Source: Saprospiraceae bacterium (GTDB lineage Bacteria; Bacteroidota; Bacteroidia; Chitinophagales; Saprospiraceae). From it: a stretch of 64,000 nucleotides of DNA. The DNA is taken from the NCBI GenBank assembly GCA_022842725.1, contig JALHOZ010000008.1, positions 62,001 through 126,000 of the forward strand, written 5' to 3'. The translations under genes were made by a program, and so were the position numbers. Positions 1 through 64,000 of the stretch are shown piece by piece (the stretch's first letter is position 1; each line of letters begins with the position of its first letter). Under the pieces are notes generated by a model, which did not search any database, was not told the origin of the DNA, and saw only the letters and a program-made list of their open reading frames with translations.

Positions 1-975
1 CATGTCAATCTTTCTGGACAACATGGTTTTTGTATCGTTTTTTTCTGAAGCTTCTTCCAAAATATCATCTTTCCAGAATCGTTTGTTTTGCGCATTGGTG
101 ATGTGGGTGATTTCGCATATATTTTCAAAACCGGACCACATTTCTCTGGAAACGTCACCGTGCATTTTAGACACGGCATTGGATATTTTTGCGGCTCTCA
201 GTGCACACAAGGTATAATTGACCATATTGCCTTCCACGCCCCAGATTTTGCAGAATTCTTCTTTCGTAAGATGATAGAAAAAGGACATTTTATTCAATAA
301 ATTGATATCTCTTTCTTCATTTCCTGCTTTTTCAGGTGTATGGGTTGTGAATACCAGTTTTTCGCGTACGGCTTCCAATGATCCGAGTTTATCATGCAGG
401 TAAAAGGCTAAAGGTAAAGCGTGTCCTTCATTCATGTGGTAATAGTCCATGGGCATATCCAGAATTTCGAGCAATCTGGCGCCACCTATTCCCAATACGA
501 TGGACTGAGCCACTCTCGTACTTTCGTTTGAGTCGTACAAACGATTGGTAATGGTTCGTGAAATGGCATCGTTTTGTTCGATGTCTGTGCTTAATAAAAA
601 TAATGGTGCACTGCCGAATACATCAGGTTTTAGCAGGAAGGCTTTAACATAAACGATGGCACTATGCACTTCTACCGGAAATATGATGCCGGTATCAGTT
701 AGGAAGGAATAATATTTTCGGGTATAATCAGATTTCATGGTTCCATTCATATCTCTGATCTGATCATAATAGCCGTATTTCCATAACATTCCGATGCCTA
801 CCAGATTTTGTTTAAGGTCATAGGCACTTCTCATGTGCGAGCCTGCCAGAAAGCCAAGTCCGCCACTATATGTTTTCAAACTTTGGTCAATAGCAAATTC
901 CATAGAGAAATATGCAACTGCCTTAGCGTATTTTTTATCGTGTTTGTAAGAAAAAACCTCTTCCTTCTTCAACAT
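1..975 (-). CDS. glgP: alpha-glucan (glycogen/starch) phosphorylase, N-terminal part, truncated by window edge
   Basis: This gene encodes a GT35 phosphorylase that releases glucose-1-phosphate from alpha-1,4-glucans in the cytoplasm. I translated the minus strand from the ATG at 975; 325 codons are visible without a stop and the frame runs off the window at base 1. The segment around residues 21-46 (AYFSMEFAID then YSGGLGFLAGSH) and the YHMNEGHALPLAF segment around residue 180-190 are hallmarks of the short bacterial alpha-glucan phosphorylase family. The family is normally well over 500 residues, so the PLP-lysine half lies outside the window. A weak -7-like element (CGAAGATA read on plus, 1004-1011) sits about 30 bases upstream of the start. 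The start is supported by the position of the first family motif close to the N-terminus. Confidence 0.88.
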   Translation of the reverse strand, partial: MLKKEEVFSYKHDKKYAKAVAYFSMEFAIDQSLKTYSGGLGFLAGSHMRSAYDLKQNLVGIGMLWKYGYYDQIRDMNGTMKSDYTRKYYSFLTDTGIIFPVEVHSAIVYVKAFLLKPDVFGSAPLFLLSTDIEQNDAISRTITNRLYDSNESTRVAQSIVLGIGGARLLEILDMPMDYYHMNEGHALPLAFYLHDKLGSLEAVREKLVFTTHTPEKAGNEERDINLLNKMSFFYHLTKEEFCKIWGVEGNMVNYTLCALRAAKISNAVSKMHGDVSREMWSGFENICEITHITNAQNKRFWKDDILEEASEKNDTKTMLSRKIDM

Positions 976-1003
976 GTCCTTACCGTTTTGGTTAAAAAAA
1001 GGG

Positions 1004-1011
1004 CGAAGATA
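1004..1011 (-). promoter_or_regulatory. possible -7 element for the phosphorylase gene
   Basis: Read on the minus strand this is TATCTTCG, one base from the Bacteroidota -7 consensus TAnnTTTG, and it lies about 30 bases upstream of the ATG at 975. No clear -33 element was identified. Confidence 0.35.
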
Positions 1012-1062
1012 ACAAATCGTGTCATTTTGACACGAATCAAAGACAGATTTTTGTTGGAATAC

Positions 1063-2826
1063 CTACATTTCCAAAATTTTGATTTCCACTCTTTGGTTTC
1101 GGATTCGGGAAGAAGCGGATTCACTTTGTGTAATTGGCTGGCGTTTCCCATAACCTTTATAACGGACTCTTTTGGTTTCGATACCGAGATTTGTCAGGTA
1201 GTCCGCCACATTTTTAGCTCTTTCAGCGGACAGTTTATCGCAATATTCATGCGGTGGTATGGTATTGGTATGACCGCCGATTTCAACTTCAACATTTTTG
1301 TGACTTGCCAAAAATGTATAGACTTCCTGCAAAACTTCAAAATTGGAAGGCGTTATTCTGCTGGAGTCAGCTTCAAAATTGAGTTCATTGATTCTCAAGG
1401 TTTGACCGACACTGATTTTGGTAATTTCAAGTTCAGGAATAAATTTTTCTTTATAAATTTCAACTTCCAGGCTTGCAATACATCCTTTGGTATCCTGAAC
1501 TGTCACTACGTAGACACCTGAATTCACCCGGGTCAGATTTGGACCTTTTGCTCCTGTAGACCATAGATACTTTAACGTTCCGGTGCCTCCGGTTGCTTTG
1601 ACCACGCTTGCCCCGTCAGCTGACACAGGCGAAGCTACTCTTTTATTTTCGACCACATCAATGACGATGGGTTTCGGGTCTTCGACTACTATTGATGCAG
1701 TGGCGGAAGTTTGATATTTATCAGTAACCGTCACGGTATATTCACCCGGAGCCAAACCGAAAAGTTGTGTCGACGTTTGATTATTGGTAGACCAAAGGAA
1801 AGTGTAAGGTTTATGTCCGCCGAAAGCCGAAACTTTAAGTTGCGCATCTTTGGTGTCTACACAACTGATGGGTTTTTCAAGAATGATGGTCGCATTTAAC
1901 TGTTCAGCAGCGATATCACCGAACAACAATTTATAAAATCCGGCACCTCCGGTTCCAATCCAGATGTTGTCATTTTTGTCACACGCAAGACTCAAAGCAG
2001 ATTTGGACAACATGGCTGCATCGTCAGCAAATTGTTCGATTTTTTCACTATAAGGATCATACCTGACAAGAATGTCTGAGGCTATATAAACACGGCCTTT
2101 CGAGTCGATGACAAATTCGTTGATTTCACCTTTATATTGGTTGGGTTCAAGTTTTACAGGAAATAAACGGTTGAATGGATTGATCAAAAACATATCCTTT
2201 TCGGTAATAAACCACTGACCTTCATTATTTTCGCATGTGGCCAGAATTTTAGAATTTTTTTCTTCCAGTTTCCATTTGCCTTTTTCTACCCTGACATAAC
2301 CGTTTTGTGTTCCGATCCACATCACTTTGTTTTTGTCGCCATGTACAAAATTGATCTGATCACTCTCCAGTTTTGAATTGGTTACATTGTAATGGGCAAA
2401 TTTTCCGGTGTTGGGACTTAGGACAAAAACACCGGCATTGGTGGCTACCCATATTTCACCGAGATAATGGTCGATGTCTGAAATGACCACATTTTCTTTT
2501 TGAATTTCGTAACTTTTTCCGGTGTTGATATTATAAACCGTACTAATTCCTGCGGCCCATTTTTGTTCTGCTCTGTCTTTTATAAAATCGGTTATCTGAA
2601 TTCCCTGGAGATACCTTACGACCCGGGCACCGTCCCCTGTCGTTTCCACAAGTCCGTCATTGGTGCTTAGCCATATCACATTTTTGTTGTCAATAAATGT
2701 TTTATTTACTTTTACATTGCTGGAAACATTATCAAATCTGGAAATAGCAAGTGATGTTGAATCTTCCTGTGAAAAAGTATTCGTAAAAAACCCAAAAAGC
2801 AAACAAAAAACAACAAAATGTCTCAT
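1063..2826 (-). CDS. exported beta-propeller / SprB-repeat / OmpA-domain protein
   Basis: This is a 587-residue envelope protein. I chose the ATG at 2826 because it is followed directly by a clean signal peptide (MRHFVVFCLLFGFF then a cut after FSQ); the longer upstream reading has no such feature. Residues about 35-310 contain repeated motifs such as WLSTNDG, IWVATNAGV, WIGTQNG and IWIGTGGAG, typical of Reg_prop-like propeller blades. Residues about 320-470 hold two SprB-like repeats (PYTFLWSTN ... LAPGEYTVTVTD and KYLWSTG ... SGVYVVTVQDTKGC). Residues about 490-587 form an OmpA C-terminal peptidoglycan-binding domain (IGGHTN, SAERAKNVADYL, GYGKRQP, NQRVEI). A role in anchoring a secreted or surface module to peptidoglycan is inferred; the exact function is unknown. 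Confidence 0.8.
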   Translation of the reverse strand: MRHFVVFCLLFGFFTNTFSQEDSTSLAISRFDNVSSNVKVNKTFIDNKNVIWLSTNDGLVETTGDGARVVRYLQGIQITDFIKDRAEQKWAAGISTVYNINTGKSYEIQKENVVISDIDHYLGEIWVATNAGVFVLSPNTGKFAHYNVTNSKLESDQINFVHGDKNKVMWIGTQNGYVRVEKGKWKLEEKNSKILATCENNEGQWFITEKDMFLINPFNRLFPVKLEPNQYKGEINEFVIDSKGRVYIASDILVRYDPYSEKIEQFADDAAMLSKSALSLACDKNDNIWIGTGGAGFYKLLFGDIAAEQLNATIILEKPISCVDTKDAQLKVSAFGGHKPYTFLWSTNNQTSTQLFGLAPGEYTVTVTDKYQTSATASIVVEDPKPIVIDVVENKRVASPVSADGASVVKATGGTGTLKYLWSTGAKGPNLTRVNSGVYVVTVQDTKGCIASLEVEIYKEKFIPELEITKISVGQTLRINELNFEADSSRITPSNFEVLQEVYTFLASHKNVEVEIGGHTNTIPPHEYCDKLSAERAKNVADYLTNLGIETKRVRYKGYGKRQPITQSESASSRIRNQRVEIKILEM

Positions 2827-2931
2827 AAAAAATGATTTTAAAAATATAGATACCATATTAGAAAACAGTAAATCTTTAGTTTTTGTTATCACGAAAGTTA
2901 AAAATATCTCTTTCAATTATCCGGACATCGG

Positions 2932-3486
2932 TTATTTGCGCAACCATCCCAAAACATGGTAATCAGCAACTGTCCAATAGGGTTCAAAATATACCAGATT
3001 AATTTTTTTTCTGCTTTCTTTACCCATATTTTGTTGCACTAATTCAATGTAATCATCTCCAACTTTTGAAATAATGGCAACGTGACCAAATTTATTACCC
3101 GGATAACCATCGTAAATCAAAAGATCGTCTACTTTGGGTTTGTATTCCCGCACATTTCTGAATTGTGTCAGACCCCGTTTGGTATTAAAAGCACTATCAG
3201 GCAATGATTTGTCAAATAAATCTTTGGCGTGACCGTAAGTATTGGGCATCTTATGGTTTTTCGCCTGATAGTAAAATCGTTTTACAAATTCAACACATTG
3301 GTATTTTAACCCGAAATTGTATCCGTCAGGCCCAATGTTCCTGCCTTCGACTCTCGAAAAATTATTACCATTGTAATAAATGGAAACGCCTTTGTAAGAA
3401 TCGATAACTTTTCCGATCTCTGGGTCAACAAAAGGGGTTGCGGAAATAATGATAAAAACAATAAATACAAAAAAAATCCATCTCAT
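2932..3486 (-). CDS. CHAP-domain amidase/peptidase, exported or membrane-anchored
   Basis: This 184-residue protein has an N-terminal hydrophobic segment (about residues 3-18) followed by a CHAP fold. The catalytic cysteine is probably Cys64 in YQCVEFVKRFYY and the histidine His135 in NKFGHVAIISKV, with a polar residue near ELVQQN completing the triad. CHAP enzymes cleave peptide or amide bonds, commonly in peptidoglycan or glutathionylspermidine-type substrates; this substrate cannot be told from sequence. It lies 105 bases upstream of the propeller/OmpA gene on the same strand, and has its own -7 element at 3500-3507, which would give a very short leader. Confidence 0.78.
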   Translation of the reverse strand: MRWIFFVFIVFIIISATPFVDPEIGKVIDSYKGVSIYYNGNNFSRVEGRNIGPDGYNFGLKYQCVEFVKRFYYQAKNHKMPNTYGHAKDLFDKSLPDSAFNTKRGLTQFRNVREYKPKVDDLLIYDGYPGNKFGHVAIISKVGDDYIELVQQNMGKESRKKINLVYFEPYWTVADYHVLGWLRK

Positions 3487-3499
3487 CGGTAAAGAAAGT

Positions 3500-3507
3500 C
3501 AAATATA
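3500..3507 (-). promoter_or_regulatory. -7 promoter element for the CHAP gene
   Basis: The minus strand reads TATATTTG, an exact match to TAnnTTTG, 14 bases upstream of the ATG at 3486. The implied 5' leader is short. Confidence 0.5.
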
Positions 3508-3517
3508 CAAGGATTCC

Positions 3518-4108
3518 TTAAGATTCAAATAAATCTTCTAATTTTCCTGTTTTTTTCAGTTTTATAAAACATCTGGCTGCGGCAATAACATCGGCTCTGG
3601 CATTGTTGCCCGGCGAATATCCTTTTTGAAAACAAAAGGCATGAAGTTCGTTGAGCGTAGGCCATTTATATCCACCGGCTTTATTTGGTATTTTACAGTA
3701 ATAGGTACCTTCCTCCATAAGACAAAATCGCTTTTTTTTGAAAAAGTTGATAGATCTTTTATGTCTCACAAATTCTGCTGCGACTATGTTTTCATTGGCA
3801 TTCAGGTTGTGCGCAAAAATGAAATCTGCCTTTTCAACCGTTTCAGCAAACTGATCTAAAACAGGACCCAGATCGATGCCTCTTCGTTCAACCTCACCTT
3901 CTTCAAGTTGTGCGTACTTATTGATCGCCGGCGTTATTTTAAAACCTTCCGGTTTGATGATACAATCAAAATCTTCTATTGGTTTTAATTCTTCATTCAA
4001 CAAAATCCAGGACAGATGGATTAATCTTGGCCATATCTGAGTATCGCTGAATAATGCCTGATAATTTGTCGGTTTGGAAATGGGTGTTGCGTCAAAAATC
4101 AAATACAT
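3518..4108 (-). CDS. DnaQ-like 3'-5' exonuclease-fold protein with degraded active site
   Basis: This 196-residue protein resembles the DEDDh exonuclease family (DNA polymerase III epsilon-like) along its length: FDATPISKP at the N-terminus where family members have FDTETTGLP, IWPRLIHLSW, AHNLNANENIVAAEF, and NNARADVIAAARCFIKL near the C-terminus. Only Asp6 and Asp173 of the five metal/catalytic residues remain. The ExoI glutamate is Thr8, the ExoII aspartate is Asn105 and the ExoIII histidine is Asn168. The fold assignment is strong and loss of nuclease activity is inferred. It is the last gene of a tight minus-strand cluster, 11 bases after the HemC-like gene. A nucleic-acid-binding or regulatory role is possible but not shown. 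Confidence 0.75.
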   Translation of the reverse strand: MYLIFDATPISKPTNYQALFSDTQIWPRLIHLSWILLNEELKPIEDFDCIIKPEGFKITPAINKYAQLEEGEVERRGIDLGPVLDQFAETVEKADFIFAHNLNANENIVAAEFVRHKRSINFFKKKRFCLMEEGTYYCKIPNKAGGYKWPTLNELHAFCFQKGYSPGNNARADVIAAARCFIKLKKTGKLEDLFES

Positions 4109-4119
4109 AGTTTGGTTTT

Positions 4120-4989
4120 TTAGGACAGGTTACATAAACTTTCGAGCACATCTGTCATTTTTTCAGCCAGTTTAAAATGGGTGGACTGGCTCATCGTATG
4201 CTGAAAATATTTTTTTTGTCGAAGATCGATCATACCTGCTTTGAGGTGAAAATAATTCCTTTCATCCTTGCGGCAATAGGTTTTTATGATCAGATGATCC
4301 CGGCCTGTAAAATGTAAGGCTATTTTTCTTTCTGTATTACTGACGGCCGGTAATCCGGGTGTATGAAATGTATCAAAAATAAAGCGGCTTACAGCTATGG
4401 ATTCCCGGTGAACGCCAAAAACGATTTTACCGGCTCCCGGAGTGCATAAAAACTCGCCGGGATGTAAAGGAACCGTCATTAAGGGTAAATGGTCTTTTGC
4501 TTGGTTGTTTGCCTGTGGCAAATACAGAGCTGCCTGAATAACATTTTCTGACCACAAATCAGAATCGTGAAGAGTGGTGGTGTCTGTAACTTTGAAGTTA
4601 ATATCCGCCTTCAGATACATAAGCTGAAATTCTGAAATCTCATCCGGTACTCCTACTACCGTTCCCGGCAACATTTTTAAGTCTTCAGAGGCAGCATATT
4701 GTTGTACTGTTACCAACAAAAATGGGTTGTTTTGTTTGTTTTCCAACAAGGCGATATAACGACAATTTTGAGGAACGAGATAGGGTGCATGTTCCAGATT
4801 CGTAGCCACCACATCAACTTCGTCATTTTCCAAAGCAGAAAAAAGTTGACTTTTTTCCAAAGGAATATAGGTTGATTCCGGAAACTGTATATTTGATATA
4901 ATATGTTTTGTGGCAAGATTAAAATAGGATTCGTATTCCGAAGAAGAAACTTCCGGGAAAATCAGGCCAATTCTCAGGTTGGTAATCAC
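4120..4989 (-). CDS. hydroxymethylbilane synthase (HemC)-like protein lacking catalytic residues
   Basis: This 289-residue protein can be followed against porphobilinogen deaminase from end to end. DVVATNLEHAPYLVP (59-73) matches the DIAVHSLKDxP segment and IALLENKQNNPFLLV (79-93) matches the region after it. LPGTVVGVPDEISEFQLM (107-124) matches the VGTSSLRRQxQL loop, EFLCTPGAGKIVFGVH (179-194) matches the PxxGQGAxxIExR segment, and TERKIALHFTGRDHL (219-233) matches the AERxxLxxLxGGCQ cofactor site. The catalytic Lys/Asp pair is Glu66/His67, the substrate-binding Arg-Arg is missing, and the dipyrromethane-binding Cys is absent. It therefore probably does not make hydroxymethylbilane. Translation starts at a GTG (4989) that overlaps the TGA of the upstream MBL gene (GTGA), indicating translational coupling. 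Confidence 0.65.
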   Translation of the reverse strand: MITNLRIGLIFPEVSSSEYESYFNLATKHIISNIQFPESTYIPLEKSQLFSALENDEVDVVATNLEHAPYLVPQNCRYIALLENKQNNPFLLVTVQQYAASEDLKMLPGTVVGVPDEISEFQLMYLKADINFKVTDTTTLHDSDLWSENVIQAALYLPQANNQAKDHLPLMTVPLHPGEFLCTPGAGKIVFGVHRESIAVSRFIFDTFHTPGLPAVSNTERKIALHFTGRDHLIIKTYCRKDERNYFHLKAGMIDLRQKKYFQHTMSQSTHFKLAEKMTDVLESLCNLS

Positions 4990-5843
4990 AAAGATAATAT
5001 TTGTTGAAGGTCAACTTTTTCGCCAAAAGTTACTTTCCCGTGTTCTGTAACGATCACATTTCCGCAGGCAGTCGTCGGATCGTGTTCAAAAAATAAAAAA
5101 TGATTACCATCGGTCACTCTTTCAAAAACTATGTTTTTTTCCTTCATCGTTTCCAAAGGGCGTAAATCATAGGCCATGATATACGGCATCGGTATATGGT
5201 GGTGAGAAGGAAACAAATCGGCACAATACACCAATGTTTTTCCGTTTGGTAATTTGATAAAAGGAAGCATCATAGCTTCCGTGTGGCCGTAAACAAAATG
5301 AACATCCATAAATTCATTGAAGGATATATCTTGTTCTTCATCCAAAAAATGAAGTACACCATGTTCAGCCAGGGGAACAAAATTTTCTTTTAAAAAAGAA
5401 GCGGCTTCTCTTGGATTGGGATGCAAAGCCCAATCATAATGTTTTTGATTGGTCCAATATTTAGCATTTGGAAAAGTCGGAACAAGTTCTCCTTTTTGAT
5501 CATATGAAACGGCACCTCCTACATGGTCAAAATGAAAATGGGTTAGAAAAACATCCGTGATATCTGAAGTTGTGAGGCCGATATTGCCCAGTAAAACATC
5601 AAATTCGTGAGTGTCATGAGGATAAAAATGTTTTCTGAAACGTTCATCCTGTTTATTACCAACTCCGGTGTCGATCAGGATTTTATGAGGACCTTCTTCG
5701 ATCAACAGACACCTTAAACTCCATGTACACAAATTTTCTTCATCCGGAGGATTCAGTTTTGACCACATTCTTTTAGGAACGACGCCAAACATAGCGCCAC
5801 CGTCAAGTTTGAATTTTCCTGTTTCTAAAATGTGTAACTTCAT
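4986..5843 (-). CDS. MBL-fold metallo-hydrolase
   Basis: This is a 285-residue cytoplasmic metallo-beta-lactamase-fold hydrolase. The dinuclear metal site is intact: HFHFDH at residues 102-107, His187 in VYGHTEAM, Asp209 in YCADLFPSHHH and His254 in FFEHDP. The overall pattern (GPHKILIDTG near 51-60, then THFHFDHVGG) matches the quorum-quenching-lactonase / AttM-like and related hydrolase groups, but the substrate is not determinable. The ATG at 5843 was chosen over the longer upstream reading, which would overlap ribH and has no family support. The gene lies 11 bases downstream of ribH and overlaps the HemC-like gene by four bases. Confidence 0.85.
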   Translation of the reverse strand: MKLHILETGKFKLDGGAMFGVVPKRMWSKLNPPDEENLCTWSLRCLLIEEGPHKILIDTGVGNKQDERFRKHFYPHDTHEFDVLLGNIGLTTSDITDVFLTHFHFDHVGGAVSYDQKGELVPTFPNAKYWTNQKHYDWALHPNPREAASFLKENFVPLAEHGVLHFLDEEQDISFNEFMDVHFVYGHTEAMMLPFIKLPNGKTLVYCADLFPSHHHIPMPYIMAYDLRPLETMKEKNIVFERVTDGNHFLFFEHDPTTACGNVIVTEHGKVTFGEKVDLQQILSL

Positions 5844-5854
5844 ATTCTGAATGG

Positions 5855-6373
5855 TTAACTGAATCCGATTTTGGTCTCCGTTTTTGTCAAATCCTGTTGT
5901 AAAATCAACATATTCATAGCTGCAACGGCACATTCTTCGCCTTTGTTGCCCAATTTACCGGTGGATCTGTCTACGGCCTGTTCATGTGTCAATGTAGTCA
6001 AAACGCCAAAAATAACCGGTTTTCCACTTGCTATAGAAAGCCCGGTCAATCCGTGAGCGACTGCATGATTAATATATTCATCATGATTTGTTTCACCTTT
6101 AATGACACAGCCAAGACAAATGACTGCCTGCACATTTTTGTGGGAGAGAACCATTTTACAAGCCTGAGGCAGTTCGAATGCTCCGGGGACCTCAACTTGC
6201 AGGATGTTATCTGACAAAATGCCGTGTTCCAATAACTTTTGGAATGCACCGTCTGTTAGTGCATTGGTGATTTCCTGGTGCCAGTTGGCTGTGATGATGG
6301 CTACTTTTATTTTTTCTACGTCTTTTAGTGTACGGTTTTGATCTTTAGAAAAATTGCGGAGATGGGTAGCCAT
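5855..6373 (-). CDS. ribH: 6,7-dimethyl-8-ribityllumazine synthase
   Basis: The enzyme condenses 5-amino-6-ribitylaminouracil with 3,4-dihydroxy-2-butanone 4-phosphate, the penultimate step of riboflavin synthesis. Recognisable segments are VPGAFELPQACK (62-73), ICLGCVIKGETNHDEYI (85-101, with the catalytic histidine at 97), GVLTTLTHEQAVDRS and KLGNKGEECAVAAMNM. The length of 172 residues is normal, with an N-terminal extension of about 20 residues before the first strand. It sits 23 bases downstream of pdhB and 11 bases upstream of the MBL gene. Confidence 0.95.
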   Translation of the reverse strand: MATHLRNFSKDQNRTLKDVEKIKVAIITANWHQEITNALTDGAFQKLLEHGILSDNILQVEVPGAFELPQACKMVLSHKNVQAVICLGCVIKGETNHDEYINHAVAHGLTGLSIASGKPVIFGVLTTLTHEQAVDRSTGKLGNKGEECAVAAMNMLILQQDLTKTETKIGFS

Positions 6374-6396
6374 ACGATTTTATTTGGATAATTTTA

Positions 6397-7383
6397 TTAT
6401 GCGGTTTTGTACATTACTTCTTTGACGGCTTTGATGACTTTGGATGGGGTAGGTAAGTATTCATCCAAAAATGTAGGCGCGTAAGGTAATGATGTATCGG
6501 CACTATTGACTCTGATCACAGGAGCGTCAAGATAGTCAAATGCGTATTTCTGAATTTCATACGCAACTTCCGAAGAAACTCCTGCAAAAGGCCAACATTC
6601 GTCAACGACAACCACACGATTGGTTTTTTTGACTGAATTGACAATCGTTTGGTGATCCATCGGTCTGATGGTTCTGAGATCAATGACTTCTGCAGAAATA
6701 CCTTCTTTTTCGAGTTGAATGGCAGCTTCTTTGACCACTTCCATCATTTTGTTGTAGGAAACGATGGTCACGTCAGTTCCTTCTTTTCGTATGGCTGCTT
6801 TTCCTATGGGAACAAGGTATTCTCCTTCAGGAACTTCACCTTTAAGGCCGTATAATATTTCTGATTCCATAAAACAAACCGGATCATTGTCTCTGATAGC
6901 TGATTTGAGCAAACCTTTGGAATCGTAAGGATCTACACATGATATCACTTTAATGCCGGGAATATTTGCCATCCAGCTTTCAAAAGTTTGTGAATGTTGT
7001 TGTGCCAATTGACCTGCTGATCCTGAAGGCCCTCTGAAGACGATCGGACATTGAAATTGTCCGGCTGACTGACTCAGGGTTTTAGCTGCATTGTTGACAA
7101 TCTGATCGAAAGCCAAAACCGCAAAATTCCAGGTCATAAATTCTACGATAGGTCGGAGTCCGTTCATCGCGGCACCAACTCCGATTCCGGCAAAACCCAA
7201 TTCAGCGATAGGTGTGTCGATAACTCTTTTTGGACCGAACTCATCGAGAAGGCCTTTACTTACTTTATATGCTCCGTTGTATTCAGCAACTTCTTCTCCC
7301 ATTAAAAAGACGTTTTCGTCTCTTCTCATTTCTTCAGCCATGGCTTCTCCCAAGGCATCTCTAAGGGTTATGATTCTTGACAT
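6397..7383 (-). CDS. pdhB: pyruvate dehydrogenase E1 component, beta subunit
   Basis: This 328-residue protein is the beta chain of the thiamine-diphosphate-dependent E1 heterotetramer that decarboxylates pyruvate in the pyruvate dehydrogenase complex. Typical segments are LRDALGEAMAEEMRRD, FLMGEEVAEYNGAYKVSKGL, RVIDTPIAELGFAGIGVGAA, PIVEFMTWNFA, RGPSGSAGQLAQQHSQTFESW and VDLRTIRP-like VIDLRTIRPMD. The alpha subunit and E2 are not adjacent in the window. It is first in the apparent operon pdhB-ribH-MBL-HemC-like-DnaQ-like and has a good -7 element at 7407-7414. Confidence 0.95.
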   Translation of the reverse strand: MSRIITLRDALGEAMAEEMRRDENVFLMGEEVAEYNGAYKVSKGLLDEFGPKRVIDTPIAELGFAGIGVGAAMNGLRPIVEFMTWNFAVLAFDQIVNNAAKTLSQSAGQFQCPIVFRGPSGSAGQLAQQHSQTFESWMANIPGIKVISCVDPYDSKGLLKSAIRDNDPVCFMESEILYGLKGEVPEGEYLVPIGKAAIRKEGTDVTIVSYNKMMEVVKEAAIQLEKEGISAEVIDLRTIRPMDHQTIVNSVKKTNRVVVVDECWPFAGVSSEVAYEIQKYAFDYLDAPVIRVNSADTSLPYAPTFLDEYLPTPSKVIKAVKEVMYKTA

Positions 7384-7406
7384 ATGATGATTTCAATTTT
7401 GAGGTG

Positions 7407-7414
7407 CAAAGGTA
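7407..7414 (-). promoter_or_regulatory. -7 promoter element for pdhB
   Basis: The minus strand reads TACCTTTG (followed by CACC), an exact TAnnTTTG match, 24 bases upstream of the pdhB ATG. Confidence 0.6.
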
Positions 7415-7590
7415 ATCAATACCTTAAAATTCTATGATAAAAGTAGCATTAAAACTTCAGGATACCGGATTTTGTTTAGGATTTTTTTAGTTACCGGCTT
7501 CTTTTGATAAAAAAAGTTGATAAGCTTTCTGATGTTTATCTGTCGGAAAGAGCTGTGGCAGATAATTCTGTTCTGACAAATAAACTTAAT

Positions 7591-7598
7591 TATCTTTG
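7591..7598 (+). promoter_or_regulatory. -7 promoter element for the EamA-family gene
   Basis: TATCTTTG is an exact TAnnTTTG match 22 bases before the ATG at 7620. It rules out the longer reading from the TTG at 7596, which lies inside the promoter element. Confidence 0.65.
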
Positions 7599-7619
7599 CG
7601 ACCGAAAAACAAAAAAGAT

Positions 7620-8486
7620 ATGATTCTTTTGATTGTATGTCTTCTGATCAATTCCCTGATCGGCGTTATTTTTAAGTACTTCAATAAGTATGAAATCAAT
7701 AATGCGCAGGCTATTACAACCAATTATTTTGTGTGCCTGCTCACCGGTTCATTGGTTTTGGGACGATTTGCTCTTCCATCTGACATCATGGAAAAAGATT
7801 GGTTTTGGGTGGCGGTTTTGCTTGGATTGTTGTTTGTAGTCACCTTTAATCTCATGGCAATGACGGTTCAATATTTTGGGGTGGGCGTGGCAACGATTTT
7901 TCAAAAAATGTCCCTGATTGCTCCCGCCCTTTTAGCCGTTTTTTACTATGGCGAGTCTGCTCCAACGACCAAAATTTCCGGAATTATGTTGGCAGTTCTT
8001 TCTATTGTTTTATTGTCATACAAAAAAAGTAAATCAGGTACGTCTTCACATCAGGGGTGGGTGGTGTTTTTACCAATGACCATTTTTTTGGGTTCCTGCG
8101 TTGTGGATTCCTGTCTTTTTTTGGTAGAAAAAGAAAAATGGGCACCTAACGGAGATATCGAATTTGTTTCTGCTCTGTTTTTTTTCGGTGGTGTTTTCGG
8201 GTTGATCAATCTGTTCCTTTCTTACCTTACGGGAAAATTTACATTTCAGTTAAAAAATGTGTATGGAGGTATTTTTTTAGGTATCCCTAATTTTTTTTCC
8301 ATCTATTTATTGCTTTTATTATTGGCTCAAGGTTGGGATGGTTCAGTCGTTTTTCCGGTTAACAATGTAGGAGTTTTGGTCATGGCGGCCATTTTCGGTT
8401 ATTTTTTGTTTGGAGAAAGGTGGACAAAAATGACAGTTGCCGGCTTTTTATTGGCATGTACTTCTATTGTTCTGATTGCTTTATAG
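7620..8486 (+). CDS. EamA/DMT-superfamily membrane transporter
   Basis: This 288-residue, very hydrophobic protein has about nine to ten predicted transmembrane helices in two halves, with EamA-like features in the first half (NSLIGVIFKYFNKYEI, then GVGVATIFQKMSLIAPALLAVFYYGE) and a repeat in the second half (VFPVNNVGVLVMAAIFGYFLFGERW). The family exports or imports small metabolites; the substrate cannot be told. The ATG at 7620 was chosen because a -7 promoter element covers the upstream TTG. The stop codon is directly followed by the ATG of the YigZ-family gene, so the two are co-transcribed. Confidence 0.85.
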   Translation: MILLIVCLLINSLIGVIFKYFNKYEINNAQAITTNYFVCLLTGSLVLGRFALPSDIMEKDWFWVAVLLGLLFVVTFNLMAMTVQYFGVGVATIFQKMSLIAPALLAVFYYGESAPTTKISGIMLAVLSIVLLSYKKSKSGTSSHQGWVVFLPMTIFLGSCVVDSCLFLVEKEKWAPNGDIEFVSALFFFGGVFGLINLFLSYLTGKFTFQLKNVYGGIFLGIPNFFSIYLLLLLLAQGWDGSVVFPVNNVGVLVMAAIFGYFLFGERWTKMTVAGFLLACTSIVLIAL

Positions 8487-9140
8487 ATGGAGGACAGTTA
8501 TTTTTCCATAAAAGAACCTGCGTTTGGCGAATATAAAGAAAAAGGCAGTAAATTTTTGGCTTATGTTTTTCCTGTGAGCAATGAGGAGGAAATCAACCAT
8601 CAGTTAGCAGGTCTGAAATCAGAACATCCCAAAGCCAGACATTTCTGTTTTGCATACCGGTTGGGTATCAAAGGGGCTCAATACAGGATCAATGATGATG
8701 GAGAGCCTTCAGGCACTGCGGGAAAACCCATTTTCGGTCAAATATTAAGTCATGAACTTTCTGATATTCTGGTCGTTGTCGTCAGATATTTTGGAGGTAC
8801 AAAACTGGGAGCCTCAGGTCTGATTCAGGCTTATAAAAGTGCAGCAGTTGATGCATTGGATAAGGCGGTCAGATTTGAAAAAATTCTTACAGATTCATTT
8901 ACTATTACAACCCCTTTGTCAGAACTGGGTCACGTCTTTTTTGTATTAAAATCCCTGAATATTATTGTTGGTGAAACTATATACAGTGATTGTGCGGACA
9001 TTCCTTTTTTTACCCGGAAAAGTAAAACCCATGACATATTGCTTCAACTGAAAGCACTACTGTTGAAAGTACCTATGGAGCAGGCAGCAGCCATGAAACC
9101 GGATGATTGGGATTGTTATACCATTCAGGAAAATTTGTAA
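8487..9140 (+). CDS. yigZ: YigZ/IMPACT (UPF0029) family protein
   Basis: This 217-residue protein has the conserved IMPACT core: FGEYKEKGSKFLAYVFPV near the start, KARHFCFAYRLG, INDDGEPSGTAGKPIFGQI (about 68-86) and VVVVRYFGGTKLGASGLIQAYKSAA (about 95-119). Homologues are linked to ribosome/translation stress or act as peptidase-like or regulatory factors; the biochemical role in bacteria is not settled. The C-terminal domain (about 140-217) matches the ferredoxin-like extension of the family. It begins at the base following the stop of the EamA gene. Confidence 0.88.
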   Translation: MEDSYFSIKEPAFGEYKEKGSKFLAYVFPVSNEEEINHQLAGLKSEHPKARHFCFAYRLGIKGAQYRINDDGEPSGTAGKPIFGQILSHELSDILVVVVRYFGGTKLGASGLIQAYKSAAVDALDKAVRFEKILTDSFTITTPLSELGHVFFVLKSLNIIVGETIYSDCADIPFFTRKSKTHDILLQLKALLLKVPMEQAAAMKPDDWDCYTIQENL

Positions 9141-9148
9141 AAAAGCAA

Positions 9149-9174
9149 GAGGGACCGGTAAAAACCAATCCCTC
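9149..9174. terminator. hairpin between convergent genes, weak terminator candidate
   Basis: GAGGGA (9149-9154) pairs with TCCCTC (9169-9174) around a 14-base loop between the convergent YigZ gene and the adhesin gene. The flanking T-tracts are poor, so the terminator call is tentative. Confidence 0.35.
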
Positions 9175-9227
9175 CTGTATTAATATAGGTATTTGAAAGA
9201 AAAATTCAAAAAACCCCTTGTCTGATG

Positions 9228-12200
9228 TTATCTGAATAAAGTTACGTTGCCTGCTTTTTCATAAAAATTTCCATTGACACAACGGGCTTTGATATAAAAT
9301 GCATAGGAATCAGGTGCCAAAGGTTGACCATTAAAGGTTCCGTCCCAGCCGGTGTTGATATCATTGGTTTTAAAAACCTGTTGTCCCCATCTGTTGTAAA
9401 TGATGAAGTCCAGTTCTTCGAGGAAGTTACTTCGAACATACAAGATTTGGTTGTTCTGGTCACCATTTGGAGAAAATGCGTTAGGAATAAATATATCCGA
9501 TTCGTCACATTTTGCTTTTCTGACTTCAATTTGTATTTCATCCGTGCCGGTACATCCGTTTTCATCTGTGACAGTCACGATATAAGTTGTGTTGTCCGTG
9601 GGTGAAACGGTAATGGTGGTTCCGCTTGCACCGGTACTCCAGATATACGTTTCATTTTGATTCGGATTAACAACAAAAATATCGATATCTTTTCCTTCAT
9701 AAATGGTGACATCGGCTGCTGCTTCCACATCAATTTCTAATGGTGGATTGACCAATTGAGTATAGTTGAAAGTATCCTGACAACCATTGCCCTGATCTGT
9801 TATGATCACCTGCACGGTTGTGTTATCACTAAAAAGAAATATCGGATTGGACGTGTTTTGACCGGATACGATATTTTGTTGAGGGCTCCAGTTGTATTGA
9901 TAATTTCCCTGACCGTTGACAAATACTTCTAATTGCCCGTTTTGTTCGAAACAAAATGATTCAGGACCTTCAATGGCCGCACTTAAAGGATCAGGTACCG
10001 GTATGGTAAAATCCTTCTGTTCAAAACATCCTGTTTCTATATGTGTAATCCGGATACTGTATACCTTATTTTGTATGGCGATAATAGATGGATTTGCGCT
10101 TTGGTTTCCTGCGGCTATACAATCATTTGGTAACCATTCAAAATCATAAAGTTGAGGATTATCGATATTCAACTGGACGGAAGATACCTGATTCCGACAA
10201 TTGTTTTCAGGTATGTCGAGAGTGTAATTGAATTCAAACATGGTTACTTCAACCGTATCTGATTTTTCGCAACCATACGCATCTTTAACTTTAATAATAA
10301 AAGATGTATCTTTATCTACGGTGACCTTCAGGGTTTTGCCTTCAAAAATCTGTACACCATCCAAAGTACACCATGAATAGGTGACTTCGTCAATATTTGC
10401 AGAAGCAGTAAAGGAAACTTCTGACTCTTCGCAAATCATGGCAGATGGTATCGGGTTAATGATAATATCAGGATACAGCACTACTTCTTTGGTGACAGGT
10501 TTGAATGGACATACATTAGAAAGATTGGTCAACGTAACCTGATAGGTTCCCGGTGCAGGATAGGTATAACATGGTGTTGGTACATTGGATACGTCCGTGG
10601 TTGTACCCGGGTCTCCAAAGTTCCATAAAATAAAACTTCCGGGATTGCCTTCAAACTCAAAACAGATGGTTTGATCACCACATTCTTTGAGTTCATAAGT
10701 AAAATCAGCAACAGGATTCTGATCAATATCAAAATAGATGGAGTCCAATTTAGAGCACCCAAATTGATTGCTGATAGTAACATACAAAACAAAGTCCTGG
10801 GTTTCATTTTCGTCCACCTTAACATTGATCTTATTTAGATCCAAAGGTCCGGATATATAAGGGTGGTTTTCCCATTGGTAAATCAGGGTGTGGCCGGGTA
10901 TTTCATTAAAAACAGTAATGCTGATGCTGTCACCCGGACATATTCTGTATGGTGAAGGTGTTATGACGGAAGGTGTCTGATTGGTTACTGTAAATAAAGC
11001 GGGCTCCGTAGAACAGGATTCTCCGGTAAAAATGGCATAAAATGTTTTGGTTCTTCCGGTGAAAGTGGTCCTCAACGTATCCCCCGTACCGATAATATTT
11101 GATATGTTTGGTTGGTCTGACCAGGAATAAACGCCTTCGCCCACACCGCCTGTGACAACGAGTTCGACACTACCATCGCAGGTATTTTCATTTCCCGAAA
11201 TGGATAGGGAAACACCTGTTCCCAGGACTTTAACATCGATCTTACCGGTTGCAGAACATAAACCATCAGTCACTGTGACGTTGTACACGATATTATCTGT
11301 AGCTATGACCATTGGATTATTTGGGTCACTGAGGTCAAGTCCTGTTTCCGGACTCCAGATATAATCCCATGCCGGATTGGCGTTCAGTAAAATTGATTTG
11401 GTTTGACCCGGACATAAAATAAACATGGTATCCGCAAAAACAAGGGTAGGGTATGGTCCCGGGATAAATGCATCCGCTATGGTGTCTGTACAACCATTGC
11501 TGAATATAGCTGCAAATTTAATGTCGAGTAATTTGTCTTTAGGAATGGTTAGTGATACCACAGGTCCGTTTAGCATTTGTGTATTGCCATCTATATTTAT
11601 GGTCCAATTACCTGAGGCAAGATCATATCCAAGTGCATTTTGATTATCATAACTCAATTGGATATTCACTGAAGTGTCATCATCACAACCTAAAGCCGTA
11701 AAATTATATCCCGCTTTAGGCAATATGGATTGGAGGTTAAAATTTTTGATTTTTTCAATAGTACAGGAAGACACAAAAGCGACCGTTTGGGTAATGGTAA
11801 TATCGGTAGTTGAAGCATCGACAGGAACAACAATATTACTTCCTGAATAACCTACGCCATTAACAATCCAATTGACAGCACCGATGACACCAAAAGGATT
11901 CAAAGGAGCAGAAAGGTCTGTGAGTCTCAACCTGGCTATGTTGCCCTGTACACAATCTTCGAGTTTGTAAGAAAATTCAGTTCTGGGAACAAGCACATTC
12001 GGATCAACGATTTGTTCTATGGTTTTGACACATTCTGAGTCTGTTATGATTTCCAGAGATATTTTTATTTCACCCGTGTATTCCACCTGTGCCAGCACAT
12101 TGAGTCCTGAATAGGTGGTGGTATCATTGTTCTGAATGACTGTCCAGTTTCTGCCTGTTATCGAATAACCAGGCTGATTATAGGTCGACAGGTCAGTCAA

Positions 12201-13445
12201 TAACAGGGTGAGTTTTTCATTGGTGACATCACATTCATCCAATCTGTAGGTGAAATTCGGGACAATAGTATTTTCAAAAACACTTATTGGCTGAATGATA
12301 GAATCAAAACAACCGTCTGTTCCTCTGGTAGCTCTGAGTTTTACATTATAAACTCCTGAGGTTGGATAAGTGAACGTCGGATTTTTTTCCGTAGAAAAAA
12401 AAGCAGGATCCTGATTGGGCCAATCAAAATACCATCTGTAATTACTTGCAGATAAACTTTTGTTGTCAAAAGTGACATCAAGTCCAGAACAATTGGCAGA
12501 AGCCACATCAAAAACTGCTTTTGGAGGTTGGCTGCAAATTCTTACATTATATTGAAAGTCTCTTGTTACTGTAGAGATTAGTTGACCATCCCTGTATTCA
12601 TCGACACAAATCCCTATGAGAAATTGGCCTACAAGGTTGGGGCCGGCTGTTAAAACCCCGGTTTGAGGATCAATGCGTAAAGGGTCACCACCCATTAGGT
12701 TTAACAAGTTGTAAGGAGCATTCCAGGTAACAAAAGGAAAAGGCGGTGGTGACAGATTTGAAAAATCCACCGGCGGATTTGGCCGCTCTCTTGTAGCCCC
12801 TTTATTCGGCAGACAAAGTCGGTAAACCAAAGAGTCTCCCTCCGGGTCGACAGCTGAATGGTCAAATACCAGTGGTTTGTTGGAGCAAATATAAACATCC
12901 GGCCATTGTATAAATTTAGGACTGCTGTTTTTAGCTCTTAAAGCCGACTCAGTTACGTGAATCCAATAAGTAGCCCCGGTCAACAACGGATATACAATGT
13001 TGGCCAATGTTTCATTCCGGCAACATCTTTGATAAGCCAGGATATATCCTCCCGGTCGGAAAGGAAGAGTCAGAATACTTTTATAAACAGCTTCCTGAAC
13101 ACAAACCTGGGTACCTTCAAAACCGCAATCAGACCTGATAAACGGATTGAGCGTGTCGTTGCCTGTATAATTGATTCTCAGATATCCGTTGTTGGCAAGA
13201 TGGGTAAGTAAGTTGCCATTACTACTGAAAATAGCAATGTTCACCACAGGATCAAATTCTGCGTCCGGACTTCCGAGAAAACAATCCCGTCTTAAGGTCA
13301 GGGTGACCTCATACAAGTCACCGTTTACATGCCGGTAGGACATATCACCACCTACAATGTGCGTGGCATAAGTCTTTTGGTTGAAGCCAAATACTAAAAT
13401 GACCAGAATGGTGAATGCGTTGAAGAATTTTTTTATATATTTCAT
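9228..13445 (-). CDS. large secreted PKD/Ig-like adhesin with T9SS type-B (gliding motility-associated) C-terminal domain
   Basis: This 1405-residue surface protein has a signal peptide (hydrophobic residues about 10-24, cut near TYA) and an N-terminal THIVGGDMSYRH domain common in Bacteroidota surface proteins. PKD-like and other Ig-like modules follow (for example FDVASANCSGLDVTFDNKS, YRWYFDW, FTYPTSGVYNVKLRA, and WNFGDPG ... TYPAPGTYQVTLTN). The last ~90 residues are a CHU_C/type-B CTD: IFIPNAFSPNGDQNN, FIIYNRWGQQVFK, GWDGTFNGQPL, YAFYIKARC. In known systems (SprB of Flavobacterium) type-B cargo needs a cognate SprF/PorP-like partner, and such a gene lies two genes upstream in the same operon. 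It begins 26 bases after the PorE-like gene. Confidence 0.9.
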   Translation of the reverse strand: MKYIKKFFNAFTILVILVFGFNQKTYATHIVGGDMSYRHVNGDLYEVTLTLRRDCFLGSPDAEFDPVVNIAIFSSNGNLLTHLANNGYLRINYTGNDTLNPFIRSDCGFEGTQVCVQEAVYKSILTLPFRPGGYILAYQRCCRNETLANIVYPLLTGATYWIHVTESALRAKNSSPKFIQWPDVYICSNKPLVFDHSAVDPEGDSLVYRLCLPNKGATRERPNPPVDFSNLSPPPFPFVTWNAPYNLLNLMGGDPLRIDPQTGVLTAGPNLVGQFLIGICVDEYRDGQLISTVTRDFQYNVRICSQPPKAVFDVASANCSGLDVTFDNKSLSASNYRWYFDWPNQDPAFFSTEKNPTFTYPTSGVYNVKLRATRGTDGCFDSIIQPISVFENTIVPNFTYRLDECDVTNEKLTLLLTDLSTYNQPGYSITGRNWTVIQNNDTTTYSGLNVLAQVEYTGEIKISLEIITDSECVKTIEQIVDPNVLVPRTEFSYKLEDCVQGNIARLRLTDLSAPLNPFGVIGAVNWIVNGVGYSGSNIVVPVDASTTDITITQTVAFVSSCTIEKIKNFNLQSILPKAGYNFTALGCDDDTSVNIQLSYDNQNALGYDLASGNWTINIDGNTQMLNGPVVSLTIPKDKLLDIKFAAIFSNGCTDTIADAFIPGPYPTLVFADTMFILCPGQTKSILLNANPAWDYIWSPETGLDLSDPNNPMVIATDNIVYNVTVTDGLCSATGKIDVKVLGTGVSLSISGNENTCDGSVELVVTGGVGEGVYSWSDQPNISNIIGTGDTLRTTFTGRTKTFYAIFTGESCSTEPALFTVTNQTPSVITPSPYRICPGDSISITVFNEIPGHTLIYQWENHPYISGPLDLNKINVKVDENETQDFVLYVTISNQFGCSKLDSIYFDIDQNPVADFTYELKECGDQTICFEFEGNPGSFILWNFGDPGTTTDVSNVPTPCYTYPAPGTYQVTLTNLSNVCPFKPVTKEVVLYPDIIINPIPSAMICEESEVSFTASANIDEVTYSWCTLDGVQIFEGKTLKVTVDKDTSFIIKVKDAYGCEKSDTVEVTMFEFNYTLDIPENNCRNQVSSVQLNIDNPQLYDFEWLPNDCIAAGNQSANPSIIAIQNKVYSIRITHIETGCFEQKDFTIPVPDPLSAAIEGPESFCFEQNGQLEVFVNGQGNYQYNWSPQQNIVSGQNTSNPIFLFSDNTTVQVIITDQGNGCQDTFNYTQLVNPPLEIDVEAAADVTIYEGKDIDIFVVNPNQNETYIWSTGASGTTITVSPTDNTTYIVTVTDENGCTGTDEIQIEVRKAKCDESDIFIPNAFSPNGDQNNQILYVRSNFLEELDFIIYNRWGQQVFKTNDINTGWDGTFNGQPLAPDSYAFYIKARCVNGNFYEKAGNVTLFR

Positions 13446-13471
13446 CCTTTTGGATTTAGATCTTTAATGGA

Positions 13472-15907
13472 TTAATTTCTTTTTGCCCGAAGGATTTCCA
13501 CCCTTCTTTCTTTTGCTGCTTTCGGATTATAAATCGAATTTCTTTCATCTGATATTTTACTTTCAACATCAGCAGGTGCAAGTTCTTTACCGAAAGAAAT
13601 ATCCGTAATGCTCAGTTGACCTGAAAGAAAATATTTTTTCAGCTCTTCATTGCCAAAAAAGATCATTTCATTTTTTACACTATTGACCCTTCTTTGTCCG
13701 AGAGCGAGGTTGTATTTTGATTCTGCACGAGGAGAAGCAAAACCTTTAAAGATGAGCTCGACTTTATTGCCTGCTTCCAGTTCCTGAAGTAATCGCGGCA
13801 TAAATAATTTCAATTTTTCATATCCACCCATGACGTCACCTTCAAAAAACACATCCAGTTCCTGAGTACCATTGTTTTTGTCTTCTCCCTTCAGAGGTTT
13901 GGTAAACCTGTCGATGTATTCAGGTTTTCTTTTGATATAACTGTTTACCAAATCTCCAAAAACGGTGTTGGTGGTGATACTTTTCGATTTTCTGTCAGGA
14001 AGGTCATTGTCAAAATACAAAGCTATTGGAAGCAAATCCTGAAGAATAAATTTATCGAGCAACATTTCCTGAGTAATCAAACCGGGTTTTTCATATCCTC
14101 TGGTGTCGATAAGAACCTCTTCCTGTGAATAGCCTTCTTTTGTGGCAATGATTTTGTATTGTTTTCCGCGATCAATCATAAAATTAAATTCATTGTTGAG
14201 CGGATTAAATTCTATGATTTCTTTTTTACTTGGGTCGCTTACATCTATCAAAGTAACCGTAGCTCCTTCCAATGGTGTTTTTCCTACTTTGGCAAAGGTA
14301 AATACATCGAGCAACATCATATCTGTTTCCAGATACAATTTTTTAGTTATTAACTCGGACTTATCTTTTTTGAATGTTGAAAGTTCGATGGTGTCAGGAA
14401 AATAATTTTCTCTTTCAGCAACGATCAGATAAGATCTGTCAGGCAACAGAGAAAAAGTATGTTCGTTGGAGTCATCTATAGTTGTTTTGGCAATCTCAAG
14501 CCCGGTTTTTTTGTCAATCAACCTGACTGTCGCTTTTTTTAAGGGACGGCCGGTGATTTTGTCAAAAGTCAAAGCAATCAGGTCAAGTTGGATTTTTTCC
14601 ATCTTTACTTCATAAATATCAAAACAACAGGATTCATAAAAGGAATCAAGAAAAGCAGCACCTTCCCGGTTTGAAGACATAAACGCCTGATCACCTTCCA
14701 CAGATAAATGGTAATAAATGTCGTGATAAGAACTGTTGACAGGTGCTCCGATTTGGATAACATCCGCAAAACTCTCCTTTGTTTTCTGCGTTTTGTAAAT
14801 GTCAAATCCACCCAATCCAAATCTGCCGTCCGTACTAAAGTATAAATAAGCGGTAGGGTCATGATAAAATGGTGTCACTTCATCATTTGGTGTGTTGATT
14901 TCTTTGATGTTTACAGGTTGAGAAAATCCGTATTTTTCATCTTTGACAGCATACCAAATATCAAGCCCTCCGGCACCTCCCGGCCTGTTTGAAACAAAAT
15001 ACAGGATTTCTTTTTTTAAATCATTATCAAAAACAATATAGGGTTGGGTGTTCGTAAACCCGCCTACATTTACCGGTTCCGGAAGCCTTTGTTCATTGAC
15101 CAACTGACCTTTATTGTCCACAGAAGCGTAATGTATTTCGCAGGATAATTCCGAACCATTAATATATTTACAAACGGAATAATATAACCTCGTACTATCC
15201 GGACTGAAACAAGGATTGCTTATAGAAAGATCCTTTTCATTTATTTTTGATTTGATAAGGGTTGTATTGCCATCTTTTGTTTTTTCATGCAATTTGGCAA
15301 TTTTTTTGGCAGGTTTGGTTTTTGCATTTTTTTCAAGGTATTGTTGGGAGCTATACAGCAACCCTTCTTTAAAAATGATTGCTCCGACCTCTGAATCCGG
15401 CGTATTGACGGCTCCTTCCAGCCTTTGCATGGTTAGTGTTGGATTTACTTCTTTGATAAATTCTTTGGCGTATGCAATGGAAACCAGCTCTTTTTCTGTT
15501 TTTTGCAATAAAAAGCTGTCCTGATTTTCATACCCTGATTTATATTGTTGGTAAGCCCGTTCTGCAAGATCGTATTTTCCCATCTTTTGGTACATACTTG
15601 CCAGGTGATATACCATTTCCGGTTCTTTGTTGTATTGCATAGAATCCAATAGCAGACTATACATTTGGGCTGCTTTGGAATAAGCGTTAAACTGACGGGC
15701 GGATTCTGCTATTTTTACAATGATGGAAGTATCCTGTTCGTCAAATTCAAGTACTTTTGAATAATAAACCAGTGAAGCATAAAAGTTTTTAGTGGCATAA
15801 CTTTTTTCTGCTTCTTCGAGAAATTGTTTTTTTGTCTGGCCGAACAAGGGGGTTAAAGCCAGCCATAAAAACAAAATAAGATAAATATGATGATGTTGTT
15901 GCTTCAT
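13472..15907 (-). CDS. PorE-like outer-membrane-associated protein (TPR, PD40 propeller, CRD, OmpA)
   Basis: This 811-residue protein has the four-domain order known for PorE of the type IX secretion machinery. A signal peptide comes first, then TPR-like helices (about 25-150, e.g. AEKSYATKNFYASLVYYSKV). PD40-like propeller blades follow (about 205-440, e.g. CFSPDSTRLYYSV, ILYFVSNRPGGAGGLDIWY, LYFSTDGRFGLGGFDIYK). Carboxypeptidase-regulatory-like domains (about 455-620) and an OmpA C-terminal peptidoglycan-binding domain (about 680-811, KGFASPRAESKYNLALGQRR) complete it. I chose the ATG at 15907 because it starts the signal peptide; the earlier start at 15937 would add ten residues overlapping the upstream gene. 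It is probably a dedicated paralogue serving the neighbouring adhesin rather than the core machine component, but I cannot separate these. Confidence 0.82.
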   Translation of the reverse strand: MKQQHHHIYLILFLWLALTPLFGQTKKQFLEEAEKSYATKNFYASLVYYSKVLEFDEQDTSIIVKIAESARQFNAYSKAAQMYSLLLDSMQYNKEPEMVYHLASMYQKMGKYDLAERAYQQYKSGYENQDSFLLQKTEKELVSIAYAKEFIKEVNPTLTMQRLEGAVNTPDSEVGAIIFKEGLLYSSQQYLEKNAKTKPAKKIAKLHEKTKDGNTTLIKSKINEKDLSISNPCFSPDSTRLYYSVCKYINGSELSCEIHYASVDNKGQLVNEQRLPEPVNVGGFTNTQPYIVFDNDLKKEILYFVSNRPGGAGGLDIWYAVKDEKYGFSQPVNIKEINTPNDEVTPFYHDPTAYLYFSTDGRFGLGGFDIYKTQKTKESFADVIQIGAPVNSSYHDIYYHLSVEGDQAFMSSNREGAAFLDSFYESCCFDIYEVKMEKIQLDLIALTFDKITGRPLKKATVRLIDKKTGLEIAKTTIDDSNEHTFSLLPDRSYLIVAERENYFPDTIELSTFKKDKSELITKKLYLETDMMLLDVFTFAKVGKTPLEGATVTLIDVSDPSKKEIIEFNPLNNEFNFMIDRGKQYKIIATKEGYSQEEVLIDTRGYEKPGLITQEMLLDKFILQDLLPIALYFDNDLPDRKSKSITTNTVFGDLVNSYIKRKPEYIDRFTKPLKGEDKNNGTQELDVFFEGDVMGGYEKLKLFMPRLLQELEAGNKVELIFKGFASPRAESKYNLALGQRRVNSVKNEMIFFGNEELKKYFLSGQLSITDISFGKELAPADVESKISDERNSIYNPKAAKERRVEILRAKRN

Positions 15908-15921
15908 GGGAATAGTTTGGA

Positions 15922-16950
15922 TTAATAAATCGGGCAAGCTTTATGTTCGTTGAGCGGTTTTACATTGGTTATGATATACCTTACATGAAATTCCGGTCCT
16001 CCGCGATTTGAATTCAGAATTCGGTTGAATTCGTTGTTATCGATGTCAAAGCTGAAAGAAGCATATATTTCGTTGTACTGAATGGCTAATGTCGGGATGA
16101 AGGATTTAGCGGTACGATATCCAAACCCTGCATGTATGTGGAATACTTTCCCTGGTTTATTATTGTGATAATATTTGATTAAACCTCCGAACAGGGTTTC
16201 TTCATATTCGCCTTGAATTTGTTGCAGTCCGTGAAGCTGAATGTCCGCCTTTTCCATGATTTTGAAATTACCTGTTGCGGTAAAAGCGAAATGTCTCGGC
16301 AATTTGGTGTCATCACCACTGTAAAAATTGGCAGAAGGGTTGATGATATGAAAAACCGTTCCACTCAAATCAAAATGGGTTCGGGAGGATTGTTGAAACC
16401 GATAGTTTAACCCTGCTCCGTTTTGTAAAAAGGTAACCGTCTGAGCATCAAAATTTTCTCCTGAAGGAAGACTTTGATTAAAAATATCGCCAGTCCACTG
16501 TTTGTCCCAGGTGAGGTCTCCTGTATTAAATCCGCGTGATGCAAAACCTAACAAAATTCCTCCGCCGACAATATGTTTCGGATGCAGGATGTAGTGGTAT
16601 GATCCGCTGAGACTTAATGAAAGCAATTGTAATCGTGAATCACCCTGTCTGTCGTAATTAAAATTAGCACCACCACCAACAAAATGTTTATGACTTTTGC
16701 CGATATCAAACCTCCTGTCATAAGCACCGCTCATGGTAAACCACGGAACCGGTACAAATCGCCATTGATCCCTCAACGAAAAAATAAATCGGTGATCCCC
16801 GTTAAACAAACCTGTTTGTGCAGGGCTGTAATTCTGGGGAGTGTTGTAAAACTGGCTGTAATGCAAGTCTTGTGAAAATAATTGCTCAAAAGATAAAAAA
16901 AGTACTATCAGTACAATAATCTTTTTGCTGTTTTGGAAAAAATAAACCAT
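15922..16950 (-). CDS. PorP/SprF family type IX secretion outer-membrane protein
   Basis: This 342-residue protein has a signal peptide (about 8-26) and the family's N-terminal signature QDLHYSQFYNTPQNYSPAQTGLFNG, followed by alternating beta-barrel strands such as SLSLSGSYHYILHPKHIVGGG and a strongly amphipathic C-terminus. PorP/SprF proteins are outer-membrane barrels that bind or deliver type-B CTD cargo to the cell surface. It is first in the PorP-PorE-like-adhesin cluster, 14 bases before the PorE-like start, which supports a cargo-specific pairing with the adhesin. Confidence 0.88.
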   Translation of the reverse strand: MVYFFQNSKKIIVLIVLFLSFEQLFSQDLHYSQFYNTPQNYSPAQTGLFNGDHRFIFSLRDQWRFVPVPWFTMSGAYDRRFDIGKSHKHFVGGGANFNYDRQGDSRLQLLSLSLSGSYHYILHPKHIVGGGILLGFASRGFNTGDLTWDKQWTGDIFNQSLPSGENFDAQTVTFLQNGAGLNYRFQQSSRTHFDLSGTVFHIINPSANFYSGDDTKLPRHFAFTATGNFKIMEKADIQLHGLQQIQGEYEETLFGGLIKYYHNNKPGKVFHIHAGFGYRTAKSFIPTLAIQYNEIYASFSFDIDNNEFNRILNSNRGGPEFHVRYIITNVKPLNEHKACPIY

Positions 16951-17026
16951 ATTTTAAAAATATATATGATATTTTATAATATTTATATACATGAATAATA
17001 ATAAATTATTAATCAGTTTATGACTT

Positions 17027-17049
17027 TATACACATTGTTATGGTGTATA
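17027..17049. other. short inverted repeat upstream of the PorP/SprF-like gene
   Basis: TATACAC (17027-17033) is inversely repeated as GTGTATA (17043-17049) with a nine-base spacer. It lies about 80 bases upstream of the PorP/SprF-like start and just past the end of the CoA-transferase gene. It could be an operator or a weak terminator; no T-tract follows. Confidence 0.3.
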
Positions 17050-17076
17050 CTGCAAAAACTGTACTAATTTTAAAAA

Positions 17077-18156
17077 TTAACCCTGGAAACGAAAAGCTAT
17101 ATTACTTACTGAATATGCATTTGTTCCTTCTTCTGTTGTTTGTGTTAATATCATGGATTGACATAACGGCGACTCAAAAACTTCTTTCAGGTTTTTGATT
17201 ACGGCAAACGGAATGTCACAATTTTGAAAAACAGAACTAAGAATTTCAATTGTTTTTAGGGAAAAAACTGATTGTAAAATTTCATGAAGAGCCTTTCTGT
17301 TAAAAAGTCTATCCTGATTTCTGACAAAGGTAACGTCATTTTGATCAAAAAAGTTCAGGGTTTCCCATAGTTTTTTGAATTGATAGTCAGAACCAATACC
17401 CAAAAAAAAGTTTGCACCATCTGAAGAAACAAACAAGTCTCCGTAAGGTGCGATATTAGGATGAAGGGTGCCCATAGGTCCGGGAATAACGCCGGCCATC
17501 AAATAATTGGATGCCTGATTGGCCAGTGAAGCTATGCCGGATTGAAAAAGGGAAATGTGCACCAAACTTCCCAAACCGGTTTTTTCTTTTTTTAAAAGGG
17601 CAATAAGAATGGCTTCTCTGATTTGGTGTGAAGCCATGATGTCGATCATAGCCACCGGCATTTTACATAATTCTCCGGATTCTGTACCATTCATAGAGAT
17701 AAATCCGGTTTCAGCCTGCATGATCAGATCAAATCCCGGCCGTGGGTCGTCATAGTCGTAAGCATTAAGTTGTATGATAATTTTGTCCGGATATTTGTCA
17801 AAAAGCTTGTGAGGCTCTAATCCGTATTTTTGAGCTACTCTTTTTTGAAAATTGGAAAGGATTATGTCATGATCTGCAACCAAACCGAGTAGTTGTGCAT
17901 ACTCATCGGCATCTGCAAAATTAAGCAAAAGAACCTCTTTATTGTAATTGGCAGAATAGTAATAAGCTCCGGCAGTGGTTTCTGGGCTTTCTACTTTTAG
18001 TTTCCATTGTCTGGTGATGTCACCTCCGGCTGTTTTATTTTCTACTTTAGTGACTTTGGCACCACACTCAGAAAAAAAACTACCTGCCAACGGACCTGCA
18101 AGTACAGAAGAAAGTTCGAGGACGGACAGATCCTGAAAAATATCCCTTATATTCAA
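17077..18156 (-). CDS. CaiB/BaiF (family III) CoA-transferase
   Basis: This 359-residue cytoplasmic enzyme belongs to the formyl-CoA transferase / alpha-methylacyl-CoA racemase family. The N-terminus (DLSVLELSSVLAGPLAGSFFSECGAKVTKVEN) and the catalytic aspartate Asp143 in PGFDLIMQAETGFISMNG are diagnostic. The CoA donor and acid acceptor cannot be inferred. No ATG is available near the N-terminus in this frame: the first possible start is the TTG at 18154-18156, and the residues that follow are fully conserved family sequence, so a TTG start is likely. It lies four bases downstream of the 3-hydroxyacyl-CoA dehydrogenase gene and is probably in the same operon. Confidence 0.85.
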   Translation of the reverse strand: MNIRDIFQDLSVLELSSVLAGPLAGSFFSECGAKVTKVENKTAGGDITRQWKLKVESPETTAGAYYYSANYNKEVLLLNFADADEYAQLLGLVADHDIILSNFQKRVAQKYGLEPHKLFDKYPDKIIIQLNAYDYDDPRPGFDLIMQAETGFISMNGTESGELCKMPVAMIDIMASHQIREAILIALLKKEKTGLGSLVHISLFQSGIASLANQASNYLMAGVIPGPMGTLHPNIAPYGDLFVSSDGANFFLGIGSDYQFKKLWETLNFFDQNDVTFVRNQDRLFNRKALHEILQSVFSLKTIEILSSVFQNCDIPFAVIKNLKEVFESPLCQSMILTQTTEEGTNAYSVSNIAFRFQG

Positions 18157-18160
18157 AATA

Positions 18161-19054
18161 TCAGCTTTTTGTAAAATTAGAAGATACGATCATGTCTTTG
18201 GAGCCTTCAACATATACATAAAATCCTTCTCCACTTTTCCGACCTAATTTTCCGGCAGTCACCATATTGACCAAAAGAGGGCTTGGAGCGTATTTGGGGT
18301 TGCCAAATCCCTGAAACATCACACGCAATATAGATAAACACACATCCAGTCCAATGAAGTCAGCCAAGGCAAGTGGTCCCATCGGGTGAGCCATTCCAAG
18401 TTTCATAATGCCGTCAATTTCTGCCACACCGGCCACCCCTTCATGCAATGTGTGAATAGCTTCGTTGATCATAGGCATCAGAATCCGGTTGGCCACAAAT
18501 CCCGGATAGTCGTTTACCTCAAGCGGAATTTTTTGAATTTTTTTGCTCAGTTCGGTGATGGTAGTACAAACTTCATCAGACGTATTGTAGCCTCTGATGA
18601 TTTCTATCAATGCCATCACGGGAACAGGATTCATAAAATGCATACCGATTACTTTATCGGGTCGGGATGTGGCTCCTGCGATTTTTGTAATGGAGATTGA
18701 GGATGTATTGGTGGCCAAAATGCAGTTTTCAGGCGCATATTGATCCATATCTTTAAATATACGAAGTTTGAGTTCTTCGTTTTCTGTGGCCGCTTCGACG
18801 ATAAGGTCTGCATTTGCGACGGCAACTTTCAGTTCTGTATTTGTCGATATATGAGATAAAATGACAGATTTTTCATTTTCTGTGATACTTTCTTTTTTAA
18901 TTAACCTGTCCAGGCTTCCACTGATCGTTTTGAGTGCTTTTTCGAGAGCCGGAGCGGATACATCACACAGGGTCACCTGATAATGATGGGTAGCAAAAAC
19001 CTGTGCAATTCCGTTTCCCATGGTTCCGGCACCAATAACTGTTATATGTTGCAT
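18161..19054 (-). CDS. hbd: 3-hydroxybutyryl-CoA / 3-hydroxyacyl-CoA dehydrogenase
   Basis: This 297-residue NAD-dependent enzyme oxidises (S)-3-hydroxyacyl-CoA. The Rossmann motif VIGAGTMGNGIAQVF is at residues 6-20, the catalytic-histidine segment is VIGMHFMNPVPVMALIEIIRG and the dimerisation domain contains FVANRILMPMINEAIHTL and GMAHPMGPLALADFIGLD. The start at 19054 places MQHITVIGAG at the N-terminus, as in the family. A perfect -7 element at 19075-19082 lies inside the longer upstream reading and excludes it. The partner gene is a family III CoA-transferase, suggesting acyl-CoA metabolism. Confidence 0.93.
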   Translation of the reverse strand: MQHITVIGAGTMGNGIAQVFATHHYQVTLCDVSAPALEKALKTISGSLDRLIKKESITENEKSVILSHISTNTELKVAVANADLIVEAATENEELKLRIFKDMDQYAPENCILATNTSSISITKIAGATSRPDKVIGMHFMNPVPVMALIEIIRGYNTSDEVCTTITELSKKIQKIPLEVNDYPGFVANRILMPMINEAIHTLHEGVAGVAEIDGIMKLGMAHPMGPLALADFIGLDVCLSILRVMFQGFGNPKYAPSPLLVNMVTAGKLGRKSGEGFYVYVEGSKDMIVSSNFTKS

Positions 19055-19074
19055 AAAAATATTTTTTTGAGACG

Positions 19075-19082
19075 CAAAGATA
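19075..19082 (-). promoter_or_regulatory. -7 promoter element for the hydroxyacyl-CoA dehydrogenase operon
   Basis: The minus strand reads TATCTTTG followed by CGTC, an exact consensus match, 21 bases upstream of the ATG at 19054. Confidence 0.65.
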
Positions 19083-19252
19083 CAAAACAACTTCGTTTTT
19101 TTACCCGGATTCAGTTTTGGGTTTTGGTATAATTTTTTGTTTTGATCAGTTATGTTTTCCGTTTGGAACAATAAATACAGCCATTGATATTTGTCGTTTT
19201 TTGATGGGTTGTCAAAAAAAAACGTGTTTTATACTCCGGATATTTTTTGGGT

Positions 19253-19296
19253 TAAAAAAAAACAGGTGTAAAATGAAATATTTTACACCTGTTTTA
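19253..19296 (-). terminator. rho-independent terminator of the HhH/OmpA operon
   Basis: A perfect inverted repeat (core ACAGGTGTAAAAT / ATTTTACACCTGT, extended by A/T pairs) surrounds a five-base loop at 19275-19279. On the minus strand it ends in a run of at least nine T. It lies 17 bases after the stop of the HhH-domain gene at 19313. Confidence 0.85.
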
Positions 19297-19312
19297 ATGT
19301 TCGGAAAACACA

Positions 19313-20239
19313 TTATTGTTCTTTTCCTCCGTTTAAAGCATCCTGGTAATTCATTAATTCTTCCCATCTTCCTTCTGACGCCAACATCGCTTGTTTTGGC
19401 CAGGTGGAAGGTTCCGCCAATTGAAATCTTGGTCCTGCTTTTTCAAGAATATTTCTGAGGTTTTCTGCAGAAGTGTGCGAAAGGTTTTCCCACGTCGAGA
19501 TACCATTTTCTTTGAGGAGGCCTTCGATCTTCGGTCCGATACCTTCAATGGCTTTCAGATCATCCTGTTTCCATTGTTTGATAATTCCTGCTTTAACAAG
19601 AAATTTTTCAAGTTTTGAATCGGTTTCATTTGTTGCTGTATCCGCACGTCCACCATCCAATGATTTTTGCATGCTGATCAGTCCGGCATATTCTTCCTTT
19701 TCTGCCAATGCTGCCTGTGCCGGCCAACTGGTAGGATCAATAATCCGGTATTTGTCACCGTATTTATTTAACATGTCTCTTAATACAGTTATATTTGTTG
19801 ATGCCAAGGTTGAAAAATCAGGGATTCCGTTTTCTTTTAATATAGCTTCCATTTTTGGACCGATACCTTCAATAATTTGTAATTGGTCTGAACCTATGGC
19901 AGCTACCCATTTTTGTTGGGAAACGGCAGGAGCTGTAAAACCCGGACTCTGCACAAGTGTTGCAGCGGATGAGGTCATACCTGAAGTTTCCTGTTCCCGC
20001 AGTCTGCCCCGACAAAGAGCCAAATCTCCATCGAGAAGGCTGATTTGTTTTTTGTGGCCATTTATTTCAAACTGAAGGTCTGAAATTTTTTGTTGGCTTT
20101 GAGTCAGTTCGGTCTGACTTTCGTCAAATAAATTTTTAAATCGACTCCAAAGTAACCACCCGAGAGCCAATCCCAGCAAAAATGGCAGGATCCAAGTCAG
20201 CCACCAGGGAATATCACAAAATGTAAAAAATGTTACCAT
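19313..20239 (-). CDS. membrane-anchored protein with two helix-hairpin-helix-like modules
   Basis: This 308-residue protein has one N-terminal transmembrane helix (about residues 12-32, WWLTWILPFLLGLALGWLLW), a coiled-coil stretch (about 38-85) and two tandem copies of a helix-hairpin-helix-like module. Each copy carries an IEGIGPKxE motif (LQIIEGIGPKMEAILKENGI near 120-140 and LKAIEGIGPKIEGLLKENGI near 225-245) and ends in a conserved (D/E)PSTWPxQAxLA-like segment. HhH motifs usually bind DNA backbones, but similar modules also mediate protein contacts; nothing here proves DNA binding. It follows the OmpA-family gene by 18 bases and shares its terminator. Confidence 0.7.
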   Translation of the reverse strand: MVTFFTFCDIPWWLTWILPFLLGLALGWLLWSRFKNLFDESQTELTQSQQKISDLQFEINGHKKQISLLDGDLALCRGRLREQETSGMTSSAATLVQSPGFTAPAVSQQKWVAAIGSDQLQIIEGIGPKMEAILKENGIPDFSTLASTNITVLRDMLNKYGDKYRIIDPTSWPAQAALAEKEEYAGLISMQKSLDGGRADTATNETDSKLEKFLVKAGIIKQWKQDDLKAIEGIGPKIEGLLKENGISTWENLSHTSAENLRNILEKAGPRFQLAEPSTWPKQAMLASEGRWEELMNYQDALNGGKEQ

Positions 20240-20257
20240 ACCGGATTTTCTTAAATG

Positions 20258-21043
20258 TTATTGAATAATCTGTAAAACGGTTCTTCTGTTTTTTGCCCTG
20301 CCTTCAGCAGTATTATTGTCAGCTACCGGCATCAACTCTCCTTTGGAATCTACAAAGATATCAGATTCATTTACGCCTTTAGAAATAAGGTGTTTTTTAA
20401 TAATTTCCGCTCTGTTTAATCCGAGTTTCTTATTCGGTTCTTCCGGTCCTACATTGTCCGTATGCCCGGTTAATTTTATTTTTTTTCCACCCGTTGTTAC
20501 TATTAAGGCGACCTTGTCCAGATAGGTTTCCACATCAGTGGCATTCAGTTTATCTGTAGAATTTGAGGGAAAGTAAATGAGGGTTTCATTTTCTGTTTCA
20601 ATGATGTTTTGGGTTATGGTTCTGATACCGAACTCCAGCCCTTCAAACTCGTTTTGTTTATCGAGCAAAGAACAATCCACTTCTTTTGTGCTCAGTATAC
20701 ATTCATCGTCTGTCAGATTTTTAAAAAGCAACCTGGTTTTTTGGGCTCGTTCATAAGCAAGAGAATCCGGTGTTATGGTGCCTTTTTCTTCGGCGCAATA
20801 CCATGCGATGATTTCCAGTTTTTGATTTTCGCCGACCAAACCGGATAATGAATCCACCAAAAACGAAAGTCCCTGACCGGTTACCGGTTCAGAATCAGCC
20901 CATTGGAATAGGATGGGTCCCGTTAATGTTTTAGGAATGGATGTTGGTTCGTCTGTCAGACAACATTTTTGTTGGTCTTTATATAATAACCAACCCAACA
21001 AAAGTTGTAATATTAGTATCGCTAAAATGAGGATGGCTCTCAT
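20258..21043 (-). CDS. OmpA-family peptidoglycan-binding protein with N-terminal membrane anchor
   Basis: This 261-residue protein begins with a hydrophobic helix (MRAILILAILILQLLLGWLL) and has an N-terminal region that itself looks like a degenerate OmpA-like fold (LEIIAWYC, RAQKTRLLF, about 45-130). A full OmpA C-terminal domain follows at about 160-261 (LIYFPSNSTDKL, IKLTGHTDNVG, LGLNRAEIIKKHLISKG, AKNRRTVLQI). The ATG at 21043 was chosen because it starts the membrane segment; the 66-residue upstream extension is AT-rich low-complexity sequence. It is paired with the HhH-like membrane protein downstream. Confidence 0.8.
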   Translation of the reverse strand: MRAILILAILILQLLLGWLLYKDQQKCCLTDEPTSIPKTLTGPILFQWADSEPVTGQGLSFLVDSLSGLVGENQKLEIIAWYCAEEKGTITPDSLAYERAQKTRLLFKNLTDDECILSTKEVDCSLLDKQNEFEGLEFGIRTITQNIIETENETLIYFPSNSTDKLNATDVETYLDKVALIVTTGGKKIKLTGHTDNVGPEEPNKKLGLNRAEIIKKHLISKGVNESDIFVDSKGELMPVADNNTAEGRAKNRRTVLQIIQ

Positions 21044-21223
21044 ATTTGTTTTGTTGTGATTCCAGGTTGAAATGACGGTAAAAATACTATTAATTTGAAA
21101 AAATAAAAATTTTATTGTTAAAAAATTAAAAAATAAAAGATTATTTCTATCCCGGATTTCGGAAATTAAATATTTTTTTAAAATTTTGATGTTCAATGTT
21201 AACAAAGCTTCATTTTTTGTCCT

Positions 21224-21231
21224 TACTTTTA
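21224..21231 (+). promoter_or_regulatory. possible -7 element for fbp
   Basis: TACTTTTA, one base from TAnnTTTG, is followed by CGC, and lies 22 bases before the fbp ATG. It is the same variant as the one upstream of the giant adhesin. Confidence 0.4.
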
Positions 21232-21252
21232 CGCAACACAAATCATTTTGGC

Positions 21253-22254
21253 ATGAGTAAAATAGAAACTTTAGACGAATTTATTTTAAAAAGACAGGAC
21301 GAACATACGGATTCAAGCGGCAGTTTCAGCCGGTTGTTGCGTGACATCGGGATTGCGGCAAAAATCGTAAACCGGGAAGTGAATAAAGCGGGCTTGGTCA
21401 ATATATTAGGTGTCGAAGGAAGTCAGAATTCCACTGGTGACGAAGTGCAGAAGCTTGATGTTTTTGCCAATGAAAAGTTTATTGAAACACTTTCTATGAG
21501 TGGTGAAGTGTGTGGCATTGCTTCGGAAGAAAACATGGAGTTTATCATTCCGGAGATACCGGCCCATAAAAAACCTCAATACATTGTTGTCATGGACCCT
21601 TTGGATGGTTCTTCAAATATTGACGTTAATGTGTCCGTAGGCACCATCTTTGGGGTTTATAAAAGGATTTCTCCTGATTCAGGCCCTGTGCAGAAAGAAG
21701 ATTTTCTTCAGAAAGGCAGTAATATGGTAGCTGCAGGTTATGTTTTATATGGTACTTCAACCCTTTTGGTATACACTACCGGAAATGGTGTCAATGGATT
21801 TACTCTGGACCCAAGTATCGGTGAGTTTTGTCTGTCCCACCGCAATATTAAAATGCCGGAATCGGGTAATTACTATTCTGTAAATCAGGGATATTACCTT
21901 AAATTTGATTTGGAAATGAGAAGATATATTGACCATTGTTCTGATCTCAACCTGAGATTGCGGTATATCGGATCTATGGTTTCGGATATTCACAGAATCA
22001 TGTTTCAGGGCGGAATATTCCTTTACCCGAATACCCGAAAATATCCGCAAGGTAAATTGAGATTATTATATGAATGTTATCCTATGTCTTATATCGTGGA
22101 ACAAGCGGGAGGTATGGCATTGTCATGCAAATTGGAACGGATTCTGGATCTCGAAGTCAAAAAATTGCACGAAACTTCTTCCATAGTAATGGGATCTTCC
22201 AAAATGGTTCGGGAAATGAAAGAATTTGTAGAGAAGTATAGTGCCATCAATTGA
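21253..22254 (+). CDS. fbp: fructose-1,6-bisphosphatase, class I
   Basis: This 333-residue enzyme hydrolyses fructose-1,6-bisphosphate to fructose-6-phosphate in gluconeogenesis. The metal/phosphate site VMDPLDGSSNIDVNVSVGTIFGVY is present, as are GIASEENME, the sugar-binding segment RYIGSMVSDIHRIMFQGGIFLYP and LLYECYPMSYIVEQAGG. The ATG at 21253 (MSKIETLDEFILKRQ) fits the family's N-terminus; the longer reading adds 19 unrelated residues that overlap the promoter. The stop is eight bases before the ATG of the esterase gene. Confidence 0.95.
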   Translation: MSKIETLDEFILKRQDEHTDSSGSFSRLLRDIGIAAKIVNREVNKAGLVNILGVEGSQNSTGDEVQKLDVFANEKFIETLSMSGEVCGIASEENMEFIIPEIPAHKKPQYIVVMDPLDGSSNIDVNVSVGTIFGVYKRISPDSGPVQKEDFLQKGSNMVAAGYVLYGTSTLLVYTTGNGVNGFTLDPSIGEFCLSHRNIKMPESGNYYSVNQGYYLKFDLEMRRYIDHCSDLNLRLRYIGSMVSDIHRIMFQGGIFLYPNTRKYPQGKLRLLYECYPMSYIVEQAGGMALSCKLERILDLEVKKLHETSSIVMGSSKMVREMKEFVEKYSAIN

Positions 22255-22262
22255 TATCCTTC

Positions 22263-23660
22263 ATGAATTCTTTTAAAATATTAGCCTTTTTGTTGGTTTT
22301 CGGAGTTTATTCCGCTTCCGGTCAATGGCATATTATATTATCCCAAATTCCGGAATCTACTCCTCCTGAATCAACAATATATATTGCCGGCAGTTTTAAT
22401 AACTGGAATCCGGGAAGCGCGCAGCACGCTTTGACCAAAGACAGCATTGGCAGGTGGAATATTATATTGAATCTCAATCCGGGTACCTATCAGTTTAAAT
22501 TTACCAGAGGCTCCTGGGCTACTGTCGAAGGTACTGTCGACGGAAAAGTCATCGGCAACAGAAGTTACCAATACACCGGCGGACAAAAAACTTCCCTTTT
22601 GAATATTGCCGGTTGGGAAGGAAGCTCCGGCAATTCTTCGACGGCTTCACCTCAGGTTTCTGTTTTGTCGACATCTTTTTATATACCGCAATTGCAACGA
22701 AACCGGAAAGTTTGGCTCTATCTTCCGAAAGATTACAACAGTGCGCAAAAAAGATATCCGGTCATTTATATGCACGACGGCCAGAATTTGTTTGACAGGT
22801 CGACCAGTTTTCTGAATGAATGGAAAGTGGATGAAAGCCTCGACAGTTTGTATCTACGCGGGGATTACGGCTGTATTATTGTCGGGGTTGATAACGGTGG
22901 TGGCCAACGAATCAATGAATATACACCCTGGCCAAATCCAACCTATGGCGGCGGTCAAGGCAAAGAATACGTTGCTTTTTTGGTAAATACCCTAAAACCT
23001 TATATCGATAGTTTGTACAGAACCTTGCACCAACCTGAATTTACAGGAATTGTCGGATCATCTTTGGGTGGTCTGATCTCACATTATGCGGGCATCACCT
23101 ATCCCAATGTTTTTGGAAAAGTCGGTTCTTTGTCCAGCTCTTTCTGGTTTTCGCCTTTAATTTACAGGGAGATTAAAAATTTTCCGGGTTCACAAAAAAA
23201 TGGGTTCTACCTTTCTTCGGGTACGTTGGAAAGTGATAGTCAGGTTTTTGATATGAACAGAATGGCGGACACTATGCGTTTGAATGATTGGCCGGAGGAC
23301 AAACTTCAGGTAAACGTCATCACAGGAGGCAGACACAATGAAAATTTATGGCAACAGGAATTTCCGAAAATGTACGAATGGTTTTGGAAAAACACCGATT
23401 TTACTTCTTCTGTTTCAAACCCGGCACACCAGAATCATGATTACAGGTTTAGAAGGACAGAGGATACTTTGTGGTTAAATCCAAAACAAAACATCGAATC
23501 AGACTATATCATTTATAACATGACAGGTCAAATGATTCAAAGCGGTAAACTGGAAGAAAAAATCATTTTCCCCATGGAAAATAAACCTTGCCACCCTTGT
23601 TATTTTTCAATTTACGAAAACAAAGTGCCGGTTTTTACCACAACAGTTTTATTTGATTAA
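22263..23660 (+). CDS. secreted esterase with N-terminal CBM20/48-like domain and T9SS-like tail
   Basis: This 465-residue protein has a signal peptide ending near ASGQ and a starch-binding-like domain (about 25-110, STIYIAGSFNNWNPGS ... YQFKFTRGSW). An enterochelin-esterase-like alpha/beta hydrolase domain follows (about 135-385): KVWLYLPKDYN, VIYMHDGQNLF, the nucleophile Ser267 in GSSLGG and the likely catalytic histidine in GGRHNENLW. The last ~75 residues resemble a T9SS type-A sorting domain (DYIIYNMTGQMIQSGKLEE), though the pattern is weak. The ATG at 22263 was used rather than the TTG at 22251, which overlaps the fbp stop. The substrate is unknown; esterases of this class release acyl groups from carbohydrates or siderophores. 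Confidence 0.8.
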   Translation: MNSFKILAFLLVFGVYSASGQWHIILSQIPESTPPESTIYIAGSFNNWNPGSAQHALTKDSIGRWNIILNLNPGTYQFKFTRGSWATVEGTVDGKVIGNRSYQYTGGQKTSLLNIAGWEGSSGNSSTASPQVSVLSTSFYIPQLQRNRKVWLYLPKDYNSAQKRYPVIYMHDGQNLFDRSTSFLNEWKVDESLDSLYLRGDYGCIIVGVDNGGGQRINEYTPWPNPTYGGGQGKEYVAFLVNTLKPYIDSLYRTLHQPEFTGIVGSSLGGLISHYAGITYPNVFGKVGSLSSSFWFSPLIYREIKNFPGSQKNGFYLSSGTLESDSQVFDMNRMADTMRLNDWPEDKLQVNVITGGRHNENLWQQEFPKMYEWFWKNTDFTSSVSNPAHQNHDYRFRRTEDTLWLNPKQNIESDYIIYNMTGQMIQSGKLEEKIIFPMENKPCHPCYFSIYENKVPVFTTTVLFD

Positions 23661-23852
23661 AATTTGTGGACGCAGTTCAATAAGTTTATTTTTGGGATAC
23701 ATGATTTCATAGTTTTAACGTTCTATATGGTCTTTAATGCAAATGAAATTTTCTTTTGACTTTTTATAAACAACAGATAATTTCCGGATATTACTAAAAT
23801 AAAGACTCAATATCTGATACAAAGCTAAATAGTCATATGGAAAGCGTTAACC

Positions 23853-25688
23853 ATGTCAAAACTTAAATATATTATTTTATTATTGATTGTTTTAGTTTTA
23901 ATCTCCTTTACCCTTTTGTTTGGTAAATGGAATGAAAATGTACATCATGGGGATTCATGGGGCTATTACAGTTATCTTCCTTCAACATTTATATACCACG
24001 ATTTAGGCTCTTATGATTCTTTAGTGTCGGTCACCAAAAAGTATAATCCAAATTTTTCAGACCCCTTGCTGGATCCTTACGGTTTGTATCACAAACATCC
24101 GGTTACCGGAAAACATGTTATAAAGTATACTAATGGTGTTTCTCTTATGTTGATGCCATTTTTTGTAATAGCTCATTCTATTGCAATGATTTCTGATTAT
24201 CCATCTGATGGATTCAGTGATATATATAAAATAGGTGTTTCAATAGGTGTAATCATTTGGGTGCTGATAGGACTGTGGTGTCTTTATCAATTGTTAAGGA
24301 AATATTTTGATGAATCTGTAGTACTTCTTACCATTTCTTCTCTTGCATTAGCTACCAATGTTTTTCATAATGTGACGATGAATCCGGTAATGTCACACGC
24401 ATTACTGTTTTCTTTATACGCAATATTGATGTATCTCAGTGAAAGGTATTATACATTTCCAACCTGGCAAAAAGCATTGGGATTAGGTTTGATAGCAGGG
24501 TTAATATCTTTAACCAGGCTGACAGAACTATATTGTTTAGCGATTCCTTTGTTATGGAATATTACCACTATAAAGGAAAGATTAGATTTTTTCAGAAACA
24601 GATATAAAGATCTGATTTTTGCAGCAACAAGTTTTTTACTCGTTTTTATTCCACAAATCTTGTATTGGAAAATTCTTACAGGCCAATTTGTTTTTAATGG
24701 ATATGTTGGGGAATATTTTCATTTTGATAATCCGAAAATCTGGCAAGGATTTTTTTCTTTTGATAATGGATGGTTGATTTGGTCACCAGTCATGGTTTTC
24801 TCCATCGTGGGGCTTTTTTTTATAAAAGGCAGAATACCTCATGTATTTTATATTCTTGTTCTTATTTTTCCAATCCATGTTTATATCACGTATTCATGGT
24901 GGTGCTCTAATTATATAAATGGGTTTGGTTCAAGGCCTATGGAGCATATGTACCCATTGCTCTCCTTTCCTTTAGCTCTTGTTTTTTCTCAGGTATCTAA
25001 AATAAAGTTTGGGAAAGTGTTTGTAATAGGCGCGGCCGGTTTTTTTATCATTTTAAATGTTTTTCATAACTGGCAAACTTCGCAAGGAATTTTAATGACA
25101 AATTTCTCCAACCCGGCTTATTATTATCAGGTGCTTTGGAAAACAAAATCGGATCAAAAAATTCTGGCTGCGAGAAGTAGCGGGGTTGTACAACCAGACC
25201 ATACCACAAGAATTAAAATATTGTTTTCAGATTCGATGGAAAACACAAAACATTTTACAAACCTTAGTTCGGATTTTGGATTCCAAAGTACAAAGAGTTT
25301 GGTTTGTTCCGATGAATCTATGATTTTTTTGACAATACCTAAAGATTCATTGAATGAAGGAAAATACATTAAAATATCTTTCATGTGTTATTTTGGTCAG
25401 GATGTTTCAAATGCCTCAGCAGTATGGGATTTACCCTTTGTTTATACACAATTCAGGGATGTAAATGGCAGAAATTTGTTTAGAAAAGACCAGGGAATCT
25501 ATCCTTTTCAATTTGCAGGAAACCCGACAAATTCCATTTATAGTCTGGGTGTTGCGGGTATGTGGGGGAAAGCATCCTTTTTTGTAAAAATTCCTTCTAA
25601 AAAACATAAAAATTTTATTTTGGCTCTAAAGAATCCTGAAAAATCCAAATTTTATATAGATAACCTTGAAGTCGAATTACATAAATGA
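23853..25688 (+). CDS. multi-pass membrane protein, GT-C glycosyltransferase-like
   Basis: This 611-residue protein has about eleven transmembrane helices in its first ~430 residues and a C-terminal soluble region (about 440-611) with a beta-sandwich look. After the first helix there is a loop with HHGDSWGYYSYLPS, placed like the acidic motif of GT-C (ArnT/PMT-like) glycosyltransferases. This placement is the only support for a transferase role, and I do not recognise a specific family. The codons are more AT-rich than those of its neighbours. It is isolated by ~190 bases on the 5' side and ~140 on the 3' side, without an obvious -7 element. Confidence 0.55.
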   Translation: MSKLKYIILLLIVLVLISFTLLFGKWNENVHHGDSWGYYSYLPSTFIYHDLGSYDSLVSVTKKYNPNFSDPLLDPYGLYHKHPVTGKHVIKYTNGVSLMLMPFFVIAHSIAMISDYPSDGFSDIYKIGVSIGVIIWVLIGLWCLYQLLRKYFDESVVLLTISSLALATNVFHNVTMNPVMSHALLFSLYAILMYLSERYYTFPTWQKALGLGLIAGLISLTRLTELYCLAIPLLWNITTIKERLDFFRNRYKDLIFAATSFLLVFIPQILYWKILTGQFVFNGYVGEYFHFDNPKIWQGFFSFDNGWLIWSPVMVFSIVGLFFIKGRIPHVFYILVLIFPIHVYITYSWWCSNYINGFGSRPMEHMYPLLSFPLALVFSQVSKIKFGKVFVIGAAGFFIILNVFHNWQTSQGILMTNFSNPAYYYQVLWKTKSDQKILAARSSGVVQPDHTTRIKILFSDSMENTKHFTNLSSDFGFQSTKSLVCSDESMIFLTIPKDSLNEGKYIKISFMCYFGQDVSNASAVWDLPFVYTQFRDVNGRNLFRKDQGIYPFQFAGNPTNSIYSLGVAGMWGKASFFVKIPSKKHKNFILALKNPEKSKFYIDNLEVELHK

Positions 25689-25778
25689 TATTGAAAGGAT
25701 GAAAGGTTTTTTTTGATTTTTTTTCACAGAAATCATATGCCTTTAACCCAAAACCTTAAAAAAGACATCCTTATTTCT

Positions 25779-25786
25779 TACTTTTG
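25779..25786 (+). promoter_or_regulatory. -7 promoter element for the paaZ operon
   Basis: TACTTTTG is an exact TAnnTTTG match, 41 bases before the paaZ ATG. Confidence 0.55.
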
Positions 25787-25827
25787 CCATTTGGAAAACA
25801 AAGTCATTCGTAAATCATTTAGTAAGT

Positions 25828-27870
25828 ATGATACTTAAAAATTATATAGCAGGAGAATGGATTCAGGGTGTGGGTCAGGGTCAGAAACTTTTTGACGCCA
25901 GCACCGGAGAAGTGATCACAGAAGCGTCCAGCGACGGTATAAATCTGGCCTCAGCCTATGATTTTGCTCGTTCTACAGGAAATAAAAAATTGCGCAAAAT
26001 GACTTTTCAGCAACGGGGTATCATGCTCAAACAATTGGCAATGTACCTCATGGAGCGCAAAGAAAAATATTATGAATGGAGCTATAAAACCGGTGCTACC
26101 CGTGTGGATTCATGGATTGACATCGAAGGTGGAATCGGCAATCTTTTTGCAAACGCTTCGCTTCGTCGTAAAATGCCTGACCTTCCTTATTATGTGGAAG
26201 GTGAAACTGTAGGACTCAGCAAAGGAGGAACTTTTGTCGGTCATCATATTTTGGTCCCCAAAGAAGGGGTTGCTGTTCATATCAATGCTTTTAATTTCCC
26301 GATCTGGGGCATGCTCGAAAAATGTGCGGTCAACTGGCTCGCCGGTATGCCTGCCATCGTCAAACCTGCCACCCTGACATCTTACCTGACCGCTGTTATG
26401 GTGGAAGACATCATATCATCCGGTATTTTGCCGGAAGGTGCCCTTCAGCTCATTTGCGGAAGTGCCAGAGATATTTTGGATTATACGGAAAGTCAGGATG
26501 TGGTTACTTTTACAGGAAGTGCGTCGACAGGGCTGATGTTAAAATCTCATCCGCGGCTGTTGGCTGAGGCGGTTCCTTTTAATATGGAAGCCGACTCTTT
26601 AAACAGTATGGTGTTGGGTCACGATGTAAAGGTGGAAGATCCGGAATTCGATATTTTTATCAAAGAAGTCAGGAAAGAAATCACCATAAAATGCGGACAG
26701 AAATGTACAGCCGTGCGCAGAATTTTTGTTCCAGAACATCTGATGGACGACGTACAAATCGCTCTTGGAAAAGCACTGGCACAAACCACTGTCGGAGATC
26801 CCCGTGTCGAAGGTGTCCGGATGGGCGCCCTTGCCGGAAAATCTCAATTGGCAGAAGTAAGAGAAAAAGTTTCATCCCTGATGGAGGAATGCGACCTTGT
26901 GTACGGCGACGTTTCTAAAGTAGATCTTCATGGAAATACATCGGGAAGCGGATCATTTATGAGCCCACTTCTTCTTCGAAATGATAAACCCTTCGAAAAA
27001 AGAGGTGTCCACGATATTGAAGCTTTCGGACCGGTTTCAACCCTGATGCCTTATAAAGATGTGGATGAAGCGGTTGCTTTGGTTCGTCTGGGCAAAGGTT
27101 CTTTGTGTTGTTCTTACGTTTCCCACAATGATGTACATGCCACCGAATTTGTAGTCAATGCAGCTACACATCACGGTCGGATTCTGGTACTTAATAGAGA
27201 TTCTGTCAAAGAAAGTACAGGTCATGGTTCGCCGATGCCTCTGTTGGTGCATGGTGGTCCGGGCAGGGCAGGAGGCGGAGAAGAGATGGGTGGACTTCGT
27301 GGTGTAAAACACTATATGCAGCGATGCGCTATTCAAGGTAGTCCGACGACATTGACAGCGATTACAAAACAATATCAATACGGTGGCAAATATAAAATCG
27401 ATCTGGTCCATCCGTTCAAAAAATATTTTGAAGAACTCGAAATCGGTGAAACCCTGATTACGCACAAACGAACCATTACAGAGGGAGATATTATCAATTT
27501 TGCCAACGTTTCCTGGGATCATTTTTATGCACATACGGACGAAACTTCTCTGGAAGGCACCCCTTTTACCCAAAGAGTTGCTCACGGATATTTTATCCTT
27601 TCAGCAGCTGCAGGATTGTTTGTCGATGCAGCCAAAGGTCCGGTTATGCTCAATTATGGTCTGGATGAATGCCGTTTTGTCAAACCGGTTTATCCCGGTA
27701 TGACCATCGGAGTCCGACTCACCGTCAAAGAAAAAGTAGTTCAGGAAAAACGGGACGACGAGGACTACCGCCGGGGAATCGTCAAATGGCTGGTCGATGT
27801 ATATGACGAAACGGGAGAGTCCGTAGCCATCGCTACCATTCTCACCATGGTTAAATGTAAAAATATATAA
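25828..27870 (+). CDS. paaZ: PaaZ: bifunctional oxepin-CoA hydrolase / 3-oxo-5,6-dehydrosuberyl-CoA semialdehyde dehydrogenase
   Basis: This 680-residue fusion has an N-terminal aldehyde dehydrogenase domain (about 1-520) and a C-terminal MaoC-like hydratase domain (about 530-680). Key residues appear intact: Glu254 in FNMEADSLN, Cys293 in CGQKCTAVRR, and Asp564/His569 in DHFYAHTDE. The enzyme opens the oxepin-CoA ring and oxidises the resulting semialdehyde in phenylacetate degradation. None of the ring-epoxidising genes (paaABCDE) or the phenylacetate-CoA ligase is in this window, so the full pathway is not demonstrated here. An enoyl-CoA hydratase-family gene follows two bases after the stop. 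Confidence 0.93.
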   Translation: MILKNYIAGEWIQGVGQGQKLFDASTGEVITEASSDGINLASAYDFARSTGNKKLRKMTFQQRGIMLKQLAMYLMERKEKYYEWSYKTGATRVDSWIDIEGGIGNLFANASLRRKMPDLPYYVEGETVGLSKGGTFVGHHILVPKEGVAVHINAFNFPIWGMLEKCAVNWLAGMPAIVKPATLTSYLTAVMVEDIISSGILPEGALQLICGSARDILDYTESQDVVTFTGSASTGLMLKSHPRLLAEAVPFNMEADSLNSMVLGHDVKVEDPEFDIFIKEVRKEITIKCGQKCTAVRRIFVPEHLMDDVQIALGKALAQTTVGDPRVEGVRMGALAGKSQLAEVREKVSSLMEECDLVYGDVSKVDLHGNTSGSGSFMSPLLLRNDKPFEKRGVHDIEAFGPVSTLMPYKDVDEAVALVRLGKGSLCCSYVSHNDVHATEFVVNAATHHGRILVLNRDSVKESTGHGSPMPLLVHGGPGRAGGGEEMGGLRGVKHYMQRCAIQGSPTTLTAITKQYQYGGKYKIDLVHPFKKYFEELEIGETLITHKRTITEGDIINFANVSWDHFYAHTDETSLEGTPFTQRVAHGYFILSAAAGLFVDAAKGPVMLNYGLDECRFVKPVYPGMTIGVRLTVKEKVVQEKRDDEDYRRGIVKWLVDVYDETGESVAIATILTMVKCKNI

Positions 27871-27872
27871 AC

Positions 27873-28640
27873 ATGTCTTTGGAAGGATTTATCAAAACCA
27901 CAAAAGAAAATAAGGTATTCACGATAGAGTTTTTTCATCCGGCTCAAAATTCTTTGCCCGGACATCTTTTAAAAGAGTTGGCTGAAGCGGTTGAAGAAGC
28001 AGGTAGGGATAAAGATACATTGCTCGTTTTGTTAAAAAGTGGTGGTGACCGTACGTTTTGCGCCGGAGCCAGTTTTACAGAATTAGCCTCTATCGAAGAT
28101 TTTCCGACAGGTAAAAAGTTTTTTATGGGTTTTGCCAATGTCATCAATGCCATCCGGAAATGCCCGAAAATAGTAATCGGCAGGATTCAGGGAAAAGCAG
28201 TTGGTGGTGGTGTCGGATTGGCAGCTGCCTGCGATTATACCATAGCAACTCAGTACGCTTCTGTCAGACTTTCTGAACTGGCCGTAGGCATCGGACCTTT
28301 TGTTATTGGTCCCGTCGTAGAGAGAAAGACCGGTTTGTCAGCTTTCAGCCAGATGGCGTTAAATGCCGGAGAATGGCAGACAGCAGCCTGGGCAAAACAA
28401 AAAGGTCTGTTTATGGAAGTTTTTGATTCTGTAGAACAATTGGATGCTTATATCCAACATTTTACCGCAGATTTGACAACAAAAAATCCGGAAGCTCTAA
28501 AGTCTCTGAAAAAGATTTTCTGGGAAGGTACAGACCATTGGGATGGTTTGCTGGAAGAAAGAGCTGAAGCCAGTGGACAACTGATCTTGTCAGAATTTTC
28601 TAAAAGTGCTATTTCTTCTTTTTTGCAAAAATCAAATTAA
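27873..28640 (+). CDS. enoyl-CoA hydratase/isomerase family protein
   Basis: This 255-residue crotonase-fold enzyme has FCAGASFTELASI (about 62-74) and the oxyanion-hole/CoA segment IVIGRIQGKAVGGGVGLAAACDYTIAT (about 100-126), followed by RLSELAVGIGPFVIGPVVERKTG. It starts two bases after the paaZ stop, which strongly suggests translational coupling. A PaaF/PaaG-like role in beta-oxidation of phenylacetate-derived acyl-CoA is inferred from this position; methylglutaconyl-CoA hydratase is an alternative assignment. The usual catalytic glutamate region is replaced by less canonical residues around 115-145, so the exact chemistry is uncertain. Confidence 0.85.
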   Translation: MSLEGFIKTTKENKVFTIEFFHPAQNSLPGHLLKELAEAVEEAGRDKDTLLVLLKSGGDRTFCAGASFTELASIEDFPTGKKFFMGFANVINAIRKCPKIVIGRIQGKAVGGGVGLAAACDYTIATQYASVRLSELAVGIGPFVIGPVVERKTGLSAFSQMALNAGEWQTAAWAKQKGLFMEVFDSVEQLDAYIQHFTADLTTKNPEALKSLKKIFWEGTDHWDGLLEERAEASGQLILSEFSKSAISSFLQKSN

Positions 28641-28650
28641 AAATATAAAT

Positions 28651-29007
28651 ATGTATAAGTTATTTACAATAAGCATGTTACTCTTGGTGATTACATCCTG
28701 CAAGCCTAAAGATTTGCCAACTGTAATCGATGTTCAACCATCAGAAGTAACGGTCAAATTTTCACATATGAGTACGATGATGGAAGTGGCTCAGGCGGCG
28801 ATGTTTTGCTCCGAACAAGGGGTAGACATGCAGTACGTCGGCAGTGAGTTTTTTGATGACGGCAGAATCCGGAAATTATCCCTTCAGGTGACCTTGCCTA
28901 ATGGCAGCAGAGGGAAAACGTCAGCAGATGTAACCAACCTTCAGTATAGTTATTACGGTTTTACGTTGTCAAAAGAGGGCAGATTCAAGATTGGACAACT
29001 GGATTAA
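28651..29007 (+). CDS. small lipoprotein of unknown function
   Basis: This 118-residue protein has a lipoprotein signal peptide (MYKLFTISMLLLVITSC, lipobox cysteine at 17). The mature part is about 100 residues with a short beta-rich pattern (VTVKFSHMSTMMEVAQAAMFC ... LQVTLPNGSRGKTSADVTN). I recognise no family. The start at 28651 was chosen because it opens the signal peptide; the longer reading overlaps the hydratase gene. It lies 10 bases after the hydratase stop and 9 bases before ligA. Confidence 0.7.
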   Translation: MYKLFTISMLLLVITSCKPKDLPTVIDVQPSEVTVKFSHMSTMMEVAQAAMFCSEQGVDMQYVGSEFFDDGRIRKLSLQVTLPNGSRGKTSADVTNLQYSYYGFTLSKEGRFKIGQLD

Positions 29008-31128
<2,121 letters not shown>

Positions 31129-31129
31129 G

Positions 31130-31624
31130 CTAAGGCACAACAACCCCTTTTAACAATTTACTGCCATCAAAGTCAAAATTCATCTTGGAAAGTTCATGCA
31201 ACAAAATGTTGCCTTTCAACAAAACGTATATATTCATTCCGTTATAGTTGAGTTCTGAATATAAATCGGTGATTTTTTTGTTTTTTTCAACACCGTATAA
31301 ACTGACTTTTCCGGATTTATCTTTGGTATTGATCAACAATTCAAAAGGACCTTGTTGCAGTGCAGCTTTTATTTTTGTTGCATCTGAAGGAGATATGTTT
31401 TTCCCTTTTGAAAAAATATAAACGTGCATTTCATCAATCACAGAGGCCAATTTCTGATCTTTGGATTGCAACATTTTAGAAATATTTCCTGTAAGATTGA
31501 TGTGTTGTACGCCCTCATCATTTCTGAATTTTCTGAAAATATTAGATAAAGGATTTTGGGCGGAAGCTGAATAACCCACAAAAAACAACAGAAAGGTTGT
31601 TAATAAAACATTGATTTTTGGCAT
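31130..31624 (-). CDS. DUF4252-like exported protein
   Basis: This 164-residue protein has a signal peptide cut near YSASAQ and a mature region resembling the Bacteroidota-specific DUF4252 family (NIFRKFRNDEGVQHINLTGNI, then SVIDEMHVYIFSKG, then a short LYSELNYNGMNIYVLLKGN segment). Its function is unknown. The start at 31624 follows the signal peptide. It is convergent with ligA, separated by a single base, and follows another small exported protein by one base. Confidence 0.7.
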   Translation of the reverse strand: MPKINVLLTTFLLFFVGYSASAQNPLSNIFRKFRNDEGVQHINLTGNISKMLQSKDQKLASVIDEMHVYIFSKGKNISPSDATKIKAALQQGPFELLINTKDKSGKVSLYGVEKNKKITDLYSELNYNGMNIYVLLKGNILLHELSKMNFDFDGSKLLKGVVVP

Positions 31625-31625
31625 A

Positions 31626-32129
31626 TTATATTTTTTTATATTCCCTTTTCCAGGGAAGTTTGTCAAATTCTTTTTTATCGATATTTGTGATAAAATCAAT
31701 GATTTGTATATCAAATCTTTTTTGATACATCACAAGGATTTTGATGATTTTTTGGTCTTTTTCCTGTGTCAGGACGCTCACTTTTTCAACTTTGTCTTTG
31801 TATTGCAACCGCTCCTGAAATGAGTCCTGCCTGATTAACTTTTTTTTATGTCCATCCATGATTCTGGAGATTTTTTCTTCATCCATATCATTTATTTCTG
31901 TGGTATAAAAATTTACCTTCTCAATACCGTCCAGAAGCCTGTTGAGGTTGGATTCAACATCTGTTTTGTTAAAACCGAGTTTTATCCCGGATTTGAGGTT
32001 TTTTGAAGGAACTTTCCATTTGGTAAATTCTTCCGTGGTGGATAAATCATCCAGGAAAACCTTGAGATGATTTTGTCCGATGAGCGGGGAGACAACTAAA
32101 AATAAAAACAAAATTACGGTTATACGCAT
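31626..32129 (-). CDS. small exported protein of unknown function
   Basis: This 167-residue protein begins with a signal peptide (MRITVILFLFLVVSPLIGQ). The mature part is charged, lysine/aspartate-rich, with NLNRLLDGIEKVNFYTTEI in the middle and a C-terminal IKILVMYQKRFDIQIIDFI segment. I recognise no family, although it may be a diverged companion of the DUF4252-like protein downstream. A -7 element lies 18 bases upstream of the ATG. Confidence 0.65.
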   Translation of the reverse strand: MRITVILFLFLVVSPLIGQNHLKVFLDDLSTTEEFTKWKVPSKNLKSGIKLGFNKTDVESNLNRLLDGIEKVNFYTTEINDMDEEKISRIMDGHKKKLIRQDSFQERLQYKDKVEKVSVLTQEKDQKIIKILVMYQKRFDIQIIDFITNIDKKEFDKLPWKREYKKI

Positions 32130-32147
32130 AACGCTGAAGTTAAAAAT

Positions 32148-32155
32148 CAAAAGTA
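32148..32155 (-). promoter_or_regulatory. -7 promoter element for the two small exported-protein genes
   Basis: The minus strand reads TACTTTTG, an exact TAnnTTTG match, 18 bases upstream of the ATG at 32129. Confidence 0.5.
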
Positions 32156-32221
32156 AGGAAACTTTCTGTTATTCACCAAAAATAACGGACAAAACCCATA
32201 AAATAATCTGCCAAATAAGAA

Positions 32222-34027
32222 CTAAAATATGTTTTTAGAACGAACTTTATTAACGATTTCAATATCGGGTACCAATTCCGGAGCATGATGGGGCTTTTTT
32301 CTTGCATCAATAATCAAAGAGCCTTTACATCCCCAATGTTTATGTTCGGTAAATGTTTGTATCCCGTAAATATCGTGGGATGGATTGGATCGGGTAAAGG
32401 TCGCCCAAACAAAATTGTTGACATGTGCTGCCAAAAATGTCGCATCATCGCACAAAATGATCAAAGGAAATCCTGTCAAATCTGTTTGTTGCAATAATTC
32501 CGCCCATTGGTTGATCTCCTCAGCGGCCGTACCATAATCGGCAAAAGGTGATACTTCCAAAGCGAGAATCCCGTCCGAAACAACACTTGATGATTTGATA
32601 AACGGAAGATTTGAAAGATCCGGTTTTTTTGTTGAAAGTTGTCGTTTGATCTCTCCCCGCACGGCGGTGATCAGTTTAGAACCACCATTCCATGATGAAC
32701 CGCTGTAGTCCAGCGTATCGATGGTTGTTTTTGTCTGAAAGTGAAGGTCCCTTGTCCAGTCGACTCTTTCCAAAATATGCGTAAAATATGCCTTCAGATC
32801 ACAGATGTCCAGGTTGGGATTATCTTCGTCAGCTGCAATAAACAGGTATTTTGCCAGCGACGTTTGACCGGAACCAAGAATTCTGTTTGCGATGGTAATG
32901 ATTTCTTCCGGTATTTTTTCCCGAAAGGGCATATATCGTTCCTGTCCGATAGCAAGCAGTAGCGGGTGAACTCCGGCAGCATCGACTGCGTGTACCTTTT
33001 TTAAGCCGGGAAATTCTCCGGCAGTCAGGTCTTTGACCAGTTGGTGAATCAGATACCCGAAACTACTGTCTTCCTGAGGTGGACGACCGACTACGGTAAA
33101 ATGCCAGATCGCATCCTTTTTGTGATACACTTTATCTACTTTAATCACCGGAAAATCATGGGTAAGGCTGTAGTAGCCCAAATGATCACCAAAGGGTCCT
33201 TCCGGTAACTTCCGGTTTTTTTCTATGGTACCGGTGATGACAAAATCGGCATCCCCTGAGACAACATTTCCGTTTTCATCAAAATAGTATTGAAATCTTC
33301 TGCCACCCAACATTCCGGCAAAGGTAAGTTCGCTCAATCCTTCCGGCATGGGCATGATTGCTGCAAAACTATGGGAAGGAGGACCCCCTACAAAAACGGA
33401 AACTTTGAAGGGTTCGTCACTTTGATTGTAAGCCTGATGATGAACCCCGATGCCTCGGTGTAGTTGGTAATGCATACCAATTTCTTTGTTGAGCACATAT
33501 TGATTGCCGGACAGTTGTACACGATACATTCCGATATTGGACAACATCATGTTTTTCGAACCCGGAGGAAGGGTCAAAACCTGAGGAAGGGTAATAAAAG
33601 CACCTCCGTCCATGGGCCAGGATTTGATCATCGGAAGTTGGTCGATGGTTGTTTCTCCGTACATGGAAGGCGGTTTGAACCATGTTTTTCGGGGTAAAGC
33701 TTCGAGGGCAGTAAACGGAGCGCCCAGATATCGCAATGGATTTTTGAGTAATCGTGACGGATCTGCTTTTAATTCGATTACTTTTTTGATTTTGGGAAAA
33801 GTTTTTCGGAATAAAAAATCTGTCCTTTCGTAGGTGCCAAACAAGTTGGATGCTGCCCGGAAAGGACTTCCTTTGACTTTTTCGAATAAGATAGCGGGGC
33901 CCTTTTTATCAAAAATCTGACGGTGAATTTCTGCCATTTCAAGGTTGGGGTCAACTTCTTCACGGATGCGGATGAGTGCACCGTTTTTTTCCAGATCATT
34001 CAGTGCGTCTTCAAGACTGCTGTACAT
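32222..34027 (-). CDS. UbiD-family prenylated-FMN-dependent decarboxylase (MqnP-like candidate)
   Basis: This 601-residue cytoplasmic decarboxylase has UbiD-family features: an N-terminal segment LEKNGALIRIREEVDPNLEMAEIHR, the catalytic-region RPPQEDSSFGYLIHQ, the prFMN/active-site glutamate segment EGPFGDHLGYYS, and LFIAADEDNPN. Family members of about 600 residues in Bacteroidota are often assigned to menaquinone synthesis by the futalosine route; this is an inference and no mqn gene is in the window. It is 56 bases downstream of the DUF3089 gene on the same strand. Confidence 0.82.
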   Translation of the reverse strand: MYSSLEDALNDLEKNGALIRIREEVDPNLEMAEIHRQIFDKKGPAILFEKVKGSPFRAASNLFGTYERTDFLFRKTFPKIKKVIELKADPSRLLKNPLRYLGAPFTALEALPRKTWFKPPSMYGETTIDQLPMIKSWPMDGGAFITLPQVLTLPPGSKNMMLSNIGMYRVQLSGNQYVLNKEIGMHYQLHRGIGVHHQAYNQSDEPFKVSVFVGGPPSHSFAAIMPMPEGLSELTFAGMLGGRRFQYYFDENGNVVSGDADFVITGTIEKNRKLPEGPFGDHLGYYSLTHDFPVIKVDKVYHKKDAIWHFTVVGRPPQEDSSFGYLIHQLVKDLTAGEFPGLKKVHAVDAAGVHPLLLAIGQERYMPFREKIPEEIITIANRILGSGQTSLAKYLFIAADEDNPNLDICDLKAYFTHILERVDWTRDLHFQTKTTIDTLDYSGSSWNGGSKLITAVRGEIKRQLSTKKPDLSNLPFIKSSSVVSDGILALEVSPFADYGTAAEEINQWAELLQQTDLTGFPLIILCDDATFLAAHVNNFVWATFTRSNPSHDIYGIQTFTEHKHWGCKGSLIIDARKKPHHAPELVPDIEIVNKVRSKNIF

Positions 34028-34083
34028 AGGTGGGTTTTAAGTGTATAATAAATATACTTCTTAATTGTTTTTAAATGATTAGA

Positions 34084-35148
34084 TTATCTTTTTTGGAAAT
34101 ATTGATTTATCCTCAAAGCGACATTATCTCTAATGCTGAAGTAAAAAAAGTTGATGTCTGCAGGATGATAATTTTTTGTTCTTAAAAATATGCTGCCCCT
34201 GAATTTTGGTTTGCTCACCCAAAGTATGGATTGGTGAATCTGTGCATCTACCAAATGAGGATGAATGGTGTTAATGTCCCGCAATAAACTGGGTTTGTTT
34301 TTTTCTTTATTCACATATTGTAAATCCAGTGACCAGGACACCGGATTGGTAACCAGAATATTTTCTTTGTTTTTTTCCTTAAGTTCTGTGCCTTTTTTGA
34401 AGGTCCGCCACGAAGTAAAACAGCCCGTTTGTTCAGGGGTTGTGCAGGGTTTGATGAAGGTGAAAGTATCTTTTTGCACACCGATACCAACGAGATAAGC
34501 AGCGATCAGTTGATCCTGAAGTTTTTGTCCGTCGATCCATTTTTTAATCAGAGGTATGCAATGTGTAGTGCCCTGGCTATGGGAAGCTATAATAAACGGA
34601 CGACCTTGATTATAGTTTTGAAGATAGTACATAAATGCTGCCTCTACATCCTGATATGCGATTTCAAAGGCTTGTTTTGCGGTAGTTTTGTCTTCGGTAA
34701 AATAATTATTAAAATGTGCCTGCCTGTAGCGGGGTGCAAAAACCCGTGTTCCGTTGTTGAAGGCACTGGCTTGAAAGAGGATGGCTGTACGGTCTGTTTT
34801 GAGATTCAGAGACTCATCCGACAGATCTGCATTGGTAGAATAAATCTTTTTTTGTTGTGTAAAGGTGGTGGGATGGATAAAAAATACATCGACGGGAGCC
34901 TCTGTATTCACTTGTATGGTTGTATCACCGGCTATTTTGTCAGAAGGATCCGTTTTGAAAGGGTGGGCCGCCCAAAATTGTAAATTGCTGTAGTCGGGTG
35001 CCTGTGAAAGGGTATTGGTTTCAAAAACCGGAATTTTCTGATATGTATTACATGAAAAAAAGTGTATGACACTTAAAAAAATGACCGCTTTCAGCGAAGA
35101 CGGAAAACAAACAGGAAATGGAAGAGACAAAAATTCCGGTTGGCGCAT
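34084..35148 (-). CDS. DUF3089 lipoprotein (alpha/beta-hydrolase fold)
   Basis: This 354-residue protein has a lipobox-like signal (VIFLSVIHFFSC, Cys at about 33) and matches the DUF3089 family: PVDVFFIHPTTF, APRYRQAHFNNYF, AYQDVEAAFMYYLQNYNQGRPFIIASHSQGTTH. The SHSQG motif is the expected nucleophile elbow of an alpha/beta hydrolase. The substrate is unknown. The ATG at 35148 was chosen because it begins the signal peptide; the -7 element at 35209-35216 lies within the longer reading and excludes it. The small RNA gene at 35380-35637 lies upstream with its own terminator. Confidence 0.8.
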   Translation of the reverse strand: MRQPEFLSLPFPVCFPSSLKAVIFLSVIHFFSCNTYQKIPVFETNTLSQAPDYSNLQFWAAHPFKTDPSDKIAGDTTIQVNTEAPVDVFFIHPTTFTQQKKIYSTNADLSDESLNLKTDRTAILFQASAFNNGTRVFAPRYRQAHFNNYFTEDKTTAKQAFEIAYQDVEAAFMYYLQNYNQGRPFIIASHSQGTTHCIPLIKKWIDGQKLQDQLIAAYLVGIGVQKDTFTFIKPCTTPEQTGCFTSWRTFKKGTELKEKNKENILVTNPVSWSLDLQYVNKEKNKPSLLRDINTIHPHLVDAQIHQSILWVSKPKFRGSIFLRTKNYHPADINFFYFSIRDNVALRINQYFQKR

Positions 35149-35208
35149 AAATATGGTTTTAGTATAATAGTCTGTATCATCCGTTTGGCGGATTATCGAA
35201 TCAGCAGA

Positions 35209-35216
35209 CAAAGTTA
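35209..35216 (-). promoter_or_regulatory. -7 promoter element for the DUF3089 gene
   Basis: The minus strand reads TAACTTTG, an exact TAnnTTTG match, about 60 bases upstream of the ATG at 35148. It separates this gene from the small-RNA unit upstream. Confidence 0.5.
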
Positions 35217-35379
35217 TAAAAAAAATGGAATTTTTTTTTAAATTGTTAACCTTATAATTGGAAACTATCAATAATCCTTACAAGCCGTTTGCTATAGAAT
35301 TTTTAATAAATAAAATATTAAATTATATGTATGTATTTGAATTATAGTTTGTTAATAGGTTTTTTATTAAAGTGTGGGC

Positions 35380-35409
35380 AAAAAAAAATGGTGACCCCCC
35401 AGTCACCAT
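35380..35409 (-). terminator. rho-independent terminator of small RNA A
   Basis: ATGGTGAC (35388-35395) pairs with GTCACCAT (35402-35409) around a six-base loop; on the minus strand it is followed by nine T. The arms match those of small RNA B closely. Confidence 0.85.
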
Positions 35410-35425
35410 CTTTCTTAGAATTATT

Positions 35426-35440
35426 ATCCCATGAACATAT
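35426..35440. repeat. 15-bp direct repeat, copy 1
   Basis: ATCCCATGAACATAT is repeated exactly at 35566-35580, 140 bases away, so that the two copies bracket the hairpin and core of small RNA A. On the minus strand each copy contains ATG codons. Confidence 0.8.
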
Positions 35441-35565
35441 CCGAATCACAAGGTGTGCAGGATCTCACTCTGAACACCGGTATATTATAACCAAAACTCA
35501 ATTTCTTTTTTTTAAAAACAGTGAGTTGTCCAACATGTTTCGCGTTACGAACAACTCACTGTTTA

Positions 35566-35580
35566 ATCCCATGAACATAT
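35566..35580. repeat. 15-bp direct repeat, copy 2
   Basis: This is the second exact copy of the 35426-35440 repeat. On the minus strand it begins a 26-codon open frame that crosses the hairpin; no similar frame exists in small RNA B. Confidence 0.8.
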
Positions 35581-35642
35581 TTGTTAAAATTTTTTTGACC
35601 GATTCTTTAATCCGTCATGTAAATGTTTCATTATTTACAATG

Positions 35643-35715
35643 CAAAGATGCAGCAACATTCATCCTTGGAAAAATACAAAAAAACGTACAAATCATATTA
35701 TAAATATTCATATGT
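35643..35715 (-). promoter_or_regulatory. promoter region of small RNA A with conserved upstream block
   Basis: A -7-like CATCTTTG (35643-35650) is followed upstream, after exactly 20 bases, by AAAATACAAAAAAA (plus sense, from 35671) and CAAATCATATTATAAA. The same block sits exactly 20 bases from the -7 element of small RNA B. Confidence 0.55.
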
Positions 35716-36020
35716 GAAATTAATATACTGTAATTAAATAATATATATATTAAATAAATAAATAATAAGAAAGTTTCGTATCTGTTTTAGTGCTAAAAAA
35801 AAATATTTTTTTCCATGGATTTTTTTTTGAAAAAACAAGTCAACTTATGGTTTTTTCCGATTTACCATATTTTATTTTGCCGGTTAGTTTAATGTTTTTG
35901 CATTTAGCAATAATATTTTGTAAATTATGTAATTAGTTGTCATATATTTTGAAATAATAAAGATGTGATACCGGCGGACAAAATATTTACATTTATTTTA
36001 CAAATTTAACAAATTCGTAG
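35716..36020. other. AT-rich intergenic spacer
   Basis: This spacer lies between the small-RNA promoter block and the giant adhesin promoter. It is AT-rich with homopolymer runs. I see no gene, hairpin or repeat in it. Confidence 0.6.
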
Positions 36021-36028
36021 TATTTTTA
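36021..36028 (+). promoter_or_regulatory. possible -7 element for the giant adhesin gene
   Basis: TATTTTTA, one base from TAnnTTTG, is followed by CG, 42 bases before the ATG at 36071. The same TTTTACGC context precedes fbp. Confidence 0.4.
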
Positions 36029-36070
36029 CGCCACTTCGCAGTTTATTTGATTCTCAAAACAACCATACAG

Positions 36071-36769
36071 ATGATTGAACAGTCAGCAACGTTCTTTTTT
36101 AAGTTCCTAAGACCAACAAAAATTTCAAAAACCAGCATTTTAAAAACCTTTTGGTTTATTTACTTTTTCTTGTGGATTTATTTAGTGAATGCCCAACCGC
36201 CTGTACCTTGCACCACAGGAAATGAAAATACATGTAAATGTAATACTTCTCCAATCCTGTGCACTATTGAAGATTTAGATGGTTACTCTTACAGTATGAC
36301 TCACTATCTTCATGGGACTGATGGTCCAAATGGGCAGGGAAGGATGTGTCCGCCCCCTGCTCCAAATAATACTACCTCGCACAACCCAACTTGGTTTCGT
36401 TTTCCTGCATGGTGCACAGATTTAGAATTGGAGGTTTGTTGGTCTAATTGTACTCGAAATATGGGACCTCCTTTACAATGTAACACCTTAGGAATACAGT
36501 CAGCTGTATATTCAGAATGTTTTGGTTGTCCTGTTCCTGAGTGTTTTGGTCCTTCATGGTCTGCAAATAGTCAAAATCCTCCCCCATATTCTTATGCTGT
36601 AGGTTGTGATGTGGGACAATGTGGAAGTTTGAATGGTTGTGCAACATTTTCCATGACAGGTTTACAAATAGGAAAAATTTATTATTTCCTGGTAGATGGA
36701 TGTTGTGGCGCAGCCTGTGATGTTGTAATTAATGTCATTGGTGATTGTGACTTTCCTGGATTTGGATAA
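36071..36769 (+). CDS. giant T9SS adhesin, N-terminal fragment ending at an in-frame stop
   Basis: This 232-residue product has a long signal peptide (hydrophobic core about residues 28-40, cut near VNAQ) and a cysteine-rich N-terminal domain (THYLHGTDGPNGQGRMCPPP, TWFRFPAWC, LELEVCWSNC, GLQIGKIYYFLVDGCCGAACDVVI) like that of other large Bacteroidota surface proteins. It stops at a TAA (36767-36769), but the same frame continues for another 3444 codons. The sequence on both sides of the stop (DCDFPGFG, then FEDPIEGPENACVGETINF) reads as one continuous protein. I therefore regard it as the first exon-like fragment of a single interrupted gene. The ATG at 36071 was chosen over the upstream TTG at 36047. 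Confidence 0.75.
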   Translation: MIEQSATFFFKFLRPTKISKTSILKTFWFIYFFLWIYLVNAQPPVPCTTGNENTCKCNTSPILCTIEDLDGYSYSMTHYLHGTDGPNGQGRMCPPPAPNNTTSHNPTWFRFPAWCTDLELEVCWSNCTRNMGPPLQCNTLGIQSAVYSECFGCPVPECFGPSWSANSQNPPPYSYAVGCDVGQCGSLNGCATFSMTGLQIGKIYYFLVDGCCGAACDVVINVIGDCDFPGFG

Positions 36770-39700
36770 TTTGAAGATCCGATTGAAGGGCCGGAAAATG
36801 CTTGTGTGGGAGAAACCATTAACTTTACATCAGGCACTGCTCTTGGTGCCAATACCTATGCGTGGTTTGTCGACGGCGTTTTAGTCGATCAGGACAGAGA
36901 ACTGCCAATCGATTTTAATTATACTTTCACAACGGCAGGCACATATGAAATATGTGTTACTGCATGGCATTCACCTTGCCGTCCACTTGCAGAAAGTACC
37001 AGAACACAATGTTTTGAGATTACGATTGGCACCGCCGATGCCGGTACGCCGGTAGCGACACCTACACCACTTTGCCCCGGAGGGACAGTAGATCTGTCGG
37101 TATCCGGCCACATCGATGATCCTTATTATAATCAATATTTGGTTGTGGTAAACTCTGCGGGTATCATCGTACAGGTAATTGATGGAACCAGCGGCACTTT
37201 TACGTTCCCCAACTGCGGAGAATTTACTTTATACAGTCTCAACGCTTCAGGGCAATATATGCCAACTCCTAATCCCATGGTAGGACAACCCTGGACTTCC
37301 GTAACCTGTACGGGAGATTGTTGTGATATAGCGTCTGTGCCTTTTGAATTTGCAGAACAAAGCTCTATCACCTTTGACAATCCGCCGGCAGACCTGACTG
37401 TCAATTGTATCGATGATGTACCTCCGATGATGAGTCTTCCGTGGACAAGTGTATGTGGAGGAAGTGGAACAGCAGGTGGGGTAGAAAATGCCGGCTCATA
37501 TACACCTTGTGCCGGTGGTACCCGCACACGCACCTGGACAGTGCTGGATGGATGTGGTGAAAATTTTTCTTACGTACAAAACATCACCATCGATCCGATT
37601 CCTGTTGCTGAATTTATTAATCCGCCTGCTAATGACATGATTGATTGTTCTGAGTTGGCAGGTATCACTCACCCTTCAATTAATTATACCAATATGGCTT
37701 CCGGCGCATGTGGTATCAACGGGATTCGTCCTCCGGTCACTACAGGAACAGCCACTGTATGTCTCGGTGGTACACTAACGAATACATGGACTTTCACCGA
37801 TCAATGTATGCGGACGATTGAACACGTTCAGACCATAACCGTAACACCTTCTGCTTTACCGACCTTTGTCAATCCGCCTCCAAATATCACCATCAATTGT
37901 GATGCCCTGGCAACCTTTACCCCTACATCCCTTAGTGTAACCAATAATGATAATGGAGCTTGTTTAGTTTCCGGTACGAGTATTCCCACTCAGGTCAATA
38001 ATGCGACTGTTTGTGGAGGTACCATTACAGTCAACTGGGCATACACGGATTTTTGTATGCGAACCATCAACCATTCACAAGTGGTGACGGTAGTTCCGGC
38101 AGCTGCCCCTGTTTTTATTAATCCTCCGAATAATACCACAATTAATTGTGAAGCTCTTGCTACGTTAAATCCGACCAATCTTTCTTATTCAAATAATGGA
38201 TTGGGAGCTTGTTTGTTCTCGGGAACGAGAGTTCCGACAGTCTCAAATCAGGCAACCGTTTGCGGAGGTACAGTTACCTATGTCTGGTCTCATACAGACC
38301 AATGCAACAACACCATAAACCACACCCAAATTATTACGGTCACACCTATATTGCCTCCGGCATTTGTAAACCCACCGGCAAATGTGACCATAGCATGTCA
38401 TGAATTGGCAACCTTGCCTCCGGCCCCGACATTAGCCTTTACCAACGGAGGAAGCGCAGCATGCCTTACCTCAGGAAACGCTACACCTACAGAAAGTGGT
38501 GTGGCAACAGTATGCGGAGGTTCCAGAACATATCTCTGGACAGCTACCGACCAATGTAATAATAGCATTTCTCACACACAAACGATAACTGTAACCCCGA
38601 TAGCCCCTCCGGCTTTTGTGAATCCACCGACAAATACGACCATAGCTTGTCATGAGTTGGCTACATTGCCTCCGGCACCTACCTTGTCCTACACCAATGG
38701 AGGAACGGCTACTTGTCTTACCACGGGGAACGCCATACCGGCCGAAAGTGGTGTGGCAACCGTGTGCGGCGGAACGAGAACCTATACATGGAATCATACA
38801 GACCAATGTAATAATAGCATTTCTCATACACAAACGATAACTGTTACCCCGATAGCACCACCGGCATTTGTGAATCCACCGACAAATACGACCATAGCTT
38901 GTCACGAATTGGCTACATTGCCACCTGCTCCTACCTTGTCTTACACCAACGGAGGAACCGCTACCTGTCTGACCACAGGAAACGCCACACCAACTGAAAG
39001 CGGAGTGGCTACAGTATGCGGTGGAACGAGAACGTATACCTGGAATCACACAGACCAATGTAATAATACGATAACCCATACACAAAATATCACGGTAACG
39101 CCTATTGCACCACCGGCCTTTGTGAATCCACCGACAAGTATTACGATAGCCTGTCATGAATTGGCCACCTTGCCTGCGGCCCCTCCCTTATCTTACACCA
39201 ATGGAGGAACTGGTACCTGCTTGACCACAGGAAATGCAACGCCGACAGAAAGCGGAGTAGCTACTGTATGTGGCGGAACAAGAACGTATACATGGAATCA
39301 TACTGACCAATGTAATAATAGTATTACCCATACACAAAATATCACGGTAACGCCTATTGCACCACCGGCCTTTGTGAATCCACCGACGAGTATTACGATA
39401 GCCTGTCATGAATTGGCCACCTTGCCTGCGGCCCCTCCCTTGTCTTACACCAACGGAGGAACCGCTACCTGTCTGACCACAGGAAACGCCACACCAACTG
39501 AAAGCGGAGTGGCTACAGTATGCGGTGGAACGAGAACGTATACCTGGAATCACACAGACCAATGTAATAATACGATAACCCATACACAAAATATCACGGT
39601 AACGCCTATTGCACCACCGGCCTTTGTGAATCCACCGACAAGTATTACGATAGCCTGTCATGAATTGGCCACCTTGCCTGCGGCCCCTCCCTTATCTTAC

Positions 39701-42700
39701 ACCAATGGAGGAACTGGTACCTGCTTGACCACAGGAAATGCAACGCCGACAGAAAGCGGAGTAGCTACTGTATGTGGCGGAACAAGAACGTATACATGGA
39801 ATCATACTGACCAATGTAATAATAGTATTACCCATACACAAAATATCACGGTAACGCCTATTGCACCACCGGCCTTTGTCAATCCACCGGGAAATATGAC
39901 CATCGCTTGTAATGAATTAGCAAATCTTCCTGTAGCACCTACCTTGTCTTATACAAACAATGGCACGGCAACGTGCCTTACAAATGGTGATGTCCCCGCT
40001 ACTATCAATAATACTGCAACGATTTGTGGAGGAAATGTCATATATACCTGGCAATTTACAGATCAATGTAATAATGCTATAAATCATACACAAACCCTGA
40101 CTGTCACTCCGGTTGCACCTCCTGCATTTATCAATCCACCCGGTAATCTTACCATTCCTTGCAGTGAGGCAACTTCATATAATCCGTTGACGTTATCCTA
40201 CACAAATGGCGGTATGGATGCTTGTCTGACAACTGGTACCATATCCCCCACATTACAAGGAAATCCACCGAATATCTGCGGTAGTAATTCGACTTACACA
40301 TGGACATTTACGGATCAATGTAACAATACAATAAACCATAACCAGGTCGTGACCGTTACACCAATTGCGCCGCCTGTTTTCCAAAATCCACCGGCAAATA
40401 TTACCGTTAATTGTGATCAGGTACCGACAGGGCCGGCAGATTTAGCTTATGCAAACGGGGATGCCGGTTCTTGTAGTCTGAACGGAAGTGTTCCGGGTAC
40501 CATATCGGGCACATCAAACGCTTGTGGAGGAAATATCCAGTACACCTGGAATTTTACTGATCAATGTAATAATACCATTCAACACATTCAGACCATAACC
40601 GTTAACCCGGCACCGCTTCCGGTTTTTGTTAATCCACCGGCAAATATCACGGTATCCTGTAATCAGATACCGACTGTAGCTCCCAATTTGGAATACAACA
40701 ACAATGTACCCGGAGCGTGCTCTGTACAGGGTTTTGTACCAGGCGCCATCAGTGGTTCTGCTAATGAATGTGGCGGGGTATTAACCATAACCTGGACCTA
40801 TACTGACCCTTGTAATAATACCATTTCACATGTTCAGACGGTTACAGTTACGCCGGCTTTACCACCTGCATTTACCTCTCTTCCACCAAATGTGACGGTG
40901 ACCTGCGCCAACGTTCCGGGGATACCACCCCCTTTGACCTATACAAATAACGATATTTGTCCTATTTCCGGAAGTGTTCCGGCTGTCCAATCCGGTTCGT
41001 TTAACGCTTGCGGAGGTGTCATACAATATACATGGCAGATCAATACATTATGTAATGTGCCTTTGAATCACGTACAAACCGTAACGGTACTTCCATCACA
41101 ACCTCCGGCATGGATTGACCCTCCGGTCAATATTACGGTTTCCTGCGCAGATGCAAATCCAAATCCAACCCCGTTGTCTTATACGAATAATGAATTTGGA
41201 CTATGTGCGGTGACGGGTTCAGTACAAAGCGTCGTCAACTCAAGTTATAATGCCTGTGGTGGTGTGATTAATAAAGTTTGGAATTTTACGGATATTTGCG
41301 GAAGAAATATTTCTCATTCACAAACCATTACGGTTCTTCCATCCGCTCCACCGGTATTTACCAATTTACCTCAAAATATAACGGTATCTTGCGGTAGTAT
41401 TCCAACGTCTATATTTTTGAATTACAGCAATAGTGCTTCAGGCGTTTGTTCTATTCAGGGACAGGTATTGTCTACAGAATCAGGTAGTTATACTTCGTGT
41501 GGTGGTACGATGTTTAATAGTTGGACGTATACAGACCAATGTAACAGAACCATTTCTCATCAACGGCAAATCACCGTTTTACCGGCAGATGATCCGGAAT
41601 TTTTAAACCCTCCTGCAGATATTACTTTGGGCTGTGATGATCCGGTACCGCCACCTTCTCCTATCAGTTTCAGTAACAACGGCTCAGGATTTTGTAATCT
41701 TTTTGGTGCAGTCACACCTGTGGTTACAGTGAATGGAAATGTCACCACATATACCTACACGTGGGTTCACCCTTGTACCGGTAATGTATTGGAACACATC
41801 CGCAATATCACTTCTCCGCCCGATCCGATTTTGGTTTTGGAACCGGATCTCGATGTAGCTTGTGAAGGGCAAGGATATACACTTTCGAATATTAATGCAG
41901 TTGATTTTAGTGGCGGCAACTCTACATTTACCTATTATTGGGATATGCCATTTGAACCGGGTAATGAAATTATTGATCCGGTGATATTCCTGACTCAGGC
42001 AACAGAAATATATGTAGTTGCTACCAATGAGTTTGGATGTACAGATTTTGGATTGTTTTTGATAGAAATAGTTCCCGGACCTGAAGCAGGAACAGGATCT
42101 TCAGGTACCATATGTAGCGGAACAACAGTTAGTCTTTTTTCATATCTGACAGGTCCATATGATGCAGGTCAATGGATCCGCCGTTCAGGACCAGTTGTAA
42201 GTATTTCCAATCCAAATAATGTAGTATTTAATACACCAGGTAATTATGTTTTTGATTACAGAGTTTTGGGGACTTCACCTTGTTTGGATGACTTTGCTAC
42301 GGTTAATATCACAGTGGCCGACAGACCTGTAATCAATGTGTTACAAAAACCTTGTTCTGCCGATAAAACGACCTATGATGTTATCATATCAGCTCAGGAC
42401 CTTACAGTAACGGCCAGTTTGGGAACGGTAGTAGTAAATACCGACATGACTGTGACTATTCAGAATATTCCGGCAGGAAGTAGTGTCACCATTTCCGTTA
42501 CGAATGATATAACCGGTTGTACCAATACATTGTTGGTGAGTCCACCGAATTGTGATTGCCCGGTTGTTGCACCACCGACAAATCCTGTTAATCAATCCGT
42601 TTGTCTCGGACAACCGGTTCCGCCTTTAAGCGTGACGGTAGGTTCTGATCAGGGCGCAAATTGGTATGATGTACCTTCAGGAGGAATTGCTTTGGCAAAT

Positions 42701-45700
42701 AATACCACACAATTTACTTCTTCAAATACAGGAGTTGGGATTTATACATATTATGTTGAAAGTTTTCTTATATCCGACCCGACTTGTGTCAGTATAAACC
42801 GGGTAGCAGTCACATTGACTATCAATGAATTGCCGGGAGCCAATCCGGCAGCTATTCAGGTTTGTGATGATAATGGTGATGGTTTGGCTTCTTTTGATCT
42901 GAATACAGTAAATAATACGGTCAATGGCTCAGGAGGCCTCACGATATCTTATCACATTTCTCTTGCGAATGCTCAAACCGGGACAAACCCATTACCAGTT
43001 CCTTTTACAAACACAATTCCTTCGTTACAGACAATTTTTGCTTCAGTTGCTAATATTGAAGGTTGCAGAAGTACTTCAGAAATTATCCTGACTGTACTAC
43101 CACAACCGAATGTTACCGTTGTGACAACTGATGAAACTTGTGATAATGCTAATGACGGATCAGCGACGGTTTCAACGTCAAGTACCGGAAGTTCTTATGA
43201 ATACAGAATCAACGGAACATCTTATTCTGCTCAGACTTTGTACAGTAATTTGCAACCGGGAAGTTATACTGCTTTTGTCAGGGATGCTCTGGGCTGCATT
43301 GGGAATTTACCATTTACTATAGATCCGGGATTAATTCTGACCGTAAATTCTTTTGTATTTATATGTGATGATAATAACACCAGAACGATTGTAACCGATG
43401 ATTTTTATACCATTTCATGGAATATTACCAATAATAATAACAACTCCGGTACCTACCGCGTATTGGAAAACGGAGTGGAAATAGGTGTTTATGCATACAA
43501 TCAACAGCAATCCATACAAAGACCGGCAAACGGTCAGATATTGACCTATATTTTTGAAGATGTAGCATTAGGTTGTGAAATATCAAGGGCTACTAATGCA
43601 TTGACACCATGTTCTACTGATTGTGAAGTTATTGTCAACATTGTTTCTCAGGTTTGTAATGACAACAATACGCCAAGTAATCCTTCTGATGATATTTACA
43701 CCATTACTTTTTCGGCAACAGCCTTAAATAATAATGCCAATACATCTTATAATGTCTTTGCGAATAATGTTTTTGTTGGTAATTTTACATACGGAAGTAA
43801 TCACTCCATACCTTTGCCGGCTGATGGCACATCTCCTGTATTGACTTTCAGAGATGGGGTCAATTTGTTGTGCGAAACCAATGTTACAGTGGGTCCTTTA
43901 GTTCATTGTTCCAATACCTGCGATATTGAAATTACTCAGCTGACCAAAGTATGTGACGATAACGGAACCAATACAGATGGAACGGATGATGTTTATACAT
44001 TGACGATCAATGCGATTGCTCTGAATGCCGGTGGGTCTTCCAACCAATTCAGGGTTTTTGTCAACGGCACTGAAGTTGCTGTATTCACCTACGGAACCGG
44101 CGGCAGTTTTACACTTCCGGCTGATGGCAGTAATCCGGTCATTGAAATAAGAGATTTTGATAATGCGGCTTGTACAGATTCCAGAAATGCCGGTTTATTG
44201 ATACCATGTTCCACAGATTGTAGCATAACCATCAATAGTTTGGTGATAAGATGTAACGATGCCGGAACGGGCTCGGACAATTCTGATGATTTTTATACCA
44301 TTGAATTTTTAGTGACAGCGGTAAACGGTGCAGCAAACGGTCGTTTTGAGCTAAGAGAAAATGGAGTTTTGATCAATACATTTGCGTATGGCCTGAATCA
44401 TACGATAAATCTTCCTGCCGATGGGAATATCCGCGAACTGCTATTTACAGATAGTGCCAATGCAAGCTGTTTTGAAACCCGAACTACCCAAGCTTTGTCA
44501 CCTTGTTCGGGGGCTTGTCTGATCAATGCGGTTGTGAGCAACATTCGTTGTGATAATAATGGTACCACCACTAATACCGCAGATGACCGGTTTTTCTTTG
44601 ATCTGACGGTAACGGGAACCAATACTTCTGCGGGATATACCTTTTTGTTTAACAATACGCAGGGGACGTACAATAATGTAAGAACTTTGGGACCATTTCT
44701 GATTTCCAATGGTGTCATAAATTCTTTGGTTACGGACAACGGTTCTCCGGCTTGTACTGCTGTGGTCTCAGTGACACCTCCTCCGCCATGTAGCGATGGT
44801 TGTGCACTTGTGGTGTCAAACTTCCAGAAAACAGGTTGTAATAACAACGGAACCAATGATACCAATGATGATGACTTTTATTCTGTCAGTTTCAGAGTAA
44901 ATACTTCTTTTGCCGGAGCGACACAGTTTAATGTTGTTTACAATAGTAATACCTTCGGACCTTACAATTACGGTCAAAATGTTGTCCTTAATAATGTTCC
45001 TGCCAATGGGGTGGAATACGATTTTGTTATAACTGATATTTCAGCATCAAATTGTACCGCATCGTTCAAATCACAGGAATTTCCTTGTTCTGTATGCAGT
45101 CAGGTGGTTACGGTAAGTATTAATCCATCTATTTTGGATTGTAATAACAATGTGGCAACATTGACCGCTACCAGCAGTGCTCCGGGAGTTTTTAACTGGA
45201 CAGGTCCGAATAATTATAATCAGTTTGGTCTTGTGGTACAGGCTTCTTTCCCGGGTTGGTATTATTTTTCAGCCGTTTATCCGGATGCTTGTGAGCGAAT
45301 GGATTCTGTTCAATTATTTGCAGATGCCAATCTGCCGCAGGCTATAGGTGGACCGGACAGAAGTATTACTTGTGATGTAGAAGAGGTTACACTTGTTGGG
45401 TCAAGCAATCTGCCTGAAAATCAGGTTAGATATATATGGTATGACAGTAATGGAAATGTAGTAGGTTCTGACAAAACTTTGTTGGTGACAAATCCCGGAA
45501 CCTATTTCCTTGAAGTAGTAGATATAACCAACAATTGTACTTCCGGTCGGGATGCAGTTTTGGTGGCTGACGATACCGACCTGCCTTCGGCCATTATTTT
45601 TGCAAATCCGGGAAATATTTTGGATTGTGTCATCGCATCCGTAGTTTTATCCGGACAGCAACAAGACAATGTAATATTTAATTGGTCCTTTAATGAAGCT

Positions 45701-47104
45701 TACATTGGAAATATGTTTTCCATCACTATCAACCAGGAAGGAACCGTCATGCTGACAGCTATTGACACCATTTCAGGTTGTGAAAATACGGGAGAACTAA
45801 TCATTACGGATCTTACAGATTATCCGTCACTTTTCATTGATCCGGTTGATCCGATTACGTGTGCTACCAACAGTACGGTGATCAATGCCTCTGATTCTCC
45901 GCAAGGGCAAAATCTGGTTTTTACCTGGTTTAATGCCAACAATCAGATTATTGCAGGTCAGACGGGAAGTTCTTTGGTTGTTAATTCTCCCGGATTCTAT
46001 TATGTTGAGCTGAGAGATACTACAAATGGTTGCCTCAATCTTGATACGATATTTGTAGACCGGATCGGAGACTTTCCGATATTGGATGTGACAGATGATG
46101 TTGCCTTATATTGCGGCCCTTCACAGGCAAATCTCGAGGTGAATATTATCAATCCGACATCAGCCACCTCCATCACCTGGTCTACCACTCAGGGAAATAT
46201 TTTGGGCGGCGTCAGTGGATCAAATATTCTTGTTGAAGGTTCAGGAACTTATGTGGTAGAAGTAGTTTATCCGGTTTCAGGATGTATTACAACCGACAGT
46301 GTTGAGGTCATCATCAACACAGATGTACCGGAATCCGTTGCCACCGAAATACGCGGGGAAACCTGTATTAATGAACGTGACGGAAGTCTTTCTATTGTTG
46401 ATATTTCGGGAGGAACACCTCCTTATAATATAAGTCTGAACAATCAGAATTACGGTCAGGTAAGCGAAATCCCGTCCTTAGCACCAGGATCCTATACATT
46501 GAGAATCACCGATGCCAACGGATGTACCAAAGATACTACGTTTGTGGTTGCTCCGGGTATTGATGTGCAACTGGATTTAGAACCATTCATTGAATTGGTG
46601 GCGGGTGATGTAACAACCCTTGAAGTATTGCTCAATGTAGACCCTTCTACCATTGTTTCAGTGCAGTGGGATCCGGCAACCAACCTTTCTTGTGACACTT
46701 GTTTGATAACAGAACTGACGGCATTGGAAGATGGTGTATACGAGGTCAGAGTAACAGATATCAATGGTTGTGAAGCAACGGCCAGGATACGTGTTGCCAT
46801 CAAAGACAATGTGATCATCAATGTACCGAATATCATCAAAGGCGGAAATACAGGAGGAACCAACAGTATCTTTGTCATCAGTACCAATGATCAGGTATTG
46901 AGCATCAACAAGCTGAGAATTTATGACCGATGGGGTAATATGGTGTTTTCTAATGAAAATTTCCAACCCAATGACCCATCAGAGGGATGGAACGGGACCT
47001 TCAACGGTAAAACGGTAGAACAAGGCGTTTATGTTTACGTTATTGAATATGTTACCCGTAATGGTGTCAACATATTATCCGGAGATTTGACAGTGACAGA
47101 ATAA
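36770..47104 (+). CDS. giant repeat adhesin, main part, with T9SS type-B C-terminal domain
   Basis: This frame encodes about 3444 residues after the in-frame stop; the only apparent start, GTG at 36806, falls inside a PKD-like domain and has no signal peptide, so it is unlikely to be a true gene start. In order it has: a PKD-like domain; 18 tandem ~83-residue four-cysteine repeats (37373-41835); several Ig/PKD and SprB-like modules; six ~95-residue repeats with CDDNNT...DDxYT motifs (43345-45095); further PKD-like modules; one SprB-like repeat (GGTPPYNISLNN ... LAPGSYTLRITDANGC); and a gliding-type CTD (LRIYDRWGNMVFSN, GWNGTFNGKTVEQGVYVYVIEYV). It would be delivered to the surface by T9SS if the N-terminal part is joined. 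A strong terminator follows at 47131-47184. Confidence 0.8.
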   Translation, partial: FEDPIEGPENACVGETINFTSGTALGANTYAWFVDGVLVDQDRELPIDFNYTFTTAGTYEICVTAWHSPCRPLAESTRTQCFEITIGTADAGTPVATPTPLCPGGTVDLSVSGHIDDPYYNQYLVVVNSAGIIVQVIDGTSGTFTFPNCGEFTLYSLNASGQYMPTPNPMVGQPWTSVTCTGDCCDIASVPFEFAEQSSITFDNPPADLTVNCIDDVPPMMSLPWTSVCGGSGTAGGVENAGSYTPCAGGTRTRTWTVLDGCGENFSYVQNITIDPIPVAEFINPPANDMIDCSELAGITHPSINYTNMASGACGINGIRPPVTTGTATVCLGGTLTNTWTFTDQCMRTIEHVQTITVTPSALPTFVNPPPNITINCDALATFTPTSLSVTNNDNGACLVSGTSIPTQVNNATVCGGTITVNWAYTDFCMRTINHSQVVTVVPAAAPVFINPPNNTTINCEALATLNPTNLSYSNNGLGACLFSGTRVPTVSNQATVCGGTVTYVWSHTDQCNNTINHTQIITVTPILPPAFVNPPANVTIACHELATLPPAPTLAFTNGGSAACLTSGNATPTESGVATVCGGSRTYLWTATDQCNNSISHTQTITVTPIAPPAFVNPPTNTTIACHELATLPPAPTLSYTNGGTATCLTTGNAIPAESGVATVCGGTRTYTWNHTDQCNNSISHTQTITVTPIAPPAFVNPPTNTTIACHELATLPPAPTLSYTNGGTATCLTTGNATPTESGVATVCGGTRTYTWNHTDQCNNTITHTQNITVTPIAPPAFVNPPTSITIACHELATLPAAPPLSYTNGGTGTCLTTGNATPTESGVATVCGGTRTYTWNHTDQCNNSITHTQNITVTPIAPPAFVNPPTSITIACHELATLPAAPPLSYTNGGTATCLTTGNATPTESGVATVCGGTRTYTWNHTDQCNNTITHTQNITVTPIAPPAFVNPPTSITIACHELATLPAAPPLSYTNGGTGTCLTTGNATPTESGVATVCGGTRTYTWNHTDQCNNSITHTQNITVTPIAPPAFVNPPGNMTIACNELANLPVAPTLSYTNNGTATCLTNGDVPATINNTATICGGNVIYTWQFTDQCNNAINHTQTLTVTPVAPPAFINPPGNLTIPCSEATSYNPLTLSYTNGGMDACLTTGTISPTLQGNPPNICGSNSTYTWTFTDQCNNTINHNQVVTVTPIAPPVFQNPPANITVNCDQVPTGPADLAYANGDAGSCSLNGSVPGTISGTSNACGGNIQYTWNFTDQCNNTIQHIQTITVNPAPLPVFVNPPANITVSCNQIPTVAPNLEYNNNVPGACSVQGFVPGAISGSANECGGVLTITWTYTDPCNNTISHVQTVTVTPALPPAFTSLPPNVTVTCANVPGIPPPLTYTNNDICPISGSVPAVQSGSFNACGGVIQYTWQINTLCNVPLNHVQTVTVLPSQPPAWIDPPVNITVSCADANPNPTPLSYTNNEFGLCAVTGSVQSVVNSSYNACGGVINKVWNFTDICGRNISHSQTITVLPSAPPVFTNLPQNITVSCGSIPTSIFLNYSNSASGVCSIQGQVLSTESGSYTSCGGTMFNSWTYTDQCNRTISHQRQITVLPADDPEFLNPPADITLGCDDPVPPPSPISFSNNGSGFCNLFGAVTPVVTVNGNVTTYTYTWVHPCTGNVLEHIRNITSPPDPILVLEPDLDVACEGQGYTLSNINAVDFSGGNSTFTYYWDMPFEPGNEIIDPVIFLTQATEIYVVATNEFGCTDFGLFLIEIVPGPEAGTGSSGTICSGTTVSLFSYLTGPYDAGQWIRRSGPVVSISNPNNVVFNTPGNYVFDYRVLGTSPCLDDFATVNITVADRPVINVLQKPCSADKTTYDVIISAQDLTVTASLGTVVVNTDMTVTIQNIPAGSSVTISVTNDITGCTNTLLVSPPNCDCPVVAPPTNPVNQSVCLGQPVPPLSVTVGSDQGANWYDVPSGGIALANNTTQFTSSNTGVGIYTYYVESFLISDPTCVSINRVAVTLTINELPGANPAAIQVCDDNGDGLASFDLNTVNNTVNGSGGLTISYHISLANAQTGTNPLPVPFTNTIPSLQTIFASVANIEGCRSTSEIILTVLPQPNVTVVTTDETCDNANDGSATVSTSSTGSSYEYRINGTSYSAQTLYSNLQPGSYTAFVRDALGCIGNLPFTIDPGLILTVNSFVFICDDNNTRTIVTDDFYTISWNITNNNNNSGTYRVLENGVEIGVYAYNQQQSIQRPANGQILTYIFEDVALGCEISRATNALTPCSTDCEVIVNIVSQVCNDNNTPSNPSDDIYTITFSATALNNNANTSYNVFANNVFVGNFTYGSNHSIPLPADGTSPVLTFRDGVNLLCETNVTVGPLVHCSNTCDIEITQLTKVCDDNGTNTDGTDDVYTLTINAIALNAGGSSNQFRVFVNGTEVAVFTYGTGGSFTLPADGSNPVIEIRDFDNAACTDSRNAGLLIPCSTDCSITINSLVIRCNDAGTGSDNSDDFYTIEFLVTAVNGAANGRFELRENGVLINTFAYGLNHTINLPADGNIRELLFTDSANASCFETRTTQALSPCSGACLINAVVSNIRCDNNGTTTNTADDRFFFDLTVTGTNTSAGYTFLFNNTQGTYNNVRTLGPFLISNGVINSLVTDNGSPACTAVVSVTPPPPCSDGCALVVSNFQKTGCNNNGTNDTNDDDFYSVSFRVNTSFAGATQFNVVYNSNTFGPYNYGQNVVLNNVPANGVEYDFVITDISASNCTASFKSQEFPCSVCSQVVTVSINPSILDCNNNVATLTATSSAPGVFNWTGPNNYNQFGLVVQASFPGWYYFSAVYPDACERMDSVQLFADANLPQAIGGPDRSITCDVEEVTLVGSSNLPENQVRYIWYDSNGNVVGSDKTLLVTNPGTYFLEVVDITNNCTSGRDAVLVADDTDLPSAIIFANPGNILDCVIASVVLSGQQQDNVIFNWSFNEAYIGNMFSITINQEGTVMLTAIDTISGCENTGELIITDLTDYPSLFIDPVDPITCATNSTVINASDSPQGQNLVFTWFNANNQIIAGQTGSSLVVNSPGFYYVELRDTTNGCLNLDTIFVDRIGDFPILDVTDDVALYCGPSQANLEVNIINPTSATSITWSTTQGNILGGVSGSNILVEGSGTYVVEVVYPVSGCITTDSVEVIINTDVPESVATEIRGETCINERDGSLSIVDISGGTPPYNISLNNQNYGQVSEIPSLAPGSYTLRITDANGCTKDTTFVVAPGIDVQLDLEPFIELVAGDVTTLEVLLNVDPSTIVSVQWDPATNLSCDTCLITELTALEDGVYEVRVTDINGCEATARIRVAIKDNVIINVPNIIKGGNTGGTNSIFVISTNDQVLSINKLRIYDRWGNMVFSNENFQPNDPSEGWNGTFNGKTVEQGVYVYVIEYVTRNGVNILSGDLTVTE
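37373..41835 (+). repeat. 18 tandem ~83-codon repeats in the giant adhesin
   Basis: Each unit begins (F/W)xNPPxNxT(I/V)xC, continues with an Asn/Thr/Gly-rich stretch, and contains CGG, then TDQCNN and HxQxxTVxP; four cysteines are conserved in most units. Units start at 37373, 37613, 37865, 38114, 38363, 38615, 38867, 39119, 39371, 39623, 39875 and onward; the six units from 38363 to 39874 are each exactly 252 bases. Units starting at 39119 and 39623 look identical in DNA, and those at 38867 and 39371 nearly so, which points to a recent 504-base duplication. Confidence 0.9.
43345..45095 (+). repeat. six ~95-codon DDN-rich repeats in the giant adhesin
   Basis: Each unit contains a C(D/N)(D/N)NN/G-T motif, then (T/S)DDxYT or a variant, then an FxYGxxxxIxLPADG-like segment in most units, and ends with PCSTDC or a related pair. 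The acidic motif could bind calcium; this is an inference from residue pattern only. The six units are more diverged than the 18-unit array. Confidence 0.8.
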
Positions 47105-47130
47105 TAGGTTAAAAACCTTTAGATATAAAT

Positions 47131-47184
47131 TTTTACAATTGTTTACATATTTTGATTTAATTTAATATGTAAACAATTGTAAAA
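47131..47184 (+). terminator. terminator after the giant adhesin
   Basis: A perfect 21-base inverted repeat (TTTTACAATTGTTTACATATT at 47131-47151 and its complement at 47164-47184) with a 12-base loop lies 27 bases after the stop. The arms are AT-rich and no clean T-tract follows on plus, so it may also serve as a stabilising 3' hairpin. Confidence 0.6.
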
Positions 47185-47292
47185 TAATTTAAAACATTTC
47201 AAATGCTAAACAACGCGGACTTAAAAGTCTGATGAAAATGTTAAAATTATTTTACGATTAACAAATCCGGAAAAAAATAGGTCAAAAGTTTT

Positions 47293-47300
47293 TACTTTTG
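47293..47300 (+). promoter_or_regulatory. -7 promoter element for the cupin/JmjC gene
   Basis: TACTTTTG is an exact TAnnTTTG match, 18 bases before the ATG at 47319. Confidence 0.55.
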
Positions 47301-47318
47301 TATTAAAATAGTTTTGAT

Positions 47319-48173
47319 ATGATAGAACTTCATGAAATTGAAAGAGTTTCAGGGTTGACATCTGAATCATTCAGGCAAAAATATTTGATACCCACTAAAC
47401 CTGTCATTATCACGGATTTAATTGATGAGTGGCCTGCCAAAAATAAGTGGTCTCTGGATTATTTTAAAAACCAATACGGCGATATTTTGGTTCCGGTTTT
47501 TTCAGCCAAATCTTCTCAATCCGGTAAGACCTATATGTCACCGGATACTAAAATGAGATTAGGAGATTATATTTCGGCCATTCAGCAAGGTCCAACAGAT
47601 TTAAGGTTGTTTTTATTCAACATTTTTAATGTAGTTCCGGAATTAAAGAAGGACTACAGGATTCATACCATCATGAATGGTTTTTACAACGAGTTTCCTT
47701 TTACCTTTTTTGGGGGAGAAGGTTCGAAAGTAGCTATGCATTACGATATCGATTTGTCTCATGTTTTTTTGACGCAATTTGACGGCAGAAAACGGGTTGT
47801 ATTATTTGCACCTGAATATTCAAAACATTTATATCAGCAGCCATTTACCGTGGCAAGTTATGTAAATATAGACAATCCTGATTACGAAATGTATCCGGCA
47901 TTGAAACATGTAAAAGGTTATGATTGTGTCATTCAAAGAGGGGATACTATTTTTATTCCCAGCGGATATTGGCATTATATAACGTACATCGATTCCGGAT
48001 TTTCGATGAACCAAAGAGCCAATGAATCATTACCACGCAAGGTCAAAGGTGTAATGAATATCGCGGCACATTACGTCATTGACAAAGGGATGAATAAACT
48101 CATGGGTAAAAAATGGGGAGATATTAAACAATCCATGGCTGTCAGCCGGGCAAAAGAGCTTGAAAATGCCTGA
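47319..48173 (+). CDS. cupin-like (JmjC/Cupin_8) dioxygenase-family protein
   Basis: This 284-residue cytoplasmic protein has an Fe(II)/2-oxoglutarate-type facial triad: His141 and Asp143 in VAMHYDIDLSHVF and His219 in IPSGYWHYITY. GRKRVVLFAPEYSKHLY supplies the usual 2-oxoglutarate-binding basic segment. Family members hydroxylate proteins or small molecules; the substrate is unknown. It overlaps or abuts the metallophosphoesterase gene, suggesting the two are expressed together. Confidence 0.82.
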   Translation: MIELHEIERVSGLTSESFRQKYLIPTKPVIITDLIDEWPAKNKWSLDYFKNQYGDILVPVFSAKSSQSGKTYMSPDTKMRLGDYISAIQQGPTDLRLFLFNIFNVVPELKKDYRIHTIMNGFYNEFPFTFFGGEGSKVAMHYDIDLSHVFLTQFDGRKRVVLFAPEYSKHLYQQPFTVASYVNIDNPDYEMYPALKHVKGYDCVIQRGDTIFIPSGYWHYITYIDSGFSMNQRANESLPRKVKGVMNIAAHYVIDKGMNKLMGKKWGDIKQSMAVSRAKELENA

Positions 48174-48177
48174 TATA

Positions 48178-48921
48178 ATGACAAAAATCGCTTTTTTAAC
48201 AGATCAACACATATCGCTTACGCAGGATAATCCATTTTTAATCGATACTAAAGGGAATTTTTTGGCTTTATGGAATCACGTCAAAAATCAAAATTTTGAT
48301 GCCGTATTTTTCGGTGGAGATTTTTGTTATGAAAAAGGCGACAAAGAAGTATATCAATGGTTTTTTGATCATTTGGCTACAGCTCCCTTTCCATGTTACC
48401 TTATCCCCGGGAATCATGACGATTCTGTTTTAATGTCTTCCGTATTTAAAGGATATCATGTTGATAATGATTATGAAATGTATTATAAAAAAGTAATACA
48501 TGATATTCCTTTTATTTTTTTAGATACATCCAAAGGGCATATGGGCGAAAGCCAGTGGTTGTGGCTGACAAAAGAATTGGAAAAAACAAACGATACAAGG
48601 ATGTACATCGTTATGCATCATCCGCCTGTTTTAGCAGGCTCCACGCACATGGATTCGCTTTATGCTTTTAAAGAAACAGACAGATTTATCAAACTCGCCA
48701 GGGCTCATAAAGATAAATTGATAACTGTGTTTTCAGGTCATTACCATTTGGATCGGATGGTGACTTTTGAAAATATATCATTGTTTATTACCCCTTCCTC
48801 TTATATTAATATCGATCCCGATGCCCCCGGATTTGCCATACTAAAGACCCAAAAAACCGGATACCGCGAAATGGTTTGGAAGGACGGATTATTTTACACC
48901 AATGTGGTAAGTGTTTTGTAG
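48178..48921 (+). CDS. calcineurin-like metallophosphoesterase
   Basis: This 247-residue protein has the full metallophosphoesterase motif set: DQH (9-11, in FLTDQHIS), GGDF, GNHD (in IPGNHDDSV), MHHPP and GHYH (in VFSGHYHLDRM). The overall length and GNHDD/GHYHLD context resemble the CpdA/Icc class that acts on cyclic nucleotides or other phosphodiesters, but the substrate is not certain. I chose the ATG at 48178, right at the first strand; ATG 48166 is an alternative overlapping the upstream stop. Confidence 0.85.
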   Translation: MTKIAFLTDQHISLTQDNPFLIDTKGNFLALWNHVKNQNFDAVFFGGDFCYEKGDKEVYQWFFDHLATAPFPCYLIPGNHDDSVLMSSVFKGYHVDNDYEMYYKKVIHDIPFIFLDTSKGHMGESQWLWLTKELEKTNDTRMYIVMHHPPVLAGSTHMDSLYAFKETDRFIKLARAHKDKLITVFSGHYHLDRMVTFENISLFITPSSYINIDPDAPGFAILKTQKTGYREMVWKDGLFYTNVVSVL

Positions 48922-49016
48922 CAATACATTTATAGTATCAATATCTTTAGTTGATATTCTGTTTCAATTGATTTCATTAAAGAACAGAGAACAACGATAA
49001 ATTATTTTCGTAGAAA

Positions 49017-49054
49017 TAATAAGTCCTCTCCAATCATTTGAAGAGGACTTATTA
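49017..49054. terminator. bidirectional terminator between convergent genes
   Basis: TAATAAGTCCTCT (49017-49029) pairs perfectly with AGAGGACTTATTA (49042-49054) around a 12-base loop. It lies between the metallophosphoesterase gene and the PepSY-like gene. Confidence 0.75.
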
Positions 49055-49083
49055 ATGAAATATAAGGTAATTAATTTTTCTGG

Positions 49084-49506
49084 TTAATCTTCAATTCTTA
49101 AAAAATCACCAGATTTGTTGAAGATCAAATTCAGGTCATTGCTCAATTCAACTTCTTGTCGATTGTCATCCAAAGACCAATCAGTGATGAATAACGTTGG
49201 ATACTTATTTTTGACGAATTCAAGAATTTTGGCCGGAACAACTGAATCCGGTAACTGTTTTTCAGAATCTATCTCAATAACATCATGTTTTCGATTGAAT
49301 TCAAGATAAATATTGTTAGTCAACCACACATCATAAGACTTGTGCAGAAAGTCTTTGTCTTTAACAGCCTGAATGATGGTTTCTCCCGGAAAATGGGTTT
49401 CAACAAAAGACATGATCTTTGAATCCACTTCCTGTTCAGTCAAAATTACGTCCTTAGTACAACTTGTTAAAAATAACGCAAAAATTAATAAAAACATCTT
49501 GTTCAT
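49084..49506 (-). CDS. PepSY-like (DUF2874-type) lipoprotein
   Basis: This 140-residue protein has a lipoprotein signal (MNKMFLLIFALFLTSC, lipobox Cys16). The mature part contains two similar halves, FVETHFPGETIIQAVKDKDFLHKSYDVWL and FVKNKYPTLFITDWSLDDNRQEVEL, as in the PepSY-like/DUF2874 proteins common in Bacteroidota. Its function is unknown; such proteins are often thought to inhibit or chaperone other envelope proteins. It is downstream of the sigma/anti-sigma-like pair but separated by ~115 bases. Confidence 0.75.
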   Translation of the reverse strand: MNKMFLLIFALFLTSCTKDVILTEQEVDSKIMSFVETHFPGETIIQAVKDKDFLHKSYDVWLTNNIYLEFNRKHDVIEIDSEKQLPDSVVPAKILEFVKNKYPTLFITDWSLDDNRQEVELSNDLNLIFNKSGDFLRIED

Positions 49507-49622
49507 TGTATATAAATTTTATTATCCCTACTCTTATTCGGATTTTCGGGTTATCTCCGGTATTATATTAAATGATATATTGCTTAAAACGGAGGTTTCT
49601 GTTATGTGGTTGCCTGTGTATT

Positions 49623-51104
49623 TTATTTTTTTGGAAAAAATTTAATTCCTAAAGACGGTGCAAACAAATGCATTCCTTTATTTGCCGAACGTAGATCAAA
49701 ATAAACAGGTAAATCCGCATGTATCGTGAGATTATCGGTGATGTGATATTGAGTGCCCAGATGAGTATTTAAATAGACTAACCTGTTTGTTGTTTTGTGG
49801 TTGTTGATATATTGAAAAGATTCATTCAGATTAGGATCAAGATATTCGAATGCTATATCAGAGCGTAAACCAAAACCCGCAGCGTATCCGGCTCCGGCAT
49901 ACCAGGACCATTTTTTTTGTGGTACAAACCTGTATCGAATTTGTAAGGAAGGTAAAATAACCTTATAAAGTGCTTCGGCCTCTGTAAATGTTGTTCCGGG
50001 TAATGCCTGAGGAGGTTCCGGAATTCCGAGTCTTTCAAAAAAGGGTCTTTCCGCATCATAGAAAAACTGGTTATAAGAAACAGCCGGAAGGATAGATAAG
50101 TGTTTTCCGATTACCCACTCTCCAAATATACCAGTACTGAAAGGAGATGTAATGTCGATTTCTCCTCTGACTATAGGCAGAAACAATCCCGTATTCACAC
50201 CAAATCTCCAATAATTTTCTGTGTTATTTTCTGTAATTTCGTTTACCCATTGTTGAAAAGCGGACGGCCTTTTTTGGTTTGCCATAAAATCAGCAAGCGT
50301 TTTTTCTTTTACCTGGGGAACATCTGTTTTTTTGGTGTTTGGTTCTTTACTTTGAATACTATGTAAATTATCAACATCTTGCAACTTTTTTTCAAAAGAG
50401 GTTGACGTTACATTTTCTGTTGAATCTTTAACACCTGCCCAAGTGTTTCGTACTACATCATTAGATTCAGTTTGTTTGTTTTCTGAATTTTCCGAAGCAT
50501 CAGGTAAGTGTTTAGAAAAGGAAACTGGATTTTCTTTTGGTTGATTTGTATTGGTTGTTTCATTCTCATTTTTAAAATTAAATGAACTATCTGTAATTAC
50601 TTCGTTTTTAGATATTTCATTACCGGAGGTAGGTAGTTTGGCCGGAAGGTCTTGGGAGGTTAGTAATGATGTGTTATTTCTTTTTGGTTCCCGTAGAATG
50701 TTTATTTTTGAATTTTGGATTGTTTCATATGACAAATCGTTTGAATGCTTTTGAATTATAATTGTTTTGTAAATAGTGTCATAGGTAATGTGTGAAACTT
50801 TTTGATATATTGTATCATAAACTATCGTCTGATCTACGGACCAGTTTTTTTCAATTGATTGATAATCAGCTATCAGATTTTTCATCTTATGATTATCATA
50901 TAAACTCCATGCTTGTAATAAAAACATAAGCGGGAGCAGAAGCCAAAGCCAGGGAAAAGCTCCTGTTGATTTTTTTTCCTGATGGTGGTCAAGTCTTTTA
51001 GCTAAACTATCCCATTCTTTACTATCTGGTTTTATTTGCAGACTGTTTTCTTCAAAGCCTTTTGAAAAAAAATCGTCAAATTCTTTATCTTTATTATAAT
51101 CCAT
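49623..51104 (-). CDS. putative anti-sigma-like membrane protein with C-terminal outer-membrane beta-barrel domain
   Basis: This 493-residue protein has a charged N-terminal region (about 1-48), a single transmembrane helix (about 50-66, FPWLWLLLPLMFLLQAW), a long polar, Asn/Ser/Thr/Lys-rich linker (about 80-290) and a C-terminal barrel-like domain (about 300-493, YWRFGVNTGLFLPIV, YAGAGYAAGFGLRSDIAF, final FAPSLGIKFFPKK). It lies nine bases after the sigma-factor gene, the typical position of an anti-sigma factor, but no known anti-sigma domain was recognised. The combination would span both membranes if both segments insert; alternatively the barrel is soluble or peripheral. Confidence 0.6.
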   Translation of the reverse strand: MDYNKDKEFDDFFSKGFEENSLQIKPDSKEWDSLAKRLDHHQEKKSTGAFPWLWLLLPLMFLLQAWSLYDNHKMKNLIADYQSIEKNWSVDQTIVYDTIYQKVSHITYDTIYKTIIIQKHSNDLSYETIQNSKINILREPKRNNTSLLTSQDLPAKLPTSGNEISKNEVITDSSFNFKNENETTNTNQPKENPVSFSKHLPDASENSENKQTESNDVVRNTWAGVKDSTENVTSTSFEKKLQDVDNLHSIQSKEPNTKKTDVPQVKEKTLADFMANQKRPSAFQQWVNEITENNTENYWRFGVNTGLFLPIVRGEIDITSPFSTGIFGEWVIGKHLSILPAVSYNQFFYDAERPFFERLGIPEPPQALPGTTFTEAEALYKVILPSLQIRYRFVPQKKWSWYAGAGYAAGFGLRSDIAFEYLDPNLNESFQYINNHKTTNRLVYLNTHLGTQYHITDNLTIHADLPVYFDLRSANKGMHLFAPSLGIKFFPKK

Positions 51105-51113
51105 AAGGCAGCA

Positions 51114-51662
51114 TTATTGTATGAAGTGATATTGGGCAATCAGGTTTTTTAACTGGATTCTGGCTTTTGACAGGTTTGACTTAGATGTTCCTGTCGATAT
51201 TTTTAGTAAATCAGCAATTTCTTCATGGGTGTATTGTTCAAATATATAAAGATTAAACACCGTTCGGTATGCAGGGCTCAGTTTTTGAACTAATTTTATT
51301 TTTTCTTCCACGTCAAGTTTGTCAATAATCTGAAGATCATCACGTATACCAAAAGTTAGTGCGACTTCCTGACTGTCAAATTTAATCTGGTTTATTTGAG
51401 TACGATATTTGTCAATGGCAAGCCTGATGGCAACTGTTGAAAGCCATGATTTGAATTGTGTACCTTCCTTAAAATATTCAATCTTTTCGAATACCCGGAA
51501 GAAGATATCGTTTGTCAGCTCTTTTGTTTCTTCTTTTGAAGAGGAGTATCTTGCGGCTATTGTATAGACAAATCCATAATAAGTTTCGTATAACAGCTTC
51601 TGAGCTTTTCGATCTTGTTGCCTGCATTTTCGGATGCATTGATCCTGTTCTTCTTGTGTCAT
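51114..51662 (-). CDS. ECF-type RNA polymerase sigma factor
   Basis: This 182-residue protein has sigma region 2 (LLYETYYGFVYTIAARYSSSKEETKELTNDIFFRVFEKIEYF, then SWLSTVAIRLAIDKYR) and region 4 (LSPAYRTVFNLYIFEQYTHEEIADLLKISTGTSKSNLSKAR), the minimal ECF architecture. It should direct transcription in response to an envelope signal, probably sensed through the downstream membrane protein. The ATG at 51662 is used because the start at 51674 would be a TTG. No FecA/TonB receptor gene is adjacent. Confidence 0.92.
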   Translation of the reverse strand: MTQEEQDQCIRKCRQQDRKAQKLLYETYYGFVYTIAARYSSSKEETKELTNDIFFRVFEKIEYFKEGTQFKSWLSTVAIRLAIDKYRTQINQIKFDSQEVALTFGIRDDLQIIDKLDVEEKIKLVQKLSPAYRTVFNLYIFEQYTHEEIADLLKISTGTSKSNLSKARIQLKNLIAQYHFIQ

Positions 51663-51824
51663 ATCAATTATCAATCCTTACGTGTAACGGTGTTTTTATA
51701 AGGTAGGTTGCTTCACTGACTTTGTTTTTAAAAAAAAATGAAATGGACATCATATTGAAAGGTGATTTGTCTCATTCTCTCTTTACGTCAAATTACCTTA
51801 ATTTGTACTATAAAATATCGAATC

Positions 51825-52283
51825 ATGACACAACAAGAATTGTTAAAAATGCCGGTGAAGCTCTTTATGACAACAGAATTGTATGTTGCTCAAAAAGATA
51901 CGATCATGAAGGAAATCAACATCATTTTGGAACGGGAAAACATCCACCACCTTCCTGTAGTTGATGAAGACAATAAATTTCTCGGAATTATATCGAAATC
52001 AGATATATTGTTGTTACTGGATTGGGGAACGAAAAAAAATCTACCCGGAGCAGATAGAAAAAATGTTTTTTTACTCACCAGTAATCTGGCTGTAGATCTG
52101 ATGGAAAGCAATGTTATCACGCTTTCTCCTGAAGACACAGCCGAAAGATGTGTACAAATTTTCAGGGAAAATTATTTTCACGCACTTCCTGTGGTAGATG
52201 AAAACGGTATACTCATCGGGTTGGTGACGACCTACGATTTACTCATGATGGCCTATACACCTCAATTTCAATTAAATATGTAA
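51825..52283 (+). CDS. tandem CBS-domain protein
   Basis: This 152-residue protein consists of two CBS domains: the first ends with IHHLPVVDEDNKFLGIISKSDIL and the second with YFHALPVVDENGILIGLVTTYDLL. CBS pairs bind adenosine nucleotides and regulate partner proteins. The ATG at 51825 starts directly at the first domain. The next gene begins 18 bases downstream, and its product may be the partner. Confidence 0.88.
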   Translation: MTQQELLKMPVKLFMTTELYVAQKDTIMKEINIILERENIHHLPVVDEDNKFLGIISKSDILLLLDWGTKKNLPGADRKNVFLLTSNLAVDLMESNVITLSPEDTAERCVQIFRENYFHALPVVDENGILIGLVTTYDLLMMAYTPQFQLNM

Positions 52284-52301
52284 ACGGATAAATATAAAAT
52301 C

Positions 52302-52703
52302 ATGAAAATAGTCAACGCTTCTACTTTGAACGGTATCAAATCTGAATTTCATGTTATGTTTCCTTTTTTGAAACTTGAATTTTATCGTCAGGCCCATCAA
52401 AGTAATGAAGCATCACTTAAAACAGACCAGATATCAGGAGACGGCGTCCTTTCTGAAATGGCCGGCCATTCTTTGGATATCGAAATTAACATTCGACCAG
52501 AGATGACAGTCGCCGAATTCGAAAATGAGTTTTCTGACAAAACCGGATTGAGTGTTCAGGTTTTCAGAAATTCCAACGGTGTTTGGCTACAGACTTCAGC
52601 CACAGATACCTGGACATTGGAAAAACAGAATGGAAAAGGTGAAAGGTCAGGAATGAATTATCACATAGATCCTTTGGATATTACTGATTTTGATGTAGAA
52701 TAG
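52302..52703 (+). CDS. small conserved hypothetical protein
   Basis: This 133-residue protein has no signal peptide or membrane segment and no family I can name. It has a short N-terminal IKSEFHVMFPFLKLEFYRQAH segment and a C-terminal TWTLEKQNGKGERSG region. It follows the CBS-domain gene by 18 bases, so it is probably co-expressed, and ends 65 bases before a strong bidirectional terminator. Confidence 0.65.
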   Translation: MKIVNASTLNGIKSEFHVMFPFLKLEFYRQAHQSNEASLKTDQISGDGVLSEMAGHSLDIEINIRPEMTVAEFENEFSDKTGLSVQVFRNSNGVWLQTSATDTWTLEKQNGKGERSGMNYHIDPLDITDFDVE

Positions 52704-52768
52704 TTGTCTTTTTTCTTTTATTGATTAAGTAATAGCGAGTTTAAAAAGGAGTAATTAAATTTTGATAC

Positions 52769-52802
52769 AAAAAAAAGCCCGGAATTTTCCGGGCTTTTTT
52801 TT
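52769..52802. terminator. strong bidirectional terminator
   Basis: AGCCCGGAA (with a run of A before it) and TTCCGGGCT (followed by a run of T) form a perfect hairpin with tracts on both sides. It sits between the convergent CBS-pair genes and the Omp28-like gene, overlapping that gene's stop codon. Confidence 0.9.
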
Positions 52803-53835
52803 AAATTTTTATCAATTTTTTTGACACACTGCCTAAATTACCGGCATCAATTTTTAGAATATACGTTCCGGACAGAACGGGTAGGGTATAGGTTTTTTCC
52901 CAATGATTTTCATTTTCGATTTGAGAAGTAAAAACAATTTTACCTTGCATATCAATCAGTTGCAACCCAATTTTTGACACAGGGTCAGGATGTTGAAAGC
53001 TAACTGTCAAATTATCATCTTTAAACAAGGCATTTGATGTATAGGTTATACCAGGCGTATTTTCATTAGATAATACGTCGACGTCCACCATATTGGCATT
53101 AAAAAATAAATATTTACCGTCACTATTTCTGTTCCAAATAATAGCGGCAATTTTTAAATTTTCTCTGTTTCCTGAAACGTTGTTCAGACTGCCCTGTACC
53201 GTATAGGTTGCATCTTTGGCTACCTGACCATTGGCAAAATTTTCTCCAAAAGTTGATGGCAACAAACTGTTTCTTAGCACATATCTGTGGACTGCGTTAT
53301 TCCCCTGATTAGCCTGAGGATGAACCAATTTGTCTTCAACAAGATATAATCCCAAATAAAATCTTCCGTCATCTGCCTTCGAAATGAACTGAACATTGGC
53401 GTTAACCGAGATATTTTTATTATCATCTATGGTTGCCGTCATACCGATACCTGCAATGGGCTCGCTGAGTTGATTAAAATCAACTATATCTATGGCATCC
53501 TGCAATTTGGCAGCAATATTAGAAGATGAAGCATTCATATTGGTCTGACTTTCAAAAAATCTTGGTTGACCACTGCCTCCCAGATTGGTTATCATATCTT
53601 TTGCTGCGTTGTTGGTAAGGCCGCTGGTAGACGTATGTAATGCCCAAACGATAGTATTTTTATTTTCTAAATTGTCTATCAATTGTTTTTGGAAGTTCCA
53701 TCCCCAACCACCGCATAAAGAGCACCAATCTGCTGTGGTCTTTGAAATCAGCGTCCATTGTTTTTTGTTAATTTCCTGACTGAAACCCTGAAATACCAAT
53801 AAGGTAAAAAGAGTACTTAAAATTATTTGTTTCAT
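52801..53835 (-). CDS. secreted Omp28/thioredoxin-like protein with T9SS type-A sorting domain
   Basis: This 344-residue protein has a signal peptide cut after FSQ and, near the mature N-terminus, a CxxC motif (Cys38 and Cys41 in ADWCSLCGG), as in the Omp28-related thioredoxin-like family. The C-terminal ~75 residues (LTVSFQHPDPVSKIGLQLIDMQGKIVF ... LSGTYILKIDAG ... KKLIKI) match the type-A T9SS sorting domain. It is likely secreted or surface-attached. Redox activity is possible but not shown. A -7 element lies 20 bases upstream. Confidence 0.85.
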   Translation of the reverse strand: MKQIILSTLFTLLVFQGFSQEINKKQWTLISKTTADWCSLCGGWGWNFQKQLIDNLENKNTIVWALHTSTSGLTNNAAKDMITNLGGSGQPRFFESQTNMNASSSNIAAKLQDAIDIVDFNQLSEPIAGIGMTATIDDNKNISVNANVQFISKADDGRFYLGLYLVEDKLVHPQANQGNNAVHRYVLRNSLLPSTFGENFANGQVAKDATYTVQGSLNNVSGNRENLKIAAIIWNRNSDGKYLFFNANMVDVDVLSNENTPGITYTSNALFKDDNLTVSFQHPDPVSKIGLQLIDMQGKIVFTSQIENENHWEKTYTLPVLSGTYILKIDAGNLGSVSKKLIKI

Positions 53836-53855
53836 AAGATATTGATTTTAAAATA

Positions 53856-53863
53856 CAAAGGTA
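53856..53863 (-). promoter_or_regulatory. -7 promoter element for the Omp28-like gene
   Basis: The minus strand reads TACCTTTG, an exact TAnnTTTG match, 21 bases upstream of the ATG at 53835. Confidence 0.55.
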
Positions 53864-53934
53864 TAACAAAAAGTGTAATACACATAAAAATAATACTACA
53901 TCTGTTACTAAAATGTCAATAGCTGACGGTTTAA

Positions 53935-54915
53935 TTATAAACTTCCGTCGGAATATTTATAAATTGTTGCTGTTGTAACCTGGGTTACAGCTTTTAATAC
54001 ATCTTTATCAATGATGCCAATATCGTCATCGTGGGTATGATGATACTTACCAAACATACCTGCCGGTGTGGTATAAATAATGTCGATCATTGGAATTTTT
54101 GCAATGGTATTGACATAATAATGGTCGTCATGAATCTGCCCGACATTTTGTTTGATAAAATATTTTTCATACCCCATTTTATGAGCGAGGTCCCAAACCT
54201 TATCAACATATTTGCCGGCAAAATACCGTGAAATTTCTTCTTTGTGGAAAGTTGCACCTTTGGCACCTACCAGATCGAGCAGGATACCCCATTCGGCGGT
54301 ATATCCTTTTTGATGTGGGTTTTTACTCCAGTATTGTGAGCCGATACACCAATTCCCGCCATCTTCTCCCTGATCTTCTGCATCAAAAAAGATAAAGTCC
54401 ACACCAAGGTCTATTGGCTTTTCGGACATTACCCTCATGATTTCCAACAATGCAGCAACACCACTACCACCGTCATCGGCACCCATGATAGGTTTGTTTT
54501 GTTTGGCAGGATCCGGATCTTTTTCAGCGATCAATCGGGTATCCCAATGGGCTGCCAAAATCACTCTTTTTTCGTGATCCGGGTTTAATGAGGCTATGAT
54601 ATTATAGGATGGTACATCTTTTTTACCTAAAAAACTGGCTTTAAATTCCTGAACTTCGACCTCCAAACCAAAGGATTTACATTTTTCGACCAGCCAGTCT
54701 TTCATCTTTTTATGACCTTCAGTTCCCGGGACTCTGGTGCCGAAAGACAATTGTTTTTCAACAAAAGAATACACAGAGTCAGTACTGATAGGAGGAACCA
54801 CGGCTTTTTGTTTAGAAGTTTCGGTTGAAACATCTTTTGAATCGGATTTTTTATCGTCTTTACATCCTGTATTAAACACGATCAAAAATAAAAACAGAAA
54901 AACGGATATTCGCAT
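53935..54915 (-). CDS. M28-family / glutaminyl-cyclase-like lipoprotein
   Basis: This 326-residue protein has a lipobox (LIVFNTGC, Cys18) and an M28 fold: AAHWDTR (121-127, metal His123), GADDGGSG (145-152), FDAEDQGE (177-184), DLVGAKGATF, IHDDHYY and HHTHDDD. The single-Asp/DDH pattern is closer to glutaminyl-peptide cyclotransferases (which form pyroglutamate at protein N-termini) than to di-zinc aminopeptidases. T9SS-exported proteins in Bacteroidota often carry pyroglutamate after signal cleavage, so such a role is plausible but inferred. It is five bases downstream of cysS. Confidence 0.8.
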   Translation of the reverse strand: MRISVFLFLFLIVFNTGCKDDKKSDSKDVSTETSKQKAVVPPISTDSVYSFVEKQLSFGTRVPGTEGHKKMKDWLVEKCKSFGLEVEVQEFKASFLGKKDVPSYNIIASLNPDHEKRVILAAHWDTRLIAEKDPDPAKQNKPIMGADDGGSGVAALLEIMRVMSEKPIDLGVDFIFFDAEDQGEDGGNWCIGSQYWSKNPHQKGYTAEWGILLDLVGAKGATFHKEEISRYFAGKYVDKVWDLAHKMGYEKYFIKQNVGQIHDDHYYVNTIAKIPMIDIIYTTPAGMFGKYHHTHDDDIGIIDKDVLKAVTQVTTATIYKYSDGSL

Positions 54916-54920
54916 ATTCT

Positions 54921-56405
54921 TTATTTAAAAGTCCAACTTGTTTCTTCTTTACCGTCTTTGATGACAATCTCCAATTCCTGTAAAGTATCTCTGATTTTGT
55001 CTGAAGTCGGCCAATCTTTATTATCTCTTGCTTGTTGGCGAAGTTCGATAATCAATTGCATCAGACCATCCACAGGGCCATTGGCCGCAGATGCGGTATC
55101 CTCCATCAAACCGAAGACATCAAATAACAAATGGAACCACTTTTCTTGTAACGTATCCCAAGCAGTTTTTGATATTTGGTCTTTTGATATTTTTTGATCT
55201 TTGATACTGTTTATGATTGGAACAAGTTCAAAAAGTCTGGATAAAGCCCTGGGTGTGTTAAAATCATCATCCATATCGGCAAATGCCCCTTCCATTGCTT
55301 CAAGAATATCTTTATCTAACGGACCTTCGCCTGCAGTGTCAATCACCGTAGAAGTCAGAATTTTACCGGCTTCCATCAATCGTTTAAACCCTTTTTCTGC
55401 AGCTTGCAAGGCTTCATCTGTAAGATCATTAGTGGATCGGTAATGACTTTGCAGAAAGAAAAAACGTACCACCATTGGTGAATATCCTTTTGTCACGTGC
55501 GGGCTGTCGCCGGTAAACAATTCTACCGGTGATATTGTATTGCCGTCACTTTTGGACATTTTTTTTCCGTTCATGAGCAACATATTGGTATGTAACCAGT
55601 ATGTTGCCGGTTGACATCCACAGCTTCCCATGTTTTGTGCGATTTCGTTTTCATGATGCGGAAATTTTAAATCATTTCCACCACCATGAATATCAAAATG
55701 TTCTCCTAAATATTTGGTGCTCATAGCACTACACTCCAGATGCCAACCGGGAAAACCAACTGACCAGGGAGAATTCCATTTCATCAGGTGTTCTTCTGAT
55801 GCTTTCATCCAGATGGCAAAATCGGAAGGATGACGTTTTTCATCCTGATTTTTCAGGTTATCTCTCGACTCAGCCAATAACTCATCAATAACCCTTCCGG
55901 AAAGTCTTCCGTATTCTCCTGTTTTTTCGGCAAATTTTAACGTATCAAAATACACAGAACCATTGGCAATATAAGCATATCCATTGTTCAGAATAGCCTG
56001 GACCATTTCAATCTGTTCGATAATATGTCCGGTCGCTCTGGGTTCGATATTGGGTGGTAACGTGTTGAAAATACGCATCATATCGTGAAATCCCACGGTA
56101 TATTTCTGCGCCACTTCCATAGGTTCCAGATTGTTTTGTTTGGCACCTTTGGACATACGGTCTTCGCCATCGTCCAGTAAGTGACCTACATCGGTAATAT
56201 TTCTGACATACCTGACCTTATAACCTATAAATTGTAAATACCGGTAGATGACATCAAAACTGACAAATGTCCGGCAATTACCTAAATGGACATCACTATA
56301 TACCGTGGGTCCACAGACATACATGCCTATGAAGCCTTCATGAAGCGGTGTAAATACTTCTTTTTGCCGGGTAAGGCTGTTGTAAACTTGAATCTGTCTT
56401 TGCAT
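54921..56405 (-). CDS. cysS: cysteinyl-tRNA synthetase
   Basis: This 494-residue class I synthetase charges tRNA-Cys. The zinc/cysteine site CGPTVYSDVHLGNCRTF (31-47, HIGH-like HLGN), the second zinc residues in WHLECSAMS and HGGGNDLKFPHHENEIAQ, and NGKKMSKSDGN (KMSKS loop) are all present. It lies 33 bases downstream of rny and five bases before the M28-like gene, suggesting one operon. Confidence 0.96.
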   Translation of the reverse strand: MQRQIQVYNSLTRQKEVFTPLHEGFIGMYVCGPTVYSDVHLGNCRTFVSFDVIYRYLQFIGYKVRYVRNITDVGHLLDDGEDRMSKGAKQNNLEPMEVAQKYTVGFHDMMRIFNTLPPNIEPRATGHIIEQIEMVQAILNNGYAYIANGSVYFDTLKFAEKTGEYGRLSGRVIDELLAESRDNLKNQDEKRHPSDFAIWMKASEEHLMKWNSPWSVGFPGWHLECSAMSTKYLGEHFDIHGGGNDLKFPHHENEIAQNMGSCGCQPATYWLHTNMLLMNGKKMSKSDGNTISPVELFTGDSPHVTKGYSPMVVRFFFLQSHYRSTNDLTDEALQAAEKGFKRLMEAGKILTSTVIDTAGEGPLDKDILEAMEGAFADMDDDFNTPRALSRLFELVPIINSIKDQKISKDQISKTAWDTLQEKWFHLLFDVFGLMEDTASAANGPVDGLMQLIIELRQQARDNKDWPTSDKIRDTLQELEIVIKDGKEETSWTFK

Positions 56406-56438
56406 GCAAAGAGAATATTGGTGGTAAAAAACGATCGG

Positions 56439-58088
56439 TTATCTGGCAAAAGCCGTTGCTCTTTTTTCTCTGATGACAGTCACTTTGACCTGTCCCGGAT
56501 ACTGCATTTCATCCTGAATTTTTTGTGAAATCATAAATGCCAGATCGTCTGCAAACTGATCACTTACTTTTTCACTTTCAACGATAACACGTAGTTCACG
56601 TCCTGCCTGAAGTGCATATGCTTTTTGGACGCCTTCGTAAGACAAAGCCAATTCTTCCAGCTCTCCGATTCTTTTCAGATAACTTTCCAAAATTTCTCTT
56701 CTTGCTCCCGGACGTGCTCCTGAAATCGCATCACAAGCCTGAACGATAGGCGAAATGATGTTATTCATCTCTATTTCGTCGTGGTGAGCACCAACAGCAT
56801 TGATAATGACCGGATGTTCTTTATATTTATCACACATTTCCATTCCAAGGAGTGCGTGTGACAATTCTGAATCTTCTTCAGCTACTTTACCAATATCATG
56901 TAAAAGACCTGCACGTTTTGCCATTTTTACCTGTTTGGCACTCAATCCCAATTCAGCTGCCATGGTGGCACAAAGGTTTGCGGTTTCAATGGAGTGTTTG
57001 AGAAGGTTTTGACCATAAGATGATCTGAATCTCATTCTACCGACCATTCTGACCAGGTAAGGAGCCAAACCATGGATGTCCAGATCGATGATGGTTCTTT
57101 CCCCGATTTCGATAATTTGTTCTTCCAATTGTTTTTTGACTTTAACAACGGTCTCTTCAATTTTGGCCGGGTGAATTCTGCCGTCAGCCACTAATTTTTT
57201 CAGGGACAGTCTGCAAAGTTCTCTTCTGATTGGGTCAAAACTCGAGATAACGATAGCTTCCGGTGTATCATCCACGACTATCTCTGCGCCTGTGGCAGCT
57301 TCCAGAGCCCGGATATTCCGACCTTCTCTACCGATAATCTGACCTTTAATGTCATCGGATTCAAGATTAAATACGGAAACGGTGTTTTCGATGGTGTATT
57401 CAGCACACATTCTTTGAATCGTCTGAATGACCACTTTTTTAGCTTCCTTGTTGGCGTTGCTGTGTGCTGTGGCAATGGCTTCTTTTTCAATAGCAAGAGC
57501 TTCATTGGCTGCTTTTGCTTTTATGGCTTCGAGCAATTGTTCTTTTGCCTGACTTTGTGTGAGTTTTGAAATGTTTTCAAGCTCCTTGATAAATTTATCA
57601 TTGGCAGAATCCAGTTCTTCTCTTTTTTTAGAAACTATTTTTAATTGGGTGTCAAGATTCTCCCTCAATACTTTTAATTCAGATTCTTTGCTGTCCAATT
57701 GTTCTGTTTCTGAAGCAATGGCATCCTGTTTTTGCTGAATTTCTTTCTGCAGAGCGGCAAGGTTCATTTCTTTTTCTTTCAACTCTACCTTTTGTTCTGC
57801 TTTCCAGGTTTCAAATTCTGATTTCAATCTGCTGAAGTTGTCACGTGCTTCCTGAATTTTTTTCTGCTTGACATTTTCATTGTTTTGTTCCGCTCTGGCA
57901 ACAATTTTTGCTGCTGAGGTTTCTGCATCATTAACTTTGCGTTGTGCGGTAAGTTCAGCTTCCTTAAGTGTGATGTCTGCTTTGTTGTTGGCTTCTTTGA
58001 GCCTTGCTTGAAAAAGGGTCCTGATCATAAAATAGCTTACGCCACCACCTGCAAGAACCCCAATCAACAATCCTATTCCTATATCCAT
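56439..58088 (-). CDS. rny: ribonuclease Y
   Basis: This 549-residue membrane-associated endoribonuclease has an N-terminal transmembrane helix (about 4-22), a long coiled coil (about 30-215), a KH domain with [15 protein letters not shown], and an HD domain with [11 protein letters not shown] and GAHHDE. It initiates mRNA turnover in bacteria that carry it. It lies 95 bases downstream of zapA and is followed by cysS in the same orientation. Confidence 0.96.
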
Positions 58089-58183
58089 GTTGTACTAGGT
58101 TAATTTGGTAAAAAAAAATGGACTTCAGGTACCTGAGGTACGCATCTGTCAGATTATATAACGATGGACAGTACGGAAATAAA

Positions 58184-58477
58184 TTAATGAACAGACAACA
58201 TACGGAGGATATCATCGAGGTTTTCCCCGATGTCAGCGACTGCAGTTTCATTTTTTGCAGCCGTCAAATGTTTATTTTCAAAAGCATAGGTCAATAAAGT
58301 CATAATAACACAGTCTGATTTGTCCAAATGGCCAAATTTTTCCTGAAGTCCGGTGATTTTTTCGTTGATATCTTTTTCCATATTATGAATCCACGTTGAT
58401 TCCTCTGAAGTAACCTTCAAAGGAAATGTTTTTCCTGAAATGGTGATTTCAACCGATATTACATCTCCCTCTGTCAT
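58184..58477 (-). CDS. zapA: cell division protein ZapA
   Basis: This 97-residue protein has the ZapA N-terminus (ISVEITISGKTFPLKV, about 7-22) and a helical continuation (IHNMEKDINEKITGLQEKF, then MTLLTYAFENKHL). ZapA promotes FtsZ filament bundling at midcell. It is one base after the coiled-coil gene, which is ZapB-like by position. Confidence 0.85.
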   Translation of the reverse strand: MTEGDVISVEITISGKTFPLKVTSEESTWIHNMEKDINEKITGLQEKFGHLDKSDCVIMTLLTYAFENKHLTAAKNETAVADIGENLDDILRMLSVH

Positions 58478-58478
58478 A

Positions 58479-58778
58479 TTATTTCTTTTCTATGATCTCT
58501 ATACATTGATCAATTTCGCCGATAACTTCATCCAATTCTTTTTTGATACTTTCTTTTGAAACATCATCAAATAACGTGGGTGCTGCTACCTTCTCCGTTT
58601 GTTGCACAGGTTCCTGCTTCTTTTCTGCACGTACTGTACCAGATTTCTCTGTTTTTAACTCTTCTTCTAAAACACGAATTCTGCCTAATAAGTTTTCACG
58701 TTCGGTTTTCATTTCCTTTAAGGTGTCCAAAAGGGAATTTATTTTTTGCCGAATGAGATTAAATTTGTCAGAATACAT
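58479..58778 (-). CDS. short coiled-coil protein, ZapB-like by position
   Basis: This 99-residue protein is almost entirely helical and charged, with LIRQKINSLLDTLKEMKTERENLLGRIRVLEEEL as a leading coiled coil and a C-terminal helix IKKELDEVIGEIDQCIEIIEK. There is no clear family; the ZapB-like name rests on its position immediately before zapA and its coiled-coil nature. The ATG at 58778 was used because the upstream start is a TTG that overlaps a -7 element. Confidence 0.7.
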   Translation of the reverse strand: MYSDKFNLIRQKINSLLDTLKEMKTERENLLGRIRVLEEELKTEKSGTVRAEKKQEPVQQTEKVAAPTLFDDVSKESIKKELDEVIGEIDQCIEIIEKK

Positions 58779-58787
58779 ATTTTTGGC

Positions 58788-58821
58788 CAAAGATATTATA
58801 TTTTTTTGTAATACAAAAGTA
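58788..58821 (-). promoter_or_regulatory. two candidate -7 elements upstream of the coiled-coil/zapA operon
   Basis: On the minus strand TATCTTTG (58795-58788) and TACTTTTG (58821-58814) both match TAnnTTTG. The nearer one would leave a very short leader; the farther one would give about 30 bases. Confidence 0.45.
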
Positions 58822-58831
58822 TAAAAATGGT

Positions 58832-61276
58832 TTATTTTCTGATATTGGCTCCAAGATTATTTTCAAGTGCCGAAATTATTTTTTGCATAATGCCGTCAAT
58901 CTCCTGATCCGACATGGTTTTTTCGGTGTTTTCAAAATGAAAACTAACAGCATAAGACTTTTTGTTTTCACCTACCTTTACAGGGTCTTTGAATACATCA
59001 AAAAGTCGTACCTCCTGTAATATCTTCTTGTCTGCTTTTGCCGAAAGGCCAACGATTTCTTTAAATGTGACCTTTTGATCAACTATCATGGCCAGGTCTC
59101 TTCGCGTCGAAGGAAATTTGGAGATTTCTTTGACTGTTGTCCGTACGTTTGACAATGAGTTTAGGATATTGACCAAGTCAAACTGAATATAATATACATC
59201 TTGTTTGATGCCTGCCTTTTTGGTTAGGTTTTTTGAGATAAATCCAAAATAAACCAAAGGTGCTCCGCCTCTGTGGTAAACCAAACCGTAGTGTAAACCT
59301 GTTGATTCTTCAGTTTCGTCTTCCTGCCAGGATGTAATGCCTAATCTTTTTAAAACAGAGACAGCCACATGTTTGGCATCATAAAAATTAACCTCCTTTT
59401 TATCATCACTGATCCAGGTTTCTTCCTGTTTTTTTCCGGAAAGGAAAACCGATATACACTCACTTTCTACAAATCCTCCGTCAGTTTTTTTATATGATTT
59501 TCCATGCTCAAACAATTTTATATTGTTTTGTTGTCTGTTGAGATTGTAGGATACTGATAACAAACCACTGACCATCATATCCGGACGCATGATGTCCAAA
59601 TGCACATTAGATGTGTTATTAATATAAACAAAAGATTCCGGAGTATTGCCGGCAAAAGATTCCATTTGTTTACTTTCCATCAGAGAAAGGCCCATCATTT
59701 CATGAAATTTATTGGCCGCCAAATAATTGGCTATGACCTCTTTTACTTCATTTTTATTTGGTTTTTCTGTGTAAGAAATGGTGCTTTTGATGTCATCGTG
59801 AAACGGTATATTGTTTAAACCGTAAATTCTCAAAACTTCTTCTATAAGGTCAATTTCTCTGATGACGTCATGTTTGTTAGTGCCCGGATTTACCAGAATA
59901 GAGACTTCATCAAGAGGTTTGATTTTCATATTCATACCTGAAAGAATATGATGTATCTTTTCTTTGGATATCGGAATACCTATGACATCGTTTACCTTTT
60001 GATATCTGAGTTTGATATCATGACCTTCCAAAGGTCGCGGATAAATGTCGACCAATTCGCTGCTGATGGAACCTCCGGCATACTTGCGGATGAGCCCTGC
60101 CGCTCTTTTAAGTGCTGTGATGACCATATTCGGGTCTGCTCCTTTTTCGAATATTTTGGCAGCATCCGTTCGCAAAATATGTTTTGTGCTTGAGTTTCTG
60201 ACGAATTTCGGGTGAAAATAAGCTGATTCTAAAAAAATGTTGACTGTTTCTTTTGAAACACCACTTTCCAGACCACCATAAACGCCGGCCATACACATCG
60301 GAGATTTTGTCCCGTCACAAATCATCAGATCATTAGCCAATAATTTTTTTTCACTTCCGTCCAGAGCCAAAAACGGGGTTCCTTCGTCCAGGCAATCAAC
60401 TAAAATTTTATTTTCCCTGATCTTGTCGGCATCAAAAGCATGCAGAGGTTGTCCCAATTCATGCAAAACATAATTGGTAATATCCACAATATTATTAATG
60501 GGTTTAACACCAATCGTCATCAAAGACTGTTTGATCCATTCCGGAGATTCCCCGATGGTGATACCTTCAATGGTGACGCCGGCATATCGGGGGCATGCTT
60601 CTTTTTGTAAAACTTCAACTTTGATGTTTTTTCGCACCTTTTCAGTTACAAAGTCTGAAGTATCCGGAAGATTTATTTTGCCATTGTAGTTTTTGTTGAC
60701 CGTAAGATAGGCAAATAAATCTCTGGCAACACCGAGATGAGAAGTTGCGTCAGATCTGTTAGGAGTCAGTCCAATTTCAAAGACGATATCTTCGCGGAGT
60801 TTGAGGTGTTCTTTTGCAGGTGTTCCGACAACAGCATCAGTATGTAATACCATAATACCGGAATGGTCATCGCCTAATCCGAGTTCATCGGCAGCACAAA
60901 TCATTCCTTCAGAATCGGCACCTCTGATTTTTCCTTTTTTGATTTTCCAGGGATTGTTTTCTTTGTCGTAAAGGGTAGTTCCTATGGTTGCCACCAAAAC
61001 TTTTTGACCTGCAGCGACATTAGGTGCACCACAAACAATCTGCAATGGATTTTCTTCACCGACATCTACCGTTGTTAGTGATAATTTGTCAGCATCAGGG
61101 TGTTTTTCACACGTAAGTACATGTCCTACCACCACTCCTGCCAGCCCGCCTTTGACGGCTTCTATTTTTTCCCATCCTTCCACTTCCAGGCCTATGGTGG
61201 TAAGCATTTCTGCAATTTCATCCGGGCCATACTCCAGGGTAAGATATTGTTTTACCCAATGCAACGACAACTTCAT
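58832..61276 (-). CDS. pheT: phenylalanyl-tRNA synthetase, beta subunit
   Basis: This 814-residue subunit of the heterotetrameric enzyme charges tRNA-Phe. It has the N-terminal LHWVKQYLTLEY, an EMAP/tRNA-binding domain (VGHVLTCEKHPDADKLSLTTVDVG, LQIVCGAPN), the B3/B4 editing region with VDITNYVLHELGQPLHAFDADK, the B5 domain, a catalytic-like core, and a C-terminal ferredoxin-fold anticodon-binding domain (KFPSTRRDLAMIVDQ). The alpha subunit gene pheS is not adjacent. A perfect -7 element is at 61326-61333. Confidence 0.96.
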   Translation of the reverse strand: MKLSLHWVKQYLTLEYGPDEIAEMLTTIGLEVEGWEKIEAVKGGLAGVVVGHVLTCEKHPDADKLSLTTVDVGEENPLQIVCGAPNVAAGQKVLVATIGTTLYDKENNPWKIKKGKIRGADSEGMICAADELGLGDDHSGIMVLHTDAVVGTPAKEHLKLREDIVFEIGLTPNRSDATSHLGVARDLFAYLTVNKNYNGKINLPDTSDFVTEKVRKNIKVEVLQKEACPRYAGVTIEGITIGESPEWIKQSLMTIGVKPINNIVDITNYVLHELGQPLHAFDADKIRENKILVDCLDEGTPFLALDGSEKKLLANDLMICDGTKSPMCMAGVYGGLESGVSKETVNIFLESAYFHPKFVRNSSTKHILRTDAAKIFEKGADPNMVITALKRAAGLIRKYAGGSISSELVDIYPRPLEGHDIKLRYQKVNDVIGIPISKEKIHHILSGMNMKIKPLDEVSILVNPGTNKHDVIREIDLIEEVLRIYGLNNIPFHDDIKSTISYTEKPNKNEVKEVIANYLAANKFHEMMGLSLMESKQMESFAGNTPESFVYINNTSNVHLDIMRPDMMVSGLLSVSYNLNRQQNNIKLFEHGKSYKKTDGGFVESECISVFLSGKKQEETWISDDKKEVNFYDAKHVAVSVLKRLGITSWQEDETEESTGLHYGLVYHRGGAPLVYFGFISKNLTKKAGIKQDVYYIQFDLVNILNSLSNVRTTVKEISKFPSTRRDLAMIVDQKVTFKEIVGLSAKADKKILQEVRLFDVFKDPVKVGENKKSYAVSFHFENTEKTMSDQEIDGIMQKIISALENNLGANIRK

Positions 61277-61325
61277 ATCTATCTTTATCTATATTACACC
61301 CGGTACTTTTCATCCGGGAAAGACG

Positions 61326-61333
61326 CAAAGATA
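61326..61333 (-). promoter_or_regulatory. -7 promoter element for pheT
   Basis: The minus strand reads TATCTTTG followed by CGTC, an exact match about 50 bases upstream of the ATG. It lies downstream of the small RNA B terminator, so pheT is transcribed separately. Confidence 0.65.
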
Positions 61334-61376
61334 CAAAATCGGTATGAATGACATGAATTTGATTTGATTTTCAGGC

Positions 61377-61408
61377 AAAAAAAAATGGTGGCCGATAAAA
61401 GCCACCAT
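61377..61408 (-). terminator. rho-independent terminator of small RNA B
   Basis: ATGGTGGC (61385-61392) pairs with GCCACCAT (61401-61408) around an eight-base loop and is followed on the minus strand by nine T. The same arms, apart from one base pair, occur in small RNA A. Confidence 0.85.
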
Positions 61409-61545
61409 TTTTTTCTTGAATTCCTTTGTAAATCCCTGATGAAATAAGAAGGATCTCACTCTCCTCACTTCCTTTTATAATAACCAAAAACTCTTTTTTT
61501 TTAACTTCGCACGCTTTTGTGCGACTTACTCTTTCTTTCTGTTAA
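61377..61545 (-). ncRNA. candidate small RNA, paralogue B
   Basis: This is a compact minus-strand unit of about 170 bases. A perfect -7 element TATCTTTG (61558-61551) precedes a hairpin (TCGCAC/GTGCGA near 61507-61524), an A-tract, the core motifs GAGTTTTTGGTTATTATA (61476-61493) and AGAGTGAGATCCT (61450-61462), and a perfect terminator ending at 61377. The same plan is seen at 35380-35637. No coding frame of note and no known RNA family was recognised; it is neither SRP RNA, tmRNA nor RNase P by their usual motifs. Confidence 0.65.
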
Positions 61546-61550
61546 CGATA

Positions 61551-61625
61551 CAAAGATATGACCTATATAAAGGTAAAAAAAATACAAAAAAAGATGCAAA
61601 TCATATATTATAAAATATAATATGA
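61551..61625 (-). promoter_or_regulatory. promoter region of small RNA B with conserved upstream block
   Basis: A perfect -7 element (61551-61558) is followed upstream, after exactly 20 bases, by AAAATACAAAAAAA (from 61579) and CAAATCATATATTATAAAA. The block and its spacing match small RNA A. Confidence 0.6.
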
Positions 61626-61783
61626 TTTATAATGTATTGATAATTAGGTAAGTGTGATTGTGTGGTAAGTTGGTTTTAGTCATTTTTATGATAAATAAGT
61701 TTTTTTTACGAACATAAAACGAGTGATTTTTTTGAAAAAAAGTAGAAAAAATATAAAAAACTTTTTTTTTGGATCAAAACAGA

Positions 61784-62395
61784 TCATTTTTTTGTGCCAA
61801 AAAACCGAACAACACTGGCTTTTCCCTTGTGAAAAATGCCTTCATCCAGTAATATTTCAGTTTCTTCGGCAATATTCCATAAAAAATCAGGAAAGTCTGT
61901 CTTTATTTCTGCTACATCAAACAGCAAGGATAACTGGTCAGGACCACCAACAGAAGGATTTGCCTGGCGGTAAACCAGATTATTTTTGCTGAAAGCTTCC
62001 AGGATGAGGCTTCCTCCCGGTTTTATTTTGTCGACAATTTTCCGGTGGTATTCCTGCCGGACATAATCGGGGAAGTGTACATAAATCAATGCAGCGGCAT
62101 CAAATTTTTCTGAAGGGTAGGGCATATTTGCGATATCCAAAACGTCATAAATGATGTCAACTCCCTTTTGATCTGCAAGGAGTATTGCTTTTGTTTTGCC
62201 GGATTTGCTCTGATCAAAGGCTGTGACAGACCAATCCTTTTGAGCAGCATATACTGCATTTCGCCCTTCGCCCTCGGCAGGTAGCAGAAGTTTTCCGGCC
62301 GGAAGTTGTGAGATACATTCTTTAAAGAACTGGTTGGGTTCTGTACCGTAAGCATAATCTTCCTGTTGATATCTTTCGTCCCAAAATGTTTTCAT
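61784..62395 (-). CDS. class I SAM-dependent methyltransferase (TehB-like)
   Basis: This 203-residue protein has the SAM-binding motif region LPAGKLLLPAEGEGRNAVYAAQKDWSVTAFDQS (about 31-63), DIANMPYPSEKFDAA and IKPGGSLILEAFS. The initial FWDERYQQEDYAYGTEPNQFF is typical of TehB-like/thiopurine-type methyltransferases acting on small molecules. The acceptor is unknown. No clear promoter was found upstream. Confidence 0.85.
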   Translation of the reverse strand: MKTFWDERYQQEDYAYGTEPNQFFKECISQLPAGKLLLPAEGEGRNAVYAAQKDWSVTAFDQSKSGKTKAILLADQKGVDIIYDVLDIANMPYPSEKFDAAALIYVHFPDYVRQEYHRKIVDKIKPGGSLILEAFSKNNLVYRQANPSVGGPDQLSLLFDVAEIKTDFPDFLWNIAEETEILLDEGIFHKGKASVVRFFGTKK

Positions 62396-62551
62396 GGTGT
62401 ATTCGTAATTTATAGGGATTTTGTATACTATTTGATTAAAAGAGGCTTACATAAATCAACTTCGTGTTACAGAAATCAAAATTAATAAAAATTTGAGAAA
62501 GCAGGGTTAGTTTGGAGTTTTGAGCTTTTGGCAGCTAACATTTTTTCAATA

Positions 62552-62583
62552 AAAAAGGTGTTGACAAAAAGCAACACCTTTTT
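62552..62583 (-). terminator. rho-independent terminator after the YceI-family gene
   Basis: AAAAAGGTGTTG (62552-62563) pairs with CAACACCTTTTT (62572-62583) around an eight-base loop. On the minus strand it ends in a T run, 20 bases after the YceI stop. Confidence 0.85.
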
Positions 62584-62602
62584 ATAAAAACTTTATACCA
62601 TA

Positions 62603-63133
62603 TTATTGTTTCACAAACTGTAATTCCGCGAGGATTTTGACATCTTCACCCACAAGGACACCACCTGTTTCCAGGGCAGCATTCCATGTGAGTCCGAAGT
62701 CTTTTCGATTGATTTTTGCTTCGGCACTTACGGCAATTTTGGTATTGCCCCATGGATCTTTGAGGAAGCCACTATATTCAACTTTCAGTTCTGCGGGTCT
62801 GGTAACTTCTTTGATCGTCAGGTCTCCGGATAGTGTATACGTACCATCGCTGTTTGCGTTTATTTTTTTGGACTCAAAGATCATTTTTGGAAAGTTGTCC
62901 GCGTCAAAAAAGTCGGCACTTTTCAGGTGGTTGTCCCTGTCCGCATTATTGGTGTCTATAGATGAAACAGCGGCCTCAAAACGGACTGAAGCTGTTGTAA
63001 AATCTTCACCTTCTGTGGAAAGAGAGACATTAAAGTCGTTGAACTTTCCGGACACGTTGGTAAACATCATGTGTTTGATTCGAAATCCCACCTCTGAATG
63101 GGTCGGGTCTAAGTTGTATAAAATGGTTGACAT
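62603..63133 (-). CDS. YceI-family lipid-binding protein
   Basis: This 176-residue protein matches the YceI lipocalin-like family: YNLDPTHSEVGFRIKHMMFTNVSGKF, RDNHLKSADFFDADNFPKMIFESK, YTLSGDLTIKEVTRPAELKVEY and FGLTWNAALETGGVLVGEDVKI. YceI proteins bind isoprenoid-like lipids. There is no signal peptide, so this one appears cytoplasmic. It is followed by its own terminator. Confidence 0.92.
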   Translation of the reverse strand: MSTILYNLDPTHSEVGFRIKHMMFTNVSGKFNDFNVSLSTEGEDFTTASVRFEAAVSSIDTNNADRDNHLKSADFFDADNFPKMIFESKKINANSDGTYTLSGDLTIKEVTRPAELKVEYSGFLKDPWGNTKIAVSAEAKINRKDFGLTWNAALETGGVLVGEDVKILAELQFVKQ

Positions 63134-63196
63134 GTTAAATGGATTTATATGGTATTAAAATTTAATATATTAATGATTGATAATAAATTATTTTGA

Positions 63197-63919
63197 CTAG
63201 GAGATGGTCATAGGGACCTCCATGAGTAAAATCTCTGCATTATCAGTCAGAGCGGTAAAAGAAATGTTGCTGATATCCCAAAGACCTAATCCGTCACGTG
63301 ATTCAAGTTTTTGATCTCCGACCTTAAAACTCCCGGACAATACAAAGGCATAGACACCATTTGTTTTGTCTTTCAGGGAGTAATCAAATGTTTTTTGTTT
63401 GTCAAAATGACCCAGATGAAACCAAACATTTTGATGTATCCAAACACCTTCATCTTTCGGGTCAGGTGACAAAATCTGTTGTAACCGATTTTTACGGTCT
63501 TCAGCTTTGAGCGTCAATTGATCATAACGGGGGGTAACATTTTTTTTGTTTGGAAAAATCCAGATTTGTAAAAACTTTACCAGTTTGTCACGATTTTTGT
63601 TAAACTCGCTGTGTGCTACGCCTGTACCGGCACTCATAACCTGAATGTCTCCGTTTCTGATCACCGTCACATTGCCCATACTGTCTTTGTGCTCCAGATC
63701 TCCTTCCAAAGGTATACTGATGATTTCCATATTGTCGTGTGGGTGGGTACGAAATCCCATGCCCGGATCGACGATATCATCATTTAAAACACGTAGTACA
63801 CCAAAGTGCATCCTTTCCGGATCGTAGTAATTGGCAAAACTGAAGGTGTGTCGTGATTTCAGCCAACCATGGTCAGCCAATCCGCGTGAGTCTGCTTTGT
63901 GGAATACAAAAGTTTGCAT
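63197..63919 (-). CDS. pirin-family protein
   Basis: This 240-residue bicupin has the pirin signature: DSRGLADHGWLKSRHTFSFANYYDPERMHFG and the metal ligands His59 and His61 (FRTHPHDNMEI) and His103 and Glu105 (VAHSEF). Pirins bind iron and act as quercetinase-like oxygenases or regulators. The ATG at 63919 was chosen because the pirin N-terminus (MQTFVFHKADSRG) begins there; the open frame extends upstream without family sequence. Confidence 0.92.
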   Translation of the reverse strand: MQTFVFHKADSRGLADHGWLKSRHTFSFANYYDPERMHFGVLRVLNDDIVDPGMGFRTHPHDNMEIISIPLEGDLEHKDSMGNVTVIRNGDIQVMSAGTGVAHSEFNKNRDKLVKFLQIWIFPNKKNVTPRYDQLTLKAEDRKNRLQQILSPDPKDEGVWIHQNVWFHLGHFDKQKTFDYSLKDKTNGVYAFVLSGSFKVGDQKLESRDGLGLWDISNISFTALTDNAEILLMEVPMTIS

Positions 63920-64000
63920 GTTGTCATTTTTTTGTGGAGGAATATGATTGAATCCAATGATCTCCAGAGTCTTCAACTCATCGATGTCATTTTTTGTCAG

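Follow-up and report, generated by a model that had tools for sequence, protein, structure and literature searches.

Two loci on the minus strand of the window, the whole stretch of 64,000 nucleotides of a Saprospiraceae genome analysed here, almost certainly belong, to judge from their sequences, to one family of non-coding RNA genes, and this RNA family very probably lies outside Rfam. Its common feature is a motif followed by a hairpin, often repeated within a single predicted transcript, and the bacterial family bearing this module is most probably the Saprospiraceae, a group often found in wastewater and marine systems.

Two related RNA genes

The initial annotation had described two minus-strand units with the same order of parts, and direct reading of the sequence located the named parts of both. 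The TAnnTTTG-like -7 element that it proposed is found as such in unit 1, while the corresponding element of unit 2 begins with CA instead of TA. The features of the two units are as follows.

61377..61545 (-): RNA unit 1, of the short type (about 169 nt), lying upstream of pheT; its 5' end is deduced from the -7 element
61578..61625 (-): unit 1 upstream AT-rich element, common to unit 2 (repeat family D14)
61585..61588 (-): unit 1 -33 element TTTG (sequence read)
61551..61558 (-): unit 1 -7 promoter element TATCTTTG (sequence read)
61507..61524 (-): unit 1 5' hairpin (fold prediction)
61476..61493 (-): unit 1 GAGTTTTTGGTTATTATA linker, kept in part within the genus (sequence read)
61441..61471 (-): unit 1 central hairpin with conserved loop UGAGAU at 61458-61453 (fold and arm-swap test)
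61431..61443 (-): unit 1 family motif, reduced to a degenerate remnant, TTCATCAGGGATT (sequence read)
61377..61408 (-): unit 1 intrinsic terminator ATGGTGGC..GCCACCAT plus T9, then GCC
35380..35637 (-): RNA unit 2, of the long type (about 258 nt) and with two motif copies
35670..35717 (-): unit 2 upstream AT-rich element, common to unit 1 (repeat family D14)
35677..35680 (-): unit 2 -33 element TTTG
35643..35650 (-): unit 2 -7 promoter element CATCTTTG (CA, not TA)
35596..35617 (-): unit 2 5' mini-hairpin with AAAG loop (GGATTAAAGAATC), also in several other long-type members
35561..35580 (-): unit 2 family motif, copy 1 (ATATGTTCATGGGATTAAAC)
about 35516..35564 (-): unit 2 long variable hairpin 3' of motif copy 1
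35481..35499 (-): unit 2 GAGTTTTGGTTATAATATA linker
35452..35478 (-): unit 2 central hairpin with loop UGAGAU at 35467-35462 (fold and arm-swap test)
35418..35442 (-): unit 2 family motif, copy 2 (GGATATGTTCATGGGATAATAATTC)
35380..35409 (-): unit 2 intrinsic terminator ATGGTGAC..GTCACCAT plus T9, then GCC

The TTTG -33 element precedes the -7 box by 26 bp in both units, and the upstream AT-rich elements are 75% identical (35670-35717 against 61578-61625). In unit 1 an A-tract lies between the 5' hairpin and the GAGTTTTTGGTTATTATA linker. The arms of the central hairpin are 61471-61461 and 61451-61441 in unit 1 and 35478-35470 and 35460-35452 in unit 2, and AGAGTGAGATCCT, at 61462-61450 and 35471-35459, forms the loop side of this covarying hairpin. 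It occurs at exactly two places in the window genome (4.6 Mb, 95.5% complete), namely units 1 and 2, and the reversed control at none. Both units fold better than all of 200 dinucleotide shuffles each, with z scores of -6.3 and -4.9.

The covarying central hairpin and the common upstream element go beyond the motifs named initially, as does the doubling of ATATGTTCATGGGAT in unit 2 (35580-35561 and 35442-35418), the hallmark of the wider RNA family. Each of the two GGATATGTTCATGGGATTATAATTTG-like motif copies of unit 2 is followed by a hairpin, the last of which is the terminator. Unit 1 is without most of the family motif and is unmatched by the motif model R2 described below. Note that TATCTTTG stands immediately before pheT; it is plausible that the genes downstream of the units carry a -7 element of their own.

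Near unit 2, a giant repetitive open reading frame of 3432 codons occupies positions 36806-47104 (+) of the window. It contains 12 direct repeats, mostly at a spacing of 252/246 bp (84/82 aa), and its product is probably a surface or secreted protein.

Conservation within the genus

A covariance model built from units 1 and 2 (R1) was run on 148 relatives, with genome searches that score few candidates per genome, so that absences are soft and E-values rough. At E <= 0.1 it matched 33 of the 148, including the window genome and all nine other genomes of the genus that were searched, where the best E-values ranged from 9e-9 to 4e-5. By reading, both the short, unit 1-like type and the long, unit 2-like type were found in seven of these nine genomes, and in the remaining two (G001, G002) the long type alone was seen. 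The RNAs of the genus carry one or two motif copies each.

In the central hairpin the UGAGAU-like loop is kept across the genus and the arms differ. As evidenced by an arm-swap test on 15 of 19 sequences (L054, L055, L059 and L061, which have no UGAGA loop, were left out), the arms nevertheless still pair: the mean energy was -10.6 kcal/mol with a sequence's own arms compared with -5.7 kcal/mol after swapping, and not one of 20,000 arm permutations was as stable as the native combination. The genus homologues, the covarying arms, the common -33/-7 spacing in those members where the boxes could be located and the lack of an Rfam match at the gathering threshold all support the reading of the units as putative paralogous, independently transcribed small RNAs.

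A motif and hairpin module across the bacterial family

The core as originally defined proved too narrow: its GAGTTTT linker and UGAGAU loop characterise the genus, and what is kept across the family is GGATATGTTCATGGGATTATAATTTG with its hairpin. This motif lies directly ahead of the terminator and often again further upstream, and it is conserved more widely than the genus features. The module consists of a 26-nt motif, GGAUAUGUUCAUGGGAUUAUAAUUUG, and a hairpin, with the terminator as the last hairpin of the series. The list of 36 members was drawn up without five loci that have no motif (L033, L038, L039, L057 and L060), and the motif model R2 was built from 26 sequences.

Among genomes of the family with a completeness of 90% or more, R2 matched 207 of 248, representing 88 of 100 genera; some of these genomes had supplied sequences to the model. 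In a sample of the phylum it matched 6 of 392 genomes, of which five, the window genome included, come from the same family and the sixth (G272, E 0.004) from another. In a sample of the class, the motif with up to two mismatches was present in five of six genomes of the family, compared with single two-mismatch matches in 3 of 389 others; the reversed motif was present in three genomes. By these counts the motif is at chance level elsewhere in the class, outside the family. The Saprospiraceae genome of locus L040 holds the RNA with three matches (best E 3.5e-7), and ten other genomes reached through pheT loci gave no RNA match or one weak match at 0.009. In one genus of the family, two genomes (G030 and G574) show neither the RNA nor an RRM_1 protein.

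The exact 12-mer AGAGTGAGATCC does not serve as a family marker, as its five matches outside the window genome among 60 relatives look coding by eye. A plasmid search with unit 2 gave two short chance matches. A reading of the motif as a micro-ORF (ATG TTC ATG GGA TTA TAA) was abandoned because the stop is changed in many copies (AAA, ATAATAA, TTATTC).

Tandem arrays, promoters and neighbouring genes

Arrays were surveyed in ten genomes (eight genera) chosen for their many matches, allowing up to two mismatches to the motif. There were 87 motif places, of which 73 have a neighbouring copy no more than 500 nt away and 14 stand alone (counted manually on the table), and the reversed control gave none. 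The 12 arrays that were read contain two to seven copies at a spacing of 99-453 nt, each copy followed by its own hairpin, and most have a recognisable promoter ahead and a terminator behind; two of them hold masked or unresolved runs of N. Predicted transcripts with two to seven motif copies, some of them degenerate, occur in at least 20 genera. Folding of the flanks, scored against mononucleotide shuffles, is stronger on the 3' side: the 75 nt following the motif had a mean z of -4.4, with 56 of 62 at or below -2 (25 loci, final terminators included), compared with a mean of -2.0 (n=63) for the 75 nt on the 5' side, which served as control.

Promoters were tried for 36 members, of which ten gave no -7 match and two were incomplete. 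In most of the 24 shown in full the -33 and -7 boxes are equally spaced; the entries for L031 and L058 are apparently mis-anchored.

Could the likeness of units 1 and 2 be accidental or that of coding sequence, with terminators unrelated to each other and AT-rich stretches beside them? The genome is AT-rich and short repeats are frequent in the window, but the homologues in nine of nine genus genomes, the failure of any of the 20,000 arm permutations to equal the native arms, and reversed motif controls that gave nothing in the array survey and background level in the class sample leave this explanation with next to no probability.

The genes adjoining the RNAs vary between loci. Since they do, and since pheT, the neighbour of unit 1, is absent among the recurrent ones, the arrangement speaks for an RNA acting in trans. 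Twelve pheT loci from other genomes yielded no convincing R1 match, and pheT was dismissed as a fixed neighbour.

Of 78 loci, some of them duplicates, 18 have beside the RNA a gene whose representative matches PF03150 (di-haem cytochrome c peroxidase). In several genera (L021, L024, L026, L031, L034, L035 and others) such a cytochrome c peroxidase-like gene lies immediately upstream of the RNA, and this neighbourhood is possibly the ancestral locus.

Single modules and phages

An 18-mer of the motif matched ten IMG/VR contigs, or nine distinct ones if L138 and L141, which are near-identical, count as one. The viral copies are single, and in seven of the ten contigs (six of the nine distinct) a sense gene ends with its stop codon 4-23 nt ahead of the motif. 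Of five viral genes preceding the motif that were scanned, two match PHROG head or tail families, one matches weakly and two do not match, and the sequence 3' of the viral motif folds at z <= -2 in seven of nine. A viral scan with a 19-mer also matched three identical-looking coding stretches without the module, which we judged to be chance.

Within bacterial genomes, a single module with a terminator-like hairpin follows a small-protein gene at three places in G679 and one in G662 (L173-L176). The product of this gene begins with MKTEK, is about 74 aa long and has no PHROG match.

These cases raise the question whether motif and hairpin might together form a 3'-end module, which a host factor would recognise as a signal for stabilisation, for processing or in connection with termination, and in which arrays would be chained ends giving nested RNAs and phages would guard their mRNAs with single modules. 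The position of the motif directly ahead of terminator-like hairpins, its place shortly behind a stop codon in six of the nine distinct viral contigs, the head or tail assignment of two of five genes and the four places behind the small-protein gene in two genomes all agree with it. Against it, 73 of the 87 motif places in the ten genomes surveyed lie in arrays and not behind ordinary genes, and a mere 3' end would not be expected to have a promoter of its own with no coding gene behind it. We consider this explanation improbable, the least favoured of the functional readings.

A possible hub for an RNA-binding protein

What the loci of many genera have in common, as read from their sequences, is a promoter layout, one or more modules, a terminator and tandem repetition. 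The repetition of a near-invariant motif between variable hairpins counts in favour of protein binding, so that the motif may be the recognition site of an RNA-binding protein. The trans-encoded RNA would then act as a multi-site hub or sponge, resembling CsrB and RsmZ in logic, that gathers or titrates the protein when its promoter is active, and phages with the same module in their 3' UTRs may draw on the same protein. We give this role of the RNA family about even chances. The viral copies argue against it in being single, as expected of a 3'-end element. Furthermore, as the RNAs of the genus carry one or two copies and little of the motif is left in unit 1, a pure sponge fits other genera better than the window genome.

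The leading candidate for the partner is perhaps a small RbpB-like RRM protein. An RRM protein was present in 16 of 16 RNA-positive genomes of the family that were tested, including the window genome, whose own protein has 97 aa. It was also present in 14 of 16 RNA-negative genomes, and co-occurrence therefore does not single out the RRM protein and was set aside as non-discriminating evidence for a partner. The likeness of the motif core to that of FopS, an RNA bound by RbpB (PMC11697453), counts for such a partner, although this similarity is weak. In predicted unpairedness within its context the motif exceeds shuffled sequences by little (0.45 compared with 0.41, higher in 27 of 37 cases), and the two copies of unit 2 are mostly paired in prediction (0.35 and 0.39 unpaired); both results count against the hub.

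Base pairing with mRNAs is a serious rival to the protein hub. The motif would here be a seed, its CAUGG opposing CCAUG around start codons, that represses translation, and tandem copies would provide several seeds. FopS and GibS are reported to have seeds that pair near mRNA start codons (PMC11697453, PMC7366714), and FopS of Bacteroides is described as multicopy, ending in a terminator and found in a phage (PMC11697453); the similarity of the motif core to that of FopS points in the same direction. However, a near-invariant 20-nt motif across some 90 genera would be unusual for a seed whose targets drift, and of the eight places at which the window genome, unit 2 apart, matches GTTCATGGGATTA with a single mismatch, none is faced by a convincing start codon on the other strand; at one (L065) that strand has an open frame of 67 codons. 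At a complementarity of 12/13, a search that covers long near-perfect pairing alone, no clear start-codon target emerged in the window genome. With E. coli rRNAs as stand-ins, pairing of the motif to 16S and 23S rRNA was within the shuffle range, and the score for 5S rRNA was reached by 14 of 200 shuffles. Taken as a whole, seed pairing seems to us somewhat unlikely.

A motif that is near-invariant across the family and set in tandem arrays offers a handle on a protein that would organise small-RNA regulation without CsrA, and the module likewise offers one on how phages may use such a protein of the Saprospiraceae. Our literature search, with most subscription papers out of reach, found nothing on Saprospiraceae small RNAs, Saprospira noncoding RNA or the letters of the motif.

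Comparison with known RNA systems

The initial annotation recognised no known RNA family, and a scan against Rfam 15 agreed, with no match at the gathering threshold in the window or in 20 homologue loci. The lowest E-value, 0.0016 for CsrC (18.2 of 61 bits), is far under gathering, as are MicC, the Phe leader, the L20 leader and other near-misses, and these disagree between homologues. A scan for tRNA and tmRNA found none.

With CsrB/CsrC and RsmY/RsmZ the RNAs share a short motif repeated within one RNA, hairpins between the copies, an own promoter and terminator, and in many cases the presence of at least two such RNAs in the same genome. Predicted transcripts with more than one motif copy are indeed found in many genera, and short-type members have one copy. 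The difference is that GGA stands in the hairpin loops of those RNAs, whereas the Saprospiraceae motif lies ahead of the hairpins. CsrA (PF02599) was detected in none of 30 genomes (20 RNA-positive, 10 RNA-negative), with E. coli, B. subtilis and T. maritima positive as controls; this makes a Csr system very unlikely and rules out a CsrA sponge in the strict sense.

GibS (RF04182), also an sRNA of Bacteroidota, resembles these RNAs in length and in having linear conserved parts and a terminator. Its model gave 28.3 bits (E 0.044) on unit 1, far below the gathering value of 115 bits, and the similarity of the motif to GibS is within the shuffle range (p 0.30).

FopS (RF04319) comes from the same phylum and is reported to be multicopy, to carry conserved sequence upstream of an intrinsic terminator, to occur in a phage and to be bound by the RRM protein RbpB (PMC11697453). 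The motif core UUCAUGGGAUUA is identical to the FopS core at 11 of 12 positions, with UUCAUGG-n-AUUA in common (shuffle p 0.022 and 0.034), a sequence match that is suggestive only. It would accommodate a phylum-wide axis, in which the tandem-motif RNAs of CsrA-less Saprospiraceae titrate an RRM protein through a UUCAUGG core related to the FopS seed and phages have captured the module in their 3' UTRs so as to make use of that protein or to escape it; we regard this extended scheme as unlikely. The FopS model, with a gathering value of 56 bits, reached at best 31.6 bits over 20 genomes and 22.6 bits on unit 2, and at E <= 1 it gave no match in any of 18 homologous stretches. Among the 38 weak matches listed, one falls on one of these RNAs (G003, 23.2 bits), and one of 14 control genomes, presumably Bacteroides ihuae, exceeded the cut-off. 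Beyond the core the motif differs, and the Saprospiraceae module is repeated within one RNA with hairpins between the copies. Because the core is common at 11 of 12 positions and the FopS model yet rejects them, the Saprospiraceae RNAs are FopS-like in logic, but not members of the FopS family.
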